A stretch of 64,000 bases of DNA from Bacteroidota bacterium (GTDB lineage: Bacteria > Bacteroidota > Bacteroidia > UKL13-3): contig JAIYAT010000034.1 in the NCBI GenBank assembly GCA_027488905.1, forward strand, positions 62,001 through 126,000, in the 5' to 3' direction. Of the stretch, positions 1 through 64,000 are shown one piece after another. The translations under genes and the position numbers were made by a program. The number at the start of each line of letters is the position of its first letter. The first letter of the stretch is position 1. Below the pieces are notes generated by a model that was not told the origin of the DNA, did not search any database, and worked only from the letters and a program-made list of their open reading frames with translations.

Positions 1-881
1 AAATTGAAATCATTTTCTTAGACCTCACCTTACCTGATATTAGCCCAATAGAATTACTAAAAGAAGTCATAGCGCTTGCAGGCAATATTCCCATTATAGT
101 GCTCACAGGCTACTCTGATTTTGCTTTAGCAACCGAATCCATTTCACTTGGTATTTCAGATTACTTACTAAAGGATGAACTAAATAGCACACTATTATAC
201 AAGAGTATTATTTATAATTTAGAGAGAAACAAAATTGTAACAAGACTTAAAGTTTCTGAACAAAGATATTCAGATCTATTTCAACTAAGTCCAGAACCAA
301 TGTGCGTGTTAGATTTAGAATTATTAAAATTTATTGATGTAAATAAGGCAGCCTTAAGGCAATATGGATATACTAAAGAGGAATTTCTAAATCTTGAATA
401 CTATGAACTTAGACCTTCTGAAGACCAAATTCAAGCTAAAAAAGCCATTGAAAAAGTTAAACATGATTCCAACACCTTTGTTGGTTTGGGAATTGTAAAA
501 CATGTTAGAAAAAATGGCGAAATGATCTATGTGGAGGTTAGAAGCAATAGACTTGATTATGAGAATCGTAAGATTGCGATTATCCTTGCTTCTGACTACA
601 CAGAACGTGTTAAAAGTCATTTGGCACTTGAATCTCAAAATGATAAACTCAGAGAAATTGCTTGGACCCAATCTCATGTAGTGAGAGCTCCCTTAGCCAG
701 AATGATGGGAATTGTGAATCTTTTAAAAGAAGGAAATATCCAAGAAAATGAACTTTCAATATTTCTTGAACACCTAAAAACCTCTGCTGATCAATTCGAC
801 CAAATCATAAGGGAAATTACTTCAAAAGCAGAACAAATAGAAATGGAGAAACTTGTTAGTTACCAACCAACTATTTTATAA
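1..881 (+). CDS. REC-PAS signalling protein with kinase-like dimerisation helix, 5' partial
   Basis: The reading frame is open from base 3, so the gene starts left of the window. The visible N-terminus is the second half of a response-regulator receiver domain: phosphoacceptor Asp in FLDLTLPD, Thr in VLTG, and Lys in LLKDEL. A PAS domain follows (SEQRYSDLFQLSPEP to SDYTER). Next comes a DHp-like helix with the motif QSHVVRAPLARMMG, resembling the His-containing helix of Bacteroidota sensor kinases. The protein stops about 55 residues later with no HATPase domain, so it is unlikely to be a complete kinase. It may act as a phosphoacceptor or adaptor. It ends tail-to-tail with the OmpA-like gene, overlapping it by 22 bases. 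Confidence 0.8.
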   Translation, partial: IEIIFLDLTLPDISPIELLKEVIALAGNIPIIVLTGYSDFALATESISLGISDYLLKDELNSTLLYKSIIYNLERNKIVTRLKVSEQRYSDLFQLSPEPMCVLDLELLKFIDVNKAALRQYGYTKEEFLNLEYYELRPSEDQIQAKKAIEKVKHDSNTFVGLGIVKHVRKNGEMIYVEVRSNRLDYENRKIAIILASDYTERVKSHLALESQNDKLREIAWTQSHVVRAPLARMMGIVNLLKEGNIQENELSIFLEHLKTSADQFDQIIREITSKAEQIEMEKLVSYQPTIL

Positions 882-1819
882 AGCTCATCCAATTTGGGAG
901 TCAAAATTATCTCTGTTCTGCGATTTTTTGCCCGTCCCTCCGCAGTTTCATTACTTGCCTTTGGCACATATTCTCCTCGTCCGGCAGAAGTTAGCCTTTT
1001 AGCATTTACCTTATAGGTTTCATCCAATAACCGAACAATATTAGTTGCCCTTGCAACGCTTAAATCCCAATTGTCTTTAAACATGGCCGTTTTAATTGGA
1101 ACATTATCGGTATGTCCTTCAATGGTAATGCTTACGTCTTGGTTCTTATTTAAAATATCTGCTAAGGTCTTAATAGCATCCTTTCCTTTATCCTCTACCT
1201 CTGCGCTACCACTTCTAAAAAGTAACTTATCTGTCATAGAAACATAAACCTTACCTTCTTTCATTTCAACAGTGATTTCATCAGATTTAAAGCCCAACAA
1301 AGCCTTCTTGATGACAGCATTTAAGGCTTGGGTTAAACTATCCTGCTTACGCAACATGGCACGCATTTCAGCTAACTTCCTTTCACGTTCTTCTAATTCG
1401 GCTACTTTTTGGTTCAAGGCTAAATTCAACTGCTCAGTTTTGCTTAGGCTATTTTGAATAAGTTGCGTATACTTATCATTCATCTCGCGATAATCTGATT
1501 GCAACTTGTTATGCTTAGCATCTAAAGCTACATATTGATTGCTTAAGGCATCATAAGCGGCAAGCCAATGCCTATGTGTTGAATCTAAGATTCTATATTG
1601 AATTCCTCTTTCTGTGGTATCCTTTTGATATAATTTTGTTAACAAATACAATGAATCTCTTTGAGCGGTTGCTTCTTTTAATCGCTTAGACATTAAAGTA
1701 TTATGTACTTTATCATTAAAGGTTTTTGCTTCCTTTATTTTACCTTTTGGCTCTAAGTCTTGCGCTTGCAAAAACTGGCTAAGGCCAATTAGTGATAGAA
1801 TTAATAGTACTCTTTTCAT
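860..1819 (-). CDS. OmpA-family outer-membrane/peptidoglycan-binding protein with coiled coil
   Basis: A 319-residue protein with a signal peptide (about residues 1-20, ending LQAQ). A long heptad-rich, Lys/Glu/Gln-rich coiled-coil region follows (about 60-170), then a C-terminal OmpA/MotB peptidoglycan-binding domain (about 200-312). The OmpA signatures are visible: IEGHTDNVP, NWDLSVARA, and GRAKNRRTEI with the peptidoglycan-contacting Arg/Asp residues. There is no N-terminal beta-barrel, so it is probably a periplasmic or lipoprotein-like tether rather than a porin. It is transcribed alone, away from secDF, with its 3' end overlapping the convergent upstream gene. Confidence 0.85.
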   Translation of the reverse strand: MKRVLLILSLIGLSQFLQAQDLEPKGKIKEAKTFNDKVHNTLMSKRLKEATAQRDSLYLLTKLYQKDTTERGIQYRILDSTHRHWLAAYDALSNQYVALDAKHNKLQSDYREMNDKYTQLIQNSLSKTEQLNLALNQKVAELEERERKLAEMRAMLRKQDSLTQALNAVIKKALLGFKSDEITVEMKEGKVYVSMTDKLLFRSGSAEVEDKGKDAIKTLADILNKNQDVSITIEGHTDNVPIKTAMFKDNWDLSVARATNIVRLLDETYKVNAKRLTSAGRGEYVPKASNETAEGRAKNRRTEIILTPKLDELYKIVGW

Positions 1820-1921
1820 GGAAACTTAGTTTTGAACAAAGTTGGGGAAATTGAAACCATTTGACAAGGGTGTAGTCTTTAAGTTATTCGCAAACCTTCA
1901 CTTTTGTGCAATTTTAGAAAC

Positions 1922-1951
1922 AAAAAAGGCTGCCCAAAAAATTGGACAGCC
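1922..1951 (-). terminator. Rho-independent terminator of secDF
   Basis: Read on the minus strand, a 10-bp stem (GGCTGTCCAA with TTGGGCAGCC, one mismatch) is followed directly by six T residues (1927 down to 1922). It lies just past the secDF stop codon at 1974. Confidence 0.75.
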
Positions 1952-1960
1952 TCATTCATC

Positions 1961-1970
1961 GGTTCAAACC
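1961..1970 (-). repeat. Intergenic copy of the GGTTTGAACC dispersed motif
   Basis: An exact copy lies between the secDF stop and its terminator hairpin. It is one of 17 exact copies in the window (see findings). Oriented context: attcGGTTTGAACCgat. Confidence 0.8.
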
Positions 1971-1973
1971 GAA

Positions 1974-4928
1974 TTATTTTTCTTTATTCTTTTTGTCAAA
2001 ATCTACAACAATTGGTGTTGCAATTCCAATAGAAGAGTAAGTACCAAAGAAAATACCCACCAATAAGGCAAATGTAAATCCTTTGATTACCTCACCACCA
2101 AAAATAAACAATACCAATGCCACCATAAATACGGTTAGTGAAGTAATGATTGTTCTGTTTAAGGTTTTATTCAAGGCATCATTGATAATTCCTTGCTTGT
2201 TATTATCATGGTGATGCGTTCCTAAATACTCACGGATACGGTCAAATACAACCACCGTGTCATTAATTGAGAAACCAATGATGGTTAACACCGCGGCAAT
2301 GAAATTTTGGTCAACTTCCATGGTAAATGGTAAAATGCCATCAAAAATAGAGTAGAAACTCAACATCATTAATACGTCATGCGCCAATGCAATGGTTGCA
2401 CCAAGGGCGTATTGCCATTTCTTAAATCTAACCAATACATATAATCCAATTCCAAGAAGGGCTATGATTGCCGCAATAAATGAAGACTGTTTGATATCGT
2501 TTGCGATGGTAGGACCAACCTTAGAAGAGCTTAACACTTCATATTTCAAGTTCATTCCTTTAAAACCTTCATCTAATTTGGCTTGAACCAAATCTGATGC
2601 ATTTTCACTTTGGTCTTCAATTAAATACGTAGTAGTAATTTTGTATTTGTTTTCGCCACCAACTGTTTTTACTTCAGGCGCTCCGCCAAATGCACCTTCT
2701 AAACCTTTACGAATTTCATCGTTTCCTTTGTTTTGGTCAATTTTTACAATATAAGACCATCCACCTTTGAAATCTACCCCTAAGGTAAATCCTTTGGTAA
2801 ACATAGAAAACAAACCGAACGCGATGATTACACCAGAGAAAATATAGAATTTGAAACGGTTCTTAACAAAATCATAGTTAAAGTTATGAAACGCCTTTTC
2901 AGAAAATGAGCGACTGTATTTAATCACATGGCCTTTTTCCAATTGCCATTCTGTAATTACACGTGTTAACAATACAGCTGTAAACATTGAAGTAATGATA
3001 CCAATAATTAAAGTGATAGCGAATCCTTGCACTGGACCGGTTCCAAAAATATAAAGCACAAAACCTGCAAGTAAGGTTGTTAAGTTACCATCAATAATAG
3101 AAGATGCAGCATTTTGATATCCATCCGTAACGGCATTTTTTAAACTTCGACCTGCGAGCAGTTCATCCTTTACACGTTCGTTTATTAAAACGTTGGCATC
3201 CACAGCCATACCAATAGTTAATACGATACCCGCAATACCTGGTAATGTAAGTGCAGCACCTAAAGAGGCTAATACACCAATTATAAAGAATACGTTTAAA
3301 AGTACAGCAATATCTGCAACCCATCCAGAATTATTGTAATAAATTACCATAAATGCTAAGATTACAATGGTAGCAACAATCATACTCCACAAACCGCTAC
3401 TAATAGCTTCTGCACCCAGAGTTGGACCTACAACCGCTTCTTCTACAATTCTAGTTGGAGCAGGTAATTTACCGCTCTTTAAAATATTTGCTAAGTCACC
3501 TGCTTCTTCGCTGGTATAGCTTCCTGTGATAGATGATCTACCATTTGGAATTTCATTTTGAACATTTGGAGAAGAATAAACCACATCATCTAACACAATG
3601 GCAATTGAATGTCCTACATTATTACGGGTAAGGTTTTTCCAAATCTTTGCACCTTCTGCATTCATGTTCATGGTAACTTCAACTTGGCCGTTAACTTGGC
3701 TCACATCTCTGCGGGCATCTGTAACTTTATCACCTGTTAATGAGGCTGAACCATCTCTACCAGCTTTCAAAGCATGAAGGATTACACCTTCTTCATTTTC
3801 TCCAAAACCTTTGTATTCCCAAGCAAAACGAATGTTGCCAGGCAATGCCATTTTAACAGCTGGATTATTTAATAATGCATTAATCTTACTGGTGTCCTTT
3901 ACTAAAGCTGTTCCGCAAGAAGAACCTTTTTGCATCAATTGACCTTGATCATCGGCATAAGGACGTAAGTAGGCAAACAAAGGGTTGTCTTTAGCAAACT
4001 CCTCAAAAGTTTGTTGCGCCTTAGCTGCACTTGTATCTGTTTTGGTAGTATCTGTAACCGCAGCAGTACTTGTGTTTGCAGCTAAACCAGACAAAGCACT
4101 TGAAGCAGTGTCTTTGCTTGTGCTATCTAAAGCTGCAACTTTATTAATAGAATTCGCTTTCTTTAAAATATCATTGGCAGTATTTAAATGCTTGAAGGCT
4201 TCTGGATTGTCAAAAGTTTCGTAAAACTCAAGTTTAGCAGAACCTTGCAATAATTTTCTAACACGCACCGGGTTGTCTACACCTGGCAATTCTACCAAAA
4301 TGCGACCGCTACCTTCTAATTTTTGAATATTAGGTTGGGTCACACCAAATTTATCGATACGAGCTCTTAAAATTTGGAAAGAACGATCAATAGCCTGGGT
4401 GGCCTCTTCTCTAATATAAGCAATCACTTCTTCGTTTGTAGAAGAAATTTTTACTTTATCTCTGTTTGAAGGATTTGAAAAAATAGCAGATAAACGTCCT
4501 TCAGGAGCAATCTCCTTGTAGGTTTCTGCAAATAATGTAACATAATCCTTAGTGCTACCTTTCATTTTTTCACGGGCAACATTTACTGCCTCATTGAATT
4601 TTACATCGGGATTGTTGTTGGCCAAGCCACGTAACAAATCGGATAATGAAACCTCTAAGGTTACATTCATACCTCCTTGTAAATCTAGGCCTAAATTCAA
4701 TTCACGCTCTTTACACTGTAAATAGGTGAACTTCTTTAAACCTAAAAAATTGTAAACCGGCATCCTCGAAACCGAATCTAGGTAACTGCGTTCCATGGCT
4801 TCATTTCCATTGGCAAACGCTTTGGCATCCCCTTCAACCATCATGGTTTTAAAGGTAAAAGACAACTGGAAAATACTTACCAGCACCAACGCCACTGCAA
4901 AAAACTTAACTGCTCCTTTACTTTTCAT
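1974..4928 (-). CDS. secDF: Fused protein translocase subunit SecDF
   Basis: A 984-residue fusion of SecD and SecF, the proton-driven membrane partners that help SecYEG complete preprotein export. The start MKSKGAVKFF leads into the first membrane helix. SecD signature LGLDLQGGMNV is near residue 85. A large periplasmic P1 region follows, containing an Ala/Thr/Ser-rich insert at about residues 250-300. The SecD membrane block has LPAPTRIVEEAVVGPTLG and GMAVDANVLINERV. The SecF half begins near residue 690 (TKGFTLGVDFKGGW) and ends with GFSINDTVVVFDRIRE. Single-chain SecDF is usual in Bacteroidota. The gene is monocistronic, with promoter-like boxes upstream and a terminator downstream. Confidence 0.97.
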   Translation of the reverse strand: MKSKGAVKFFAVALVLVSIFQLSFTFKTMMVEGDAKAFANGNEAMERSYLDSVSRMPVYNFLGLKKFTYLQCKERELNLGLDLQGGMNVTLEVSLSDLLRGLANNNPDVKFNEAVNVAREKMKGSTKDYVTLFAETYKEIAPEGRLSAIFSNPSNRDKVKISSTNEEVIAYIREEATQAIDRSFQILRARIDKFGVTQPNIQKLEGSGRILVELPGVDNPVRVRKLLQGSAKLEFYETFDNPEAFKHLNTANDILKKANSINKVAALDSTSKDTASSALSGLAANTSTAAVTDTTKTDTSAAKAQQTFEEFAKDNPLFAYLRPYADDQGQLMQKGSSCGTALVKDTSKINALLNNPAVKMALPGNIRFAWEYKGFGENEEGVILHALKAGRDGSASLTGDKVTDARRDVSQVNGQVEVTMNMNAEGAKIWKNLTRNNVGHSIAIVLDDVVYSSPNVQNEIPNGRSSITGSYTSEEAGDLANILKSGKLPAPTRIVEEAVVGPTLGAEAISSGLWSMIVATIVILAFMVIYYNNSGWVADIAVLLNVFFIIGVLASLGAALTLPGIAGIVLTIGMAVDANVLINERVKDELLAGRSLKNAVTDGYQNAASSIIDGNLTTLLAGFVLYIFGTGPVQGFAITLIIGIITSMFTAVLLTRVITEWQLEKGHVIKYSRSFSEKAFHNFNYDFVKNRFKFYIFSGVIIAFGLFSMFTKGFTLGVDFKGGWSYIVKIDQNKGNDEIRKGLEGAFGGAPEVKTVGGENKYKITTTYLIEDQSENASDLVQAKLDEGFKGMNLKYEVLSSSKVGPTIANDIKQSSFIAAIIALLGIGLYVLVRFKKWQYALGATIALAHDVLMMLSFYSIFDGILPFTMEVDQNFIAAVLTIIGFSINDTVVVFDRIREYLGTHHHDNNKQGIINDALNKTLNRTIITSLTVFMVALVLFIFGGEVIKGFTFALLVGIFFGTYSSIGIATPIVVDFDKKNKEK

Positions 4929-4944
4929 TGTATCTGTGAATATT

Positions 4945-5011
4945 CAAATATATATATGGTTAATTATTTCAAAGGCTGGCAAATATAAGGGGAGAGAGTT
5001 CTAATTACAAA
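4945..5011 (-). promoter_or_regulatory. Two tandem Bacteroidota-type promoter candidates for secDF
   Basis: On the minus strand, TTTG (5008-5011) and TATATTTG (4980-4987) are separated by 20 bases, matching the Bacteroidota -33 TTTG / -7 TAnnTTTG pattern. A second pair, TTTG (4970-4973) and TATATTTG (4945-4952), has 17-base spacing but would leave a leader of only about 10 bases. The upstream pair is the better candidate. Inferred from consensus only. Confidence 0.5.
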
Positions 5012-5161
5012 AGAGAAAAAAATATTGAAAATCAAGCCCTAAAACAATTTCTCCCCAAAATTTCGATTTTTTTGGTCACACTTTCGCCCGCTGTGGGAAA
5101 TTAGTGGCGTGCAATATACTATCAAAGCTTAGTTTCGTTATCTGTAAAACCAAGAAAAAAA

Positions 5162-5782
5162 ATGGAAAGTCAAGGCCTCAGTTTATTTGATATGATCTTA
5201 AAAGGTGGAATTATCATGATTCCAATTGGAATATTATCCCTTTTAAGTATTTATGTGGTCATCGAACGCTTTATATATATTAACCAAGCCTTCAAAATTG
5301 AAGACAACTTCATTCCAAATTTAAGAGATTTATTAAGCAAAGGCGACCTCAAAGCTGCTAGGGCCTATTGCCAAAGACTCAATACTCCTATTGCTCGCGT
5401 CGTAGAAAAGGGGGTTCAACGCATCGGAAAACCCATAAAAGATATTGAAAGCGCCATGGAAAGTGTGGCTGGCTTAGAAACAGACAAGTTAGAAAGAAAC
5501 CTTAGTATTCTAGGGTTAACCGCAGGTATTGCCCCTATGCTTGGTTTTATCGGTACTATTTCCGGTATCATCAAGATTTTCTATAATATTTCTGTAAGTG
5601 ATAATATTAGCATTGGAATTATCGCTGGAGGTTTATATGAAAAAATGATTACTTCAGGTGCTGGCCTTATTGTAGGTGTAATTGCTTACACAGCCTACCA
5701 CCTGCTTAACTCGCGCATTGATAGGTTCAGCCATAAAATGCAAAATACGGCCATTGAATTCGTTGATATTTTAGAAAGCTAA
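5162..5782 (+). CDS. exbB: MotA/TolQ/ExbB-family proton channel protein
   Basis: A 206-residue inner-membrane protein. One N-terminal helix (about 15-35) is followed by a cytoplasmic domain (KGDLKAARAYCQ). Two C-terminal helices carry the family signature SILGLTAGIAPMLGFIGTISGII and ITSGAGLIVGVIAYTAY. With ExbD it forms the proton-driven energiser of TonB-type outer-membrane transport or Tol-Pal-type envelope work. The exbD gene starts 18 bases after its stop, so the two are one operon. No tonB is visible nearby, so the partner cannot be told from this window. Confidence 0.92.
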   Translation: MESQGLSLFDMILKGGIIMIPIGILSLLSIYVVIERFIYINQAFKIEDNFIPNLRDLLSKGDLKAARAYCQRLNTPIARVVEKGVQRIGKPIKDIESAMESVAGLETDKLERNLSILGLTAGIAPMLGFIGTISGIIKIFYNISVSDNISIGIIAGGLYEKMITSGAGLIVGVIAYTAYHLLNSRIDRFSHKMQNTAIEFVDILES

Positions 5783-5800
5783 GCAGAAAGGAACAATTGG

Positions 5801-6205
5801 ATGAATTTTAGAAGAAAAAAACGTTTTGAGGCCGAGGTTGCTACCTCATCGCTCAATGACATCATGTTCTTCCTGCTCTTGTTCTTTCTTATTATTTCTA
5901 CGGTGGCCAACCCAAGTGTAATTAAAGTTTTATTGCCTAAGGCTAAAAACAACCAAACACTTAATAAGAAACAGATTTCACTCACGGTAGATGATGCCAA
6001 GCAATATTATTTAAACGATAAATTAATAGTTCCGGCTGAGCTAGAAACAGCGATTTTAAATGAAATTAGCAAGCAAAAGCTAGAAGACCCTACCATTGTG
6101 TTAAGAATGGATGCCAAACTTACTATACAAGATTTAGTAGATATTTTATCAACTGGAACTAAGCTAAAAGTAAGAATTGTAATGGCTACACAAGTACTTT
6201 CTTAG
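5801..6205 (+). CDS. exbD: ExbD/TolR-family biopolymer transport protein
   Basis: A 134-residue protein: a short cytoplasmic N-terminus (MNFRRKKRFEAEVATSSLND), one membrane helix (IMFFLLLFFLIISTVANP), then a periplasmic ExbD/TolR domain ending MATQVLS. The conserved Asp of the helix start is present (SLNDIMFF), the residue that takes part in proton translocation in the family. It directly follows exbB. It faces udk tail-to-tail with about 30 bases between them, and that gap holds a copy of the dispersed 10-mer. Confidence 0.92.
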   Translation: MNFRRKKRFEAEVATSSLNDIMFFLLLFFLIISTVANPSVIKVLLPKAKNNQTLNKKQISLTVDDAKQYYLNDKLIVPAELETAILNEISKQKLEDPTIVLRMDAKLTIQDLVDILSTGTKLKVRIVMATQVLS

Positions 6206-6212
6206 TTATTTC

Positions 6213-6222
6213 GGTTTGAACC
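6213..6222 (+). repeat. Intergenic copy of the GGTTTGAACC dispersed motif
   Basis: An exact copy in the 30-base gap between the convergent exbD and udk genes. Context: ttcGGTTTGAACCaaa, matching the extended consensus. Confidence 0.8.
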
Positions 6223-6235
6223 AAACGCCTTAGCC

Positions 6236-6853
6236 TCAAATTCTTTCCTTCAAAAACGCTTTTACAACATTTAAGCTGTTGCCAAAATGCGTATTGTTAT
6301 TAATAATCATATCTGCTTGCGCCATAAAAGGCTGTAAATATTGCTGATAGGAAGGAATTACATGGTTGTTCCATTGATACAAAACAAAGGTTTCTGAAAT
6401 ATTTCGCTCTGCTACATCTCTGGCAATGCGACGTTTTAAGGCCAATTCTTCCTCTGCATTGATAAATATCTTTAAATCAAACTGACTAAAAATCTTTTCA
6501 TGGTAGAAAATAAACAAGCCTTCACAGATGATAATAGGTGCTGGAGTAAAAGTAAGCAGCTCACCTTGTTGGTTTTCGTGCTGAAACAAATACTCATGCC
6601 TTTGAATGGTCTCGCCATTAGAAAGTTTTTCAATATCTTTGGCAAATGCCTCTAAATCTACACAATCTGGCAAGTCGAAATTGGTATGCCCATTCTCATC
6701 TTTTTGGTGTTCATAGGCTAATTTATAATAATTGTCTTGCGAAACCATGCAGAGTTCTTGGTAAGAGAATTGCTCGCGCAAGGCTTTAAGAAAGCTAGTT
6801 TTGCCACTGGCACTGCCGCCTGAAATACCTACCAAATAAGGTTTCTTATTCAT
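6236..6853 (-). CDS. udk: Uridine kinase
   Basis: A P-loop kinase phosphorylating uridine/cytidine in pyrimidine salvage. The Walker A motif GISGGSASGKTS is at the N-terminus. Then come the substrate region SQDNYYK, FDLPDCVD, and ICEGLFIFY, with the Arg-rich lid KRRIARDVAER. Length about 205 residues is normal. I chose the start at MNKK (6853) rather than MVPMNKK (6862), because the family begins just before the P-loop. A TACTTTTG -7-like box (6860-6867) also overlaps the upstream Met. The gene is divergent from the TetR regulator. Confidence 0.9.
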   Translation of the reverse strand: MNKKPYLVGISGGSASGKTSFLKALREQFSYQELCMVSQDNYYKLAYEHQKDENGHTNFDLPDCVDLEAFAKDIEKLSNGETIQRHEYLFQHENQQGELLTFTPAPIIICEGLFIFYHEKIFSQFDLKIFINAEEELALKRRIARDVAERNISETFVLYQWNNHVIPSYQQYLQPFMAQADMIINNNTHFGNSLNVVKAFLKERI

Positions 6854-6917
6854 TGGGACCAAAAGTAATAAAAATTTAATTCTAGTGCTTATTTTGTCTT
6901 AATTCAAACGCAATGTT

Positions 6918-6982
6918 CGACCCCTTCGGGGTCGCCCGCTTTCAGACATCTTTTTTATTTATATTCAATCCCTTCGGGATTG
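6918..6982. repeat. Two tandem CCTTCGGG hairpins
   Basis: Perfect hairpins CGACCCC-TTC-GGGGTCG (6918-6934) and CAATCCC-TTC-GGGATTG (6966-6982) lie 31 bases apart in the 285-base gap between divergent udk and the TetR gene. Different stem sequences share the same CCTTCGGG apex. No long T-run follows either one. A weaker inverted repeat AGAGG/CCTCT lies at 6999-7022. Nothing else is recognised in this gap apart from the promoter box at 7114. Confidence 0.6.
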
Positions 6983-7113
6983 GTTTTTGCTAGTTGCCAG
7001 AGGTAAGATGCCAGCAGCCTCTTTTAGAAAAATATACCCCTTCATTATCTGATACTTATAAAAACTAAGGAAACTTTTAACACATAAATAGTTTCCAATA
7101 TGAAAAGAGTTTC

Positions 7114-7121
7114 TACATTTG
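7114..7121 (+). promoter_or_regulatory. -7 box candidate for the TetR/RND operon
   Basis: TACATTTG fits TAnnTTTG exactly and lies 26 bases before the TetR start. The -33 position holds only TTTC, 17 bases upstream. A weak -33 is compatible with a repressed or regulated promoter. Confidence 0.4.
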
Positions 7122-7147
7122 CCTCACAATTTTGAGCAAATTCTCTA

Positions 7148-7765
7148 ATGTCCGAAGAAGTTAAAATAAAAATACTCAATGGAGCAGAAATGCTATTCCT
7201 TAGGTACGGCTTTAAGAGTATTACCATGGATGATATTGCCCGCGAATTAGGCCTTTCAAAGAAAACTTTATACCAATTTTTTGATGATAAAACTAAACTA
7301 GTTGATGAAACTGTTTCAAGGCACATTGAACAAGAAATGGGTTTTTGTTCTAATCTCTGCAAGTCTATTAACAATCCAATCGAATACATGTTAACCCTAA
7401 CCGATTCTTTTGGAGAACTTAAAAAGCAAATCAACCAAACCATCTTATTCGATCTAAAAAAATACTTTAAGCCTAGTTGGGATAAACTCAACAAATTTAG
7501 AGTAGAATTTATTTACAGTGAAGTGCTTAATAATTTAAAGACAGGTAAAGAACAAGGTTTATATCATCCTGAGTTAAATGAAGAATTAACAGCTGTTTTC
7601 TACATTCATCTTATCGACTTCTTGCTCAACCCAGACAATGATTCAGTTCAAAAACTTGATTTCAAAACTGTGCATTCAGAAATGATGCGTTATCATCTTC
7701 GCTCCATCTGCACAGATAAAGGCCTAAAACTATTGAAGAAACACCCACTATTTCAAATAAGCTAA
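7148..7765 (+). CDS. TetR/AcrR-family transcriptional regulator
   Basis: A 205-residue protein with an N-terminal TetR helix-turn-helix (about 1-50: ILNGAEMLFLRYGFKSITMD, then LGLSKKTLYQFFDDK). A helical ligand-binding domain without a recognised ligand follows. It is the first gene of the RND operon; the TolC-like gene starts 18 bases after its stop. Autoregulation and control of the efflux genes in response to a toxic compound is the likely role, inferred from context. Confidence 0.9.
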   Translation: MSEEVKIKILNGAEMLFLRYGFKSITMDDIARELGLSKKTLYQFFDDKTKLVDETVSRHIEQEMGFCSNLCKSINNPIEYMLTLTDSFGELKKQINQTILFDLKKYFKPSWDKLNKFRVEFIYSEVLNNLKTGKEQGLYHPELNEELTAVFYIHLIDFLLNPDNDSVQKLDFKTVHSEMMRYHLRSICTDKGLKLLKKHPLFQIS

Positions 7766-7783
7766 TCTTAAAATAATAATTAC

Positions 7784-9145
7784 ATGTATAAAATGTTTAG
7801 AATACTAACCTTCAGCATGCTGCTACTTAGCATTAATTTAAGTGCGCAGCAAGCCTCTGTTTACACCTTTTCTTTAGAAGAAGCTGTAAATTTTGCAAAA
7901 AGCAACAATTACACTTTAAAAAATGCCGAACTAGACGAGTTATCTGCAAAAAAGAGAGTAAATGAAATAACCGCAATGGGCTTGCCACAAATTAGTGCAT
8001 CAGGTAATGTCATCAATAATACTCAAATACCAGTACAGGTATTACCAAACTTTTTAAAACCCACTTTAGGTGGCGGATCAGACATACCAGATTTTATAGA
8101 AGCAGCCTTTGGGAATACTTACACAAGTAATATAACACTATCGGTTAATCAACTACTTTTTGATGGAACCTTTTTCTTAGGTTTAAAAGCTTCTAAGGAA
8201 TTTGTTAATCTATCTCGCTTAAGCAAAACAAGAACCCGCATAGAAACAGAAGTAAATGTTGCCAAAGCTTATTACATGGTTTTATTGTTAGAGTCGAACC
8301 AAGTTATGATGCAAAGTAACTTAGATGCATTAAGCAAATCGAAAAACGACCTAGAGCAACTTTATAAAAGTGGTTTTGCTGAAAAAATTGATGTAGAAAG
8401 AATTAGCCTTCAATTGTCTAACCTTAGCATTCAGAAAGAAAAAATTGAAGATCAAACCAGGGCAGCAAGAATGATACTTAAAATGCAAATGGGCGTTAAA
8501 CCTGCTGATAGTATTGTACTTTCAAGTAAACTTGGTGAGTTAACCACCAAAACTGCAGCTACGGTTGTAGAAGAATCTTCAAACTATGGAAATAGAATTG
8601 AATATAAATTACTTCAACAACAATTAAGGCTAAACCAGCTTGATAGAAAAAGATATTTAGTTGGATATGCGCCATCTATTTATGCATTTGGTTCACATCA
8701 GCAAAATGCTTTTGCAAGCGAAGGAAAATTTAACGAGCTATACAATAGATTTTACCCTGGTACAACAATTGGACTTAGTGTAAACCTACCCATTTTTGAT
8801 GGCTTAAGAAAGCATGCCCAAACCCAACAAGCGAGCATTAGCATTACAAAAACAGAAAATGATATTAAGTTTTTTGAAAATGTAATTGACCAACAAATTT
8901 TCACCGCCAAAACAGATTTCAACAGAGCTAAAAAACAATTGGTGGTTCAACAAAGTAACTTCAGGTTGGCCGAAGACATTTACAATACAGCCCAACTTAA
9001 ATACAAAAACGGCGTTGGGTCAAGCCTAGAACTCACAGTTGCTCAAACCGATTTAGAAAACGCAAGGGCAAATATGTTAGCTACTTCCTTTGAACTTTTT
9101 GTTGCAGAACTTGAACTTAAAAAGGCGCTAGGCCAAATCAATTAA
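7784..9145 (+). CDS. TolC-family outer-membrane efflux channel
   Basis: A 453-residue protein with a signal peptide (cleaved near LSAQQ, about residue 22). Two repeated OEP domains of long alpha-helices have the duplicated pattern LEEAVNFAKSNNYTLKNAEL and later FRLAEDIYNTAQLKYKNGVG. The second repeat ends with the usual SSLELTVAQTDLENAR motif. It forms the trimeric outer-membrane duct for the adaptor and RND pump encoded next. The adaptor starts 28 bases after its stop. Confidence 0.93.
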   Translation: MYKMFRILTFSMLLLSINLSAQQASVYTFSLEEAVNFAKSNNYTLKNAELDELSAKKRVNEITAMGLPQISASGNVINNTQIPVQVLPNFLKPTLGGGSDIPDFIEAAFGNTYTSNITLSVNQLLFDGTFFLGLKASKEFVNLSRLSKTRTRIETEVNVAKAYYMVLLLESNQVMMQSNLDALSKSKNDLEQLYKSGFAEKIDVERISLQLSNLSIQKEKIEDQTRAARMILKMQMGVKPADSIVLSSKLGELTTKTAATVVEESSNYGNRIEYKLLQQQLRLNQLDRKRYLVGYAPSIYAFGSHQQNAFASEGKFNELYNRFYPGTTIGLSVNLPIFDGLRKHAQTQQASISITKTENDIKFFENVIDQQIFTAKTDFNRAKKQLVVQQSNFRLAEDIYNTAQLKYKNGVGSSLELTVAQTDLENARANMLATSFELFVAELELKKALGQIN

Positions 9146-9172
9146 TTAAATAAAAAATAACACAATACTTAT

Positions 9173-10312
9173 ATGAAAAATAATTATAAAATTCTTGCTT
9201 TAGCAACGCTTGTTTCCCTTGCTGTGGCATGTGGCGGCGGCAATCAACTTGAAAAAAAGAAATCAGAACTTGAAAAATTAAAGGCACAACAAGCCGAATT
9301 AACTTCAAAAATTAAAACAATTGAAGAAGAAATTACAGCTATTGGAGACACAAGTGCCAACCCGAATGAGAAATTTAAATTTGTAAGAACCACACCAATT
9401 GCCAAAACTGAATTTCTACATTTTATAGATGTGCAAGGAAGGTTAGATGGCGACCAAAACACTTTAATTAGTGCAAGAGCAATGGCACCTGTTACCAAGG
9501 TGTATGTTAAATCTGGCGCTAACGTTAAAAAAGACCAAGTACTTGCAGAACTAGATGCAGAAATTGTACAACGTCAAATTGATGATTTAAAAACTAACTT
9601 GAATTTTGTTACAGATGTTTTTAACAAACAAAAAGCACTTTGGGACAAACAAGTAGGTTCAGAAATACAATACTTAACGGCTAAAACAAATAAAGAAAGC
9701 TTAGAACAAAAGCTTGCAACTTTATATGAAAACCTAGACATGTATAAAATTAAGTCTCCAATTAATGGAACAGTTGACGAAGTATTCTTGAAAATTGGAG
9801 GAAATGTAGCACCTGGCGTTCCATGCTTTAGGGTGGTTAACTTTAATGACCTAAAAGCAAAAGCTGATGTTGCAGAAACCTACGCAAGTCTTATCAAGCA
9901 AGGCAATGAAGCCCTTTTAGTGTTCCCAGACTTAAACAATAAAACAGTTAAGTCGAATGTTAGTTTCACTTCAAGGGTGATTAACCAAATGACAAGAACT
10001 TTCACCATTGAAGCGCCAATTCCTTCCTCTTCAGATATGCTACCTAACATGATTTGTATCTTTAAAGTAGTGGATTACAAATCTGCAAAAGCAGTTGTTA
10101 TACCAGTAAATACCGTACAAAAGAACGAAACCGAAAGTTATGTAATGGTTTCGGTTCAAAAAGAAGGAAAAACAGTTGCAGAAAAACGTTTAGTAACACT
10201 CGGAAGAATTTACAACGACAAAGCAGAAATCGTTGCTGGTTTAAACGAGGGCGATCTACTGATTACTGCTGGTTACATTGACCTCAATAACAACGAATTG
10301 ATTCGCGAATAA
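9173..10312 (+). CDS. RND efflux periplasmic adaptor (membrane-fusion protein), lipoprotein
   Basis: A 379-residue adaptor. The N-terminal lipoprotein signal has lipobox LAVAC (Cys about residue 20). A short charged coiled coil (about 24-55) is an addition to the usual layout. The body shows the biotin-lipoyl halves (MAPVTKVYVKSGANVKKDQVL and KIKSPINGTVDEVFLKIGG) around a helical hairpin, then beta-barrel and membrane-proximal domains. It links the RND permease to the TolC-like channel. It sits in the middle of a four-gene operon. Confidence 0.93.
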   Translation: MKNNYKILALATLVSLAVACGGGNQLEKKKSELEKLKAQQAELTSKIKTIEEEITAIGDTSANPNEKFKFVRTTPIAKTEFLHFIDVQGRLDGDQNTLISARAMAPVTKVYVKSGANVKKDQVLAELDAEIVQRQIDDLKTNLNFVTDVFNKQKALWDKQVGSEIQYLTAKTNKESLEQKLATLYENLDMYKIKSPINGTVDEVFLKIGGNVAPGVPCFRVVNFNDLKAKADVAETYASLIKQGNEALLVFPDLNNKTVKSNVSFTSRVINQMTRTFTIEAPIPSSSDMLPNMICIFKVVDYKSAKAVVIPVNTVQKNETESYVMVSVQKEGKTVAEKRLVTLGRIYNDKAEIVAGLNEGDLLITAGYIDLNNNELIRE

Positions 10313-10344
10313 TTTCGCCTTTAAAAAACCTAACCAAACAAGGT

Positions 10345-13300
10345 ATGAAAGATAAGTTTAAAGAATTTTTTGCTTCGAGCTGGTCTATTAACAATAAGAC
10401 TAGTATATATATTATGACCATCATTATCACCCTAGCGGGATTGATGAGTTATAATAACCTACCTAAGGAACAATTTCCAGAAGTAGTATTTCCGCAGATT
10501 TTAGTGAATACTATTTATGCTGGAACTTCTCCTAACGACATAGAGAATTTGGTTACAAAACACATTGAAAAGCAGGTAAAATCTATCAATGGTGTTAAGA
10601 AAGTAACCAGTTCATCAATACAAGATTTTAGCATGATTAACATCGAGTTTAACACTGATGTGCAAGTGCCTGTTGCAAAGCAAAGGGTAAAAGATGCCGT
10701 TGATAAAGCTAAAAAAGACTTACCAAATGACCTTACTAGAGAGCCAGAAGTTATTGATATAGATGTATCTCAAATTCCAATTATGAATGTACATATTTCG
10801 GGAGATTATCCTTTGGATAAACTTAAGGATTATGCAGATTTACTAAAAGATAGGATTGAGGGCTTAAAGGAAATTACCCGTTGTGACATTGTTGGTGCAT
10901 TAGAACGTGAAATACAAATTGATGTAGACATGTATAAAATGCAGTCGGCTGATATCACCATGGGAGACATCACGAATGCTGTAAAATATGAAAACATGAC
11001 CATTAGTGGTGGTCAAATAAAAATGGATGGTGTCAAGCGTAATATCAATGTTGTAGGGCAGTTTACAGACCCCAATAAAATTGGAGACATTATTATTCGT
11101 TCTGGAAGCGGTGCTACAATATATTTAAAAGACATTGCTACAATAACAGATGGATTTAAAGAAAAAGAAAGTTATGCGCGCCTTGACCACAAGAATGTTG
11201 TATCGTTAAATGTTATCAAGAAAAGCGGACAAAACCTTATTGATGCCTCAGATAAGATTAAAGAGATTGTTGAGGACATGCAAAAGAATCAGTTACCTGA
11301 AGGCTTAAAAGTAACAATAACAGGAGACCAAAGTGATAAAACAAGGGTTACGCTAGACGACCTTATCAATACAATTATTATTGGGTTTGTATTGGTTACA
11401 TTGATTTTAATGTTTTTCATGGGAACAACCAATGCAATTTTCGTAGCACTTTCTGTTCCTTTATCTATGTTTATTGCTTTCTTAATCATGCCAAGCCTAG
11501 GATTTACCTTGAACATGATTGTTTTATTCTCCTTCCTTTTGGCATTAGGAATTGTAGTGGATGATGCAATTGTGGTGATAGAAAATACCCACAGGATTTT
11601 TGACAATGGTAAAGTACCGATTGTTAGAGCCGCAAAAATGGCTGCTGGTGAAGTATTCTTGCCAGTATTATCGGGTACCTTAACCACTTTAGCACCATTT
11701 ATTCCATTGGCCTTTTGGAAAGGAGTTATTGGTAAATTTATGTTCTATTTACCTATTACACTTATCGTAACCCTCTTAGCTTCACTCCTTGTTGCATACA
11801 TTATCAATCCAGTTTTTGCGGTAGACTTTATGAAGCCTCACAACAATGACGATAATCATAAGCAACGTTTCAATAAAGGCTTCAAAATTACAAGTGTAGT
11901 ATTTGCTGTAATAGCACTCCTTTCTTTCTTAGCAGGCAATGTTGGCTTGGGAACCTTCTCTTTAACTTTATATGGTTTATACTGTTTGAACCGATTTGTA
12001 CTTTACAAAATGATTCAAAAATTCCAAGAAAAAACTTGGCCTAACATACAAGAAAAATATAAAAATGCAATTGAATGGGCTTTGCATAAAAACAGACCAA
12101 TCTATATTCTAATTAGTACCATTGGATTGTTAATCTTTTCAATAGTGTTAACAGCAATTAGACAACCTAAAGTTGAATTTTTCCCAAAAGGTGATCCAAA
12201 CTTTGTTTATACTTATATTGCTTTACCTATTGGCACAGACCAAACTTATACAGATTCAATCACCAGGATTATTGAGGATAGAATTTTTGAAGTAGTAGGT
12301 GATTCTAATCCAATTGTTGAATCTATTATTTCCAATGTTGCCGTGGGTGCAAGTAACCCGCAAAGTTTCGACTTTAGTACAGCGCCACATCTGGGAAAAG
12401 TTTCTGTTGCTTTTGTTCCTTTTGGAGAAAGAAACGGAAAATCAACAGTGGTTTACCTTGATCAAATTAGAAGTGCAATTAAAGGAATTCCTGGGGCAGA
12501 AATTACCGTTGAGCAAGAAGAGGGCGGTCCACCTACAGGAAAACCAATTAATATTGAAATTACTGGAGACGACTTTAATGAATTAACTGCCACATCAAAA
12601 GATGTAAAGCGATATTTAGACTCATTAGGAATTCCAGGTATTGAAGAATTAAAATCTGATTTACAAGCAAACAAGCCAGAAATTATTGTTGAAATAGACA
12701 GAGAAAGAGCCAATAGAGAAGGTATTTCTACAGCAATTATTGGCAAAGAAATGAGAGATGCAATTTTCGGTGCAGAGGTTTCTAAGTTCAAAGATGCAAA
12801 GGATGATTATCCAATTCAATTAAGATATGCCTTTGACCAAAGAAACAATATCAATTCGTTAATGAACTTAAAAATTACTTTCCGTGACATGAATATGGGA
12901 GGTGTAATAAGACAGGTGCCACTTTCTTCTGTAGCCACCATCAAATACGGTAATACTTTTGGAGGTATCAAACGTAAAAACCAAAAGCGCATGGTTACTA
13001 TTTCTTCCAATGTGTTAAGTGGCTATAACGCCAATGAAATTGTTGGGAAGATTAAAAAATCTTTAGACAGCTATCCATTACCAGACGGTGTAATTGCAAC
13101 CATGACAGGAGAACAAGAAGAGCAAGCAGAGACTGGGGCCTTCCTAGGAGGCGCTATGTTGGTTTCATTTGGTTTGATTTTCCTAATTTTGGTAACGCAA
13201 TTCAATTCTGTATCAAAACCTCTAATTATTTTTGTAGAAATTTTCTTCTCAATCATTGGAGTTTTACTTGGATTATCAATTTTTAATATGACAATTTCAG

Positions 13301-13725
13301 TAGTTATGACAGGTGTTGGTGTCATAGCCTTGGCAGGTATTGTAGTGCGAAATGGTATCCTTTTAGTTGAATTTACTGACCTATTAATGGAGCAAGGAAT
13401 GGAATATAGAGCTGCAATTATTGAGGCTGGAAAAACCCGTATGACCCCAGTAATCCTAACAGCCTCAGCTACTATACTTGGCTTAATTCCTCTGGCTGTG
13501 GGCTTAAATATTGATTTCGTTTCCCTCTTCACACACTTTGATCCACACATTCATTTTGGAGGTGACAATGTGGCATTTTGGGGGCCTTTAAGCTGGACAA
13601 TGATTTTTGGTTTAAGTTTTGCAACATTTTTAACTTTGATATTAGTTCCAGTTATGTTATATTTGTCAAACAATTTGAAAGTAAAGTTCAATATTCCTTT
13701 GGTTAAAAAACATAAGGAATCATAA
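10345..13725 (+). CDS. RND-family efflux permease
   Basis: A 1126-residue inner-membrane proton/substrate antiporter of the HAE1/AcrB class. The N-terminal helix is followed by the periplasmic pore domain. The TM4 region LGIVVDDAIVVIENTHRI has the paired Asp residues of the proton relay. The second half repeats the fold (MTGVGVIALAGIVVRNGILLVEF). It is longer than AcrB. Between TM6 and TM7 there is an extra segment of about 90 residues with two hydrophobic stretches (FKITSVVFAVIALLSFLAG and LGTFSLTLYGLYCL). It is the last gene of the TetR-controlled operon and is followed by a terminator. Confidence 0.95.
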   Translation: MKDKFKEFFASSWSINNKTSIYIMTIIITLAGLMSYNNLPKEQFPEVVFPQILVNTIYAGTSPNDIENLVTKHIEKQVKSINGVKKVTSSSIQDFSMINIEFNTDVQVPVAKQRVKDAVDKAKKDLPNDLTREPEVIDIDVSQIPIMNVHISGDYPLDKLKDYADLLKDRIEGLKEITRCDIVGALEREIQIDVDMYKMQSADITMGDITNAVKYENMTISGGQIKMDGVKRNINVVGQFTDPNKIGDIIIRSGSGATIYLKDIATITDGFKEKESYARLDHKNVVSLNVIKKSGQNLIDASDKIKEIVEDMQKNQLPEGLKVTITGDQSDKTRVTLDDLINTIIIGFVLVTLILMFFMGTTNAIFVALSVPLSMFIAFLIMPSLGFTLNMIVLFSFLLALGIVVDDAIVVIENTHRIFDNGKVPIVRAAKMAAGEVFLPVLSGTLTTLAPFIPLAFWKGVIGKFMFYLPITLIVTLLASLLVAYIINPVFAVDFMKPHNNDDNHKQRFNKGFKITSVVFAVIALLSFLAGNVGLGTFSLTLYGLYCLNRFVLYKMIQKFQEKTWPNIQEKYKNAIEWALHKNRPIYILISTIGLLIFSIVLTAIRQPKVEFFPKGDPNFVYTYIALPIGTDQTYTDSITRIIEDRIFEVVGDSNPIVESIISNVAVGASNPQSFDFSTAPHLGKVSVAFVPFGERNGKSTVVYLDQIRSAIKGIPGAEITVEQEEGGPPTGKPINIEITGDDFNELTATSKDVKRYLDSLGIPGIEELKSDLQANKPEIIVEIDRERANREGISTAIIGKEMRDAIFGAEVSKFKDAKDDYPIQLRYAFDQRNNINSLMNLKITFRDMNMGGVIRQVPLSSVATIKYGNTFGGIKRKNQKRMVTISSNVLSGYNANEIVGKIKKSLDSYPLPDGVIATMTGEQEEQAETGAFLGGAMLVSFGLIFLILVTQFNSVSKPLIIFVEIFFSIIGVLLGLSIFNMTISVVMTGVGVIALAGIVVRNGILLVEFTDLLMEQGMEYRAAIIEAGKTRMTPVILTASATILGLIPLAVGLNIDFVSLFTHFDPHIHFGGDNVAFWGPLSWTMIFGLSFATFLTLILVPVMLYLSNNLKVKFNIPLVKKHKES

Positions 13726-13778
13726 CTCAAGATAATTGCACCTAGGGGTAGAAGTGCAATTTGTTTCATAGGCTAAAG

Positions 13779-13812
13779 CGGGGGTCGGGTTAAACCGATT
13801 CCCGTTTTTTTT
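13779..13812 (+). terminator. Terminator of the RND efflux operon
   Basis: A GC-rich stem (CGGGGGTCGGGTT paired with AACCGATTCCCG, including G-T pairs) is followed directly by eight T residues, 54 bases after the permease stop. Confidence 0.85.
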
Positions 13813-13858
13813 GTGTATGCCATTGGCAATAACTATCTTCGCCCACCCATAAAAGTAA

Positions 13859-15496
<1,638 letters not shown>

Positions 15497-15499
15497 AAA

Positions 15500-15530
15500 A
15501 ACCCGGGTGGGGATTTTCCGGGTTAATTTT
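15500..15530 (+). terminator. Terminator after the ABC-F gene
   Basis: The stem AACCCGG (15500-15506) / CCGGGTT (15518-15524) with an 11-base loop, followed by AATTTTATTT. It lies right after the ABC-F stop. The remaining 170 bases to the LytTR gene hold nothing I recognise. Confidence 0.75.
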
Positions 15531-15703
15531 ATTTGCGACTGCAAAATACATCTCAAACAAGGGGCATTTCAGGCTTCAGCGGGTGCAATTTCGAGCCAGA
15601 AATTGTCTTATTTATTAAAAATCCTGCCAAAGATGACGAACTAAAACCATCACCAATCTGGAAACAAATAAGTGGTAGCTTTCAATGTTTGTATGGTTGT
15701 GTT

Positions 15704-16495
15704 TTATATAAATCCGGTTTCTTTTTCTAAGGCTTTTTGAAAGATTTCCTTTTTCCTACGAGAAACTTCCACTTCTGTACCATCAAGCATAACAACAATT
15801 CCACCCTCTCCTCTGATGTACCTTCTTATAAATTTTAAGTTTATCATGTGAGAATTATGAACCCTGCAAAATCCATAATCATTTAACAATTCTTCGAATT
15901 CCTTAAGTGTTTTGGAAACCACAACTGGTTTTGTGCCATCCTTAAAAAAGAAGCGGGTATAATTTGCATCTGACTCGCAGCGTACTATATCTTCTATTGG
16001 AATAAATAATGTCCCTTCTGAGGTAGGCAAAGACAATTTGAAATTTTGCTTATTTATGCTTTTTAAATTGTCTAATAAGTTTTCGATTTGCAACTGAGGT
16101 TGGTAAGAATTATGTTTTTTCTTTTCAAAAACGCGGGCAATTGCATCTGCAAGCTCTTCTGGGTCAACTGGTTTTAGAAGGTAATCAATAGCGCTAAATT
16201 TAATCGCTTTTATTGCGTAGGAGTTGTAAGCAGTGGTAAAAATAACATCAAAAGTTCGGTCTGGAATATCTGAAAGTAAATCAAAACCATTCTTAAAAGG
16301 CATTTCAATGTCTAACAATAATAAATCTGGTTTTAACTCAGAAATTAATTCCTTGGCTTCAATGGCATTGCTAGCCTCACCAATTAAAGTTATTTCTTCA
16401 AAGTTTTTTAAAATTGCTTTAAGCGCATTTCTTCCCCCAAGTTCATCTTCTACAATGATGGTGCGCAAAACTGTTTGTGCCATTACTTGATACAT
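15704..16495 (-). CDS. LytTR-family response regulator
   Basis: A 263-residue two-domain regulator. The N-terminal receiver domain has TIIVEDE, phosphoacceptor in LLLLDIEMP, Thr-Thr in FTTAY, and Lys in LLKPVDP. The C-terminal LytTR DNA-binding domain (about 155-255) has the typical VRCESDANYTRFFF and RVHNSHMINLKFI. Such regulators usually work with a LytS-like kinase, but none is adjacent. The start may be the internal Met at 16483 (MAQTVLR). Confidence 0.92.
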   Translation of the reverse strand: MYQVMAQTVLRTIIVEDELGGRNALKAILKNFEEITLIGEASNAIEAKELISELKPDLLLLDIEMPFKNGFDLLSDIPDRTFDVIFTTAYNSYAIKAIKFSAIDYLLKPVDPEELADAIARVFEKKKHNSYQPQLQIENLLDNLKSINKQNFKLSLPTSEGTLFIPIEDIVRCESDANYTRFFFKDGTKPVVVSKTLKEFEELLNDYGFCRVHNSHMINLKFIRRYIRGEGGIVVMLDGTEVEVSRRKKEIFQKALEKETGFI

Positions 16496-16591
16496 TTAAA
16501 TTATTTGCAAAAGGTATAAAAGAAGTTTGTTAAATGATATAATATCTTTTGCTCTTAAAAAACTTCAGCCTAATGTTGTTAATTTTACACC

Positions 16592-17419
16592 ATGCAAAAA
16601 TATATTTCTCTAAGTGTTACCTGCCCTTCAGAAACTTCTGAATTCTTAATGGCAGAGCTAGCTGCCATTGAGTTCGATTCATTTCTAGAAACAGAAATTG
16701 GCTTTGAAGCATGCATCGCACTTAATTTATTTGACAAATCTGTAACCCAAGAAATTCTGGAGAAATACCAGCTTGAGCCTAGCGATTATAAAACACAAGA
16801 AGTAGCGCAACAAAACTGGAATGCTATTTGGGAAAGCTCTTTTGAACCCGTTATTATCGAGGATAAACTTATCATTAGAGCTCCTTTTCATTTGCAAGAT
16901 TTGCATTTTGATCATGAACTAATTATTCAACCTAAAACTTCTTTTGGCACAGGCCATCACGAAACAACTGCAAGTATATTAACACAAATGTTAGCGATAG
17001 ATTTTAATGAAAAGAAGGTCTTTGATTATGGAAGCGGAACCGGAATTCTAGCGATTTTAGCAAAAAAATTAGGTGCAGCCTCTGTGGTTGCAAATGATAT
17101 TGATGATTGGGCTGCAGAAAACATCCAAGAAAATATTGGTTTGAACCAAGTTTCTAATATCACATTTATTCATGGTGATTTAAGCAAAGTTTCTGATTAT
17201 GATTTTGATATTATATTAGCAAACATCAATAGAAATGTTTTACAAGCCTCTATGTCTGATATGGCCGCACTCTTAAACAAAAACGGACAAATCATAATTA
17301 GCGGCTTCTATGAGTCTGACTTAATAATCCTGAAAGACAGCATTCTAGCTGCTGGATTGTTGGTTCAAACCTACCTTACCAAAAATAATTGGTGTGCAGC
17401 TATTTTAACTTTTAGTTGA
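16592..17419 (+). CDS. prmA: Ribosomal protein L11 methyltransferase
   Basis: A 275-residue class I SAM-dependent methyltransferase that methylates ribosomal protein L11. The N-terminal L11-recognition domain is followed by the linker PKTSFGTGHHETT, the family hallmark. The SAM-binding motif is FDYGSGTGILAI, and the catalytic-side motif is ILANINRNVL. The gene contains two copies of the dispersed 10-mer (17138 and 17362) in different frames. It is followed 23 bases later by the SRPBCC gene on the same strand. Confidence 0.95.
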   Translation: MQKYISLSVTCPSETSEFLMAELAAIEFDSFLETEIGFEACIALNLFDKSVTQEILEKYQLEPSDYKTQEVAQQNWNAIWESSFEPVIIEDKLIIRAPFHLQDLHFDHELIIQPKTSFGTGHHETTASILTQMLAIDFNEKKVFDYGSGTGILAILAKKLGAASVVANDIDDWAAENIQENIGLNQVSNITFIHGDLSKVSDYDFDIILANINRNVLQASMSDMAALLNKNGQIIISGFYESDLIILKDSILAAGLLVQTYLTKNNWCAAILTFS

Positions 17420-17442
17420 TATATTTACCAAAATTTTAACCC

Positions 17443-18468
17443 ATGAAAATTCTAAAATACATTGCATTTTCAATCCTAGGTTTGATTGGATTGCTGCTTA
17501 TTGTTTCATTCTTTTTACCAACAAAAACTCATGTAGAAAGAAGCATTGACATAAATGCTAATTCTAAGCATGTTTATAATTTAGTGAACAATTTTAAAGC
17601 TTGGAAACAGTGGAGTCCATGGCATAAAAAAGACACCAATTCTTTATATACTTATGCAGATATTTATGAAGGTAATGGTGCTTCATTTAGCTGGAAAAGC
17701 AAACATCCTGATGTTGGCAATGGTACCATGAAAATTGTCTCAAGTGTGCCAAATGAAAAGGTTGAAATAGAATTAACACTAAATGATTTTGGAGGCAGTC
17801 GTGCTGATTTTAACATGAAAGAAACCGATGGAATAGTGCACCTTACCTGGAATTTCGACTCAGACACTAAGGACCTTCCCTTTTATTGGGTGCCGATAAG
17901 CAAGCTTTTTGGACTTTTAATGGATGGTATGCTTGGGCCAGATTATGAGGCAGGATTAAAATCTATCAAAGAAATTGCTGAATCCAAAACCGATTTAGAA
18001 ATTGGAGGATTTGAGGCAGAAATAAGAAGCACCTCTCCCCTATTTTATATTGCCTTGCGCAACCAATTAAAGGAAGAAGAAATTGGGCCAAAGCTCGGAG
18101 AGAATTATGCCCTTTTATTAGACCTTATCAAACAACTTTCAGCCAAACAAACAGGAGCACCTTTTACCATTAATTATGCAGCTAAAGGCAAAGTTTATGA
18201 TATGGCAACTTGCCTAGGTGTAGAAAGTGAAATCACCGTTACACCTCCAGTTATTGCGGGAAAAATAGAGGCTGGCAAACAATTGGTCATCAAATATTAT
18301 GGTCCTTATGAAAAAATTGGGCCCTTGTATGGAGAAGGTTTTAAATACCTTATCGAAAATAATCTGAAAGCAGCAGGCGCTCCTATGGAGTTTTATATTA
18401 CAGACCCAATGCTAGAAAAAGACAATAATAAATGGCTTACAGAGCTTGTTTTCCCTATTAAAGACTAG
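17443..18468 (+). CDS. Membrane-anchored SRPBCC protein with GyrI-like effector-binding domain
   Basis: A 341-residue protein. One N-terminal membrane helix (about 5-25) is followed by an SRPBCC/polyketide-cyclase-like domain (about 30-170: ERSIDINANSKHVYNLVNNF, then WKQWSPWHKKD). The C-terminal GyrI-like/AraC effector-binding domain (about 185-341) contains YYGPYEKIGPLYGEGFKYL. Both domains bind small hydrophobic ligands in other proteins. No DNA-binding domain is present, so a sensing or stress role is only a guess. It overlaps the convergent metallo-hydrolase gene by 11 bases. Confidence 0.8.
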   Translation: MKILKYIAFSILGLIGLLLIVSFFLPTKTHVERSIDINANSKHVYNLVNNFKAWKQWSPWHKKDTNSLYTYADIYEGNGASFSWKSKHPDVGNGTMKIVSSVPNEKVEIELTLNDFGGSRADFNMKETDGIVHLTWNFDSDTKDLPFYWVPISKLFGLLMDGMLGPDYEAGLKSIKEIAESKTDLEIGGFEAEIRSTSPLFYIALRNQLKEEEIGPKLGENYALLLDLIKQLSAKQTGAPFTINYAAKGKVYDMATCLGVESEITVTPPVIAGKIEAGKQLVIKYYGPYEKIGPLYGEGFKYLIENNLKAAGAPMEFYITDPMLEKDNNKWLTELVFPIKD

Positions 18469-19114
18469 CCTGAAGGTTTCTTAGAAAAGGATTATTTCTT
18501 CTTTCTTCTCCGATGGAGGTTGGCTCGTTGTGACCTGCGTATACAATGGTTTCATCTGGTAAAACAAGCAATTGTTCTTTAATGCTATTGAGCAAAGTGC
18601 TAAGATTTCCATCAGGAAGATCTGTTCTGCCTATGCTTTGCTTGAATAAAACATCTCCTGCAAAAAGTTGAAGGCTGCCAGCATGAAAAAAGCTAAGGGA
18701 AGCGATGGAATGTCCTGGAGTAAACAACACCTCGAGGCTTGTTGCTCCAAAAGAAATTACCGTCCCAGCATTTAAAAAAACTAAATTTTCTGGTAACACT
18801 AGAGGCGAAATTCCAAACATGGCTGTCCATTTTTTGGTATCTGAATATGTTTTTAATTCATCTTTATGTAAATGCAAAGGCAAGTTGTATTTAGCCATTA
18901 CATAGTCATTTCCTAAGACGTGGTCGATGTGGCAATGCGTGTTTAACAACAATTCAGGCGTCAACTCATTTTTGGTAATAAACTCAGACAATTCAAGTCG
19001 CTCTTGAGATTTGTAGCAGCCTGGGTCAATGATAGCACAGGCTTTGGTTTGATCCCAAATCACATATGTGTTTTCTTGAAACTCATTAAATACAAAGCTT
19101 TTTACCTGCAACAT
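18458..19114 (-). CDS. MBL-fold metallo-hydrolase (glyoxalase II-like)
   Basis: A protein of about 218 residues with the metal-binding motif NTHCHIDHVLGN and further ligands in FTPGHSIASLSF, FAGDVLF, and YAGHNEP. This is the hydroxyacylglutathione-hydrolase-like family. I chose the start MLQVKSFVFNE at 19114. The frame stays open to 19243, but that would add a 43-residue hydrophobic tail atypical of the family and overlap the next gene on the opposite strand. Substrate is unknown. Confidence 0.88.
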   Translation of the reverse strand: MLQVKSFVFNEFQENTYVIWDQTKACAIIDPGCYKSQERLELSEFITKNELTPELLLNTHCHIDHVLGNDYVMAKYNLPLHLHKDELKTYSDTKKWTAMFGISPLVLPENLVFLNAGTVISFGATSLEVLFTPGHSIASLSFFHAGSLQLFAGDVLFKQSIGRTDLPDGNLSTLLNSIKEQLLVLPDETIVYAGHNEPTSIGEERRNNPFLRNLQASL

Positions 19115-19217
19115 ATCGTCATTTTTGTGGGACGAAAGTAAAAGAATTAATTCAAGTGCAATAATTAGAAATTTAATTTCCATAAGTGGTGATTTTACTG
19201 CATTTTTGAGGTAGCGC

Positions 19218-22200
19218 ATGATGTTTAGAAAACCATTATCCATTTTACTATTACTGGTAGCCCTAATAAGTGGCGCTACTCAAGGCCTTTCGCAAGGAAT
19301 AAACACACTATTTGGTCAAAATAGAATTCAATATGGCCGTTTTGAATGGAGCTTTCTAAGAACAGAAAACTATGACGCATTTTTTTACTCCGGTGGCAGA
19401 GAATTAGCAAATTATAGCATTCGATATGCCGAAGAAACTATGCCTGAATTAGAAAAAATCTTAGACCACAGGTTAAATGGCAGAATTGAAATCATTTGTT
19501 ACAATACTTTAGGAGATTACAAGCAAAGTAATTTTGGCCTAGAGGAGATTTCTTTGAATACAGGTGGATTCACCAATGTGGTTAATAATCGTGTTTTGGT
19601 GTATTTTAATGGCGACCATGCCGACTTGGCTCGACAAATAAAAGAAGGTCTTGCTTTGGTGCTGTTAAATGAAATGTTGTATGGTGGAAATATTCAAGAA
19701 AGACTGCAAACAGCAGCATTCTTAAATTTGCCTGAGTGGTATATTCATGGATTAACCTCTTACCTTTCTAGGCCATGGGATGCCGATTTAAATAATCGGA
19801 TGAAAGACATTCTGGAACAAGGTAAAAAGGCTAGGTTTAACCGTTTGAACCAAAAAGATGCAGCATTTGCAGGCCATGCTTTCTGGAAATTTATGGTAGA
19901 AAAGTATGATAAAGAATCGATAGCCAACCTTGTTTATATAACCAAGCTAACAAGAAACTATGAATCAGCTATTGAATATATTACAAGTAAATCCTACAAA
20001 GAGATTACTGAAGAATATTTAACCCATTACCAAGAATTGTTTAAGAAAGAATCTGATTTATTAAACGATTTTCCTACTTCTGAATTTAAAATTAAAAAAA
20101 GGATTGCTCCTTACCTTCAGCCACAAATGAAGGTTAGTCCAAAAGGAAATATGCTTGCCTATACCACTAATAAAAATGGCAAATACAAAGTGTTTTTACT
20201 CAATACACAAACAGGTAAAACAAAGAAAATATTTAAAGGTGGCATCAAGTATTACCAGCTTAACGTAGACTATTCCTTTCCGCTTATTGCATGGCAGGCA
20301 GGAGGAGATAAAATGGCTTATGTGTACGAAAAAAGGGGTGTGGTTTACATGCGCATGGTAGATTTAGTAAACAAGAAAAAAGAAACAATTAAGTTTTTAA
20401 AGTTCGACAAAATAACAGGAATTGATTTTAGCGAGAATGGCCGAACCTTGGTTTTAGCAGCTATAAGAAAAGGGCAAAGTGATATTTATACCTATGATAT
20501 TCAAACAAGGAAAGAAAGGCAAATCACTTCAGACTTTTACGATGATCAATATCCAAGGTTTGTTGATTTCTCTACAAAAATTGTATTCAGCTCCAACAGA
20601 AGCAGAGATTCCTTAGGAGTAGGAATTAGCAATAGTCTAGAAGAAGGAAATAACTTTGATATTTTCATGTACGACCTTGAAACAAATAACAGAAAACTTA
20701 AAAGGTTAACCAGAACACCCTATATCAATGAAATTCAACCTATCGATTATAACAAAGATTACTTTGCTTATCTAACAGAATACAATGGCATTTATAATAG
20801 ATATGCTGCAAGAATCGAAGAAGTTTACGACTATACCGAGCTTCAAATTTTTTATAAAGATTCGGTTCAAAAAGAGCCCGACACATTAGTTTATGAAAAC
20901 GAACCTTCTTGGCAAGGAAGCCAATTTGAGTTTGAAGGAAAACAAATCAACCTTACCATTGGCTTGGAAAGAATTGATACAATTGTTCATTTTAAAGATA
21001 TCGTATATACCTATCCACTTACAAACTACAAAAAGAACATTCTAGCACACGATGTTTCTATTCAGACCAAGCAAGTTTTTGACTTGATTTTAGACAAAGG
21101 CAAATATACTATTCGTTATGCTGGCATAGAAAAGGATGTAGTTAAAACATCTGAGTCAATTGAAACCTACCCAACCATGTTTAGGCTAAAAACAGGTTAT
21201 ACAACAGAGCAATTTGTTAAAGGACCGGTTGTATTTAAGGAGAATAGAATAAGAGCTTCTCAGCAAAATTCAGAAGAGAATGTTAAAATAGCCAATGATA
21301 CCAATGCGTATTTTTTTGTAAGCGAATTTACAGAACCAAACTACAAACGACCTGCATTTACCATCCTTAAAAAATCTGAGTTAGAATTAGGGTCAAAGAA
21401 AATTCCGAAAATAAATGCCCCGAGGTTTTATGATGTAACCTTTTTCCCTGATAAAATTTTAGCCCAATTTATTGACAATAGTATCATCAACACCTACTAT
21501 CAACCTATTACACCAGCAGCTGGACAAATGTTTAATCCTGGCTTGAATGGCATGTTTAAGCTTGGAATGATAGACTTATTCGAAGATTATAGAATCAACG
21601 GAGGTTTAAGATTAGCCTATGATTTGAGTGGCTTTGATTATTTTGCAAGTGTAGAAACTCGCAAGAAAAAACTCGACCATAAGCTAACTTTTTATAGACA
21701 AAGCAGAAGCGGAGGCGTACCAGAAGTTAGAAGTTTTAAAAATCTTTCCCATGAGCTACGATATTCAGTAAGAATTCCTTTTAATCAGGTGAGCAGCTTT
21801 AGAATAGAAACCTTTTATCGTCAGGATAGAGATATTACACGCTCAACGGATGTTCCTACTTTGGATTCATCAGATAAATACACCAATTGGTCTGGTGGAA
21901 AAGCAGAATTTGTATTTGATAACACCATACCAAAAGGACTCAATTTATGGCATGGTACTCGTTTTAAAGTATTCTATGAAAAATTTGTAAACCTAAACAA
22001 TACAGATTTGCAGATAAACGTATTAGGTATAGACTTTAGGCATTATCAAAAAATACATCGCCAAATCATATTTGCAGGTAGACTTTCTGCAAACACCTCA
22101 TTTGGGCCAGGTAGGGTAGTTTATTATTTAGGTGCTGTAGAAAATTGGATTTCACCTAGTTTCAACAACGAAATTGCAACTGCAAACGATAGAAATTATA

Positions 22201-22619
22201 TATTTCAAGCTTTGGCTTGCAACCTGCGTGGGTTCGACCAAAACATTAGAAACGGCAATAATTATGTTTTGGCAAATGCAGAAGTAAGGATACCAATATT
22301 TAGGTACGCTTTGAACCGACCCCTTCGAAGTGAATTTTTAAATAATTTTCAAATTGTTCCCTTCTTCGATATTGGTACCGCTTGGGTAGGTTCAAACCCA
22401 TATAGTGATGAAAACACCTTTAACCAAAAGATTTATGAGCAAGGTCCAGTAAAAGCGAAGGTAATCAATGTGCGGGACCCAATAGTTGCCGGCTCTGGTG
22501 CGGGCTTACGTTCAAAACTATTTGGCTATTTTGTAAGGTTTGATGCTGCATGGGGAATCCAAGATTTTGAAATAGCAGATAAACCTATTTATTATTTATC
22601 ATTAGGTTTGGATTTTTAA
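19218..22619 (+). CDS. Giant envelope protein: pseudo-peptidase, PD40/TolB propeller and beta-barrel-like end
   Basis: A 1133-residue secreted protein (signal peptide to about residue 25, GLSQG). About residues 40-280 resemble a peptidase-MA/gluzincin domain. The metal site is lost: the helix where HExxH is expected reads IKEGLALVLL (141-150), and the later WLxEG motif reads LPEWYIHGL (171-179). About 300-600 are WD40-like/PD40 repeats (VSPKGNMLAYTT, SENGRTLVLAA). The C-terminal third (about 770-1133) is rich in aromatic beta strands, has a surface-antigen look, and ends with the outer-membrane-type YYLSLGLDF. It is likely an outer-membrane protein; function unknown. Its stop overlaps the next start by one base. 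Confidence 0.8.
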   Translation: MMFRKPLSILLLLVALISGATQGLSQGINTLFGQNRIQYGRFEWSFLRTENYDAFFYSGGRELANYSIRYAEETMPELEKILDHRLNGRIEIICYNTLGDYKQSNFGLEEISLNTGGFTNVVNNRVLVYFNGDHADLARQIKEGLALVLLNEMLYGGNIQERLQTAAFLNLPEWYIHGLTSYLSRPWDADLNNRMKDILEQGKKARFNRLNQKDAAFAGHAFWKFMVEKYDKESIANLVYITKLTRNYESAIEYITSKSYKEITEEYLTHYQELFKKESDLLNDFPTSEFKIKKRIAPYLQPQMKVSPKGNMLAYTTNKNGKYKVFLLNTQTGKTKKIFKGGIKYYQLNVDYSFPLIAWQAGGDKMAYVYEKRGVVYMRMVDLVNKKKETIKFLKFDKITGIDFSENGRTLVLAAIRKGQSDIYTYDIQTRKERQITSDFYDDQYPRFVDFSTKIVFSSNRSRDSLGVGISNSLEEGNNFDIFMYDLETNNRKLKRLTRTPYINEIQPIDYNKDYFAYLTEYNGIYNRYAARIEEVYDYTELQIFYKDSVQKEPDTLVYENEPSWQGSQFEFEGKQINLTIGLERIDTIVHFKDIVYTYPLTNYKKNILAHDVSIQTKQVFDLILDKGKYTIRYAGIEKDVVKTSESIETYPTMFRLKTGYTTEQFVKGPVVFKENRIRASQQNSEENVKIANDTNAYFFVSEFTEPNYKRPAFTILKKSELELGSKKIPKINAPRFYDVTFFPDKILAQFIDNSIINTYYQPITPAAGQMFNPGLNGMFKLGMIDLFEDYRINGGLRLAYDLSGFDYFASVETRKKKLDHKLTFYRQSRSGGVPEVRSFKNLSHELRYSVRIPFNQVSSFRIETFYRQDRDITRSTDVPTLDSSDKYTNWSGGKAEFVFDNTIPKGLNLWHGTRFKVFYEKFVNLNNTDLQINVLGIDFRHYQKIHRQIIFAGRLSANTSFGPGRVVYYLGAVENWISPSFNNEIATANDRNYIFQALACNLRGFDQNIRNGNNYVLANAEVRIPIFRYALNRPLRSEFLNNFQIVPFFDIGTAWVGSNPYSDENTFNQKIYEQGPVKAKVINVRDPIVAGSGAGLRSKLFGYFVRFDAAWGIQDFEIADKPIYYLSLGLDF

Positions 22620-22951
22620 TGCAATCTGACTTTTTTAAAGATGTATTTGAAGTGGTTAGGCTCATTCCGAGTGGAAAGGTTAGCACTTATGGAGCAATTG
22701 CAAAGTATTTGGGGGCAGCCAAAAGTTCAAGAATGGTTGGATATGCCATGAATGCTTCGCATGGAGAAATGCCAATTGTACCTGCCCATAGGGTGGTAAA
22801 TAGATTTGGTATGCTGTCTGGTAAAAGTCATTTTGCTCATCCTAACCAAATGCAGGAACTACTAGCGCAAGAAGGAGTTCAAGTAATTGAAGATATTGTT
22901 GTTAATTTTACCAAACATTTCTGGGATCCTAATTTAGAACTAAACTTATAA
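22619..22951 (+). CDS. atl: Alkyltransferase-like protein (ATL), MGMT family without the catalytic Cys
   Basis: A 110-residue protein with the MGMT DNA-binding domain: VVRLIPSGKVSTYGAIAKYLG, with the arginine finger in SSRMVGYAMN. The active-site motif PCHRV reads PAHRVV (Ala at residue 56), so it cannot accept alkyl groups. ATL proteins bind O6-alkylguanine and hand it to nucleotide excision repair. The gene is coupled to the preceding large gene through TAATG and is followed after 3 bases by the AhpD-like gene. Confidence 0.9.
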   Translation: MQSDFFKDVFEVVRLIPSGKVSTYGAIAKYLGAAKSSRMVGYAMNASHGEMPIVPAHRVVNRFGMLSGKSHFAHPNQMQELLAQEGVQVIEDIVVNFTKHFWDPNLELNL

Positions 22952-22954
22952 GCA

Positions 22955-23308
22955 ATGGAAAATACAAATCAAGTAGAGGCATTCAATACCTATAGAGAGA
23001 AAATGAATGAAAAAATACTAGGTGCTGATAACCTAGTTTTAAAGCGCTTGTTTAACCTAGATACAAATACTTATGAAGATGGCGCATTGCCATCTGTAAC
23101 AAAAGAAATGTTGGGACTTGTGGCTAGCATGGTTTTGCGCTGCGATGATTGCATTAAGTATCATTTAGGAAAATGTTATGAACTTGGGGTTAGCAGTAAC
23201 CAAATGTTTGAAATTTTTGCCGTAGCAAATATTGTAGGCGGCACAATCGTAATTCCACACACTAGAAGGGCTGTAGAGTACTGGGAATCCTTACAAAACG
23301 ACCATTAG
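22955..23308 (+). CDS. Carboxymuconolactone decarboxylase/AhpD-like protein
   Basis: A 117-residue all-helical protein with the AhpD-type redox site CDDC (Cys63, Cys66) and nearby His70 in LRCDDCIKYHLGKC. Such proteins act as small thiol peroxidase partners or as decarboxylase-fold enzymes. The intact CxxC-xxx-H suggests alkylhydroperoxidase-type activity. It is probably co-transcribed with the ATL gene (3-base gap), a pairing that suggests protection against reactive chemicals. Confidence 0.88.
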   Translation: MENTNQVEAFNTYREKMNEKILGADNLVLKRLFNLDTNTYEDGALPSVTKEMLGLVASMVLRCDDCIKYHLGKCYELGVSSNQMFEIFAVANIVGGTIVIPHTRRAVEYWESLQNDH

Positions 23309-23370
23309 TATATTTATTGTAGTCAATATCCTACCAATTACTATTTTAGTGGCTGAGTTGTAAGAGAGAA

Positions 23371-25836
23371 ATGATGAGGAAATTAGTTAAATTATTATTT
23401 ATTTGGCTTGTATTATTTCGGTTTGAACCAAGTTTGGCTCAGCCCGAAAATGAAAAAGACAGCTTAGAAAGTCTGTTACCCTTTGCCAATGATTTACAAA
23501 GGGCGGATATTTTAAATGGATTAGCAATCTATTTAAAAAGCACAGACACCACCAAAGCTAGAAATTATGTTGCCCAAGCCCTTGCCATTTCTAACCAATT
23601 AAATTATTGTAAGGGCCAAGCAAATGCCTACATTGTTTTAGGTATTTTAGAAAAGAATCATAATAAACTTGAAGATGCCAAGACAAATTATTTAAAGGGA
23701 TTATCAATTGCATTGAAATGTAAAGAACCTTATGCAGTTTCATTTGCCTATCATAGTCTTGGTAACTTAGCATTTATAAACCAAGATTTAACTAAAGCCA
23801 TGCGTTATTATCTTGGCTCTGTAAAGATTTCTGAGCAGTTAAAAGATTACGCAAGAGCTGCACGAACATATAACAATATTGGTTCTTTGTATTTAGATTT
23901 AGAAGAAGCAGATAAGGCAGAGCTTTACCTTTTGCGTTCCTTAGATTTGTATAAAGGAGGACCAAGTGAGTTAATCATTGCCGAAATCTCAAATAATTTG
24001 GCAAATATTTATCATTCTAAAAAGCAATATCTAAAGGCATTGTATTATTATAAAACTGCCTTGGAGGTTTTTAGGGTTAAAAGCAATGTTACAGACATAT
24101 CAACGGCCTTAAATAATATTGGAAGTGTTTATTTAGTCTCCAAACAGCCAAAATTAGCAATTCCCTATTTAATTGAATCGTATCAATTAGACCAAAAATC
24201 TGGTAGTAATAAGGAACTAATGTTAGTGTTAGACAACTTAGGTTCCGCATACTTGAATTTAGAAAACTTCGATTCAGCCTACTTTTATATTGATTTAGGT
24301 TTAAAAGCAGCCAATAAAAACCCGAATAGCATAGAAGCTGGAGGAATCTACCTCATTGCATCACAATATTATAAAGCCATAGGTGATGAAGAGAAAGAAG
24401 CCTACTATCTAAACTTAGCAGAAAAAAATGATTCCAACTTTAATAATAGAGGAGATAAAAAGGAAATAGGAAAGTTAATTTCAGAATATGAAAATCAAAG
24501 ACGAAAAACTGAATTAAAACTTTTACAAAAAGAAAATGAAATTAAGGATTTAAAATTAAGAGAACAAGCGCTTGGGATTGAAAAAAGGAATATACTTTTG
24601 ATTGCAGCCTTTTGTGTTTTGTTTTTTCTGATACTTCTAAGTGGCTTGTTGATTTATACAGTTACAATTAACAAGAAAAGTAAGCTGTTTGAGATGAGTT
24701 ACAAAGCAAAAAGCAGCATGTTACAGCAAATAAATCATGAGATTAGAACGCCCCTTAATGGTATAATTGGGATGAGCCAATTGGCAATAGAAAGTAAAAC
24801 ATTTAACGAGTTAAAAGACTATTTAATGCACATTAAGTTTTCTAGTGATGAGTTAATGTTTGTTCTTAATAATTTAATAACCTACCTCCAATTAGAAAGA
24901 AAAGAAGTTGTAACCACAATTACTCCATGTAATATTCATACTTCACTTGAAGCTGTTTTCAAAACTTACCAATCAAAATGCAGTCAAAAAGGTTTGTTGT
25001 TCAATCAAATGGTTTATCCAGGAGTTCCAAAAGTAATCTTAACCGATGAACAAAAGCTGAACAACATCCTACATAATTTACTTAATAACGCAGTAAATCA
25101 CACTGAAAGTGGCGTTGTAAAAATTGAAGTAAAAGATAGTGCTACAAGGTTAAAGGGAGAACAGAAATTTGTTACCCTCCAATTTTCTATTATTGATGAA
25201 GGTCCGGGATTAAGTGAAAGGGAGATTAAAGATATTTTCAAAAAACAACCTGAAGTTAGCAATAAAACTGGTTTTGGAATTGGGTTAAGAAACGTTAAAC
25301 AATTGGTTGAACACTTAAATGGGCACTTGGAAGTTATAAGTGAAAAAGGAAGAGGAAGCAGTTTTATTTTTGAATTAGAGGTGGAAATTGGAGAAAACCA
25401 ACCAGTTGACCAAATTGTCAATCCAGCCGACATATTAAACTATGACCCAAGTAAATATTTGATTCTTATAGTTGAAGACAATAAATTAAACCAACATTTA
25501 CTCATAAAAATCTTAGAAAAGACAGGTTATAACTATCAGGTTGCAGAAAATGGATTAGAGGCTTTAAATAAAATTCAAGAAAAATCATTTGATTTGGTAT
25601 TAATGGATATCAGAATGCCAGAAATGGATGGCATTGAGGCAACCCACCATTTAAGAACAGATGATACCTTTGCAATGGATAAAAATATTCCAATTGTTGC
25701 AGTTACAGCCCACGATGATGCAGAGGAAAGAAAAAAATGTTTTGATGTAGGAATGAATGATTATTTGACTAAACCTGTAAATAAAGAATTGCTTTTAGAC
25801 AAAATAAAGGAACATATTCTTAAAAGAAGTACCTGA
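23371..25836 (+). CDS. Hybrid histidine kinase with periplasmic TPR domain
   Basis: An 821-residue protein: signal peptide (to about residue 23), about seven TPR repeats (about 40-350), a coiled coil, and a membrane helix (about 408-431). The HisKA domain has phosphoacceptor His456 in NHEIRTPLNG. The HATPase domain has DEGPGLSE and GIGLRNVK. A C-terminal receiver domain has LMDIRMPEMDG and Lys in LTKPVN. TPR sensors of this type are common in Bacteroidota. The ligand is unknown. No dedicated response regulator is adjacent, so phosphotransfer may end in its own receiver or a distant output protein. Confidence 0.93.
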   Translation: MMRKLVKLLFIWLVLFRFEPSLAQPENEKDSLESLLPFANDLQRADILNGLAIYLKSTDTTKARNYVAQALAISNQLNYCKGQANAYIVLGILEKNHNKLEDAKTNYLKGLSIALKCKEPYAVSFAYHSLGNLAFINQDLTKAMRYYLGSVKISEQLKDYARAARTYNNIGSLYLDLEEADKAELYLLRSLDLYKGGPSELIIAEISNNLANIYHSKKQYLKALYYYKTALEVFRVKSNVTDISTALNNIGSVYLVSKQPKLAIPYLIESYQLDQKSGSNKELMLVLDNLGSAYLNLENFDSAYFYIDLGLKAANKNPNSIEAGGIYLIASQYYKAIGDEEKEAYYLNLAEKNDSNFNNRGDKKEIGKLISEYENQRRKTELKLLQKENEIKDLKLREQALGIEKRNILLIAAFCVLFFLILLSGLLIYTVTINKKSKLFEMSYKAKSSMLQQINHEIRTPLNGIIGMSQLAIESKTFNELKDYLMHIKFSSDELMFVLNNLITYLQLERKEVVTTITPCNIHTSLEAVFKTYQSKCSQKGLLFNQMVYPGVPKVILTDEQKLNNILHNLLNNAVNHTESGVVKIEVKDSATRLKGEQKFVTLQFSIIDEGPGLSEREIKDIFKKQPEVSNKTGFGIGLRNVKQLVEHLNGHLEVISEKGRGSSFIFELEVEIGENQPVDQIVNPADILNYDPSKYLILIVEDNKLNQHLLIKILEKTGYNYQVAENGLEALNKIQEKSFDLVLMDIRMPEMDGIEATHHLRTDDTFAMDKNIPIVAVTAHDDAEERKKCFDVGMNDYLTKPVNKELLLDKIKEHILKRST

Positions 25837-25849
25837 AATTATCCTAGGT

Positions 25850-25882
25850 TTTGAATAAATTCAGAAAAATACATCATATTTG
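25850..25882 (+). promoter_or_regulatory. Promoter candidate for sucD
   Basis: TTTG (25850-25853) and CATATTTG (25875-25882) are 21 bases apart. This is one mismatch from the -33/-7 Bacteroidota consensus and would give a leader of about 18-20 bases to the sucD start. Confidence 0.45.
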
Positions 25883-25906
25883 CCACGCCCAAAATAAATA
25901 AGAAAC

Positions 25907-26788
25907 ATGGCAGTATTAGTAGATAAAAATTCAAAAGTAATTGTGCAAGGCTTCACAGGAAGTGAAGGTTCTTTTCATGCACAACAAATGATTGAGTACG
26001 GCACAAATGTAGTAGGCGGAGTAACACCTGGCAAAGGTGGACAGTCTCACTTAGAAAAACCTGTATTTAACACAGTTAAAGATGCGGTTGACCAAACTGG
26101 TGCAAACGTTTCAATCATTTTTGTGCCACCTGCATTTGCAGCTGATGCAATTATGGAAGCTGCTGATGGCGGAATTAAAGTAATTGTTTGTATCACAGAA
26201 GGTATTCCAGTTGCTGATATGATTCCTGTTAAAGAATATATCAAATCTAGGAATTGTACTTTAATCGGACCAAATTGCCCAGGCGTTATTACTCCAGGCC
26301 AAGCAAAAGTTGGAATCATGCCAGGTTTTGTTTTTAAAACTGGAAAAATTGGAATCGTTTCTAAATCAGGTACCCTTACATACGAAGCTGCAGACCAAGT
26401 TGTTAAAGCTGGTTTGGGCATTTCTACTGCAATTGGTATTGGTGGAGATCCTATTATCGGAACACCTACTAAAGATGCTGTTGAGTTATTAATGAATGAC
26501 CCAGAAACTGATGCAATCATCATGATTGGAGAAATTGGTGGTAGCTACGAAGCTGATGCAGCTCGTTGGATCAAAGCAAATGGAAATAAAAAGCCAGTTG
26601 TAGGTTTTATCGCAGGCCAAACTGCTCCTGCAGGACGTAGAATGGGACATGCAGGTGCTATCATTGGCGGAAAAGACGATACTGCAGAAGCAAAAATGGC
26701 AATTATGCGCGAGTGCGGTTTGCATGTTGTTGAATCACCTGCCGAAATCGGCTCTGCTATGCTAAACGCCCTTGCAGCCAAAGCATAA
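25907..26788 (+). CDS. sucD: Succinate-CoA ligase (ADP-forming), alpha subunit
   Basis: A 293-residue TCA-cycle enzyme subunit that carries the phosphohistidine and binds CoA. The CoA-binding domain begins [20 protein letters not shown]. The middle part has [20 protein letters not shown]. The phosphorylated His lies in [13 protein letters not shown] near residue 246. Codon usage is cleaner than the neighbours, as expected for a highly expressed gene. The beta subunit gene sucC is not adjacent, which is common in this phylum. Confidence 0.97.
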
Positions 26789-26795
26789 TATTTTA

Positions 26796-26841
26796 CGTGT
26801 TTCATATTTAGAAAAATTCTAAATTGCGTACCTCAAACACG
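26796..26841. repeat. Nested inverted repeats between sucD and the oxygenase gene
   Basis: An outer pair CGTGTTT (26796-26802) / AAACACG (26835-26841) encloses a perfect inner hairpin TTTAGAA-AAA-TTCTAAA (26807-26823). There is no T-run, so it may be a weak terminator of sucD, an operator, or an RNA structure. Confidence 0.5.
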
Positions 26842-26846
26842 CAAAG

Positions 26847-27641
26847 ATGAACCACTTATTAAATTTAAATCTTTTTGACGAGGCTTCACTTACTCAAATG
26901 AGTAAAGAATTTAATGAAGCCAAACCATATAAACATCTTATTATAGACAACATCCTCCTCCCTGAAATAGCGGAGGAGGTTTTTGTTTCCTTTCCAAAGG
27001 AGGAAGTTTTCAATAAACGCTACAAAGGCGTGAATGAATTTAAAGCTGAAGGCTCAAACTTTGAGGACTTTCCTGAACTATTTTCCAAAATAAGAGAAGC
27101 TTTTCATACCAAAGAATGGTGTGAAATCATGAGCAAAATAACTGGAATTCCCGCTCTTTTTAGCGTACCTGACGCCTTAGGAGGTGGATTGCACCAAGGA
27201 GGAAACGGTAGCTTTCTCGACATTCATATAGATTTTAATATCCATGCAGATAGAGGAATTCATCGTAGGGTAAACTTATTGGTATTCTTTAATAAAGATT
27301 GGAAAGAGGCTTATGGCGGCCATACTGAACTTTGGAATGCAGACATGACTAACCTCGACAAAAAAGTATTCCCATCCTTTAACCGCTGTTTGATTTTTGA
27401 AACCAATGAAATCAGTTACCATGGTTATGCTGCCATAAAAGTTCCTGAAGGAGTAACTAGAAAAAGCTTTTATGCCTATTATTATACTGCATTAAGGGAA
27501 GATGCCGCTAAATACCATGATACCGTATTTAAAGCTCGCCCAACAGATAGTCCACTCAAAAAAGCGATGACACCCCTCAAAGAAGGTGCAAAAAACTTTA
27601 TTAAAAGGCAATTGCGGAATTTAGGAATTACTTTTAAATAG
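26847..27641 (+). CDS. 2-oxoglutarate/Fe(II)-dependent oxygenase family protein
   Basis: A 264-residue protein with the double-stranded beta-helix facial triad: His127 and Asp129 in FLDIHIDFNIHAD and the distal His192 in SYHGY. Arg of the oxoglutarate salt bridge is likely in GVTRKSF. It resembles prolyl-4-hydroxylase-like enzymes that act on proteins, sugars or small molecules. It opens the surface-glycan type cluster, followed after 20 bases by a polytopic membrane protein. Hydroxylation of a glycan or lipid precursor is possible but unproven. Confidence 0.8.
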   Translation: MNHLLNLNLFDEASLTQMSKEFNEAKPYKHLIIDNILLPEIAEEVFVSFPKEEVFNKRYKGVNEFKAEGSNFEDFPELFSKIREAFHTKEWCEIMSKITGIPALFSVPDALGGGLHQGGNGSFLDIHIDFNIHADRGIHRRVNLLVFFNKDWKEAYGGHTELWNADMTNLDKKVFPSFNRCLIFETNEISYHGYAAIKVPEGVTRKSFYAYYYTALREDAAKYHDTVFKARPTDSPLKKAMTPLKEGAKNFIKRQLRNLGITFK

Positions 27642-27661
27642 AATTTATTTAGCTTTCCTTC

Positions 27662-29284
27662 ATGCTTTTAGTTGCGTTTCTTTTTCTGCTAGGATGGCTT
27701 ACAACACATTATGTTGGAGCGGTTATTTGGCATAGACTTCTTCAATTCAATCTGCATCAAGAAGAAGATTACATTCCAGTTGGTTTAAGCAATATCTTAG
27801 GCCTGGCCGCGATAGCTTTGGCATTAAGTATAACCCATTTTATTTCAAGTATATCTTGGGTAATGATGTTTGTTTTATTTATCCTAGCTATAAATGATAG
27901 ACAAAATACTAAAAGATATTTTGAACAAAGCTGGCAACAGATAAAACCTCATTTGATTTGGATAATACCTGCAACATTTTTTAGTTGGATTGCCATTTTG
28001 TTAAGACCTGGTGTTGGAGATATTGCCGATTACCATTTACAAGATATTCTTTGGGCAGAACATTATCCTCTCCTTAAAGGTTTGGGTAACTTTAACCGCC
28101 CTTTGGCCAATAATAATTGGTGGTTTAATTTACAAGCATTTTTCGGTTTGAACCAATTTACCTCAGCGTCTGTATATGTAGGAAATGCTTTGTTTTTTAT
28201 AGCTACACTTTCATGGTTCGTCATTTCTCCTGCTAGAAATGAGCAACATCAGTGGTTCAGATTGGTTTTTATTGCATTCATTATACTTTCCCTTAAAACT
28301 GCCTTTGTAGGCGCAGTAACCTCGGATTATATTGTAACACTTAGTTTGTACATACTAGTAGATCTGTTTTTAATTGGCACCATTCAACCTTCAGAAAGAA
28401 ACTGGACACAACTTTACATCTTCATTATAGTATGTTTTATGGTGACTGTTAAAGCAACAGCACTTACCTTTTTTATGCTTCCCTTGCCTTGGTTACTGCA
28501 ACTACTTAAAAATAAAAAATACACCTATCTGCTTAAAATTATCGGAATTGCCTTACTGTTTTTCATTCCTTATTTTATAGGAAACATAATTTTAAGTGGT
28601 TACTTGTTATATCCTTTTAACCAAATCGATTTGTTTGAGGTAGATTGGAAAGTGCCTTCGTACTTTTTTGAATTGGATAAAGTAATCTTAAAGAACTGGG
28701 CAAAAATACCTGGGCAAGACGTTTATCTCACTGCCACCTTACCTTTAAGTAACTGGCTTCCTATTTGGTTTAAGAACTTAGATATCTTAAATAAGTCGTT
28801 ATTGATAGCATTTCTAATCTCAATACCTTACTTAGCATTTAAGTTAATTAAGCAAAAGGAGATTATTTGGGTTTGTGCATTTTTACTTTTAGGTTATCTT
28901 ATCATTTTTAGCAATGGTCCACACCCAAGATTCTTATTTGCGTATATGGTAAGTATGCTTGCATTTACACTTTATGTAACGCCTATTAGGTTCAAACCGA
29001 AACTTGCACTTAGCTTTTTATGGATACTGTTGCTTGGCTTAGGATTATTTTTGAGTTATACGCTTATAAAAAATACATCGCCAAGCTATGTTTGGTTCAA
29101 ACCTAAACCCTATCCTAAAAACTCTTTAGAAGACAGAGAAATCAATGGTTTTAAGTTTATGTATTCTCCTTTAAATAATACTATTTGGGACCAATTCCCT
29201 GCAACTTATTATATGATTGATTCTGTAACATTGAGAACCAATCGTGTGGAAGATGGCTTTAGGGTTAAAGGTTTGAACCCATAA
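27662..29284 (+). CDS. Large polytopic membrane protein, LIC_10190-like, possible lipid-linked glycosyltransferase
   Basis: A 540-residue protein with about 12 hydrophobic helices and a conserved non-membrane loop near residue 120 (GDIADYHLQDILWAEHYPLL). The loop resembles the acidic/aromatic loops of GT-C fold and LIC_10190-type proteins (YH...W...N.R...NNWWF). I do not recognise a specific family member. A GT-C type sugar transfer from a lipid carrier fits the surroundings. It contains four exact copies of the dispersed 10-mer (28145, 28989, 29094, 29270), three of them within 300 bases. Its stop abuts the convergent glycosyltransferase. Confidence 0.7.
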   Translation: MLLVAFLFLLGWLTTHYVGAVIWHRLLQFNLHQEEDYIPVGLSNILGLAAIALALSITHFISSISWVMMFVLFILAINDRQNTKRYFEQSWQQIKPHLIWIIPATFFSWIAILLRPGVGDIADYHLQDILWAEHYPLLKGLGNFNRPLANNNWWFNLQAFFGLNQFTSASVYVGNALFFIATLSWFVISPARNEQHQWFRLVFIAFIILSLKTAFVGAVTSDYIVTLSLYILVDLFLIGTIQPSERNWTQLYIFIIVCFMVTVKATALTFFMLPLPWLLQLLKNKKYTYLLKIIGIALLFFIPYFIGNIILSGYLLYPFNQIDLFEVDWKVPSYFFELDKVILKNWAKIPGQDVYLTATLPLSNWLPIWFKNLDILNKSLLIAFLISIPYLAFKLIKQKEIIWVCAFLLLGYLIIFSNGPHPRFLFAYMVSMLAFTLYVTPIRFKPKLALSFLWILLLGLGLFLSYTLIKNTSPSYVWFKPKPYPKNSLEDREINGFKFMYSPLNNTIWDQFPATYYMIDSVTLRTNRVEDGFRVKGLNP

Positions 29285-30019
29285 TTATTTTTTCTTAAAA
29301 TCGCCTTGTGAAAAGGACTTTTCGATGAGGCAGTATAGAAGAATAAAGAAATACCTGCTTCCCATTTCTTTGATTTTTAAATTAGAAACACCATGCTTTC
29401 TATTGACCCAAATGTTGGGCAAAACAGAATAAGTATAACCACGAATAATGGCTTTAAGTGGGATTTCAACAGTTAGGTTAAAATGAGGTGATAGAAAAGG
29501 TTTAATTCCTTCAATCGTTTCTCTTTTATATAGTTTAAAGGCATTGGTTACATCATTGTATTTTATGCCAAATAACATTCTTACAAGGTTATTGAACAGC
29601 CTATTTAACCATAATTTATGTGGTGGATAATCAACTACCTTGCCACCCTTACTCCAGCGTGTACCAAAAACACAATCACTTCCATCTTTAATCATTTTAT
29701 GGTAGAAGCGCAATAAATCATCTGGGGAATCGCTTAAATCTGCCATCATAATGGCAACGCACTCTCCAGAAAATCTTTCTAAGCCATAACGAACTGCGTA
29801 TCCAAACCCATTTGGACCGGCATTGGTATGCACCACCAAACTTGGAATTTCCATTTGTAAAATGGATAACACTTCTAAGGTTTGGTCTTTAGAATTATCA
29901 TTTACTACAAGAATCTCATGCGGTATATTAGCCTCTTGCAGCTTTTTATACAATTGCAAAAGGGTTTCACCGATGCTTTCAGACTCATTATAGGCTGGTA
30001 TTACAACACTAAGTTTCAA
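29285..30019 (-). CDS. Family 2 glycosyltransferase (dolichyl-phosphate-mannose-synthase-like)
   Basis: A 244-residue GT-A enzyme. It begins SVVIPAYNESESIGETL, with the nucleotide-binding VVNDNSKDQT and the metal motif MMADLSDSPDD. The order and the later NAFKLYKRE are typical of DPM1-like enzymes that load a sugar onto polyprenyl phosphate. There is no C-terminal membrane anchor. It is the last gene of a four-gene minus-strand operon (32833 to 29285) with gaps of 1-5 bases. Confidence 0.9.
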   Translation of the reverse strand: MKLSVVIPAYNESESIGETLLQLYKKLQEANIPHEILVVNDNSKDQTLEVLSILQMEIPSLVVHTNAGPNGFGYAVRYGLERFSGECVAIMMADLSDSPDDLLRFYHKMIKDGSDCVFGTRWSKGGKVVDYPPHKLWLNRLFNNLVRMLFGIKYNDVTNAFKLYKRETIEGIKPFLSPHFNLTVEIPLKAIIRGYTYSVLPNIWVNRKHGVSNLKIKEMGSRYFFILLYCLIEKSFSQGDFKKK

Positions 30020-30024
30020 AGGAA

Positions 30025-30675
30025 TTACATTGGTTTTTGTGCAATGAGTAAAAATTGTTTGCCCATTATCTTCCAGGCAAAAGGCATTTTAAAATAGGTC
30101 TTAACCAAAAAATCTGTTACAGGAATATTTCCTCTAAAAGATAATGGCAAGAACCTTCCATGAACCTCATTAACCTGAAAGCCTGCACCGTATAAATGTT
30201 CAGCAACGCCCAATTCGGTAAGAATAACTGTATGGTCGGCAAAATCAAAATAATTTTTGGCGCAGTACTTAAAATTAGGACCCATGATTGCAATTTTCCC
30301 ACCAGGTTTTAATATAGCAAACATGCGAGACAGAAAAGTTGCAACCTCATCCTGACTATATAAATGTTCCAAGAAGTTTGAAACATAAACACCCTCAAAA
30401 TAATTCTGAGGTAATTCTGCCGTAAGGTTATTTCCAATCACAACATTTACGCCCTCGGAGGCCATTTTGCGAGTATGTTCGCCCATGTCAACTGCCCAAC
30501 GTTCGGCAACTGGCACCTGGTTGATAAATTCACAATCACCCGCTGCTGGATCAATAATTGATTTAGGGTTGCCTAATTTTTCAGCAATAAATTCTGCTAT
30601 AATTTTCCATGTCGATAGCTTTTTATTTCTATCCACCCCTTGAAATCTGTATTCGTAAATTCTTTCGTAATTCAT
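30025..30675 (-). CDS. Class I SAM-dependent methyltransferase
   Basis: A 216-residue protein with a Rossmann methyltransferase core. The first motif is SIIDPAAGDCEFINQV, followed by AVDMGEHTRKMA and the late motif LKPGGKIAIMGPNFKYC. The target is unknown. The position one base after an SDR epimerase and five before a glycosyltransferase suggests a sugar or polyprenyl-linked glycan. Confidence 0.85.
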   Translation of the reverse strand: MNYERIYEYRFQGVDRNKKLSTWKIIAEFIAEKLGNPKSIIDPAAGDCEFINQVPVAERWAVDMGEHTRKMASEGVNVVIGNNLTAELPQNYFEGVYVSNFLEHLYSQDEVATFLSRMFAILKPGGKIAIMGPNFKYCAKNYFDFADHTVILTELGVAEHLYGAGFQVNEVHGRFLPLSFRGNIPVTDFLVKTYFKMPFAWKIMGKQFLLIAQKPM

Positions 30676-30676
30676 A

Positions 30677-31756
30677 TTAATTGCAATCGCTAACTTTCAT
30701 TCTTTCATCCATGCGGTCGTGCATTTCTATTAAGGTATCTTCTAGGTTAAACTTCCAATTCCAAGTAGGGTAATGGTTTTTAAACTTCGACACATCACTG
30801 ATATACCAAATATGGTCGCCAATTCTGTTGGTTTCGCTGTAACTGTAACTCATTTTATTGCCAGAAATTTTCTCGCACCACTCAATGGCTTCTAACATAG
30901 AGCAGTTGGCGTGTCTGCCACCTCCAGCATTGTAAACCTCGCCAGCCTTTGGATTTTGGTAGAAGTGCCAAAACATATTAACCAAATCGTAGCTATGGAT
31001 ATTGTCCCTAACTTGTTTGCCTTGGTAACCAAAAATAGTATAATGATTTCCACTAATCGCACATTTCATCAGATAAGCTAAAAAGCCATGCAATTGCGCG
31101 CCGCTATGGTTTGGACCAGTTAAACAACCACCTCTAAAGATGCCTGTTTTAATTCCGAAATACCTACCATATTCCTGTACCATAATATCAGCAGCAACTT
31201 TACTTGCGCCAAAAACACTGTGCTTGGTTTGGTCTACACTCATACTTTCGTCAATACCATGTTTGTAAAAACCATGGCTTTCAGCTATTTCCCAGCGTTT
31301 TTCCAATTCTACTAATGGCAGAAAATTTGGGGTATCACCATACACTTTATTGGTTGAGGTGAAGATAAAAACTGCCTCTGGACAATACAATCTTGTTAGT
31401 TCAAGCATGTTGAGCGTACCAGTTGCATTAACTCCAAAATCAGTTAAAGGTTCTTTCGCAGCCCAATCATGACTAGGTTGTGCTGCCGCATGAACAATAA
31501 GAGAAATATCATTACCATAAAGGTTAAATATCTTCTCAAGCGCTGCATAATCACGGATGTCGGCATTCTCGGATTTAAAATTGCTAAACTTTTCTTCAAG
31601 CCTACTTTTATTCCAAAGGGTTGAACCATCTGCGCCGAAAAAGTAGGAACGCATGTTGTTATCAATTCCAACTACAAGGTCGAATTTGCTACTAAAGAAT
31701 TCTACAGACTCACCACCAATTAAACCGCTACTTCCAGTTACTACCGCAATTTTCAT
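30677..31756 (-). CDS. NAD-dependent epimerase/dehydratase (CDP-paratose epimerase-like)
   Basis: A 359-residue extended SDR with N-terminal NAD motif [15 protein letters not shown], followed by [12 protein letters not shown], a signature of CDP-tyvelose/paratose 2-epimerase-related proteins. The active-site region is FTSTNKVYG with YxxxK replaced by a later [10 protein letters not shown] pattern. The exact sugar is unknown. It lies three bases after a second SDR of related type, so the two probably act in sequence on one nucleotide sugar. Confidence 0.82.
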
Positions 31757-31759
31757 GTC

Positions 31760-32833
31760 CTAATTCAAAATATTTTTTAATTGATTTTCATTGGCCTTTA
31801 GCCAATCAAAAGTATCTACTACCAGTTGCTTAACATCACGCTTAGGCGTCCAAGCCTCATTGCATACTTTTTGTAATTTACTGCAATCACTAAGGTAAAG
31901 CCTAACATCGGCGCTGCGATTTTCGATTACACTACCAATTTCTATGGTATTACCCGTAACCTCTTGGCATAATCTAGTAAGCTCTTGTAAACTAAAACTA
32001 ATCTCTCTCCCACCTCCAACATTTAAGGTTTGGTTATTATAACTATCTAGGTTTTGAATTTGATGAATAATTAAATCCAACAAATCGTCCACATGCAATA
32101 CATCTCTAGTTTGTTTGCCAGTCCCACCATAACCAATATAGGACAGTTTGCCCTTAAAATAATGCCTAGCCAACCAAAGTACTAAAACACCTTGGTCTAC
32201 TTTGCCCATTTGCCAAGGCCCGCTAAGCACACCACAACGATTGATAATGGTTTTTAAACCCTTTAATTCGTTATATTCAGTAATAAGCAATTCAGAAGCA
32301 AGTTTAGTGGTTCCATAAAAACTTCTACTGCCTTCTAATGGAAAATCTTCTGAAACACCTTTGGAAGATATGCCGCGCATGGGTTGATTATCTAACCATT
32401 CAAAACGAGTTTCTGCTTCCATAAAAAGGGCACTTTCAAGCGATTTTATGGGATAAATCCTGCTGGTTGATAAAAATATAAAGGCTGCTTTTTGCTGGGA
32501 AGCAAATTCCAAACAATTGGCTGTTCCTAAAAGGTTGGTTTGAACCAAGGGCGTAACGGGGGAATCTATTCCAGAAAGTACGCTTGGATCTGCCGATGCA
32601 TCAATTAAGAGGTTAATCCCCTCAATCCCTTCAAAATCTTCAGAATTACGAATGTCTCCGTGTATAAAACTGATTTCATGGGCTTTAAGTCTAGATAGAT
32701 TCAACTCAGAACCCCGCCTGCGTAAATTATCAAATGCAATAACTTCCCAAGAAGGATTAAACTTTTTTAATCCAATTGCAAGTGTTGAACCTACAAAACC
32801 CGCTCCTCCAGTAATTAAAATCCTATATGACAT
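31760..32833 (-). CDS. NAD-dependent epimerase/dehydratase (CDP-paratose 2-epimerase-like)
   Basis: A 357-residue extended SDR with the NAD motif TGGAGFVGSTLA, the acid-box region FDNLRRRGSELN typical of CDP-paratose 2-epimerases, Ser-Thr-Ser in FLSTSRIYP, and YGTTK with catalytic Tyr/Lys. The later CGVLSGPWQMGKVDQGV is also shared with that family. It is the first gene of the minus-strand operon. It diverges from the membrane-protein gene at 32907 with 73 bases between. A 3,6-dideoxyhexose or similar surface sugar is the likely product type; no CDP-glucose genes are in the window. Confidence 0.85.
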   Translation of the reverse strand: MSYRILITGGAGFVGSTLAIGLKKFNPSWEVIAFDNLRRRGSELNLSRLKAHEISFIHGDIRNSEDFEGIEGINLLIDASADPSVLSGIDSPVTPLVQTNLLGTANCLEFASQQKAAFIFLSTSRIYPIKSLESALFMEAETRFEWLDNQPMRGISSKGVSEDFPLEGSRSFYGTTKLASELLITEYNELKGLKTIINRCGVLSGPWQMGKVDQGVLVLWLARHYFKGKLSYIGYGGTGKQTRDVLHVDDLLDLIIHQIQNLDSYNNQTLNVGGGREISFSLQELTRLCQEVTGNTIEIGSVIENRSADVRLYLSDCSKLQKVCNEAWTPKRDVKQLVVDTFDWLKANENQLKNILN

Positions 32834-32906
32834 CAGTTAAATTGGTAGCGCAAGTTTAGTAATTAATTGGGAATTAGAAATCGTTTTCTTTACTTGCACA
32901 AAGCTT

Positions 32907-34574
32907 ATGAAAATTAGTTCACTGGCTTTTGTGGCTGGAATCAACTTGTTTCTATTTTATGCGGGCATCATTATTGTGCCTCAATTGATGCTTTTGGCAG
33001 GGGTTTCCCTACAGTCTTTTTTCATTTTCCCCATTTTGGCTTGTGTGATTTCAATTTCTTGGTTTTTTTACAATTACTACCTAAACCTCCATAGCAAAAT
33101 CACTTTTGTAAGTCTACTTTTTTTCTCCTCCATACTAGCCGTTTTTTGTTTTATTTGGGCAGGTAGTTTTTATGATACAAGTTTCGATGGAAATTGGTAC
33201 CACCAAGATGCCATGTATTTACTTGGAGATGGCTGGAAACCACTTTACAAAACTTTAACAGAATCTGAAACATCCTATTCCCAAAAGTACTTAAACCATT
33301 TCCCAATTGCCTCTTGGGTGGGTGGTGCTTTTGTTTACAAATTAAGCGGCAACATTGAATGTGCCAAAGGAATAAACTTAATGCTTATTATTTCCGTCCT
33401 TGGAACATCGTTTTTTGTGTATAACCGGCTTTTAAATAACCATACGCTATTCGCCTTTGGATTAGCTCTCTTAACAGCGGCGAATCCTATTCTGCTTTTA
33501 AACTTAGGCAACACATATGCTGATGGTCAAGTTGCAGCTCTAAGCGCTTTTATAGCAATTTTTGGGATTTTGTTTGTTCAAGACAAAAACAGACTAATAG
33601 GAATTTTAGCTTTGCTTTCAGCTGCTATCCTTGCAAACTTAAAATTTACCAGCGCAATTTATGCCTTAATCTATGTTGCAGCAGGATTGATTTATTTGAT
33701 TTTCATTAAATATTATTCCATCCTTAAAGCTCTTGGTTTAGGACTTATTTGGGGTATTTTTACTTATGGCATCCTTGGACTAAGCCCATATATCAATAAT
33801 TTGGTTCAAAAAGGGCATCCTTTCTATCCAGTTTCTGAGGATAGTGAAAAATTTTTTAATAGAACTGCAATTTATCCAGCTAATTTTTTAGGAAAAAATT
33901 CTGCACAAAATTTCTTCTTTAGCTTATATGCTGAGCCAATTTGGAGCAGAAATCCAAATGAAGCAAAAATTAAAAAACCGTTTGACCCAATCCCATTAAA
34001 AACTTATGAAAATGGAATGCCAGAACTCACAGCATTTGGGCCAGTTTCTGCAGAAATATTTACCCTTCTTCTTCCTTTGTTTCTTTGGGTAATGTATAAA
34101 GCAAATAAAAAAGAGAGAACAGTTTATCTGGTATTTATAATTACAATTTTTACGAGCATATTTATAAACCCAGAGGCTTGGGTTCTAAGGTATGTGCCAC
34201 AGTTTTGGCTGCTCTTTATGCTCATGCTTTTTGCAGTAATTAGATATAGCATAACGCTTACGCCTAATAAATTTGTTTGGAAATTAATCAGTTTGGAAAT
34301 TCTTTTGTTTTGCTTTACCAATGCGTACATATTAGGCAAAACCGCTGTAAATGGCGCAATTGACTATAGTAAAGAGCAGGAAGAAATTTTTCAACAGGTA
34401 AAAACTAATCCAAAGCAATTTCAAGTATTTCATGGCTGGACTCTAACATTTAAAAACCGGTTGGGAGCTACTGGTATTGACACCACAAAAATAGTTTACT
34501 TAGCAGATGATGATAGTTTATCAAAACCCATCCCCCACTCATTAGGTGGCCGCTATAAGACTATTTTAAAATAA
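32907..34574 (+). CDS. Large polytopic membrane protein, possible GT-C glycosyltransferase
   Basis: A 555-residue protein with about 12 hydrophobic segments. After the second or third helix there is an acidic/aromatic loop (about residue 90: GSFYDTSFDGNWYHQDAMYLL) like that of GT-C/ArnT-type enzymes. It is similar in layout to the protein at 27662 but without obvious close identity. It flanks the minus-strand sugar operon on the other side. Function is unconfirmed; a lipid-carrier-dependent sugar transfer or a polysaccharide polymerase/ligase role fits. Confidence 0.7.
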   Translation: MKISSLAFVAGINLFLFYAGIIIVPQLMLLAGVSLQSFFIFPILACVISISWFFYNYYLNLHSKITFVSLLFFSSILAVFCFIWAGSFYDTSFDGNWYHQDAMYLLGDGWKPLYKTLTESETSYSQKYLNHFPIASWVGGAFVYKLSGNIECAKGINLMLIISVLGTSFFVYNRLLNNHTLFAFGLALLTAANPILLLNLGNTYADGQVAALSAFIAIFGILFVQDKNRLIGILALLSAAILANLKFTSAIYALIYVAAGLIYLIFIKYYSILKALGLGLIWGIFTYGILGLSPYINNLVQKGHPFYPVSEDSEKFFNRTAIYPANFLGKNSAQNFFFSLYAEPIWSRNPNEAKIKKPFDPIPLKTYENGMPELTAFGPVSAEIFTLLLPLFLWVMYKANKKERTVYLVFIITIFTSIFINPEAWVLRYVPQFWLLFMLMLFAVIRYSITLTPNKFVWKLISLEILLFCFTNAYILGKTAVNGAIDYSKEQEEIFQQVKTNPKQFQVFHGWTLTFKNRLGATGIDTTKIVYLADDDSLSKPIPHSLGGRYKTILK

Positions 34575-34577
34575 ATT

Positions 34578-34587
34578 GGTTCAAACC
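34578..34587 (-). repeat. Intergenic copy of the GGTTTGAACC dispersed motif
   Basis: An exact copy lies 4 bases after a stop codon. Its context aattGGTTTGAACCaatt extends the imperfect palindrome outward to 18 bases. Confidence 0.8.
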
Positions 34588-34658
34588 AATTAAATAGCAG
34601 CCCTGAACACTTGGCATTCGAGTTATTTTTCTAATTTAGCCCCACAATTTAAAATCTA

Positions 34659-35591
34659 ATGGCAACAGAAAAAATATTAATCATTGGTTCAAACGGACAA
34701 ATAGGACTAGAATTAGCAGAAAACCTAAGGAAGGTCTATGGAGAAGACAATGTGGTTTGTAGTGATGTAAGAATGCTTGAAAATCAAATTGCTCCTTTTG
34801 AATTATTAGATATTTTAGATGTTCAAAGATTACATGAAATTGTAAAAAAGCAACAAATTACACAGGTTTACCTTTTAGCGGCCCTTCTTAGTGCAACAGC
34901 GGAAAAGAATCCAAAATTTGCTTGGGATTTAAACATGAACGGACTTTTCCATGTGTTAGATATGGCCAAAGAAGGTATTATTAAGAAAATTTATTGGCCA
35001 AGTTCTATAGCCGTATTTGGTCCTACTACCCCTCGTGTTCATACGCCTCAATATACGGTAATGGAACCCAATACCATTTACGGTATTAGCAAACAAGCGG
35101 GCGAAAGATATTGCGAATACTACCATCAAAAGTATAATGTGGATGTGCGCAGTATTAGGTATCCTGGCCTAATTGGTTGGAAAAGTGCACCTGGTGGAGG
35201 CACTACAGATTATGCAGTTCATATTTATCATGAAGCCTTAAAACACCAAAAATATGAGTGTTTTTTAAGTGCTGAAACCACATTGCCAATGATGTATATG
35301 GAAGATGCCATTCGCGCTACCATTGATTTAATGGAAGCTCCTGCAGAAAAAGTAAAAATTAGAAGCGCTTACAACGTGGCTGGCATTAGCTTTAATCCTG
35401 AAGAGATTGCCGCAAGCATTCGCAAACACATTCCAACTTTTAGTATTTCTTATCAACCAGACTTTAGACAAGCCATTGCAGATAGCTGGCCACAATCTAT
35501 CGATGATACGCGCGCGCGCGAAGATTGGGGATGGCAACCAAATTATGATTTAGATAAGATGACAGCAGTAATGCTTGAGAACTTAAAGTAG
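34659..35591 (+). CDS. SDR-type L-threonine dehydrogenase-like epimerase
   Basis: A 310-residue extended SDR. The NAD motif is IIGSNGQIGLELA, catalytic Ser/Tyr/Lys are in WPSSIAVFG and IYGISKQAGE, and RYPGLIGWKSAPGGGTTDYAV is the hallmark of SDR-type L-threonine 3-dehydrogenases. It oxidises threonine to 2-amino-3-ketobutyrate in the family. It is a single gene next to the glycan cluster, so it is not necessarily part of it. It contains a (CG)6 tract at 35509-35520. Confidence 0.88.
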   Translation: MATEKILIIGSNGQIGLELAENLRKVYGEDNVVCSDVRMLENQIAPFELLDILDVQRLHEIVKKQQITQVYLLAALLSATAEKNPKFAWDLNMNGLFHVLDMAKEGIIKKIYWPSSIAVFGPTTPRVHTPQYTVMEPNTIYGISKQAGERYCEYYHQKYNVDVRSIRYPGLIGWKSAPGGGTTDYAVHIYHEALKHQKYECFLSAETTLPMMYMEDAIRATIDLMEAPAEKVKIRSAYNVAGISFNPEEIAASIRKHIPTFSISYQPDFRQAIADSWPQSIDDTRAREDWGWQPNYDLDKMTAVMLENLK

Positions 35592-35597
35592 GTAAAA

Positions 35598-36554
35598 TTA
35601 CAGCTTCAAAAAAGCAGGTTTAGCTTTCACTAACTTCTTATAGGTTGGACAATTCAATTGATGGGCGCCTGGCAAATATCCAGTGCTCATTAGAAACTCA
35701 TTTACAATTTCACCACCAGTAAACTTAAAGGTTTTCTTAAACAATTTCATCCATTCCACTTTTGTTTTTGGGTGATTTTGGTTCAACCAGTTTTCAAAAG
35801 AACCATGTTCCTTTTGTAGACCTAAAATTATATTGGCATTGTGAATGGCGGCCTCTATTTTTAGTCGGTTTCTAATGATACCAGCATCTGCCATCAACCT
35901 TGTTACGTCTTTCTCTTTATAGGTAGCAACCTTTTTAATATTAAACTGATGATATGCAGTTCTAAAATTTTCTTGTTTGTTAAGTATGGTGGTCCAGCTA
36001 AGTCCGGCCTGGTTAATTTCTAAAACCAATCTGCAGAAAAGTTCATCATCATTGTGAATAGGAAATCCATATGCAGTATCGTGATATACTTTATGTACGT
36101 TGCCTTTCTCTAGTGTGGCTGAAAATTCGCAATAATTGCTTGGAGCTAAAGTAGGTTTATTCTCTGGCGCTACTTTTATAGCTTCTTTCTTTGGGGTGGT
36201 TTTCTTTGTAGGAGCAGTATCAGCAACAGCCTTTTTAAACTGCACCATTTGAATAATTAAATCATAGGGCATAGTTTGATCCAAAGGAAATTGAACAGAA
36301 CCTTTGCCTTGCTTGTATTTTGCAAGCTCTTTTGCAAAAGCTTCGTGGCCTTGGGGCGTTGCGTAAAAACCAATATGATACTTATAACCTGCAAAATAAA
36401 CCAAAGGTTTGCCCTTGTATTTATAAGCTGGCATGCCGTAATTTATGCTTTCTTCGGCCTCAGGCACTTCGGCCAGGATTAAATTTCTAATTTTTTTCAG
36501 TTCGGTTTGAACCGAGGCTGGGAAGGTTTTGATGTATGCTTCAACGGTTTTCAT
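35598..36554 (-). CDS. tag: DUF1801 domain fused to DNA-3-methyladenine glycosylase I
   Basis: About 318 residues. The N-terminal DUF1801/YdhG-like domain (about 1-105) has VEAYIKTFPASVQTELKKIR and INYGMPAYKYKGKPLVYFA. A Lys/Pro/Thr-rich linker follows (about 105-150), then a Tag domain (about 150-318). That domain has the Zn ligands in YCEFS and VYHDTAYG, the QAGLSWTTIL motif, DAGIIRNRLKIEAAI, and C-terminal His and Cys in PGAHQLNCPTY. It excises alkylated adenine in base excision repair. I chose the start MKTVEAY at 36554; the open frame to 36602 adds 16 residues without family support. Confidence 0.88.
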   Translation of the reverse strand: MKTVEAYIKTFPASVQTELKKIRNLILAEVPEAEESINYGMPAYKYKGKPLVYFAGYKYHIGFYATPQGHEAFAKELAKYKQGKGSVQFPLDQTMPYDLIIQMVQFKKAVADTAPTKKTTPKKEAIKVAPENKPTLAPSNYCEFSATLEKGNVHKVYHDTAYGFPIHNDDELFCRLVLEINQAGLSWTTILNKQENFRTAYHQFNIKKVATYKEKDVTRLMADAGIIRNRLKIEAAIHNANIILGLQKEHGSFENWLNQNHPKTKVEWMKLFKKTFKFTGGEIVNEFLMSTGYLPGAHQLNCPTYKKLVKAKPAFLKL

Positions 36555-36649
36555 AGATATAGGTAAATGCTTCGAATTTAAGATTGATAATAGTAAAATC
36601 AATTCAAATCCAATATATTTTGAGTCATTGATTTAAATATATTTGCTCG

Positions 36650-37576
36650 ATGATTACGCCAACCCACTTGCAAAAAGGTGATACCGTTGCCATTGCTGCT
36701 ACAGCAAGAAAAGTTTCGATGGAAGAAATGGAAGATGCCATTGCTTTGTTACAAGACTGGGGATTAAACGTTTTGGTTCAACCCGAATTATTTGCAGCCG
36801 AAAACCAATTTGCAGGAAACGACCAACACCGAGCACTTGCTTTATCTAAGCTTATTGCAAACCCAGATGTGAAAGCTATTTTTTGTGCAAGAGGCGGATA
36901 TGGCACAATTAGAATGGTAGATTTAATAGACTTTAGCCCATTGTCTGCTCAACCCAAATGGATTATTGGTTATAGTGATATAACTGTCTTAATTGGCCAC
37001 CTATTTCAAACGCATCAACTTTGCTCGCTGCATGGCCCAATGCCATTAAATATGCAAGCAGGCAAGCAACATGCGCAGAGTTTACAACACTTAAAACAAA
37101 CGCTTTTTGAAGGCCCGCAAAGCATTTGGTTTGACCCAAACAAATTCAACTCTTTTGATTTTAAACAAAATGAGGCCTATCCAATTATTGGTGGAAATCT
37201 CTCTGTGCTTTATTCCATGCTTGGTTCAAACAGTTTCCCTATGCTTAGCAATTGTTACCTTTTTTTAGAAGACTTGGATGAGTACTTGTATCATATAGAT
37301 AGAATGATGCAAGGGCTTAAACGTTCAGGTGTATTAAATGGCTTGAAAGGAATTCTTGTTGGAGACATGAGTGATATGAAAGACAATGCAATTCCGTTTG
37401 GAAAAAACGCTTACGAAATAATTTTAGAAACTTCACTTAGCCTTCAAATACCAGTGCTTTTTGGCCTTCCTGCTGGCCATGAATCGCATAATGAAAGCAT
37501 TATAATGGGTTATCCTTACCAAATATCACAAGAAAATGGAAAGCTTGGTTTGCTTCCTATTAAAAATACAATTTAA
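36650..37576 (+). CDS. LD-carboxypeptidase (peptidase S66)
   Basis: A 308-residue cytoplasmic peptidase that trims the terminal D-Ala from tetrapeptides in peptidoglycan recycling. The family start THLQKGDTVAIAATAR, the nucleophile Ser in IGYSDIT, and the catalytic Glu/His region (LEDLDEY, GLPAGHESHN) are visible. The 3' end overlaps the convergent SpmAB gene by 17 bases. Confidence 0.92.
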   Translation: MITPTHLQKGDTVAIAATARKVSMEEMEDAIALLQDWGLNVLVQPELFAAENQFAGNDQHRALALSKLIANPDVKAIFCARGGYGTIRMVDLIDFSPLSAQPKWIIGYSDITVLIGHLFQTHQLCSLHGPMPLNMQAGKQHAQSLQHLKQTLFEGPQSIWFDPNKFNSFDFKQNEAYPIIGGNLSVLYSMLGSNSFPMLSNCYLFLEDLDEYLYHIDRMMQGLKRSGVLNGLKGILVGDMSDMKDNAIPFGKNAYEIILETSLSLQIPVLFGLPAGHESHNESIIMGYPYQISQENGKLGLLPIKNTI

Positions 37577-38993
37577 CCACTGCAATTCCTGCCAGCACAC
37601 ACACCAAATCCACTAGCAACATTATACTTAAGGTATATCTTGCATTCTTCACATTTACTGATCCAAAATATAAAGCAACCACATAGAAAGTAGTTTCTGC
37701 CGCACCTTGAAACAAGCAAGCAAGCTGACCAGTAAGACTATCGGCACCATAAGTTTTCATGGCATCTAGCATAAATCCGCGTGAGCCGCCAGCACTAAAA
37801 GGCCGCATAATGGCAACAGGTATGGCATTGATAATTTGGGCATCTACACCAAAAACTTCCATTACCGTAGTGATGCCTCCCAAGGCCAATTGCATTAAGC
37901 CGCTATTTCTAAAAATGCTAAGTGCTACTAGCATTGCAATCATGTAAGGCATTACGCGCAAGCCTGTTGTGAAACCGTCTTTGGCCCCATGCACAAACGA
38001 CTCGAAAATATTGGTTTGATTGGCCTTAAATACCTTCTCTTTATAAATACTGTAGGCCACTATAGCAAGGATGATAAACAACAAAACTGCATTGCTTAGG
38101 TTTCCTGTAAAGTGCAACTTGGCAATGCCCGTGAGGGTTTGAATATAGACCAATAAGAGTGCAATAATTGCAGTGATTCCACCTACAAATCCAACTACCA
38201 CTAAGTTTAGCAGGTTTATTTTTTGCTTGATGCTCACAAAAACTAATGCGGCAATGGTACCCACAAAAGAAGTAATGATGGTTGGCAGCATAATATCTGC
38301 GGGATTTGCTGCATTTTGAGCCGCTCTGTAACCAATAATAGAAGTAGGGATAAGCGTTAAGCCAGCAGCATGCAAACACAAAAACATAATCTGACTATTG
38401 CTGGCAGTCTCTTTTTCTTTATTAAGTTCTTGCATGCTTTCCATTGCCTTTAATCCAAAAGGTGTAGCGGCATTATCTAAACCCAAAAAGTTAGCTGCAA
38501 AGTTCATGGTCATAAATCCATAAGCAGGATGCTCTTTTGGCAATTCGGGAAATATCTTAGCAAAAAAGGGAGCCATTATTTTGGCCAACTTATCAGTGGC
38601 ATTTGAATCACTTAATAAATTAAGGAGCCCACAAAAAAAGGTGAGATAACCAATTAGCGGCAGCCAAATATCCATAATGGTATTTTTACATGTAGGGAAA
38701 ATGCCATCTGCAGCTTGTTTGCCAGCTGCAACTTCTATCATACCTGTTGGCTGTAACTTGTAAGACTTCCCATCAAGATGAGTTATAAAATCACCTTTGC
38801 TTTGATGTAACAGGGCAATAAAAGCTGAATCTAGATTGGCTTCTGCAACACTTAATTCGCTTAACAAAACCAAATCATTTTGTTTGCCATTTACCAAGCC
38901 GTTGAGCGAGTAGAGTCTGCCGCTCCCTAGCATGTAAAATACAAATAGACTGCTTAGCACAATCATCCAACTCCAAAATCTACTTAATGCCAT
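37560..38993 (-). CDS. Fused spore-maturation-type protein SpmA-SpmB
   Basis: A 477-residue inner-membrane protein with two nucleoside-recognition (Gate) domains. The SpmA part contains MTMNFAANFLGLDNAATPFGLKAM. The SpmB part contains MPYMIAMLVALSIFRNSG and RPFSAGGSRGFMLDAM. In Bacillus these are separate genes needed for spore cortex maturation. Bacteroidota do not make spores, so it must do something else, perhaps nucleoside or peptide transport. The first helix is preceded by a likely signal anchor, and a periplasmic segment of about 70 residues follows. Confidence 0.85.
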   Translation of the reverse strand: MALSRFWSWMIVLSSLFVFYMLGSGRLYSLNGLVNGKQNDLVLLSELSVAEANLDSAFIALLHQSKGDFITHLDGKSYKLQPTGMIEVAAGKQAADGIFPTCKNTIMDIWLPLIGYLTFFCGLLNLLSDSNATDKLAKIMAPFFAKIFPELPKEHPAYGFMTMNFAANFLGLDNAATPFGLKAMESMQELNKEKETASNSQIMFLCLHAAGLTLIPTSIIGYRAAQNAANPADIMLPTIITSFVGTIAALVFVSIKQKINLLNLVVVGFVGGITAIIALLLVYIQTLTGIAKLHFTGNLSNAVLLFIILAIVAYSIYKEKVFKANQTNIFESFVHGAKDGFTTGLRVMPYMIAMLVALSIFRNSGLMQLALGGITTVMEVFGVDAQIINAIPVAIMRPFSAGGSRGFMLDAMKTYGADSLTGQLACLFQGAAETTFYVVALYFGSVNVKNARYTLSIMLLVDLVCVLAGIAVVKLYF

Positions 38994-39112
38994 TTTTTAT
39001 TATTGTACCTCAATTGTAAGAAATTTGGTTCAGACCGAAAAAAATAGTTATCCATGCATGAAGTTGTAAAATACTTAGAAAATTCAGGAAGTGTATTTTA
39101 TTATATTTGTTA

Positions 39113-39265
39113 ATGATGATTCAAAAGAAAATCAATATTTCTGAAGAAGAAAAACTTAGATATCGTTTATCACTTTCGTATGAAGAACGATATAAATCAG
39201 CAATTAGAATGATTCGACTAGTTCATAAGTTAAAGCAAGCAAAGATTACCAAACCAACAAAATAA
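39113..39265 (+). CDS. Small conserved-looking protein of 50 residues
   Basis: A short gene starting ATGATGATT and ending at TAA (39263). It encodes a charged, helical product with EEKLRYRLSLSYEERYKSA and IRMIRLVHKLKQAKI. TATATTTG at 39102-39109 matches the -7 consensus but lies very close to the start. A strong bidirectional-looking hairpin follows directly. The pattern resembles the small partner proteins encoded beside MNT-like nucleotidyltransferases in this phylum (compare the gene at 60426), but no such enzyme lies nearby here. Function unknown. Confidence 0.55.
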   Translation: MMIQKKINISEEEKLRYRLSLSYEERYKSAIRMIRLVHKLKQAKITKPTK

Positions 39266-39327
39266 AAATGGTCCAGAGAAAACTCTGGACCATTTAAATG
39301 CTATGGACTATGGTCTATCGACCATAG
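39266..39327. terminator. Two tandem hairpins between the small gene and rpoD
   Basis: The first is a perfect 13-bp stem AAATGGTCCAGAG / CTCTGGACCATTT with an AAAA loop (39266-39295). The second is an 8-bp stem CTATGGTC / GACCATAG with a TATC loop (39308-39327). They sit in the convergent gap, two bases into which lies the small gene's stop, and four bases before the rpoD stop. They probably stop transcription from both sides, although T-runs are short. Confidence 0.7.
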
Positions 39328-39331
39328 ACAT

Positions 39332-40195
39332 CTATCCCAAATACGCTTTTAAAATTTTGCTCTTGCTAGATTTACGAAGTCTTCGTAGGGCTTTTTCTTT
39401 AATCTGACGCACACGCTCGCGGGTCAAGCCAATCTTTTCTGAAATATCTTCTAAGGTATGAGCGGGACCTCCATCTAAACCGTAGTAATATTTTAGCACA
39501 TCGCGCTCTTTTTCGCTCAAAGTTGAGATTACGCGGTTAATTTCTTTTTGTAGTGACTCGTTAATTAACTGTACATCTGGACGAGGTTCATCGTTGGTAT
39601 CTAAAATACCCAACAAAGTATTGTCTTCTCCATCAGTTAAAGGTGCGTCGATACTCAAATGACGACCGGTAGAACGCAAAGCATTTTCAACTTCTTGTAA
39701 AGGAATGTCCATTGCTTCAGCAATTTCTTCAACGGTTGGTTCACGCTCTAATTCTTGTTCTAATTTGGCAGAAGTATTTCCAATTCTACCAATAGAACCA
39801 ACTTTGTTCAATGGCAAACGAACAATACGACTTTGGTCTGCCAATGCTTGAAGAATAGATTGACGAATCCACCACACAGCATAAGAGATAAATTTGAAAC
39901 CTCTGGTCTCATCAAACCTTTTAGCTGCCTTTATTAAACCTAAGTTTCCTTCGTTGATAAGGTCGCCTAAAGTCAAACCTTGGTTTTGGTATTGTTTAGA
40001 AACGGAAACTACAAATCTTAAGTTGGCATTTACCAATCGCTCAAGTGCAACCTGATCGCCCTCCCTGATTCTTCTTGCCAACTCCACTTCCTCTTGCGCA
40101 TCAATCATTGGAACCTTACTTATTTCATTCAGGTATTTATCTAACGACTTACTCTCGCGGTTTGTAAACTGTTTGCTTATTTTAAGCTGCCTCAT
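39332..40195 (-). CDS. rpoD: Primary sigma factor RpoD (SigA)
   Basis: A 287-residue sigma70-family protein without region 1.1, the form seen as the primary sigma factor of Bacteroidota. Region 1.2 is [14 protein letters not shown]. Region 2 has [17 protein letters not shown] and AVWWIRQSI. Region 3 has [13 protein letters not shown]. Region 4.2 has [25 protein letters not shown]. It directs polymerase to TAnnTTTG promoters. It is monocistronic with its own promoter-like sequence. Confidence 0.96.
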
Positions 40196-40230
40196 ATCAA
40201 ATTGGTTCCTATAGTAAAGTTAAGAATCTG

Positions 40231-40264
40231 CAAATATCATGAAAAGTTATGTTTATCTGCCAAA
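40231..40264 (-). promoter_or_regulatory. Promoter candidate for rpoD
   Basis: On the minus strand, TTTG (40261-40264) and GATATTTG (40231-40238, one mismatch to TAnnTTTG) are separated by 22 bases, which leaves a leader of about 30 bases to the start at 40195. Confidence 0.45.
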
Positions 40265-40331
40265 AAATCAAGACGAAAAACATAAATTATTAATCACCAA
40301 ACACTTAGTTATTTAATCGTTTTTTTATTTG

Positions 40332-42452
40332 TCAGCCAAAAATCTGATATACAACCAAACTACTGCCATATGCCAAAACTGTCATGTAAATAAACTGAAT
40401 TACCGCCCACTTGGTTTTGCCTGTCTCTTTTTTTACAATTGCTACAGTGCTCATGCATTGCAATGCGAATGCATAAAAAAGCAATAAAGAAAAAACAGTT
40501 GCAAGTGAGTAGCTAGGCTTCCCCGTGCTTACATTAGTTTCCTTTAGCATAGCCTCTCTAATTGAATCCAAATTATCATCAGTTCCACTAACGCTGTAAA
40601 TGGTGCTCATGGTGCCCACAAAAACTTCTCTAGCTGCCAAGGAAGTTAATAACGAGATGCCTATTTTCCAATCAAAACCTAAGGGCCGAATGGCAGGTTC
40701 AATAAATTTACCAAACTGACCTGCATAGCTTGCTTCCAGCAAAGCTGCGTCTTTTTTTAGGTTCAAACCGTTAATGATAGCTTCGTTTTTTTCAGCCTCT
40801 GTCATGTTTTGAGTAATTGCCTCAAACCTATCTGCCACTGCATGCATTTGCTTAGTAGGACCAGTAGAAGCCAAAACCCATAAAACGATAGAAACGGCGA
40901 TGATAATTTTACCTGCGCCAAATACAAAAGCTCCAGCCTTTTCATAAAGGGTAATTAGGATATTTGAAGCAACAGGCATTTTATAGCCTGGCAATTCCAT
41001 TAAAAAATAATTGATTTGAGTACTTTTAATAAAGAATTTAAAAATCCATGCACTTACCAATGCGGCCGCAAATCCAATAAAATACATGAGCATAAGCACA
41101 AGGCCATGAATGTTAAAAGGACCCCAAACTGCAGTATCTGGAATAAAAAGTGAAATTAATAAGGTGTAAACCGGTAAACGAGCAGAACAACTCATTAATG
41201 GAATTACTAGCATAGTTATGAGCCTTTCCTTTTTATTTTCGATACTTCTGCTAGCCATTATGCTGGGAACAGCACAAGCCATTCCGCTTATGAGTGGCAC
41301 AATTGACTTTCCATTTAAACCAAATGGGCGCATAATTCTATCCATAATGAATCCAACTCGCGCCATATAGCCAACATCTTCAAGAATGGCTATAAAAAGA
41401 AAGAGAACAATTATTTGAGGCAAGAAAACAATTACTCCGCTCAACCCAGCCAAAATACCTTGAACCAATAGATCATTGAGCACTCCTTCAGGCAAATTTG
41501 TTTGAATGTAACGGCTCAATTCTGAAAAGCCAGCCTCTACCCAATCCATAGGATAACTGCTCCAACTAAAAACAGCCTGGAAAATCAAAAACATCAAGGA
41601 TAAGAAAATCAAAATTCCAAAAATTCGATGGGTAAGCACTGCATCAATTTTTCGGGTTACAGATTTCTTTAAGCTATGCTCTTTATGCACTCTGGCCTGT
41701 TTAACTGCATTATCAATAATGTGATACCTCGCAAAGACCTCATCTTCCTGAAACTGCCGTGCATCAAACTTATAGTTTTCAAATATTTCTTTGATTCTGG
41801 CAGATTTTTCACTAATTAATTCTGCAGCATTTATGGAATATTGAAGGGCAGCATAAGGATTGCGTTTATCTGTAACCTTGCTTACCATGTTTAAAAAATC
41901 AGGGTCAATCTTCTCTAAACTAAAATAAGTATTATAATCTTTTGGTAAATGATGAATCAAAATTTCCTTTAAGGGTTCAAGCCCTGTTTTCTTTCTAGCA
42001 TTTATAGGAATTACAGGCACACCCAATTCTTTGGAAAGCACTTCTGAATTATAATAAATACCACGCCGTTCGGCTACATCTACCATATTCAAGGCTAAAA
42101 TAGCAGGACATCCTAAATCACATACCTGCGTAAATAGCAATAAATTGCGCTTTAAGTTTGAAGCATCTGCGATAAAAATAACCACATCAGGAAAATTAGT
42201 TTCTGCTTTGTTTCTCAGCAACTCGTAGGTTACCAATTCGTCGGCTGATTTGGGATATAGGCTATAGGTTCCGGGCAAGTCTATGATTTGCAGGGAGACT
42301 TCACTGTTCAACTTCATTTCACCAGACTTCTTTTCTACAGTAGTTCCTGGGAAATTACTCACCTTTTGGTTCATACCTGTTAAGGCGTTAAATAGAGAAG
42401 TTTTGCCACAGTTGGGATTACCAACCAATGCAACGGTTATCTTTCGCCTCAT
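40332..42452 (-). CDS. feoB: Ferrous iron transport protein B
   Basis: A 706-residue Fe(II) uptake protein. The N-terminal G domain has Walker A GNPNCGKTS, the switch-region Thr in PGTTVEKK, DLPGTYSL, and NMVD. A GDI-like helical region is followed by the membrane part with two Gate domains (CAVPSIMASR and SLAAREVFVGTM). The start overlaps the feoA stop by four bases (ATGA), so the two are translated together. The last membrane helices include MSTVAIVKKETG. It contains the dispersed 10-mer at 40760. Confidence 0.96.
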   Translation of the reverse strand: MRRKITVALVGNPNCGKTSLFNALTGMNQKVSNFPGTTVEKKSGEMKLNSEVSLQIIDLPGTYSLYPKSADELVTYELLRNKAETNFPDVVIFIADASNLKRNLLLFTQVCDLGCPAILALNMVDVAERRGIYYNSEVLSKELGVPVIPINARKKTGLEPLKEILIHHLPKDYNTYFSLEKIDPDFLNMVSKVTDKRNPYAALQYSINAAELISEKSARIKEIFENYKFDARQFQEDEVFARYHIIDNAVKQARVHKEHSLKKSVTRKIDAVLTHRIFGILIFLSLMFLIFQAVFSWSSYPMDWVEAGFSELSRYIQTNLPEGVLNDLLVQGILAGLSGVIVFLPQIIVLFLFIAILEDVGYMARVGFIMDRIMRPFGLNGKSIVPLISGMACAVPSIMASRSIENKKERLITMLVIPLMSCSARLPVYTLLISLFIPDTAVWGPFNIHGLVLMLMYFIGFAAALVSAWIFKFFIKSTQINYFLMELPGYKMPVASNILITLYEKAGAFVFGAGKIIIAVSIVLWVLASTGPTKQMHAVADRFEAITQNMTEAEKNEAIINGLNLKKDAALLEASYAGQFGKFIEPAIRPLGFDWKIGISLLTSLAAREVFVGTMSTIYSVSGTDDNLDSIREAMLKETNVSTGKPSYSLATVFSLLLFYAFALQCMSTVAIVKKETGKTKWAVIQFIYMTVLAYGSSLVVYQIFG

Positions 42453-42673
42453 TCGTTAATTTTTATTTCAATGTGGGCTGCATCTTGCAATCTCAAGCAC
42501 AACTTATACTCTCCAACTCTCACGGCAATCGGGTCTCCAAATGGGGCAACATTTTCTAATGCAACTTCTTCGCCAGGTAAAACGCCCATTTCAAAAAGCT
42601 TTAAGGCTAGCAAATTGCCTTTCACTTTTGTAATGGTTGCTACCTCACCAAACTTGATTTGTGATAAATTCAT
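42449..42673 (-). CDS. feoA: Ferrous iron transport protein A
   Basis: A 74-residue SH3-like protein (KFGEVATITKVKG, MGVLPGEEV) that supports FeoB at the membrane. It is of normal length. It precedes feoB with a four-base overlap. The MsbA-like gene lies 57 bases upstream on the same strand and could be co-transcribed. No Fur box was identified. Confidence 0.92.
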   Translation of the reverse strand: MNLSQIKFGEVATITKVKGNLLALKLFEMGVLPGEEVALENVAPFGDPIAVRVGEYKLCLRLQDAAHIEIKINE

Positions 42674-42730
42674 TGGCGGGCAATTTAGACCTTTTCTAAA
42701 TAGCAGCCAAATGATTGTTGTCAGGAAATA

Positions 42731-44557
42731 CTAAGATTCTGCAAGCTTCTGAAGATGATGCAAATCCCTATACAATCCTTCGTGTGAAATCAATTCTAAA
42801 TGCGTTCCAGTTTGCACAATACGACCCTTATCCAAAACCACAATTAAATCGGCATTTTGTATGGTGCTCAACCTGTGTGCAATAACTACTGTTGTTCTAC
42901 CTTTCATGGCATCAAATAGTGCGGCTTGAACCAAACGTTCGCTAGTGGTATCTAAGGCAGAAGTGGCTTCATCCAAAATCATAATTGCAGGGTCGGCTAA
43001 AACAGCTCTAGCAATACTTAAACGTTGACGCTGCCCGCCGCTTAGCTTATTTCCGCGATCTCCAATATTGGTTTGGTAGCCATTATCTGTGCCTAAAATA
43101 AAATCATGGGCATGTGCCACCATGGCAGCTTCTTCAATCAAATCTTTTGAAATGCCACTTTTCCCAAAAGCAATATTATTGGCAATTGAATCATTGAATA
43201 AAATACTTTCTTGGGTAACGATTCCCATAAGGCGTCTAAGCTCTAAAATTTTGTAATTTTTTATGTTCACTCCATCAATAAGTACTTCACCTTCAATTGG
43301 GTCATAAAACCTAGGTATTAAATCTGCTAAAGTAGATTTACCCCCTCCACTTGGGCCAACTAAAGCAACTGTTTTTCCTTTTTCAATGGTTAGGTTCACA
43401 TTTTTCAATACATATTCGCCATTGTAATGAAAGGAAACGTTTCTCAATTCAATTTTAGCATTTAAACTTCCAATTGACTGCGCGTTGGGCATTTCTGTAA
43501 TTATTTCTTCGCTAGACACAACTTCATTGATTCGATTTAGAGATGCTAGTCCCTTTTGCACCCGATTAAATGCCGTAGAAAATTGTTTAGCTGGAGAAAT
43601 TATCTGTGAAAAAATGGCAATAAAACCAATGAACTCACCAGCAGACAAACTACCATTATTAGCAAGTGCCATTTTACCTCCAACCCATAAAATAAGAGAT
43701 AAAATTGCCACACTTAAGGTCTCAGAAATTGGAGAATTTGCATCATTCAAATGGTTTATTTTAATACTTAAATTTGTATAGTTCTCATTTTCCTTATAAA
43801 ACTTCTTATCAAAAAATGCTTGCGCACTAAAGGCCTTAATGATTCTTACCCCACCTAAGGTTTCTTCGAACAAAGCTATTAATCTTCCCATTTGGGATTG
43901 ACCTTTGGTTGCTTGCTTCTTAAGTGTTTTGCCAATTAAAGCAATTATTGCTACAGCAACAGGAAGGGTCAAAAAAACCAATAACGTTAAGTATGGGTTG
44001 ATCCAAACCAAAACAGCAATGGAAAATATAATAGACATTGGCTCCCTAAACAACGCTTCTAGTGAACTCATGATTGAAACCTCAACATCTGCAATATCAT
44101 TACTCATTCTACTTATTAAATCACCTTTTCTTTCAGATGAAAAATAGGATAAAGGCAATATTAGAATTCTACTGTACATGCTTGCTCGTAGGTCGCGTAT
44201 AATAAAATTCCTTAACAAAACCATCACATATAATCCTAAATACCTAAACAGATTTTTTAATAAAATACTTGCCAAAACAGACCCAATAATAAATAATAAT
44301 GCAGCCTCTGAACCATGCGTTCTAATCAATTCAGAAACCAAAAATTTAAAATAATTGGTAACAGATTCTGTACTTAAAGAAAGATCTGGCTTAACAGCAA
44401 TTTGCTCATTTCTATCAAATAAGACATTCAAAAATGGTATTACCAAGGCAACGGAAAACAGTCCAGTTATAATTGATACAGCATTAAACAATACGTTAAG
44501 AGCTGCAAGTGTTTTGTAGGGAGCAACGTATCTTAAAATTTTAACAATGTCTTTCAT
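42731..44557 (-). CDS. MsbA-like ABC exporter (fused permease and ATPase)
   Basis: A 608-residue half-transporter: six membrane helices (about 1-320), then an ATPase domain with Walker A GPSGGGKST, signature LSGGQRQRLS, Walker B MILDEATSALD and the H-loop IAHRLST. It works as a homodimer. Lipid A flipping is the usual role of close relatives, but drug or peptide export cannot be excluded. It is divergent from yifB. Confidence 0.92.
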   Translation of the reverse strand: MKDIVKILRYVAPYKTLAALNVLFNAVSIITGLFSVALVIPFLNVLFDRNEQIAVKPDLSLSTESVTNYFKFLVSELIRTHGSEAALLFIIGSVLASILLKNLFRYLGLYVMVLLRNFIIRDLRASMYSRILILPLSYFSSERKGDLISRMSNDIADVEVSIMSSLEALFREPMSIIFSIAVLVWINPYLTLLVFLTLPVAVAIIALIGKTLKKQATKGQSQMGRLIALFEETLGGVRIIKAFSAQAFFDKKFYKENENYTNLSIKINHLNDANSPISETLSVAILSLILWVGGKMALANNGSLSAGEFIGFIAIFSQIISPAKQFSTAFNRVQKGLASLNRINEVVSSEEIITEMPNAQSIGSLNAKIELRNVSFHYNGEYVLKNVNLTIEKGKTVALVGPSGGGKSTLADLIPRFYDPIEGEVLIDGVNIKNYKILELRRLMGIVTQESILFNDSIANNIAFGKSGISKDLIEEAAMVAHAHDFILGTDNGYQTNIGDRGNKLSGGQRQRLSIARAVLADPAIMILDEATSALDTTSERLVQAALFDAMKGRTTVVIAHRLSTIQNADLIVVLDKGRIVQTGTHLELISHEGLYRDLHHLQKLAES

Positions 44558-44718
44558 TCAAATGATATAGTGGTTATCTTACTTATCAGATTTTTCTTTT
44601 CAATCTAGTGATTTCAACTTTTTTTATTCATCCTCGATGCTGTTTCTTGCAACAAAATAAACATATAAGTGAAGGGGCAAATATACTACCTGCACTGAAA
44701 AGAAATAATTTATTAAAC

Positions 44719-46269
44719 ATGTTGATTAGAACCTATGGAAGTGCTGTTTACGGCGTAAATGCCGTAACAATTACAATGGAGGTGAATGCCAGCGACGATG
44801 CAGGCATTGGTTACTTCTTGGTAGGCTTACCAGATAATGCGGTTAAAGAGAGTCATCAACGCATGGAAAGTGCTTTGCTATACAACAACTATTTAATGCC
44901 TCGAAAAAAGGTAGTCATTAATATGGCGCCAGCCGATATCAGAAAAGAAGGCAGTGCCTATGATTTGCCTTTGGCTATTGGATTTATGGCCGCAACCGGA
45001 CAAATTGAAAACCCTTCTGTAGCGCGTTATATTATGATGGGGGAGCTTGCATTAGATGGCACACTTAAACCTATTAAAGGGGCATTACCTATTGCCATTC
45101 AAGCAAGAAAAGAAAATTATGATGGCTTTATTTTGCCCATGGAAAATGCGAGAGAAGCTGCCATTGTTAACAATTTAAAAGTATTTGGGGCAAATAACTT
45201 AACAGAAGTGGTTTCCTTTTTTAAAGGAGAGGAAAGCGCATTGCAGCAACATGTGGTTGATACCCGCAGAGAATTTGAAGAAAATCAAGCCCAATTAGTA
45301 GATGATTTTGCGGATGTACGCGGACAAGAAAACATCAAACGTGCCATGGAAATTGCTGCTGCTGGCGGTCATAATGTGATACTCATTGGCCCACCTGGTG
45401 CTGGAAAGACAATGCTTGCCAAAAGATTACCTGGAATTTTACCACCTCTAAACTTACAGGAAGCGCTTGAAACAACAAAAATCCATTCGGTAGCTGGCAA
45501 ATTACCTAAAAATAGTTCCTTGCTTTATGGTAGGCCATTTAGAGCGCCTCATCATACGATTAGTGATGTAGCCTTAGTGGGCGGAGGTAACCATCCTCAA
45601 CCAGGCGAAATCTCCTTGGCCCATAACGGAGTATTGTTTTTAGATGAGTTACCCGAATTCAAAAGACAAGTTTTAGAAGTAATGCGACAGCCGCTTGAAG
45701 AAAGGAAAATCACCATTTCCAGAGCACGGTTTAGCATGGAATACCCAGCAAGTTTTATGCTTATTGCTAGCATGAACCCATGCCCCTGCGGTTATTTTAA
45801 CCACCCAGAAAAAGAATGCATTTGTGGCAGCACTGTGGTGCAAAAGTACTTGAGTAAAGTAAGCGGCCCACTACTCGATAGGATTGACATTCACATAGAA
45901 GTTACGCCTGTAGACTTCGATCAACTTACAGAAAGGCGAAAAGCAGAAAAAAGCGAAGAGATTCGGTCAAGGGTTGTTAATGCTAGAACGTTACAAAGCG
46001 AGCGTTTTAAAGACATTGAAGGTGTTTACAGTAATGCACAAATGAGTGCCACCATGGCAAGAGAATTTTGCGAGTTATCGCAAGCTTCTAACGCCTTACT
46101 AAAAGGTGCAATGAATAAACTAAAGTTATCTGCAAGGGCTTATGATAGAATCCTAAAAGTTGCCCGAACCATTAGTGATTTAGCTGGGAGCGAAGAAATT
46201 AAAACAGAACACCTGGCAGAAGCAATACAATACCGAAGCTTAGACAGAGAGAGTTGGGGTGGGGTTTGA
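44719..46269 (+). CDS. YifB-family Mg-chelatase-like AAA+ ATPase (ComM-like)
   Basis: About 516 residues. The N-terminal S5/Lon-C-like domain begins MLIRTYGSAVYGVNAV. The AAA+ core has Walker A GPPGAGKTM and Walker B VLFLDELPEF. A zinc-like Cys cluster PCPCGYFNHPEKECICG follows, then the Mg-chelatase C-terminal domain. ComM in other bacteria is a branch-migration helicase for natural transformation. I moved the start to 44719, where the family begins; the open frame from 44608 adds 37 atypical residues. Confidence 0.93.
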   Translation: MLIRTYGSAVYGVNAVTITMEVNASDDAGIGYFLVGLPDNAVKESHQRMESALLYNNYLMPRKKVVINMAPADIRKEGSAYDLPLAIGFMAATGQIENPSVARYIMMGELALDGTLKPIKGALPIAIQARKENYDGFILPMENAREAAIVNNLKVFGANNLTEVVSFFKGEESALQQHVVDTRREFEENQAQLVDDFADVRGQENIKRAMEIAAAGGHNVILIGPPGAGKTMLAKRLPGILPPLNLQEALETTKIHSVAGKLPKNSSLLYGRPFRAPHHTISDVALVGGGNHPQPGEISLAHNGVLFLDELPEFKRQVLEVMRQPLEERKITISRARFSMEYPASFMLIASMNPCPCGYFNHPEKECICGSTVVQKYLSKVSGPLLDRIDIHIEVTPVDFDQLTERRKAEKSEEIRSRVVNARTLQSERFKDIEGVYSNAQMSATMAREFCELSQASNALLKGAMNKLKLSARAYDRILKVARTISDLAGSEEIKTEHLAEAIQYRSLDRESWGGV

Positions 46270-46341
46270 AATAATGCTTTAGACTATCTCACTTTTTATT
46301 AGTTTTGAACCAAGGAACGCCATTAAACTAATACTTAAAAA

Positions 46342-47277
46342 ATGTTCGTTATCAGTCCAGACCCATTTTTAATGCCCACTTATCGCATCGGTGCTTTTGT
46401 TACTGCATCTATTGCCCGCAATGCCAAAATTGATGCGGTTTGGGCAGAAAATGCACAAACCTATTTTAATGAACGATTTGGAGAGAACAATTGGCTTGTT
46501 ACCAAAAACGGCAGAGAAGCCATTGCCTTTGCCATGGAGGAGCTTAACCTTGAGTTAACTCAAAACATAAGTATTCTAACACCTTCTCATAACCTTTATA
46601 TTAGCGGCTGCGTTACCTCTACCCTTTCAAATTACTGCCAATGGGACCGTGAAGCGAGCAAGCAAACTGCTGCCTATTTTGTCAATCATGAGTTTGGATA
46701 TTTATTTAAAGATATGGTTGGATTGGTGAATACAGGCCTTCCAGTGATTGAGGATTGTTGTACTACCTTTTTTAGCCAAGATGACCATCATAAAATTGGC
46801 CTGTATGGCAACTACAGTATATATAGCTTTCCTAAGTTTTTTAGCATTCAAATAGGTGGTCTACTAGTTGGAAAAGGCGTTGGTTCAAACCAAAAACTAT
46901 TGAACAAAGTATCACTAACAAGCGATGAAATAAACTATGTTTTAAAGGTAGTTGGTTTTGAATTAAGAGAAGTAGGTAATATCCTTCAGAAAAGAAGTGA
47001 ATTGCACAAATATGCAAGCGCGGCATTTGAATCATTGGGCTTTAGCCTGAGGTTTCCAAATGAGCCTGGAATTGTTCCTTCACTGCTATTATTAAACAAC
47101 CACCAAATCATCAAAGATTTACCAAGTTTTAAAAACTACTTGTACGCTCAAGGAATTCAAAACAGCGTTTTCTATGGAGAGGATACCTTTTTTATCCCTT
47201 GCCATCACTATTTAAGCGAAGCAGATATTGATTATTTTAAATTTGTAACTGAACAATATATTCAAGTCCAAAATTAA
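46342..47277 (+). CDS. DegT/DnrJ/EryC1-like PLP-fold protein
   Basis: A 311-residue protein with the fold pattern of sugar aminotransferases: NNWLVTKNGREAIAFAMEEL at the N-terminus, LPVIEDCCTTFF with the PLP-contacting Asp, and YGNYSIYSFPKFFSIQIGG, where Lys in FPKFF is the likely Schiff-base residue. It is shorter than typical DegT enzymes (about 370) and lacks a clear C-terminal His/sugar region. It may be a divergent amino-sugar enzyme. It is located between yifB and the fucose locus but not clearly part of either. It contains the 10-mer at 46882. Confidence 0.72.
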   Translation: MFVISPDPFLMPTYRIGAFVTASIARNAKIDAVWAENAQTYFNERFGENNWLVTKNGREAIAFAMEELNLELTQNISILTPSHNLYISGCVTSTLSNYCQWDREASKQTAAYFVNHEFGYLFKDMVGLVNTGLPVIEDCCTTFFSQDDHHKIGLYGNYSIYSFPKFFSIQIGGLLVGKGVGSNQKLLNKVSLTSDEINYVLKVVGFELREVGNILQKRSELHKYASAAFESLGFSLRFPNEPGIVPSLLLLNNHQIIKDLPSFKNYLYAQGIQNSVFYGEDTFFIPCHHYLSEADIDYFKFVTEQYIQVQN

Positions 47278-47291
47278 TTCAAACTTGCCCT

Positions 47292-48596
47292 TTACAATCC
47301 TCCTTTGCCGCTATATAATTGCAAAGGTTTCTCTAAACTTAGTTTTACAACTGTTATATAGGAATCCTGAGCTGTTGACGGTATATCTAGATATACTAAA
47401 CCAGGGACAGAGCTCCAATAAATTTTCCCTACAATTTTAGGTTTAATAGCTTCTGAAGTTCCCACAATTTCTGCCTTTAGTATTTTATTCTTTAATCCCT
47501 TTACATAAATGCTATTTGCATTGCTACTATTCACAAATAAAAATAAACTCATTGAGTCTTTAGATAAGGTACTAGCGCCATAAAAGTGCCCTTGTGACAA
47601 ACCTGCGGAAGTGCCATAAATGGCTTCTGCATGCTTATGGGTCCATTTACCCAATTCTTTGATTAAGTACTTTTGCGCATCTGGAAATGTCCCATCTGCT
47701 TTGGGCGCTAAATCCAATAACAAATTTCCTCCATAGCCAATGCAATCAGCAAAAATGCTGATCAACTCATACGCAGTTTTATAATTGGTATCAATTGAAC
47801 GATAGCCCCAATTGTTGTTGATGGTCATGCATAATTCCCAAGCAGTCTCTGTAGGTTTGCTCACTGGGAAATTTTGCTCGGGTGTAGCGTAATCTCCATA
47901 GCCCTGCAATCGACCATTGATAATGGCATTTGGCTTGGCTTTTAAAATACCTTCCCGAATTTCTTTGGCCTGCCACTCTTGGGCACTGTGCTCCCAATCG
48001 CCATCAAACCACCATAAATCTGGTTGATATGCCGCGCTTAATTCCTGAATCTGACCATGCAAAAACTTGGTGAATTTTTGCCAACGCAAAGGCTCATTTG
48101 AAAGAATATACCTGCTAGAATCTTTTGTAAAACCTGGATAATCTGGATGTGACCAATCAATCAAAGAGTAGTATATACCCACTTTTAACTGCTCATTTTT
48201 TAAGGCTTGCACAAACGGGCTCAGGACATCTCTTTTGGCCGGCGATTTTTTAGGAATGCTCAAGCCATTCATTTTGGTATCATACAAAGCAACTCCATCA
48301 TGGTGTTTGGCTGTAATAACACAATATTTTGCACCACTTTCCTTAATTAATTTCGCCCACTCCGTAGCTTGATAATTCTCAGCCTTAAACCCTTTTATCT
48401 GGCGCATATAGGTATCATATGGCACTTCCTTATTATAAAATGCCCATGATTCGGTTGTGCCCTCAACAGCATAAATTCCCCAATGAATAAATATCCCTAA
48501 TTTGGCATCCTTAAACCATTGCATCTTGGTGCTATCTGTTTGTGCAAGATTCGGTTTGAACCAAATAAATAAAAATACTAAACAAAGTATGCGCAT
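47292..48596 (-). CDS. Alpha-L-fucosidase, GH29 (first copy)
   Basis: A 434-residue secreted glycoside hydrolase (signal peptide to about residue 19, KPNLAQ). GH29 motifs are seen: FKDAKLGIFIHWGIYAV, ITAKHHDGVALYD, and the nucleophile Asp in LWWFDGDWE. A short C-terminal beta domain completes it. It removes fucose from glycans in the periplasm or outside. It diverges from the kinase-fusion gene by 53 bases. It is the left border of the fucose locus. Confidence 0.93.
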   Translation of the reverse strand: MRILCLVFLFIWFKPNLAQTDSTKMQWFKDAKLGIFIHWGIYAVEGTTESWAFYNKEVPYDTYMRQIKGFKAENYQATEWAKLIKESGAKYCVITAKHHDGVALYDTKMNGLSIPKKSPAKRDVLSPFVQALKNEQLKVGIYYSLIDWSHPDYPGFTKDSSRYILSNEPLRWQKFTKFLHGQIQELSAAYQPDLWWFDGDWEHSAQEWQAKEIREGILKAKPNAIINGRLQGYGDYATPEQNFPVSKPTETAWELCMTINNNWGYRSIDTNYKTAYELISIFADCIGYGGNLLLDLAPKADGTFPDAQKYLIKELGKWTHKHAEAIYGTSAGLSQGHFYGASTLSKDSMSLFLFVNSSNANSIYVKGLKNKILKAEIVGTSEAIKPKIVGKIYWSSVPGLVYLDIPSTAQDSYITVVKLSLEKPLQLYSGKGGL

Positions 48597-48649
48597 GGTT
48601 GAATTTTTTTATTTACAATTGAAATAACAAGTTTATCAGGAAGCAAAGT

Positions 48650-49807
48650 ATGATAGATAACGCAAATAAAAAAGTAATGGTGAGTGGTTGTTTCGACCTA
48701 TTGCACAGTGGCCATGTGGCCTTCTTAAAAAGTGCTGCAAAATATGGAAAACTGCACATTTGCCTTGGCTCAGATCAAACTGTATTTGATTTAAAAAAAC
48801 GAAAAACCATTAACCCCGAGGCAGAAAGAAAATATTTGCTTGAAGCCCTATCTTGCGTGCACAAAGTATATGTGAGCAGCGGAAATGGTTATTTAGATTT
48901 TTTGCCAGAAATGGATATCATAAAGCCAGATATTTTTATTGTAAACCATGATGGACATTCGGCAGATAAAGAAACTTTATGCCAGCAAAAAAGCATTCAA
49001 TACATTGTGCTGCCTAGAACGCCGCATGCTGATTTAGCGGCACGCTCCACTACTGCTTTAAGAGAAGTCAATCAAATTCCCTATCGCATAGATTTAGCAG
49101 GTGGATGGTTAGATCAACCCTTTGTTTCTAAACTTGCCAGCGGACCGGTAATAACCCTTTGTATAGAACCAAACCTAGCATTTGATACGCGCAGTGGCAT
49201 GGCTACCAGCACAAGAAAATGTGCCACCCAATTGTGGCATACTCAAATTCCAAGACCAAATGATGAATTGATTGCCAAGCAACTTTTTGCTTTTGAAAAC
49301 CCACCCGGTACCAAAGAAATAGCAGGCTCGCAAGATAGCATTGGCATCGTTTATTCTGGCTTAACCAAAAGTATATATCAAGCAGATTATTGGCCAAAGC
49401 AAATAGATAATTTACAAGATGAATCTACGCTTCAATTGCTCGAACAACATTTATATTTTTTACCGCTCGGGTCAAGGAAAGACAACTATCATGTATTGGG
49501 TCAAACCAACCTAAACCAAATAGATGCTCAATTGCTCGCTAAGGCTGCCGAAGATTGCTGGAATGCCTTATTGGCAAAAGACCTTAAAGCGATAGGTAAA
49601 TACATGCGAGCCTCGTTTGAAGCTCAAATAAAAATGTTTCCACTCATGGTTGATGGGTCTATTTTGCAACTTATTCAGGTTTATCAAAACCAAGTATTCG
49701 GCTATAAAATTAGTGGTGCTGGAGGTGGTGGATATCTTGTTTTATTAAGTGAAACACCCATAGAAAATGCCTTGAAAATAACTGTTAGAAGATATCCAAT
49801 ATGGTAA
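48650..49807 (+). CDS. Nucleotidyltransferase-GHMP kinase fusion in the fucose locus
   Basis: A 385-residue two-domain protein. Residues 1-140 form a cytidylyltransferase-type Rossmann domain with HSGH (19-22) and STTALRE (133-139, equivalent of the ISSTxxR motif). Residues 143-385 form a complete but short GHMP kinase with PYRIDLAGGWLD (144-155), the phosphate loop SGMATSTRK (182-190), GSQDS (226-230), and SGAGGGGY (355-362). The arrangement parallels Bacteroides Fkp, where a guanylyltransferase precedes a fucokinase, but the first domain is of a different fold. A fucose kinase plus nucleotidyltransferase is the natural inference. The fucP start overlaps its last seven bases. Confidence 0.82.
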   Translation: MIDNANKKVMVSGCFDLLHSGHVAFLKSAAKYGKLHICLGSDQTVFDLKKRKTINPEAERKYLLEALSCVHKVYVSSGNGYLDFLPEMDIIKPDIFIVNHDGHSADKETLCQQKSIQYIVLPRTPHADLAARSTTALREVNQIPYRIDLAGGWLDQPFVSKLASGPVITLCIEPNLAFDTRSGMATSTRKCATQLWHTQIPRPNDELIAKQLFAFENPPGTKEIAGSQDSIGIVYSGLTKSIYQADYWPKQIDNLQDESTLQLLEQHLYFLPLGSRKDNYHVLGQTNLNQIDAQLLAKAAEDCWNALLAKDLKAIGKYMRASFEAQIKMFPLMVDGSILQLIQVYQNQVFGYKISGAGGGGYLVLLSETPIENALKITVRRYPIW

Positions 49808-50982
49808 TAAAAAATAAGCTTCCTCAAGCATTGCCCTTGATGGCAATTTTCAGTTTGTTTTTCTTGTGGGCCTTGGCACATAACTTAAATCCTATTCTCA
49901 TACCACATTTAAAAAATGCTTGTTCCCTCAACGATATGCAATCTGCATTGGTAGATTCTAGCTTTTACCTGGCCTATTTTTTTATGGCTTTGCCAGCAGG
50001 ATTTATCATAAAGAAATATGGATATCAAAGTACCATTGTGTTGGGCTTATTTTTATTTTCAATGGGAGCTTTTGTTTTTTACCCTGCGGCAACGCTAGTT
50101 TCTTATCCGCTCTTTTTGTTAGGCCTGTTTATCATTGCAACTGGCATCACATTCCTAGAAACCGCAGCCAATCCTTATGTTAGCATTTTAGGAGCGCCAG
50201 AAACAGCATCACAGCGACTAAACTTTGCGCAGGCATTTAACGGCCTTGGTGCAACATTAGCTGCCCTTTTTGGAAGTAAATTTATTCTTTCAGATAGCAG
50301 CGGAGATGCGCTAGGTGTGCGCATCCCTTATCTTATCATTGGAATAATCGTGATAATTGTGATGATAATTTTCATTAAAATAAAATTGCCAAAAGCTAAG
50401 CAAGAAAAGGAAACACAAGCATTTTCGTTTAAGCGATTGTTGGGTTATCCTCAGTTGCGTTGGGCCTTGTTTGCTCAATTTTTTTATGTTGGTGCACAAG
50501 TTGGGATTGGTAGTTTTTTTATACGCTATTGTGTGTCTCAAACACAAATGAGCAATGAAAAAGCAGCTTTGTACTTATCAGCTGCATTGTTGCTTTTTAT
50601 GGTAGGAAGATTTTTAGGAGCAGCATTGCTAAAGGTTTTGCAAACCAAAACATTACTTTTTCTGTATAGCATGCTCAATATACTACTGCTTACAGGCGTA
50701 GTTTTAGGAAGAGACTTTTGGGCTATTTATGCTTTAATGGGTACAGAATTTTTCATGTCAATTATGTTTCCTAGCATTTTTGCAGCAGGCATAAAAGGTC
50801 TTGGATCAGACACAAGATTTGGTTCACCGTTAATTATAATGACTATAGTAGGCGGAGCAATTTTGCCTGTAATAATGGGTGCGATTTCAGATGTTGCTAC
50901 CATTAATTTTGCCTTTACAGTTCCTATGTTTTGCTTTGCAATTATTGCTTGGTTTGCTTGGAAATTACCAAAAGAAAATTGA
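49801..50982 (+). CDS. fucP: L-fucose:H+ symporter (FucP-type MFS)
   Basis: A 393-residue transporter with 12 membrane helices. FLETAANPYVSILGAPE and RLNFAQAFNGLGA are typical of the FucP/sugar family. It imports L-fucose released by the flanking fucosidases. Its start codon lies inside the end of the preceding gene (ATGGTAA), and its stop is one base before the mutarotase start. This indicates a tight three-gene operon. Confidence 0.92.
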   Translation: MVIKNKLPQALPLMAIFSLFFLWALAHNLNPILIPHLKNACSLNDMQSALVDSSFYLAYFFMALPAGFIIKKYGYQSTIVLGLFLFSMGAFVFYPAATLVSYPLFLLGLFIIATGITFLETAANPYVSILGAPETASQRLNFAQAFNGLGATLAALFGSKFILSDSSGDALGVRIPYLIIGIIVIIVMIIFIKIKLPKAKQEKETQAFSFKRLLGYPQLRWALFAQFFYVGAQVGIGSFFIRYCVSQTQMSNEKAALYLSAALLLFMVGRFLGAALLKVLQTKTLLFLYSMLNILLLTGVVLGRDFWAIYALMGTEFFMSIMFPSIFAAGIKGLGSDTRFGSPLIIMTIVGGAILPVIMGAISDVATINFAFTVPMFCFAIIAWFAWKLPKEN

Positions 50983-50983
50983 G

Positions 50984-51313
50984 ATGAAAAAATTCGTATT
51001 GGCTTTGGACCTAAAACCTGATCAAGCGCTCATAGCTGCCTATGAGGCCCATCACAAAGCGGTTTGGCCAGAAGTTTTAGCGCAAATTAAAGCAAGTGGT
51101 ATACATCAATGTGATATTTACCGTGTACAAAACCGTTTGGTGATGTTACTTGAAACAAGCGATGATTTTAGTTTCGAGAAAAAGAATTTACAAGACCAAA
51201 GCAACCCTAAAGTGCAAGCATGGGAAGCGTTAATGTGGAACTATCAGCAGGCGTTACCAAGGGCAAAAGATGGTGAAAAATGGATGTTAATGGAACAGAT
51301 TTTTGGGTTATAA
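50984..51313 (+). CDS. L-fucose/L-rhamnose mutarotase (DUF718)
   Basis: A 109-residue dimeric ferredoxin-like protein that interconverts alpha and beta anomers of 6-deoxyhexoses. Family pattern: EAHHKAVWPEVLAQIKASGI with His and Trp, then MWNYQQALPRA. I moved the start to MKKFVLALD at 50984 because an upstream extension would lie inside fucP. It is the last gene of the fucose operon and meets the second fucosidase tail-to-tail. Confidence 0.9.
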   Translation: MKKFVLALDLKPDQALIAAYEAHHKAVWPEVLAQIKASGIHQCDIYRVQNRLVMLLETSDDFSFEKKNLQDQSNPKVQAWEALMWNYQQALPRAKDGEKWMLMEQIFGL

Positions 51314-51319
51314 TAACCT

Positions 51320-52795
51320 TTACTCAATTGCTTCTGCCCTAAAAACCCAAGCATATTTGCAAGGCATTTTATTCTTAAGTGAATTTGGAATATAAATGAT
51401 ACAGCCATTGCCATTTTTCTTCCACTTAAGTTTTTGGCTTGACCCAAGCAAAGTTACAGTGGAGCCCGACTTTGGGCAATGTGTTTCAATCCTAATTTGA
51501 GAAGGTATGGTAGTTTCGTTCTTATCTTGTATGTAGATAAAGTTTGTTCTACCTATGGAATCTTGTGTAAAGCAAACCTGATTTTCTTTAAATGGCGCTA
51601 AGGTGTTTGTGTTGTAGATAGCACTTTCATTTACTTTCATCCATTCTCCATAGGCTTCGAGTAATTGGTAAGCTCCTTGCTGCCATTCCCCTTCGGGAGT
51701 TGGTGCAATATTTAACAATAAATTACCTCCTTTAGAAACAATATCCACCAATAAGTGAATTCCCTCTCTTCCACTCATGTATTTGGCGTTAGGGGTGTGT
51801 GCCCAACCACCTCCAGAAATAATGCAACTTTCCCATGGATAAGGCAATTCCTTAGCAGGAACTCGATTTTCTGGTGTAAGGTAGTTCTGGTTTTTGCCAT
51901 ATACTGCCCTGTCAACAACTATTAGTCCTGGCTGCAGCACTCTTGCCTTTGCCACCAATTCATCCATTCTTATATCTTGGTTTATGCTTCTATGAAAAAC
52001 ATATCCATTTTTACTTTCTTTAAACTGTTCGTCATACCACGATTCAATTTCTGTTTTAGATTTCTTAGAAACCCATCCACCATCCAACCAAAGGATATTT
52101 ACTTTTCCATAATCCTGTAGTAACTCAAAAATTTGTCCATGTGTAAAATCAACATATTTATTCCATTTTTCGGAATTTGACTCTGGCTCATAATTTACAT
52201 TTCTATCTCTTGGAGGGTACATGCTATCCCAATAATTTGGGTGATGCCAATCTGGTTTACTAAAATAAGCACCAGTCCAAAGTCCTTGGTTTCGAAAAGC
52301 ATTAAATACCTCTAAGGTAATGTTCTTTTTAGGGTGACTTGCAAAGGCACAAGATGAATCTGTAATTTTATAATCTGTAAGTTTAGAGTCAAACATAGAG
52401 AATCCATCATGGTGTTTGGTGGTAAAAACCACATAACGCATTCCAGCATTTTTAGCTGCTAAAGCCCATTGTTCTGGGTTGAACCGAACTGGATTAAACG
52501 TAGCCTTTAAGTTTTCATATTCCTTTTTATAAGCGAAATAATTTCCTGGATTTTTACCCATTTTGCGCTCGCACCAGCCGTATTCTTCTGGGCAAATGGA
52601 CCAAGATTCTACAATCCCCCACTGGCTGTAAGGCCCCCAATGCATCAGCAAACCAAATTTTAAACCTTGCCACGCTTTGATTTGAAGCAGTGCTGAAGAA
52701 TCTGTTTCAGGCAAATATTTTTCTTCTTCGCTGTGTTGAGCAAAAGTAGAACATGCAAAAAGAGTAAATAAAATAAGTATCTTAAGCCTTGTCAT
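51320..52795 (-). CDS. Alpha-L-fucosidase, GH29 (second copy)
   Basis: A 491-residue secreted fucosidase (signal peptide to about residue 19, CSTFAQ) with FGLLMHWGPYSQWG, FTTKHHDGFSMFD, and nucleophile region NILWLDGGW. It is only distantly similar to the copy at 47292, so linkage specificity may differ (GH29-A versus -B). It is the right border of the fucose locus, convergent with the mutarotase (6-base gap). Confidence 0.93.
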   Translation of the reverse strand: MTRLKILILFTLFACSTFAQHSEEEKYLPETDSSALLQIKAWQGLKFGLLMHWGPYSQWGIVESWSICPEEYGWCERKMGKNPGNYFAYKKEYENLKATFNPVRFNPEQWALAAKNAGMRYVVFTTKHHDGFSMFDSKLTDYKITDSSCAFASHPKKNITLEVFNAFRNQGLWTGAYFSKPDWHHPNYWDSMYPPRDRNVNYEPESNSEKWNKYVDFTHGQIFELLQDYGKVNILWLDGGWVSKKSKTEIESWYDEQFKESKNGYVFHRSINQDIRMDELVAKARVLQPGLIVVDRAVYGKNQNYLTPENRVPAKELPYPWESCIISGGGWAHTPNAKYMSGREGIHLLVDIVSKGGNLLLNIAPTPEGEWQQGAYQLLEAYGEWMKVNESAIYNTNTLAPFKENQVCFTQDSIGRTNFIYIQDKNETTIPSQIRIETHCPKSGSTVTLLGSSQKLKWKKNGNGCIIYIPNSLKNKMPCKYAWVFRAEAIE

Positions 52796-52842
52796 ATAAA
52801 TAAATGAAAAGGCAATATATTAATTAGTAAAATAAAGACAAT

Positions 52843-53025
52843 TTAATTCTCGTCCTTCTTTAAACAAGTAATGATGCTGAAGCACTTTCTACACCAAAAG
52901 GTCTTTAGGTTCAAAAAGAAAAAAAAGAAATGGGCCCAAAACGGTCTTTTAACACGCTCCAAATCCCATGACCCACAATTTGGACAATGAGCATGCAGTT
53001 TATATTTTATTATCTGACCTCCCAT
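52843..53025 (-). CDS. Small zinc-ribbon protein
   Basis: A 60-residue protein with two CxxC pairs: HCPNCGSWDLERVKR and WCRKCF. A Phe-rich hydrophobic stretch (HFFFFFLNLK) lies between them, forming a membrane-associated zinc ribbon. Similar short proteins with CPxCGS and CRxC occur in Bacteroidota, but their function is unknown. The start ATG is preceded by a gap to holB that contains TATATTTG at 53025-53032 on the other strand. Confidence 0.6.
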   Translation of the reverse strand: MGGQIIKYKLHAHCPNCGSWDLERVKRPFWAHFFFFFLNLKTFWCRKCFSIITCLKKDEN

Positions 53026-53127
53026 ATATTTGTACGAATGTAAACATTAACTTAATAATAATTTAATGACTTCTGTCAATTAAGTCTTAATTAAGTTATA
53101 TAATAGTAGTTATAAGAAGGATAAATT

Positions 53128-54249
53128 ATGCGATTTAAAGAAATAATTGGGCAAAAAGAGCTAAAAACAAAATTAATTAGTTTAGTAAAGGCTGGAAGAA
53201 TAAGCCATACGCAACTATTTGTAGGCCCTCAAGGCTCAGGTAATTTAGCTTTAGCAGTGGCCTTTTCTCAATACATCAACTGTTTGAACCCATTAGAAGA
53301 TGATAGCTGTGGTGAATGTGCTAGTTGTGTAAAGTTTGAAAAACTCATACATCCCGATTTGCATTTTACGATACCAACCATTTCTCCAATTAAAAAGAGC
53401 AATGAGCTTGCTGAAGAATGGCGAGAAGAGTTTTTAAAAAACCCATATCTCAATGATTTTGATTGGTTGAACACCCTTGACACAAAAGCAAACAAGCAAG
53501 GAAACATTACTGCCGATGAATGTCGGGATATTATTCACAGGCTTGCCTTAACTAGCTATGAAGCAAAGTATAAAACCCAAATTATCTGGCAACCTGAATT
53601 ATTGGTTAAAGAGGGAAATATACTTTTAAAACTCCTAGAGGAACCCCCTTTAGGTACACTAATTATTTTGGTTGGTTCAAACACAGAAAAAATTCTACCA
53701 ACGATACTTAGTCGTGCTCAAACCATAAAAATACCAAAGTTATTAGATGAGGAGATAAGTAGTGCTTTAATTCAATTTCACCAATGCGATTATCAAAAAG
53801 CCAGCGACATTGCTCGTTTGAGTGACGGAAATTATAATATGGCATTGTCTTTACTTCAATCTGGGCATGATGGCTATTTTGAACGGTACAGTGTTTGGAT
53901 GCGCTGTTGTTTTGCGGGTAAGGTAGATGAATTACAAAAATGGGTAGATGAAATAAATGAAACAGGTAGAGAATATGTAAAAAACTTTATGGGTTATACC
54001 TCCCAAATGATGCGCGCCGCATTTATTTACAAGTATGGAGATGCAAGACTTCTTAGGGTTAATGCCGAAGAACTGGCCTTTATTACTAAGTTTTCTGCAT
54101 TTATTAATCAAGATAACCTAAGCGCCATCCTTCAAAGTTTAGATGAGGCTGTGAATCAAGCAGAGCGAAATGCGAATGTTAAAATCCTGTTTTTGAATCT
54201 TTCTTTGTATATTGGCGGTCAATTAAAGCACGCTCCAAAGTATGCTTAA
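53128..54249 (+). CDS. holB: DNA polymerase III delta' subunit (clamp loader)
   Basis: A 373-residue AAA+ clamp-loader subunit. P-loop position GPQGSGNLA lacks the GKS/T core, as expected of an ATP-inactive delta'. The zinc module SCGECASCVKFEKLIHPD and SRAQTIKIPKL are characteristic. The start is at ATG 53128 after an AT-rich leader. It is followed by a terminator and then ricT-gldH, a gene order that recurs in Bacteroidota. Confidence 0.9.
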   Translation: MRFKEIIGQKELKTKLISLVKAGRISHTQLFVGPQGSGNLALAVAFSQYINCLNPLEDDSCGECASCVKFEKLIHPDLHFTIPTISPIKKSNELAEEWREEFLKNPYLNDFDWLNTLDTKANKQGNITADECRDIIHRLALTSYEAKYKTQIIWQPELLVKEGNILLKLLEEPPLGTLIILVGSNTEKILPTILSRAQTIKIPKLLDEEISSALIQFHQCDYQKASDIARLSDGNYNMALSLLQSGHDGYFERYSVWMRCCFAGKVDELQKWVDEINETGREYVKNFMGYTSQMMRAAFIYKYGDARLLRVNAEELAFITKFSAFINQDNLSAILQSLDEAVNQAERNANVKILFLNLSLYIGGQLKHAPKYA

Positions 54250-54259
54250 TTTTTAAAGG

Positions 54260-54279
54260 ACCGCTTTAGCGGTTTTATT
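54260..54279 (+). terminator. Terminator after holB
   Basis: The stem ACCGC / GCGGT with a TTTA loop is followed by TTTATT, 11 bases after the holB stop. It may attenuate rather than end transcription into ricT, which starts 35 bases on. Confidence 0.65.
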
Positions 54280-54313
54280 GTTGAACCTACTTAGTTAAAA
54301 AAATATAAATAGT

Positions 54314-55642
54314 ATGGGATGTGGATCAGGCGGTTGTAGCACTGGTGGAGGTTGCAGTGGAGGCTGTAGCAGCGGTGGATGTAATAAATTAAATACCTAT
54401 GATTGGTTGGCAGAAATGGACTTGCCGCCTCATATGAAACCATTTGACATTGTTGAAGTACAATTCAAAGGCACAAGAAAAGAGTTTTATAAATCAAATA
54501 ATTTAAACGACTTCTTTATCAATGAGTATGTAGTAGTAGAGGTTGAAAATGGCTATGATATTGGAAAAGTAAACCTAAAAGGAGAGCTTGTTCGCTTGCA
54601 GTTAAAAAAGTATAACCGCAGTGAATTTGATACCGATTTCAAAAAAATCTTACGCAAAGCTAACGAAGTTGATATAGCCAAACATAAGGAAAACAAAGAG
54701 CTTGAAGTTCCTACTATGTACAAAGCCAGAAGTATAGCTATGGAACTTGGATTGAGTATGAAGCTTAGTGATGTTGAATACCAAGGAGACCGCAGAAAAG
54801 CTACTTTTTTCTATACAGCAGATGAACGTGTGGATTTTAGGGAGTTGATTAAAAAGTTAGCAGACTCGTTCAAGGTTCGCATAGAAATGCGTCAGATTGG
54901 GTATAGGCAAGAAGCTGCAAGATTAGGTGGAATTGGATCTTGTGGCAGAGAGCTTTGTTGCAGCACTTGGCTCACTGATTTTAAATTGGTTAATACAAGT
55001 GCAGCACGTTACCAAAATCTTTCTTTGAACCCTCTTAAGCTCAGTGGTCAGTGTGGCAAATTAAAATGCTGCTTAAACTTTGAGCTCGACTCTTATCTTG
55101 AGGCTTTAAAAGAATTCCCTGATGAAAATAACATTAGCTTAACTTTTGAAGACAACCGTGTTTACAAGCAAGTTAAAACAGATATTTTGAAACGGGTGAT
55201 GTGGTTTGCCCCTTTTACAGAAGCTGGAGGAGAATGGTTAAACCTTCCTGTTGCTGAAGTTCGAAACATTCAGAGTTTAAACAAAAAAGGCGAATTCCCA
55301 CCACTTTTGGTTCAAGAAAAGAAACAACTTAAAACTGAAAAAGGTGAGCTTGAATTCAAAAACGATATGGGTACGGGTAGTTTAACGCGCTTAGATGAAC
55401 GCGACCGTAAACGTAAAGGAAAAGGAAACAATAGGCCACAACAAGGGCAAGGACCAAGAAATCAGAATCCACCGAAAGTGCAACAAGATAGACCTCAAGG
55501 AGAAAGACCGGTTACTGATAATAAACCTCAAGACAACAGAAATAGGCCTCCTCAAAACAATAGAAATAATAGGCCAAACAGACCTTATAACAACCCAAAT
55601 AGAAATAACCCAAACAAACCAAAACCAGAAAACCCAGCATGA
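54314..55642 (+). CDS. PSP1-domain (RicT/YaaT-like) protein with low-complexity ends
   Basis: A 442-residue protein. The first 24 residues are a Gly/Ser/Cys sequence with five cysteines (C3, C8, C14, C18, C23). The PSP1 core follows (about 40-260), with RIEMRQIGYRQEAARLGG and two Cys clusters (SCGRELCCSTWL, CGKLKCCLNFE). These bind iron-sulphur or zinc in the Bacillus homologue, which acts in RNA processing and sporulation. The last 80 residues are Asn/Pro/Arg/Gln-rich and disordered. The gene overlaps gldH by four bases (ATGA). Confidence 0.88.
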   Translation: MGCGSGGCSTGGGCSGGCSSGGCNKLNTYDWLAEMDLPPHMKPFDIVEVQFKGTRKEFYKSNNLNDFFINEYVVVEVENGYDIGKVNLKGELVRLQLKKYNRSEFDTDFKKILRKANEVDIAKHKENKELEVPTMYKARSIAMELGLSMKLSDVEYQGDRRKATFFYTADERVDFRELIKKLADSFKVRIEMRQIGYRQEAARLGGIGSCGRELCCSTWLTDFKLVNTSAARYQNLSLNPLKLSGQCGKLKCCLNFELDSYLEALKEFPDENNISLTFEDNRVYKQVKTDILKRVMWFAPFTEAGGEWLNLPVAEVRNIQSLNKKGEFPPLLVQEKKQLKTEKGELEFKNDMGTGSLTRLDERDRKRKGKGNNRPQQGQGPRNQNPPKVQQDRPQGERPVTDNKPQDNRNRPPQNNRNNRPNRPYNNPNRNNPNKPKPENPA

Positions 55643-56118
55643 GACATACATTGATTTTAGCGCTTTTCATATTTAGCTTGCTGCTCATAAGCGGCTGTGA
55701 TAAAGCACGAATTATTGATGAAAATAAAGAAATCCCAGCCTCTGGCTGGTATTACAAAAACAAGTTGGGCTTTGATTTTGAAATTAAAGATACCAATCGT
55801 GTTTATACTGTATATGTAAATGTTAGGGCTGAAAATGATTATCCTTTCAGTAATCTTTTTGTCATGCTCCATCAAAGGAATCCTGGAAATAAAGATACCT
55901 CCTTCAGACGAGAGCTTACGCTCATTAATGAGAATGGTAAATGGTTAGGTAAAGGATTAGGTGATTTGTTCGACTTTCAATTACCTGTTATGGAAAGGGT
56001 TAGGTTCAAGGAAAAAGGCTTATATCATTTTGATTTAGAACAAAATATGCGACTAGATACTTTGCCGCATATTATGTCTGCTGGTATGCGTGTTGAAGAC
56101 GTTGCCTTAACAAGGTAA
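55639..56118 (+). CDS. gldH: Gliding motility lipoprotein GldH
   Basis: A 159-residue lipoprotein with lipobox SGC (Cys20) and the GldH body (GWYYKNKLGFDFEIKDT, FVMLHQRNPGNKDT, RVRFKEKGLYHFD). In Flavobacterium it is required for gliding and chitin use, although some gldH-bearing relatives do not glide. It is translationally coupled to the PSP1 gene through ATGA. It abuts the convergent oxidoreductase. Confidence 0.9.
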   Translation: MRHTLILALFIFSLLLISGCDKARIIDENKEIPASGWYYKNKLGFDFEIKDTNRVYTVYVNVRAENDYPFSNLFVMLHQRNPGNKDTSFRRELTLINENGKWLGKGLGDLFDFQLPVMERVRFKEKGLYHFDLEQNMRLDTLPHIMSAGMRVEDVALTR

Positions 56119-56691
56119 TTACTTAAACCACCTTTGCGCCATTCTGATGGTGTAATTGCAGTAGTCTTCTAAACCTTTATCAAATAATGGGTTACCTAAG
56201 CTATTTCCTTCTTCGTCTAAGACTTCCTTGGTAAAGTGTGCTTCGAAAATTCTAGACGAAACAAATGAGTCATGGTCGCCAAAGCTGATTAACTTATTTA
56301 CTATCTGCATCAAATGAATTGCAGGGGCTTTGCCACCTTTTCCAGTTGAAACCCCTACAAAGGAAAATACCTTGTTGTTAAACAAATGCGCCAACGGCTT
56401 ATTAGGTAATAAGTGAAGCATGTTTAAAATTTCTGGTGTTGTACTCCAATTGTATTCTGGAGAAATCATAATAACAACATGCGCCTCATCCATAGCAGTG
56501 ATAAGCTCTTGCTGAAAACTGCTTAGATTGGCAGCATCCAAACCACCTTGTGCCATCAAAGGAATATCGTAATGAATAAAATCGATGACTTTTACTGAAT
56601 GTGCTGCTTTAAAAACACGCGCTATGGCTTTAGCAACTCTTATGGTATTGTTATTGGAACGGGCGCTACCCGAAATGACACAGATTCGCAT
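56119..56691 (-). CDS. NADPH-dependent FMN reductase family protein
   Basis: A 190-residue flavodoxin-like protein with phosphate-binding VISGSARSNNNTIRVAK and flavin motif MISPEYNWSTTPEILNMLH. Quinone, azo-dye or chromate reduction are typical activities; the physiological substrate is unknown. It is the last gene of a minus-strand group with glycosyltransferase, meaB and rpiB, with 19-base spacing. Confidence 0.88.
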   Translation of the reverse strand: MRICVISGSARSNNNTIRVAKAIARVFKAAHSVKVIDFIHYDIPLMAQGGLDAANLSSFQQELITAMDEAHVVIMISPEYNWSTTPEILNMLHLLPNKPLAHLFNNKVFSFVGVSTGKGGKAPAIHLMQIVNKLISFGDHDSFVSSRIFEAHFTKEVLDEEGNSLGNPLFDKGLEDYCNYTIRMAQRWFK

Positions 56692-56710
56692 ATTGGACTT
56701 TTACTATTAA

Positions 56711-57613
56711 CTATCCAATCTTCACATAGTTTTTATAATCTCCAAATCGGTATTGCAATAAATCTTCAATAAAGTAGATTACTTTGTCTTTTAATGGCAT
56801 TATTTTGGTAATCTTGGATGGGTCAAACTCCCAATCCTCAGCATCTACCTCACTTTTTAACAAAGCAGGATGGGTACCATTAAATAATTTCACCCTATCA
56901 ATACCATTGTAATAGTCAAAGGCCTTTTTCTCTAAATATTTCTTTTCCAAGTATTGGTCGTTGTGCCAAAACTTTTCAAAGAACTCTGCTTTCTTACTCA
57001 TGTTTTCTGGTCGGCGCACATAATTATAATGAAACACTGGCAATTGTGTGTCCAGCACCTTTAGTTTAAATCCTTTGTGCTCTTGCTCATAATCTGCAAA
57101 GGATGGATATCTTCTAAAACCCTGAGAATCTTTATATGAATAGATATTTCTATGATTTCTGATTACCCTTACCTCTCTTGTATGTTGGTATCTAGACCCA
57201 TTTAAATATTTATAGCTCCCATAAAAATTCAAGAAATTAAACAGCAAACCTTCTACACGTTCATCTTTGTCTGCCCTTTTAATAAAGTCATAAATCTTAT
57301 TCAAGTCATTTTCATGGATACACTCATCTGCCTGAATATGAAAGGCCCAATCTCCTGTAGTTTCTCTCAAAGCCATATTGGCTTGTTGTCCAAAAATTTT
57401 ACCACTTTTACGGTTGTTCTCATCCCAAATAGTATCTATGATGCGAATCTTATTATCCCCAATGGCTTCAATGGCCTCGCGTGTGCCATCGGTTGAATCT
57501 CCAACTGCAATTACAAATTCATCGCAAACAGGGAGTATAGATTTTATGGCTTGAATAAAAGGGTAATTATAAGTTAACCCATTTCTAACATAGGAGAATC
57601 CACTTACTTTCAT
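56711..57613 (-). CDS. Family 2 glycosyltransferase
   Basis: A 300-residue GT-A protein. It starts GFSYVRNGLTYNYPF and has the sugar-nucleotide motif VAVGDSTDGTREAI-like with Asp and Thr. The metal site is FHIQADECIHE, and the C-terminal part is aromatic and basic. Such standalone enzymes are often used in lipopolysaccharide or glycoprotein decoration. The acceptor is unknown. Twenty-one bases separate it from meaB upstream. Confidence 0.85.
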   Translation of the reverse strand: MKVSGFSYVRNGLTYNYPFIQAIKSILPVCDEFVIAVGDSTDGTREAIEAIGDNKIRIIDTIWDENNRKSGKIFGQQANMALRETTGDWAFHIQADECIHENDLNKIYDFIKRADKDERVEGLLFNFLNFYGSYKYLNGSRYQHTREVRVIRNHRNIYSYKDSQGFRRYPSFADYEQEHKGFKLKVLDTQLPVFHYNYVRRPENMSKKAEFFEKFWHNDQYLEKKYLEKKAFDYYNGIDRVKLFNGTHPALLKSEVDAEDWEFDPSKITKIMPLKDKVIYFIEDLLQYRFGDYKNYVKIG

Positions 57614-57634
57614 GATACTAAGTTATATTTATTA

Positions 57635-58528
57635 TTAGGCATATGCTGCCACAAGTTTATAAAGGTTAAAGTTAGGTTGGTTCAAACCGAGCAATATTTC
57701 TTTGCTTAAATCTTCTGGATTGATGTCTTTGGTGCGCAAACCAGCAATCATCATCATGGCTCTGGCTGCAAGCAATTGAGCTTTTTGCGCCAATTTTATA
57801 GGCGCTTTTCTATGGTTTTCTATGGCTTGAACCAAACTTTCGATGCCGATATTTTTTTGGGCAACCGTTTTAATAACAGGCGTTTCCCATTCGGGTGTTG
57901 CATGTGTATGAGCAAGCAAAACCAAGTTCTTGTAAAACACATCGGCGCCTTCACGGTCTGATTTATTGACCACATAGACTTCGCCAATTTCCATGATACC
58001 ACTTTTGATGGCTTGTATGTCATCGCCAGCTTCTGGTACTAATACCAAAACAGTTGTGTCTGCTAAGCCTGCAATTTCCACCTCGCTTTGACCAACGCCA
58101 ACGGTTTCGATGATAATCTTATCGAAACCTGCTGCACGAAATAAATCACACACCTCAAAAATCTTTGGAGAAAGACCACCTAAATTACCTCGGCTGGCCA
58201 TGCTTCTGATAAACAGATTTGGGTGCAGAAAATGTTCGCTCATGCGCAGCCTGTCTCCCATAAGTGCGCCATGGTTAAAAGGCGAACTTGGGTCAACAGC
58301 CACAATGCCTACTTTTAATCCTTGGTTCAACCAAAAACCACATAAGGCATTGATGAGTGTGCTTTTACCAGCACCGGGCGGACCAGTAATACCAATCAGT
58401 GGCGCTTGGTTAAACGCTAAATCTTGCAATAAGGCAAGTGCCTGTGGATGTTGGTTTTCAACCAAGCTAATCACCCGTGCCAAAGCTCTTTTATCGCCGC
58501 TAATCAATGCCGACTTTAAATCGCTCAT
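57635..58528 (-). CDS. meaB: Methylmalonyl-CoA mutase-associated GTPase MeaB
   Basis: A 297-residue G3E-family GTPase. P-loop GPPGAGKST, then VDPSSPFNHGALMGDRLRM (Mg/switch), RSMASRGNLGGLS, ETVGVGQSE, and the base motif NKSDRE. It protects and reloads B12 in methylmalonyl-CoA mutase. Mutase genes are not in the window. The start is 7 bases after the rpiB stop. It contains the dispersed 10-mer at 57679. Confidence 0.95.
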   Translation of the reverse strand: MSDLKSALISGDKRALARVISLVENQHPQALALLQDLAFNQAPLIGITGPPGAGKSTLINALCGFWLNQGLKVGIVAVDPSSPFNHGALMGDRLRMSEHFLHPNLFIRSMASRGNLGGLSPKIFEVCDLFRAAGFDKIIIETVGVGQSEVEIAGLADTTVLVLVPEAGDDIQAIKSGIMEIGEVYVVNKSDREGADVFYKNLVLLAHTHATPEWETPVIKTVAQKNIGIESLVQAIENHRKAPIKLAQKAQLLAARAMMMIAGLRTKDINPEDLSKEILLGLNQPNFNLYKLVAAYA

Positions 58529-58534
58529 GGTTTA

Positions 58535-58963
58535 CTAGCAGGCAATTTTGTTAACGCGATTGGCATGTCGACCGCCTTCAAAGGAAGTTGACAAGAAAAT
58601 GGCCACAATTTCTTTGGCAGTTTCTAAAGAAATAAACCGGGCTGGCAAACAAACCATATTGGCATCATTGTGTGTGCGCGCCAATTTACTAAGTTCTGGC
58701 TCCCAGCAGATGGCTGCACGAATGCCTTGGTGCTTGTTGGCCGTCATGGCTACTCCGTTGGCGCTGCCACAAATGAGAATTCCTAATTCGCATTCTTTTA
58801 ATTCAACAGCATCCGCCGCTGGGTGCGTAGTATCTGGATAATCCATTGAATCTAAAGTGTGGGTACCAAAGTCTTTCACTTCATGCCCTAAAGAGGCCAA
58901 CTGCAACTTAATGGCTTCCTTATATTCATATCCTGCGTGGTCGCAAGCAATTGCTACTTTCAT
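58535..58963 (-). CDS. rpiB: Ribose 5-phosphate isomerase B
   Basis: A 142-residue enzyme converting ribulose-5-P and ribose-5-P in the pentose phosphate path. Family motifs are AIACDHAGYEYKEAIK, the catalytic Cys in LICGSANGVAM, and the later ARTHNDANMVCLPAR with the second catalytic His. The size is normal. It is the first gene of the group rpiB-meaB-glycosyltransferase-reductase. Confidence 0.94.
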   Translation of the reverse strand: MKVAIACDHAGYEYKEAIKLQLASLGHEVKDFGTHTLDSMDYPDTTHPAADAVELKECELGILICGSANGVAMTANKHQGIRAAICWEPELSKLARTHNDANMVCLPARFISLETAKEIVAIFLSTSFEGGRHANRVNKIAC

Positions 58964-59022
58964 AGGGCGAAGATAAGGAAGTTTGGTGGAAGATAAATTG
59001 CCTAAGAAATTGACATAATGCT

Positions 59023-59844
59023 TTACTTTTTAGATTCCACCTTTGCAACCACCAAAATGCTTATTTCAAATAAAGCATAAAGTGGCAAGGCCATCATAAC
59101 CATGCTTGCTACATCTGGTGAGGGAGTTAATATACCAGCTAAAACTAGAATAACAACAACTGCATATCTTCGTGAGTTGCGCAATAACTTACTGCTCAAA
59201 ATACCAATTTTACCAAGAAAAAAAGCCAATACTGGCATCTCAAATATCAAACCAGTTGCAAAAGTGAGGGTTGAAATAAATGAAACATACGACTCTAGAT
59301 TAATCTCATTGCTTACCAATTCGCTTACCTTATATGAGCCTAAAAAATTGACGGAGAGTGGGGTCAAAAAGAAATAACCAAATAAAATTCCTATAAAAAA
59401 TAAACCCGAACTAAAGAATACAAAACCTCTTGCATAGCCAATTTCCTTTATGCTGAGTGCTGGTTTTACAAACATCCAAAATTGCCATAACACAAATGGG
59501 AAAGCAATTACAATTCCAGCAATAAAGGAGATAAACAAATGTTGGGTAAACTGCCCTGTAATATCAATATTGGATAATACAAAGCCTATTTCTTTAACGC
59601 AATATTCATCTGTGCCTGTAAGTTGATGACTCAACTCACACATTTTGCGGTAAGTCCAGAAATCCTTGTGAACTGGACCAAAAAGAACGGTATCAAATAA
59701 AAAAGATTTATTTAAAAACATAGCCACTGCTGCCACTATCACGGCAATTGCAGAGCGAAATAAGTGTTTTCTTAAATCATCAATATGATCAAAGAAACCC
59801 ATTTCTTTCTCTTCTTGGTCTAAATCTATTTGGTCTAAAGGCAT
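59023..59844 (-). CDS. tatC: Sec-independent translocase TatC
   Basis: A 273-residue polytopic protein with the cytoplasmic N-terminus MGFFDHIDDLRKHLFRSA, including the signal-peptide-binding Leu-Arg of TatC. The six membrane helices include FPFVLWQFWMFVKPALS and FATGLIFEMPVLAFFLGK. It receives folded proteins carrying twin-arginine signals. The partner tatA is not adjacent. The periplasmic loop between helices 1 and 2 is long and has two cysteines (MCELSH, EYCVKE). Confidence 0.93.
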   Translation of the reverse strand: MPLDQIDLDQEEKEMGFFDHIDDLRKHLFRSAIAVIVAAVAMFLNKSFLFDTVLFGPVHKDFWTYRKMCELSHQLTGTDEYCVKEIGFVLSNIDITGQFTQHLFISFIAGIVIAFPFVLWQFWMFVKPALSIKEIGYARGFVFFSSGLFFIGILFGYFFLTPLSVNFLGSYKVSELVSNEINLESYVSFISTLTFATGLIFEMPVLAFFLGKIGILSSKLLRNSRRYAVVVILVLAGILTPSPDVASMVMMALPLYALFEISILVVAKVESKK

Positions 59845-59920
59845 TACTTATTTTGGTGCAATATTAAGGATAAAAAAGGAAGCCGTGGCTATTTTTATAG
59901 GCGCAAATCGTTAATGCTAC

Positions 59921-59961
59921 AACCAAGTAAATCGAAAGTTTCATTTTGATTTTACTTGGTT
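59921..59961. repeat. Inverted repeat between tatC and the nucleotidyltransferase gene
   Basis: A perfect 11-base pair AACCAAGTAAA (59921-59931) / TTTACTTGGTT (59951-59961). It sits in the 190-base gap between the nucleotidyltransferase stop and the tatC start, both genes reading leftward. It has no T-run; nothing else in the gap is recognised. Confidence 0.5.
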
Positions 59962-60034
59962 AGAGAATAAACAAGAAATTATTTTTCTTCAAGATTTATT
60001 TGAGCGAGCTATCAGTAGAGTTTTTGTAATTCTG

Positions 60035-60478
60035 TTATTTAGGCAAATTTTTTAGATCAAGCTTATCTTTATCTCTATTTGATATTTTTTTATTGATTTT
60101 TAAATGATGAAGGCTAATAAAATTAATTTCAATACCATTTGATTCTATAATCTTCTTTTCATTCCAGCATTCTTGAAAATCTAATCCACTTACTCCAGTT
60201 AATATATCAATTCTGTTAGGAGGATAACCCAATTGAACCACAAAATTTGTTTTTAGAAAATCAGACTCGTTAATATCTAAAGATCCAAAGCCAAATTCTA
60301 GCAAAGCTTTTGCGATGCGTACCGCATTATCCTTATTTGTACTTATCCAAAAATCTATATCACCAGTATACCTTGGAAATCCATAAGCGCCAACGGCATA
60401 ACCACCAACAACTAAATACTTTACATCATGCTTGTTTAAAAGCGTTATAAACTCTTTGAAATCTTGGTCTAATTCCAT
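60035..60478 (-). CDS. Nucleotidyltransferase-fold protein (MNT/AbiEii-like)
   Basis: A 147-residue protein with the Pol-beta-type active site: VVGGYAVGAYGFPRYTGDIDFW, with Gly25-Gly26 and the metal-binding Asp40 and Asp42. The C-terminal part (NFISLHHLKINKKISNRDKDKLDL) is the usual tail of this group. Such proteins are often the nucleotidylating half of toxin-antitoxin or abortive-infection pairs. It overlaps the preceding small gene by 53 bases, which is the pair's hallmark. Confidence 0.82.
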   Translation of the reverse strand: MELDQDFKEFITLLNKHDVKYLVVGGYAVGAYGFPRYTGDIDFWISTNKDNAVRIAKALLEFGFGSLDINESDFLKTNFVVQLGYPPNRIDILTGVSGLDFQECWNEKKIIESNGIEINFISLHHLKINKKISNRDKDKLDLKNLPK

Positions 60479-60614
60479 TAAAAAAAAGGGCTATGTATTG
60501 TTGTCTTAGTTTTTCAATGGCATTTAATCGCTCAATGGGAGTCTTTGCCACCCAAAATTCTAAGTCATTCTCTGGTTGGCTTTCTAAATTATATTTGGCA
60601 ATTACCTTTTCCAT
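60426..60614 (-). CDS. Small partner protein of the nucleotidyltransferase
   Basis: A 62-residue charged helical protein with the pattern DLEFWVAKTPIERLNAIEKLR, which recurs in short proteins next to this class of nucleotidyltransferases in Bacteroidota. It is out of frame with the enzyme and overlaps its start by 53 bases, so translation is coupled. It may be the antitoxin or specificity partner. Neither role is shown here. Confidence 0.7.
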   Translation of the reverse strand: MEKVIAKYNLESQPENDLEFWVAKTPIERLNAIEKLRQQYIALFFNGIRPRFQRVYNAFKQA

Positions 60615-60729
60615 TAATTAAACGCAATTTAACAATTTCAAACAACTTTCCTGCTATAATAAAACGCATACAAACGAAAAATTACAAAAATTTTCAATGT
60701 TCAGAAACTAAGATTTCAACTAAATCATC

Positions 60730-62970
60730 CTAAGCCAAACTATCTGCCAACGAATTTTGATAAATGTTTGCAAAATCAACCGTGTTGCCAAAATCTGCTC
60801 CGTTTACTTTAATTCTATTTGCGCTTACCGTTCCTAATTTTTCAAAGGATAGATTTAGCCTATGCAATAGGCTTTCTACGTCGGCTAATTTTTCTGCCTT
60901 TACACTCACAACTACCCTGCCTTGCGCCTCGCCAAACAAGAAAGCATCTAAACGTGAATTAGCTGTTTGGTTTATCTCAAATCCAAAATCACCAACAAAG
61001 GCAGATTCCAATAGGCAAGTTAATAATCCTCCTTCACTCACATCATGGGCGCTTTGGATCAAACCGCCACCAATTAATTTTAACACCGCTTGTTGCATGT
61101 TGTATTCTTGGTCTAAATCAAACCAAGGCGCTGGAGATTGCGCTACTTTTAGGTGATGTGCCAAGTAATGTGAGCAGCCTAAATCGTTTTGGGTTTGACC
61201 CAACATGACAATCACATCTCCAGCTTGTTTAAAGTTTAAGGTCATGTGTTTTGAACCTTTTGGCAATAAACCTACCATGCCAATGGTTGGGGTTGGAAAC
61301 ACGGCATTGTCGTCTGAGCTTTGGTTGTAAAAACTCACATTTCCGCCTGTTACAGGTGTGTCAAATTTCTTACAAGCCTCACCCATACCCTTAATGGCAT
61401 ATACAAATTGGTAATACACTTCTGGATTGTATGGGTTACCAAAGTTTAAGCAATTGGTAACACCGGCCGGTTCTGCGCCACTGCACACTAAGTTTCTAGC
61501 AGCTTCGGCCACTGCAATCATCGCACCTTTAAATGGATCGGCATACACAAAGCGGCTATTGCAATCTACGGTCATGGCAATGCTGCGGTTACTGCCTTTT
61601 ACCTTAACCACGGCTGCATCACTAGGTGCATTGGTGGTTTGGTTAACGGTTCCCACCATGCTATCGTATTGGTTATACACCCAACGTTTGCTTGCAATGT
61701 TTGGATGCGCAACCAAAGCTTTGGCAATGGCTGGGGCAGCCGCTATATTTATATCTTCAATTTGGTTCAAATCAAATTTTTTGATTTCCTCAAAGTAACG
61801 CGGCTCTTTGTATTCTCTATGGTAAACTGGCGCACCACCACCTAATACCAAGCTTTCGCCCGGAATATCAGCTCGCAACTCTCCGTCCATGAAATATTGT
61901 ACGCGACCAGTATCGGTTACCTCACCAATTACCGCGTAGGTTAAATCCCACTTCTTGAATATTTTTTCGACCTCAGCTTCTTTGCCTTTGTGCACAACTA
62001 CCAACATGCGTTCCTGACTTTCAGAAAGCAATACTTCCCAATCTTTCATACCCGCTTGGCGCATAGGAACTTTGTCTAACCAAACTTTCATGCCTGTACC
62101 ACTTTTTGCACTCATTTCGCTTGTAGAGCAAGTGATACCCGCTGCACCCATGTCTTGCATACCTACTACAGCCTCGGTAGTTTCTAACAACTCCATGGTA
62201 GCTTCTAAGATAAGTTTCTCCCAGAAAGGATCGCCTACTTGCACAGAAGGAAGGTCTTTTGCAGAATCTTCTGTGATGTCTTTAGAAGCAAAAGCTGCAC
62301 CGTGAATACCGTCTTTACCGGTAGCAGAACCATAAATATACACAGGATTTCCAATACCTTCTGCAATGGCCGAAACGGTTTTACCCACTTTGGCGATGCC
62401 CACGCTCATGGCATTTACCAAGGGATTAATTTGGTAGCAATCGTCAAAATATACTTCGCCGCCAACGGTAGGAATACCAAATGCATTGCCATAATTGCCA
62501 ATACCTTTTACCACACCTTTTACCAACCATTTGGTGCGCTCGTTTTCTATATTTCCGAAACGTAATGAATTCATTTGAGCAATTGGACGTGCGCCCATTG
62601 AGAAAATATCGCGGTTAATGCCGCCCACACCAGTTGCTGCGCCTTGATAAGGCTCAATGGCACTCGGGTGGTTATGGCTTTCAATCTTAAAGCAACAAGC
62701 CAATCCATCACCAATATCAATAAGGCCAGCATTTTCTTCGCCTGCTTTTGCTAGCATTTTTTCGCCTTCTTTAGGTAGCGTTTTGAGCCAAACAATAGAG
62801 TTTTTATAAGAACAATGCTCGCTCCACATTACCGAGTAAATACTCATTTCTGTGAAAGTAGGTGTGCGACCTAAGATTTCTTTGATTTTATCAAATTCTT
62901 CGGGGCGTAATCCTAATTGGGTGGCTTGTTCTAAAGTGGCAAGATTTCCTACGGGTTGCATCTGACTCAT
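60730..62970 (-). CDS. purL: Phosphoribosylformylglycinamidine synthase, small-type PurL
   Basis: A 746-residue enzyme of purine synthesis that makes FGAM from FGAR, ATP and ammonia. The size (about 740) is that of the PurLQS type, which needs separate PurQ and PurS. Motifs: [11 protein letters not shown] with catalytic His, [22 protein letters not shown], and the second half ATP site DVSEGGL. It starts MSQMQPV. It is monocistronic with its own promoter-like sequence. Confidence 0.96.
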
Positions 62971-62989
62971 GTTTGCTTAAATGAAAAGG

Positions 62990-63021
62990 CAAATTTGCAC
63001 TTTTCTTAAAGCATCGCCAAA
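62990..63021 (-). promoter_or_regulatory. Promoter candidate and palindrome upstream of purL
   Basis: On the minus strand, TTTG (63018-63021) and CAAATTTG (62990-62997, one mismatch to TAnnTTTG) are 20 bases apart. The -7 box sits inside a perfect palindrome GCAAATTTGC (62989-62998), which could be a repressor site. Confidence 0.4.
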
Positions 63022-63142
63022 AGTGTTAGGAAAATAATGGCCACCTTTAATTTCTAAAAACTGCTTTGGTTCAACCCGAAACCTAACATAATAACAATTG
63101 CTTATGCACTATTCCAACTTTTATTGAATTGGTTTTACAACC

Positions 63143-64000
63143 CTACTCATTAAGTTCAGCGAAAATTAGGTTATTCCACCTATTCATTTCCTGTTCATTA
63201 TTACCACTATTGGTATCGAATTTATACTTCCACTGTCGTTTTCTTAATACCTCTTCGTGCTGTTTCACGATTTCTTTAAATGACGCATAACTACTTACCT
63301 TACTATTAATTAATTCTTTATACAAAAGATCACATTGTATTTTAGTTAGGTAAAAGTAATTTGAAATATAAGAAGCTGATTTGGCATCTCTTTCATAATT
63401 ATAGGTTGTACTTGCATAATCAAAAATGGGTTCAATTATAAAAATTACTGAATCTCCATAAACAATTTTATCGGCATATATAATCGTTTTGATTTTTGAA
63501 TCCATTGGCTTTTCAGGGTTGCCATTTATTATTTTGCTCCAATCTAAAGTCCACTCCTCATTGAAATAACTGATTTCTGTAAACTCCGACTTTACTTCAT
63601 TGCTTAGTTGTGGTGAACTTAATAATGTTGTTTCCTCAATTCCAATGTTAAAAATAGAATCCAATCTCCCTACGTGCTTCTTATCATTATCAAAAAGGTT
63701 TAAAGAGGAGCTTATTGCTGGGCGAGATAAAATGTTAAAATAGTCATTATTATATTCAATAAAATTTATAGGCATATCGTAAGGAATTGAATCCACAAAG
63801 CTGCCGATACTTCGTGTTTTCATTCTTTCCTTATTATAAACAAAGTCAAATCTTAACAACTGATTTGTAAACTTTGCATGCTTAAAGTAGGTATTTGAAC
63901 TTATTACCATGGTATCTGAAATAGAGGCATTTTCATTAATAGAAACTAAAGGGTAATTTTCTAGAAACCGCCAAGTCATGCTTATTTCCTCTAATTTTAA
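63143..64000 (-). CDS. Unknown protein, possibly partial at its 5' end
   Basis: At least 278 residues from the Met at 63979. The frame remains open through the window edge, so the true start may lie outside. If Met 63979 is the start, the AGAGGA at about 8 bases upstream is unusual, since this phylum rarely uses such sites. No domain is recognised. The content is mostly beta-rich (DTMVISSNTYFKHAKF, IKTIIYADKIVYGDSV) with a helical C-terminal end rich in Trp and charged residues (RKRQWKYKFD, EMNRWNNLIFAELNE). No signal peptide is visible. Confidence 0.65.
   Translation of the reverse strand, partial: LKLEEISMTWRFLENYPLVSINENASISDTMVISSNTYFKHAKFTNQLLRFDFVYNKERMKTRSIGSFVDSIPYDMPINFIEYNNDYFNILSRPAISSSLNLFDNDKKHVGRLDSIFNIGIEETTLLSSPQLSNEVKSEFTEISYFNEEWTLDWSKIINGNPEKPMDSKIKTIIYADKIVYGDSVIFIIEPIFDYASTTYNYERDAKSASYISNYFYLTKIQCDLLYKELINSKVSSYASFKEIVKQHEEVLRKRQWKYKFDTNSGNNEQEMNRWNNLIFAELNE

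Follow-up and report, generated by a model that had tools for sequence, protein, structure and literature searches.

A compact HxGH nucleotidyltransferase-GHMP kinase fusion in a Bacteroidota fucose operon, a candidate enzyme for fucose activation

The way in which Fkp of Bacteroides fragilis holds fucose has been described for its fucokinase part. According to excerpts of that report (PMC11982464), D762 contacts the C2 hydroxyl of the sugar, D601 and T602 the C3 hydroxyl, and D601 and Q761 the C4 hydroxyl, while W599 stacks on C4-C5-C6 and R592 and D762 are close to O1. The same excerpts give a more than 3000-fold drop in kcat/Km for fucose in W599A and D601A, and an E751 mutant is inactive (PMC11982464). 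In Ralstonia eutropha, fucose-salvage metabolites were found with no known enzyme, and no enzyme resembling that of B. fragilis was matched by BLAST; the authors anticipate the discovery of unknown salvage enzymes (excerpts of PMC8275744, 2021). The family described below is a concrete candidate for such a salvage enzyme in bacteria other than Ralstonia.

The fusion gene, its operon and its family

The stretch of DNA analyzed, referred to as the window, comprises 64,000 nucleotides of contig JAIYAT010000034.1 from a Bacteroidota bacterium. At positions 48650..49807 of its forward strand, a gene with an ATG start encodes P0001, a protein of 385 amino acids that joins an HxGH nucleotidyltransferase to a short GHMP kinase. 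The fusion gene overlaps by 7 bases with fucP (49801..50982, forward strand), which encodes an L-fucose:H+ symporter (TIGR00885, 337.2 bits against a cut-off of 280.4). After a gap of 1 base follows the gene of a RhaM-family mutarotase (50984..51313, forward strand; PF05336, E 9.5e-28), read as an L-fucose mutarotase; its Pfam match was scored on a longer open reading frame, 50879-51310, and the start at 50984 was read separately. This protein missed the rhamnose-mutarotase equivalog model (22 against a cut-off of 99.6). Because of the 7-base overlap and the 1-base gap, they appear to be transcribed together.

Two GH29 alpha-L-fucosidase genes flank the unit on the reverse strand. One (47292..48596; PF01120, E 7.2e-85) is divergent from the fusion gene, from which it is separated by 53 bp, and the other (51320..52795; PF01120, E 1.5e-84) is convergent with the mutarotase gene. 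The N-terminal hydrophobic stretch of both proteins reads, by eye, as a probable signal peptide. The first-pass annotation of this DNA had placed the fusion in an operon with fucP and a mutarotase gene between two fucosidases, and the arrangement is as it described. Positions 46342-47277 encode a protein of 311 amino acids whose sole family match, to aminotransferases (PF01041, 26.4 bits), is weak; its gene is flanked by a yifB-like gene and the first GH29 gene.

In one scan of a genome collection of 84,980 species, the best 80 of 252 confirmed stretches shared 50-92% identity with the protein over nearly its full length. The record titles of these relatives, taken as deposited and mostly those of metagenome-assembled genomes, name Bacteroidetes, Chloroflexi/Anaerolineae, Ignavibacteriae, Calditrichaeota, Armatimonadetes, Treponema, Verrucomicrobiia and others. 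When 78 sequences were aligned, 97 of the 385 columns were at least 97% conserved, and these lie in both domains. Since the fusion is kept in 80 loci with this degree of conservation, it is not a chance join. Among 296 sampled genomes of the phylum, at least four, the source genome included, contained the full fusion (G000, G078, G176 twice and G035). Of the remaining matches listed, one was a divergent relative in G135 and the rest were to the nucleotidyltransferase domain only. Within the source order the distribution was patchy (9 of 64 genomes), and plasmids held no relative of the fusion at E 1e-10. The residue counts below refer to an alignment of 73 sequences, made of the window protein and 72 of the 80 loci; it omits L033 and L088 (near copies), L038, L041, L042, L049, L068 and L092 (no full fusion reading frame picked) and L003-L005. 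The divergent relative of G135 (L006, also L129) shares 34% identity over residues 7-177, adjoins a GH95 gene, and has GGGFGGY in place of the motif III sequence GAGGGGY.

The architecture is real, widespread and apparently undescribed. That no enzyme of this layout had been characterized was part of the first reading, and no description of the fusion was found in a search of open papers, as judged by their titles and the beginnings of their abstracts. The terms 'cytidyl', 'nucleotidyltransferase' and 'Chloroflex' do not occur in the main text of a 2025 article on Fkp evolution (PMC12732313).

Folds and conserved residues of the two halves

The nucleotidyltransferase assignment is based on a PF01467 match over residues 11-139 (E 1.2e-11, 45.4 bits against a cut-off of 21). 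Residues 6-141 (48665..49072, forward strand) superimpose on GCT (1coz) with a Z score of 17.1 and an rmsd of 2.0 over 125 residues, at 28% identity, and other close structures were 3glv, the Fom1 CyTase (5x3d) and HldC (5xf2). The closest solved relatives of this domain are CTP or ATP enzymes. The HSGH motif (residues 19-22; 48704..48715) and the STTALRE sequence (residues 133-139) are present as first annotated, and H19, H22, K49, R60, S133, T135 and R138 are invariant in 73/73 sequences. The segment RxP....L..RSTTALR (residues 123-138; 49016..49063) is a family-specific version of the second signature of the HxGH superfamily, with R123, P125, S133, T135, L137 and R138 invariant in all 73. 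It is about 5 residues longer than in 25 aligned HldE-like domains, and the family has VNxDG where these 25 stand-alone domains have KGxD[YW]. Both features would fit an altered base or acceptor, without telling which, and the conserved nucleotidyltransferase positions of the 73-member alignment do not separate GTP, CTP and ATP.

The best NCBIfam match of the window protein was the adenylyltransferase domain of HldE (TIGR02199), far under its cut-off (58.2 against 181.5). The protein also missed the cut-offs of the models for glycerol-3-phosphate cytidylyltransferase (TIGR01518, 40.8 against 165.4), HddA (NF049969, 16.4 against 600) and Fkp (NF009948, 42.3 against 721), and PF07959 (fucose pyrophosphorylase) was unmatched at E 0.01.

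The kinase domain spans residues 139-382 (49064..49795, forward strand). Its GHMP fold is clear in the AlphaFold model, which was built with 73 aligned members (pLDDT 89.3, pTM 0.70) and is weak at the domain junction, residues 121-140 (block means 70 and 55), and near motif II (77 and 72). The top structural match of residues 139-382 was the WcbL heptokinase (4usk; Z 22.3, rmsd 3.0, 239 residues), and the fucokinase part of Fkp (9iip) gave Z 20.8 and rmsd 2.9 over 229 residues at 24% identity; the gap between the two Z scores is too small to tell the sugars apart. Searched against the PDB, a profile of the 73 members matched Fkp fucokinase best among the GHMP enzymes (9iip, E 1.4e-14), with HddA next (3k85, E 4.4e-6), and WcbL was absent among the 16 matches listed. 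As for Pfam, PF08544 (GHMP_kinases_C) stayed below its cut-off on the window protein (18.9 against 21) and PF00288 (GHMP_kinases_N) was not matched at E 0.01. The Pfam GHMP models fall short of this short form, and the fold comparison reaches the GHMP family. The Pfam match of the first half and the fold of the second together support the fusion of an HxGH nucleotidyltransferase to a GHMP kinase that the first reading had proposed.

The claim that all three GHMP motifs are intact holds for two of them. Motif I, PYRIDLAGGWLDQP (residues 144-157; 49079..49120), and motif III, GYKISGAGGGGY (residues 351-362; 49700..49735), are canonical. Motif II is found only in a diverged form, RSGMATSTR (residues 181-189; 49190..49216), which aligns with GSGLGTSS of Fkp; the family consensus is RSGMASST and the mean of this block in the model is 72. 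In addition, much of the sequence that separates motifs I and II in Fkp is absent: the motif I Trp and motif II are about 30 residues apart in the family and nearly 120 apart in Fkp. The same shortening is common to the paralogue of G176, to a stand-alone relative (L087) and to the divergent L006 relative. The stretch missing from the fusion kinase may, we presume, include the usual adenine pocket, and for this reason the binding of ATP by the fusion kinase is unexplained. In two loci, L087 (11693-12475) and L088 (11657-12475), this type of short GHMP kinase is encoded on its own, without the nucleotidyltransferase, downstream of a GME-like gene; a full fusion is present in the same locus.

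Five of the six residues of the Fkp fucose pocket are identical in the fusion. In the alignment, Fkp R592, W599 and D601 correspond to R146, W153 and D155 of motif I, and Q761 and D762 to Q228 and D229 of a GSQD sequence (residues 226-229; 49325..49336), in which D229 is the proposed catalytic base. The exception is T602, which is replaced by Gln (Q156) in all 73 sequences; none of the six positions varies within the family. Fkp E751 aligns with E216, a position occupied by Glu in 48/73 sequences and Asp in 25/73. As controls we used the heptokinase-like proteins of 11 of 12 loci, the twelfth being the Fkp of G014; none of them is over the HddA cut-off. Their reading frames were chosen by a pattern containing GGG[ST]D, and all 11 loci had such a frame, of the same length as the matched frame. 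The position of W599 is Gly in 11/11 of these controls and Trp in 2/2 Fkp proteins.

These residues bear on the possibility that the protein is a rearranged HldE, that is, a heptose-1-phosphate kinase/adenylyltransferase. HldE is the nearest NCBIfam relative of its nucleotidyltransferase domain, its kinase half is structurally closest to WcbL, and one locus (L103:1222-1800) has a GmhA-like gene, 53% identical to one located beside a heptokinase, at a distance of about 4 kb, with the GMD and GDP-fucose synthase genes between it and the fusion. However, the protein scores far under the cut-offs for the HldE domain (58.2/181.5) and for HddA (16.4/600), the Trp that its pocket shares with fucokinase is missing from 11/11 heptokinase-like proteins, and the source genome encodes a separate HldE-like domain elsewhere. 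With queries from four heptokinase loci and at E 1e-10, GmhA-like genes were found in 1 and HddA-/HddC-like genes in 0 of the 84 loci searched. A heptose is a highly improbable substrate.

Fucose and nucleotide-sugar genes around the fusion

In the source order, fucP is over its cut-off in 8/64 genomes, all of which have the fusion, each within 60 bases of it. The ninth fusion-positive genome has a fucP fragment beside the fusion at a contig end (G363:C46, 238.8 bits). Among the 55 fusion-negative genomes of the order, several of them incomplete assemblies, none has fucP over the cut-off; in four (G393, G394, G399 and G402) the matches, of 247-257 bits, are just under 280.4, and fucose import without the fusion may exist there. 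The order fusion, fucP, RhaM-like gene (the last recognized by its start) recurs in G346 and in G369, which belongs to another genus. Since the three genes travel together, they are regarded as one cassette and not as independent events. The conserved pocket and the occurrence of fucP in 8/9 fusion-positive genomes of the order agree with the link to fucose and the Fkp-like role suggested in the first reading.

Neighboring genes were then counted within 8 kb in 84 loci (the 80 kept and four more); these are raw counts, in which many contigs are short and some loci are near copies. FucP was found in 20, RhaM in 15, GH29 in 14 and FucI in 4, and of the GDP-sugar genes, GME-like genes in 7, GMD in 4 and GDP-fucose synthase in 4. 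Any of FucP, RhaM, GH29 and FucI was present in 26/84, so homologs of the fusion are not consistently outside fucose loci; a GDP-sugar gene was present in 10/84, both kinds in 5 and either in 31. A further 7/84 had only a FucA-like or KduI gene, and 46/84 had none of the genes sought. The neighbors in these 46 loci are heterogeneous, the commonest family being chromate transporters (6 members) and the rest scattered, as judged from the first 25 of 120 families. That scan took reading frames of 120-699 amino acids, up to two on each side within 1.5 kb, in loci with a fusion reading frame picked, and covered 108/112 of them, leaving out two of L099, one of L102 and one of L105. One neighbor in this group, in L085, scores best as GalE (174.5 against 262.3). 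In five loci labeled Tannerella (L047, L062, L079, L080 and L091), the fusion lies between KduI and an RfbA-like NTP_transferase gene, a setting for which neither fucose nor GDP accounts.

The same neighborhoods could belong to a protein with one inactive half that serves fucose catabolism or its regulation and not biosynthesis. FucI is nearby in 4/84 loci and over its cut-off in 20/54 fusion-positive genomes (four from the phylum sample and 50 picked from the 80 loci), which indicates that some hosts also degrade fucose, and motif II is diverged. Against this, the catalytic residues expected in both halves are invariant, one fusion (L112) is inside an apparent polysaccharide synthesis locus, and PF07881, the fucose isomerase domain, has no match in the source genome. 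We find a catabolic or regulatory role quite improbable. With GT11 as the only fucosyltransferase family searched as a sink, the source genome gave no match, and 8/54 fusion-positive genomes were over the cut-off. Mutual exclusion of Fkp and the fusion was considered as well and rejected: PF07959 is over the cut-off in 0/54 fusion-positive genomes (with 13 weak matches), but Fkp is so rare in the phylum (3/296 genomes) that its absence gives no support.

The nucleotide was approached through the GDP-sugar genes. Next to the fusion, GMD exceeds its cut-off in L003/L112 and L051, and it also does so in the L103 and G035 genomes at the positions concerned. GDP-fucose synthase is over its cut-off of 500 in L103 and below it in L005 (492) and L051 (432). 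In L051 the fusion is followed by GMD, after a gap of 5 bases, and by an overlapping GDP-fucose synthase gene; in L112 the row is GME, fusion, GMD, GDP-fucose synthase; and in L103 the GMD and GDP-fucose synthase genes are divergent from a fusion-fucP-RhaM unit. The L112 stretch looks like a polysaccharide synthesis locus, with a putative sugar transferase, flippase and glycosyltransferase read from their N-termini. An RfbA-like, dTDP-type gene is near the fusion in 5/84 loci. GMD was also tried as a genome-wide marker (46/54 fusion-positive genomes against 189/296), and the modest excess between unmatched sets was too weak to be used.

The source genome encodes GMD (588 bits, over its cut-off) with an adjoining GDP-fucose synthase match (464 against a cut-off of 500), and genes for GT1-type glycosyltransferases and for a bacterial sugar transferase surround this pair. 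Because a de novo GMD/GDP-fucose synthase pair is present, GDP-fucose should be the activated fucose that the cell already uses; a salvage product with a different nucleotide would require a transferase of its own.

These observations go against the CDP- or ADP-linked product suggested as a possibility in the first-pass annotation; taken as a whole, its interpretation was partly supported. In that proposal the enzyme and the sugar would be the same, and CDP-fucose or ADP-fucose would feed a transferase of its own. The nucleotidyltransferase domain indeed resembles CTP/ATP enzymes (GCT, 1coz, at 28% identity; HldC, 5xf2; Fom1, 5x3d), and its best NCBIfam match, the HldE adenylyltransferase domain at 58.2 against 181.5, is of the same kind. 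To our knowledge, the HxGH superfamily uses ATP and CTP, not GTP, and we know of no GTP-dependent member that acts on a sugar-1-phosphate. On the other hand, the nucleotide-sugar genes beside the fusion are mostly of the GDP type among those sought, a search whose CDP- and ADP-sugar part was confined to heptose genes. The second signature differs from that of 25 aligned HldE-like proteins, the names CDP-fucose and ADP-fucose, in the spellings tried, were not found in the literature searched, and the source genome carries its own de novo GDP-fucose pair. Argued from this context, the nucleotide is more probably GDP, and we consider a CDP- or ADP-linked product unlikely.

The GME-like genes point to another sugar. 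The three GME-like neighbors that were compared with the PDB gave 266-322 bits to Arabidopsis GME (2c59). If the kinase and nucleotidyltransferase acted on L-galactose and not on fucose, a fusion beside GME would feed salvaged L-galactose into GDP-mannose. In favor of this, GME-like genes are near the family in 7/84 loci, L115 among them, and Fkp accepts L-galactose, with a Km about 100 times higher (excerpts of PMC11982464). However, the partners of the fusion in the window are fucP and two GH29 fucosidases, and in the six loci that resemble the window most (L032-L037, some of them on short contigs) no GME-like gene was found within 8 kb. For the window protein, L-galactose is a rather improbable substrate; it may take the place of fucose in some family members encoded next to GDP-mannose 3,5-epimerase. 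The row at positions 6265-13589 of L115 (G176) comprises a LacI-type regulator (by its N-terminus), a GME-like gene (322 bits to 2c59), a 40%-identical fusion paralogue, RhaM, an SSF symporter and GH28. Such a set of genes could convert L-galactose to GDP-mannose by way of GDP-L-galactose.

Proposed function and comparison with known systems

The domain make-up, the fold, the conserved fucokinase pocket and the gene context were demonstrated computationally. Fucose is well supported as the substrate, and a kinase step and activation to a nucleotide sugar are each likely; we infer the substrate, the order of the steps and GTP as the donor from these data. With moderate confidence, we propose that the protein is a bifunctional fucose-activating enzyme in which the kinase acts before the HxGH domain, most likely with GTP, to give GDP-beta-L-fucose. 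By their family, the flanking GH29 fucosidases, secreted or periplasmic, would release fucose, and FucP would import it. The RhaM-type mutarotase, a family match that does not name the sugar, would speed anomer exchange and so supply the right anomer. Judging from the conserved pocket, the C-terminal GHMP kinase would phosphorylate C1 to give beta-L-fucose-1-phosphate, with D229 as the base and W153, D155 and Q228 holding the sugar. The N-terminal HxGH domain would then join fucose-1-phosphate to a nucleoside triphosphate, for which gene context suggests GTP, yielding GDP-beta-L-fucose, and this product would feed the same glycosyltransferases as de novo GDP-fucose.

More tentatively, and with somewhat less confidence than doubt, the family can be seen as a second, non-orthologous bacterial fucose-salvage enzyme, built of a GTP-using HxGH domain and a minimal GHMP kinase and distributed across Bacteroidota, Chloroflexota, Ignavibacteria and others, which some hosts would couple to GME to convert salvaged L-galactose to GDP-mannose. 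The fusion could serve as a test case for whether GTP can be used by an HxGH domain, and an enzyme of 385 residues could be a simpler GDP-fucose tool than Fkp, with its 949 residues.

Like the fusion, Fkp of B. fragilis has the nucleotidyltransferase first and the GHMP kinase second (excerpts of PMC11982464; PDB 9iip, 9iit, 5yys). The two also have in common the pocket residues R592, W599, D601, Q761 and D762 (Fkp numbering) and, as we read the fusion, fucose salvage. They differ in that the 949-residue Fkp has a PF07959 half with a beta-helix, replaced in the fusion by an HxGH domain of another superfamily, in T602, which is Gln in the fusion, and in the long stretch between motifs I and II, which is largely missing from the fusion. 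HldE/RfaE and HldC share with it an HxGH domain with an STT motif acting on a sugar-1-phosphate, and HldE also combines a kinase and a nucleotidyltransferase in one chain. The HldE kinase, which we take to be of the PfkB type, presumably comes first, unlike that of the fusion; the second signature and the VNxDG stretch set the fusion apart from HldE and HldC, and it is far under the equivalog cut-off. GCT/TagD (1coz, 2b7l) has the fold of the N-terminal domain, at 28% identity and with no kinase domain, and its signature, which we take to be RTEGISTT, is remodeled in the fusion to RxP....L..RSTTALR. Finally, HddA and WcbL (3k85, 4usk) have the GHMP fold of the fusion kinase, whereas 11/11 heptokinase-like relatives have GGG[ST]D where the fusion family has GGWLD, and the stretch that separates their motifs I and II is of full length.
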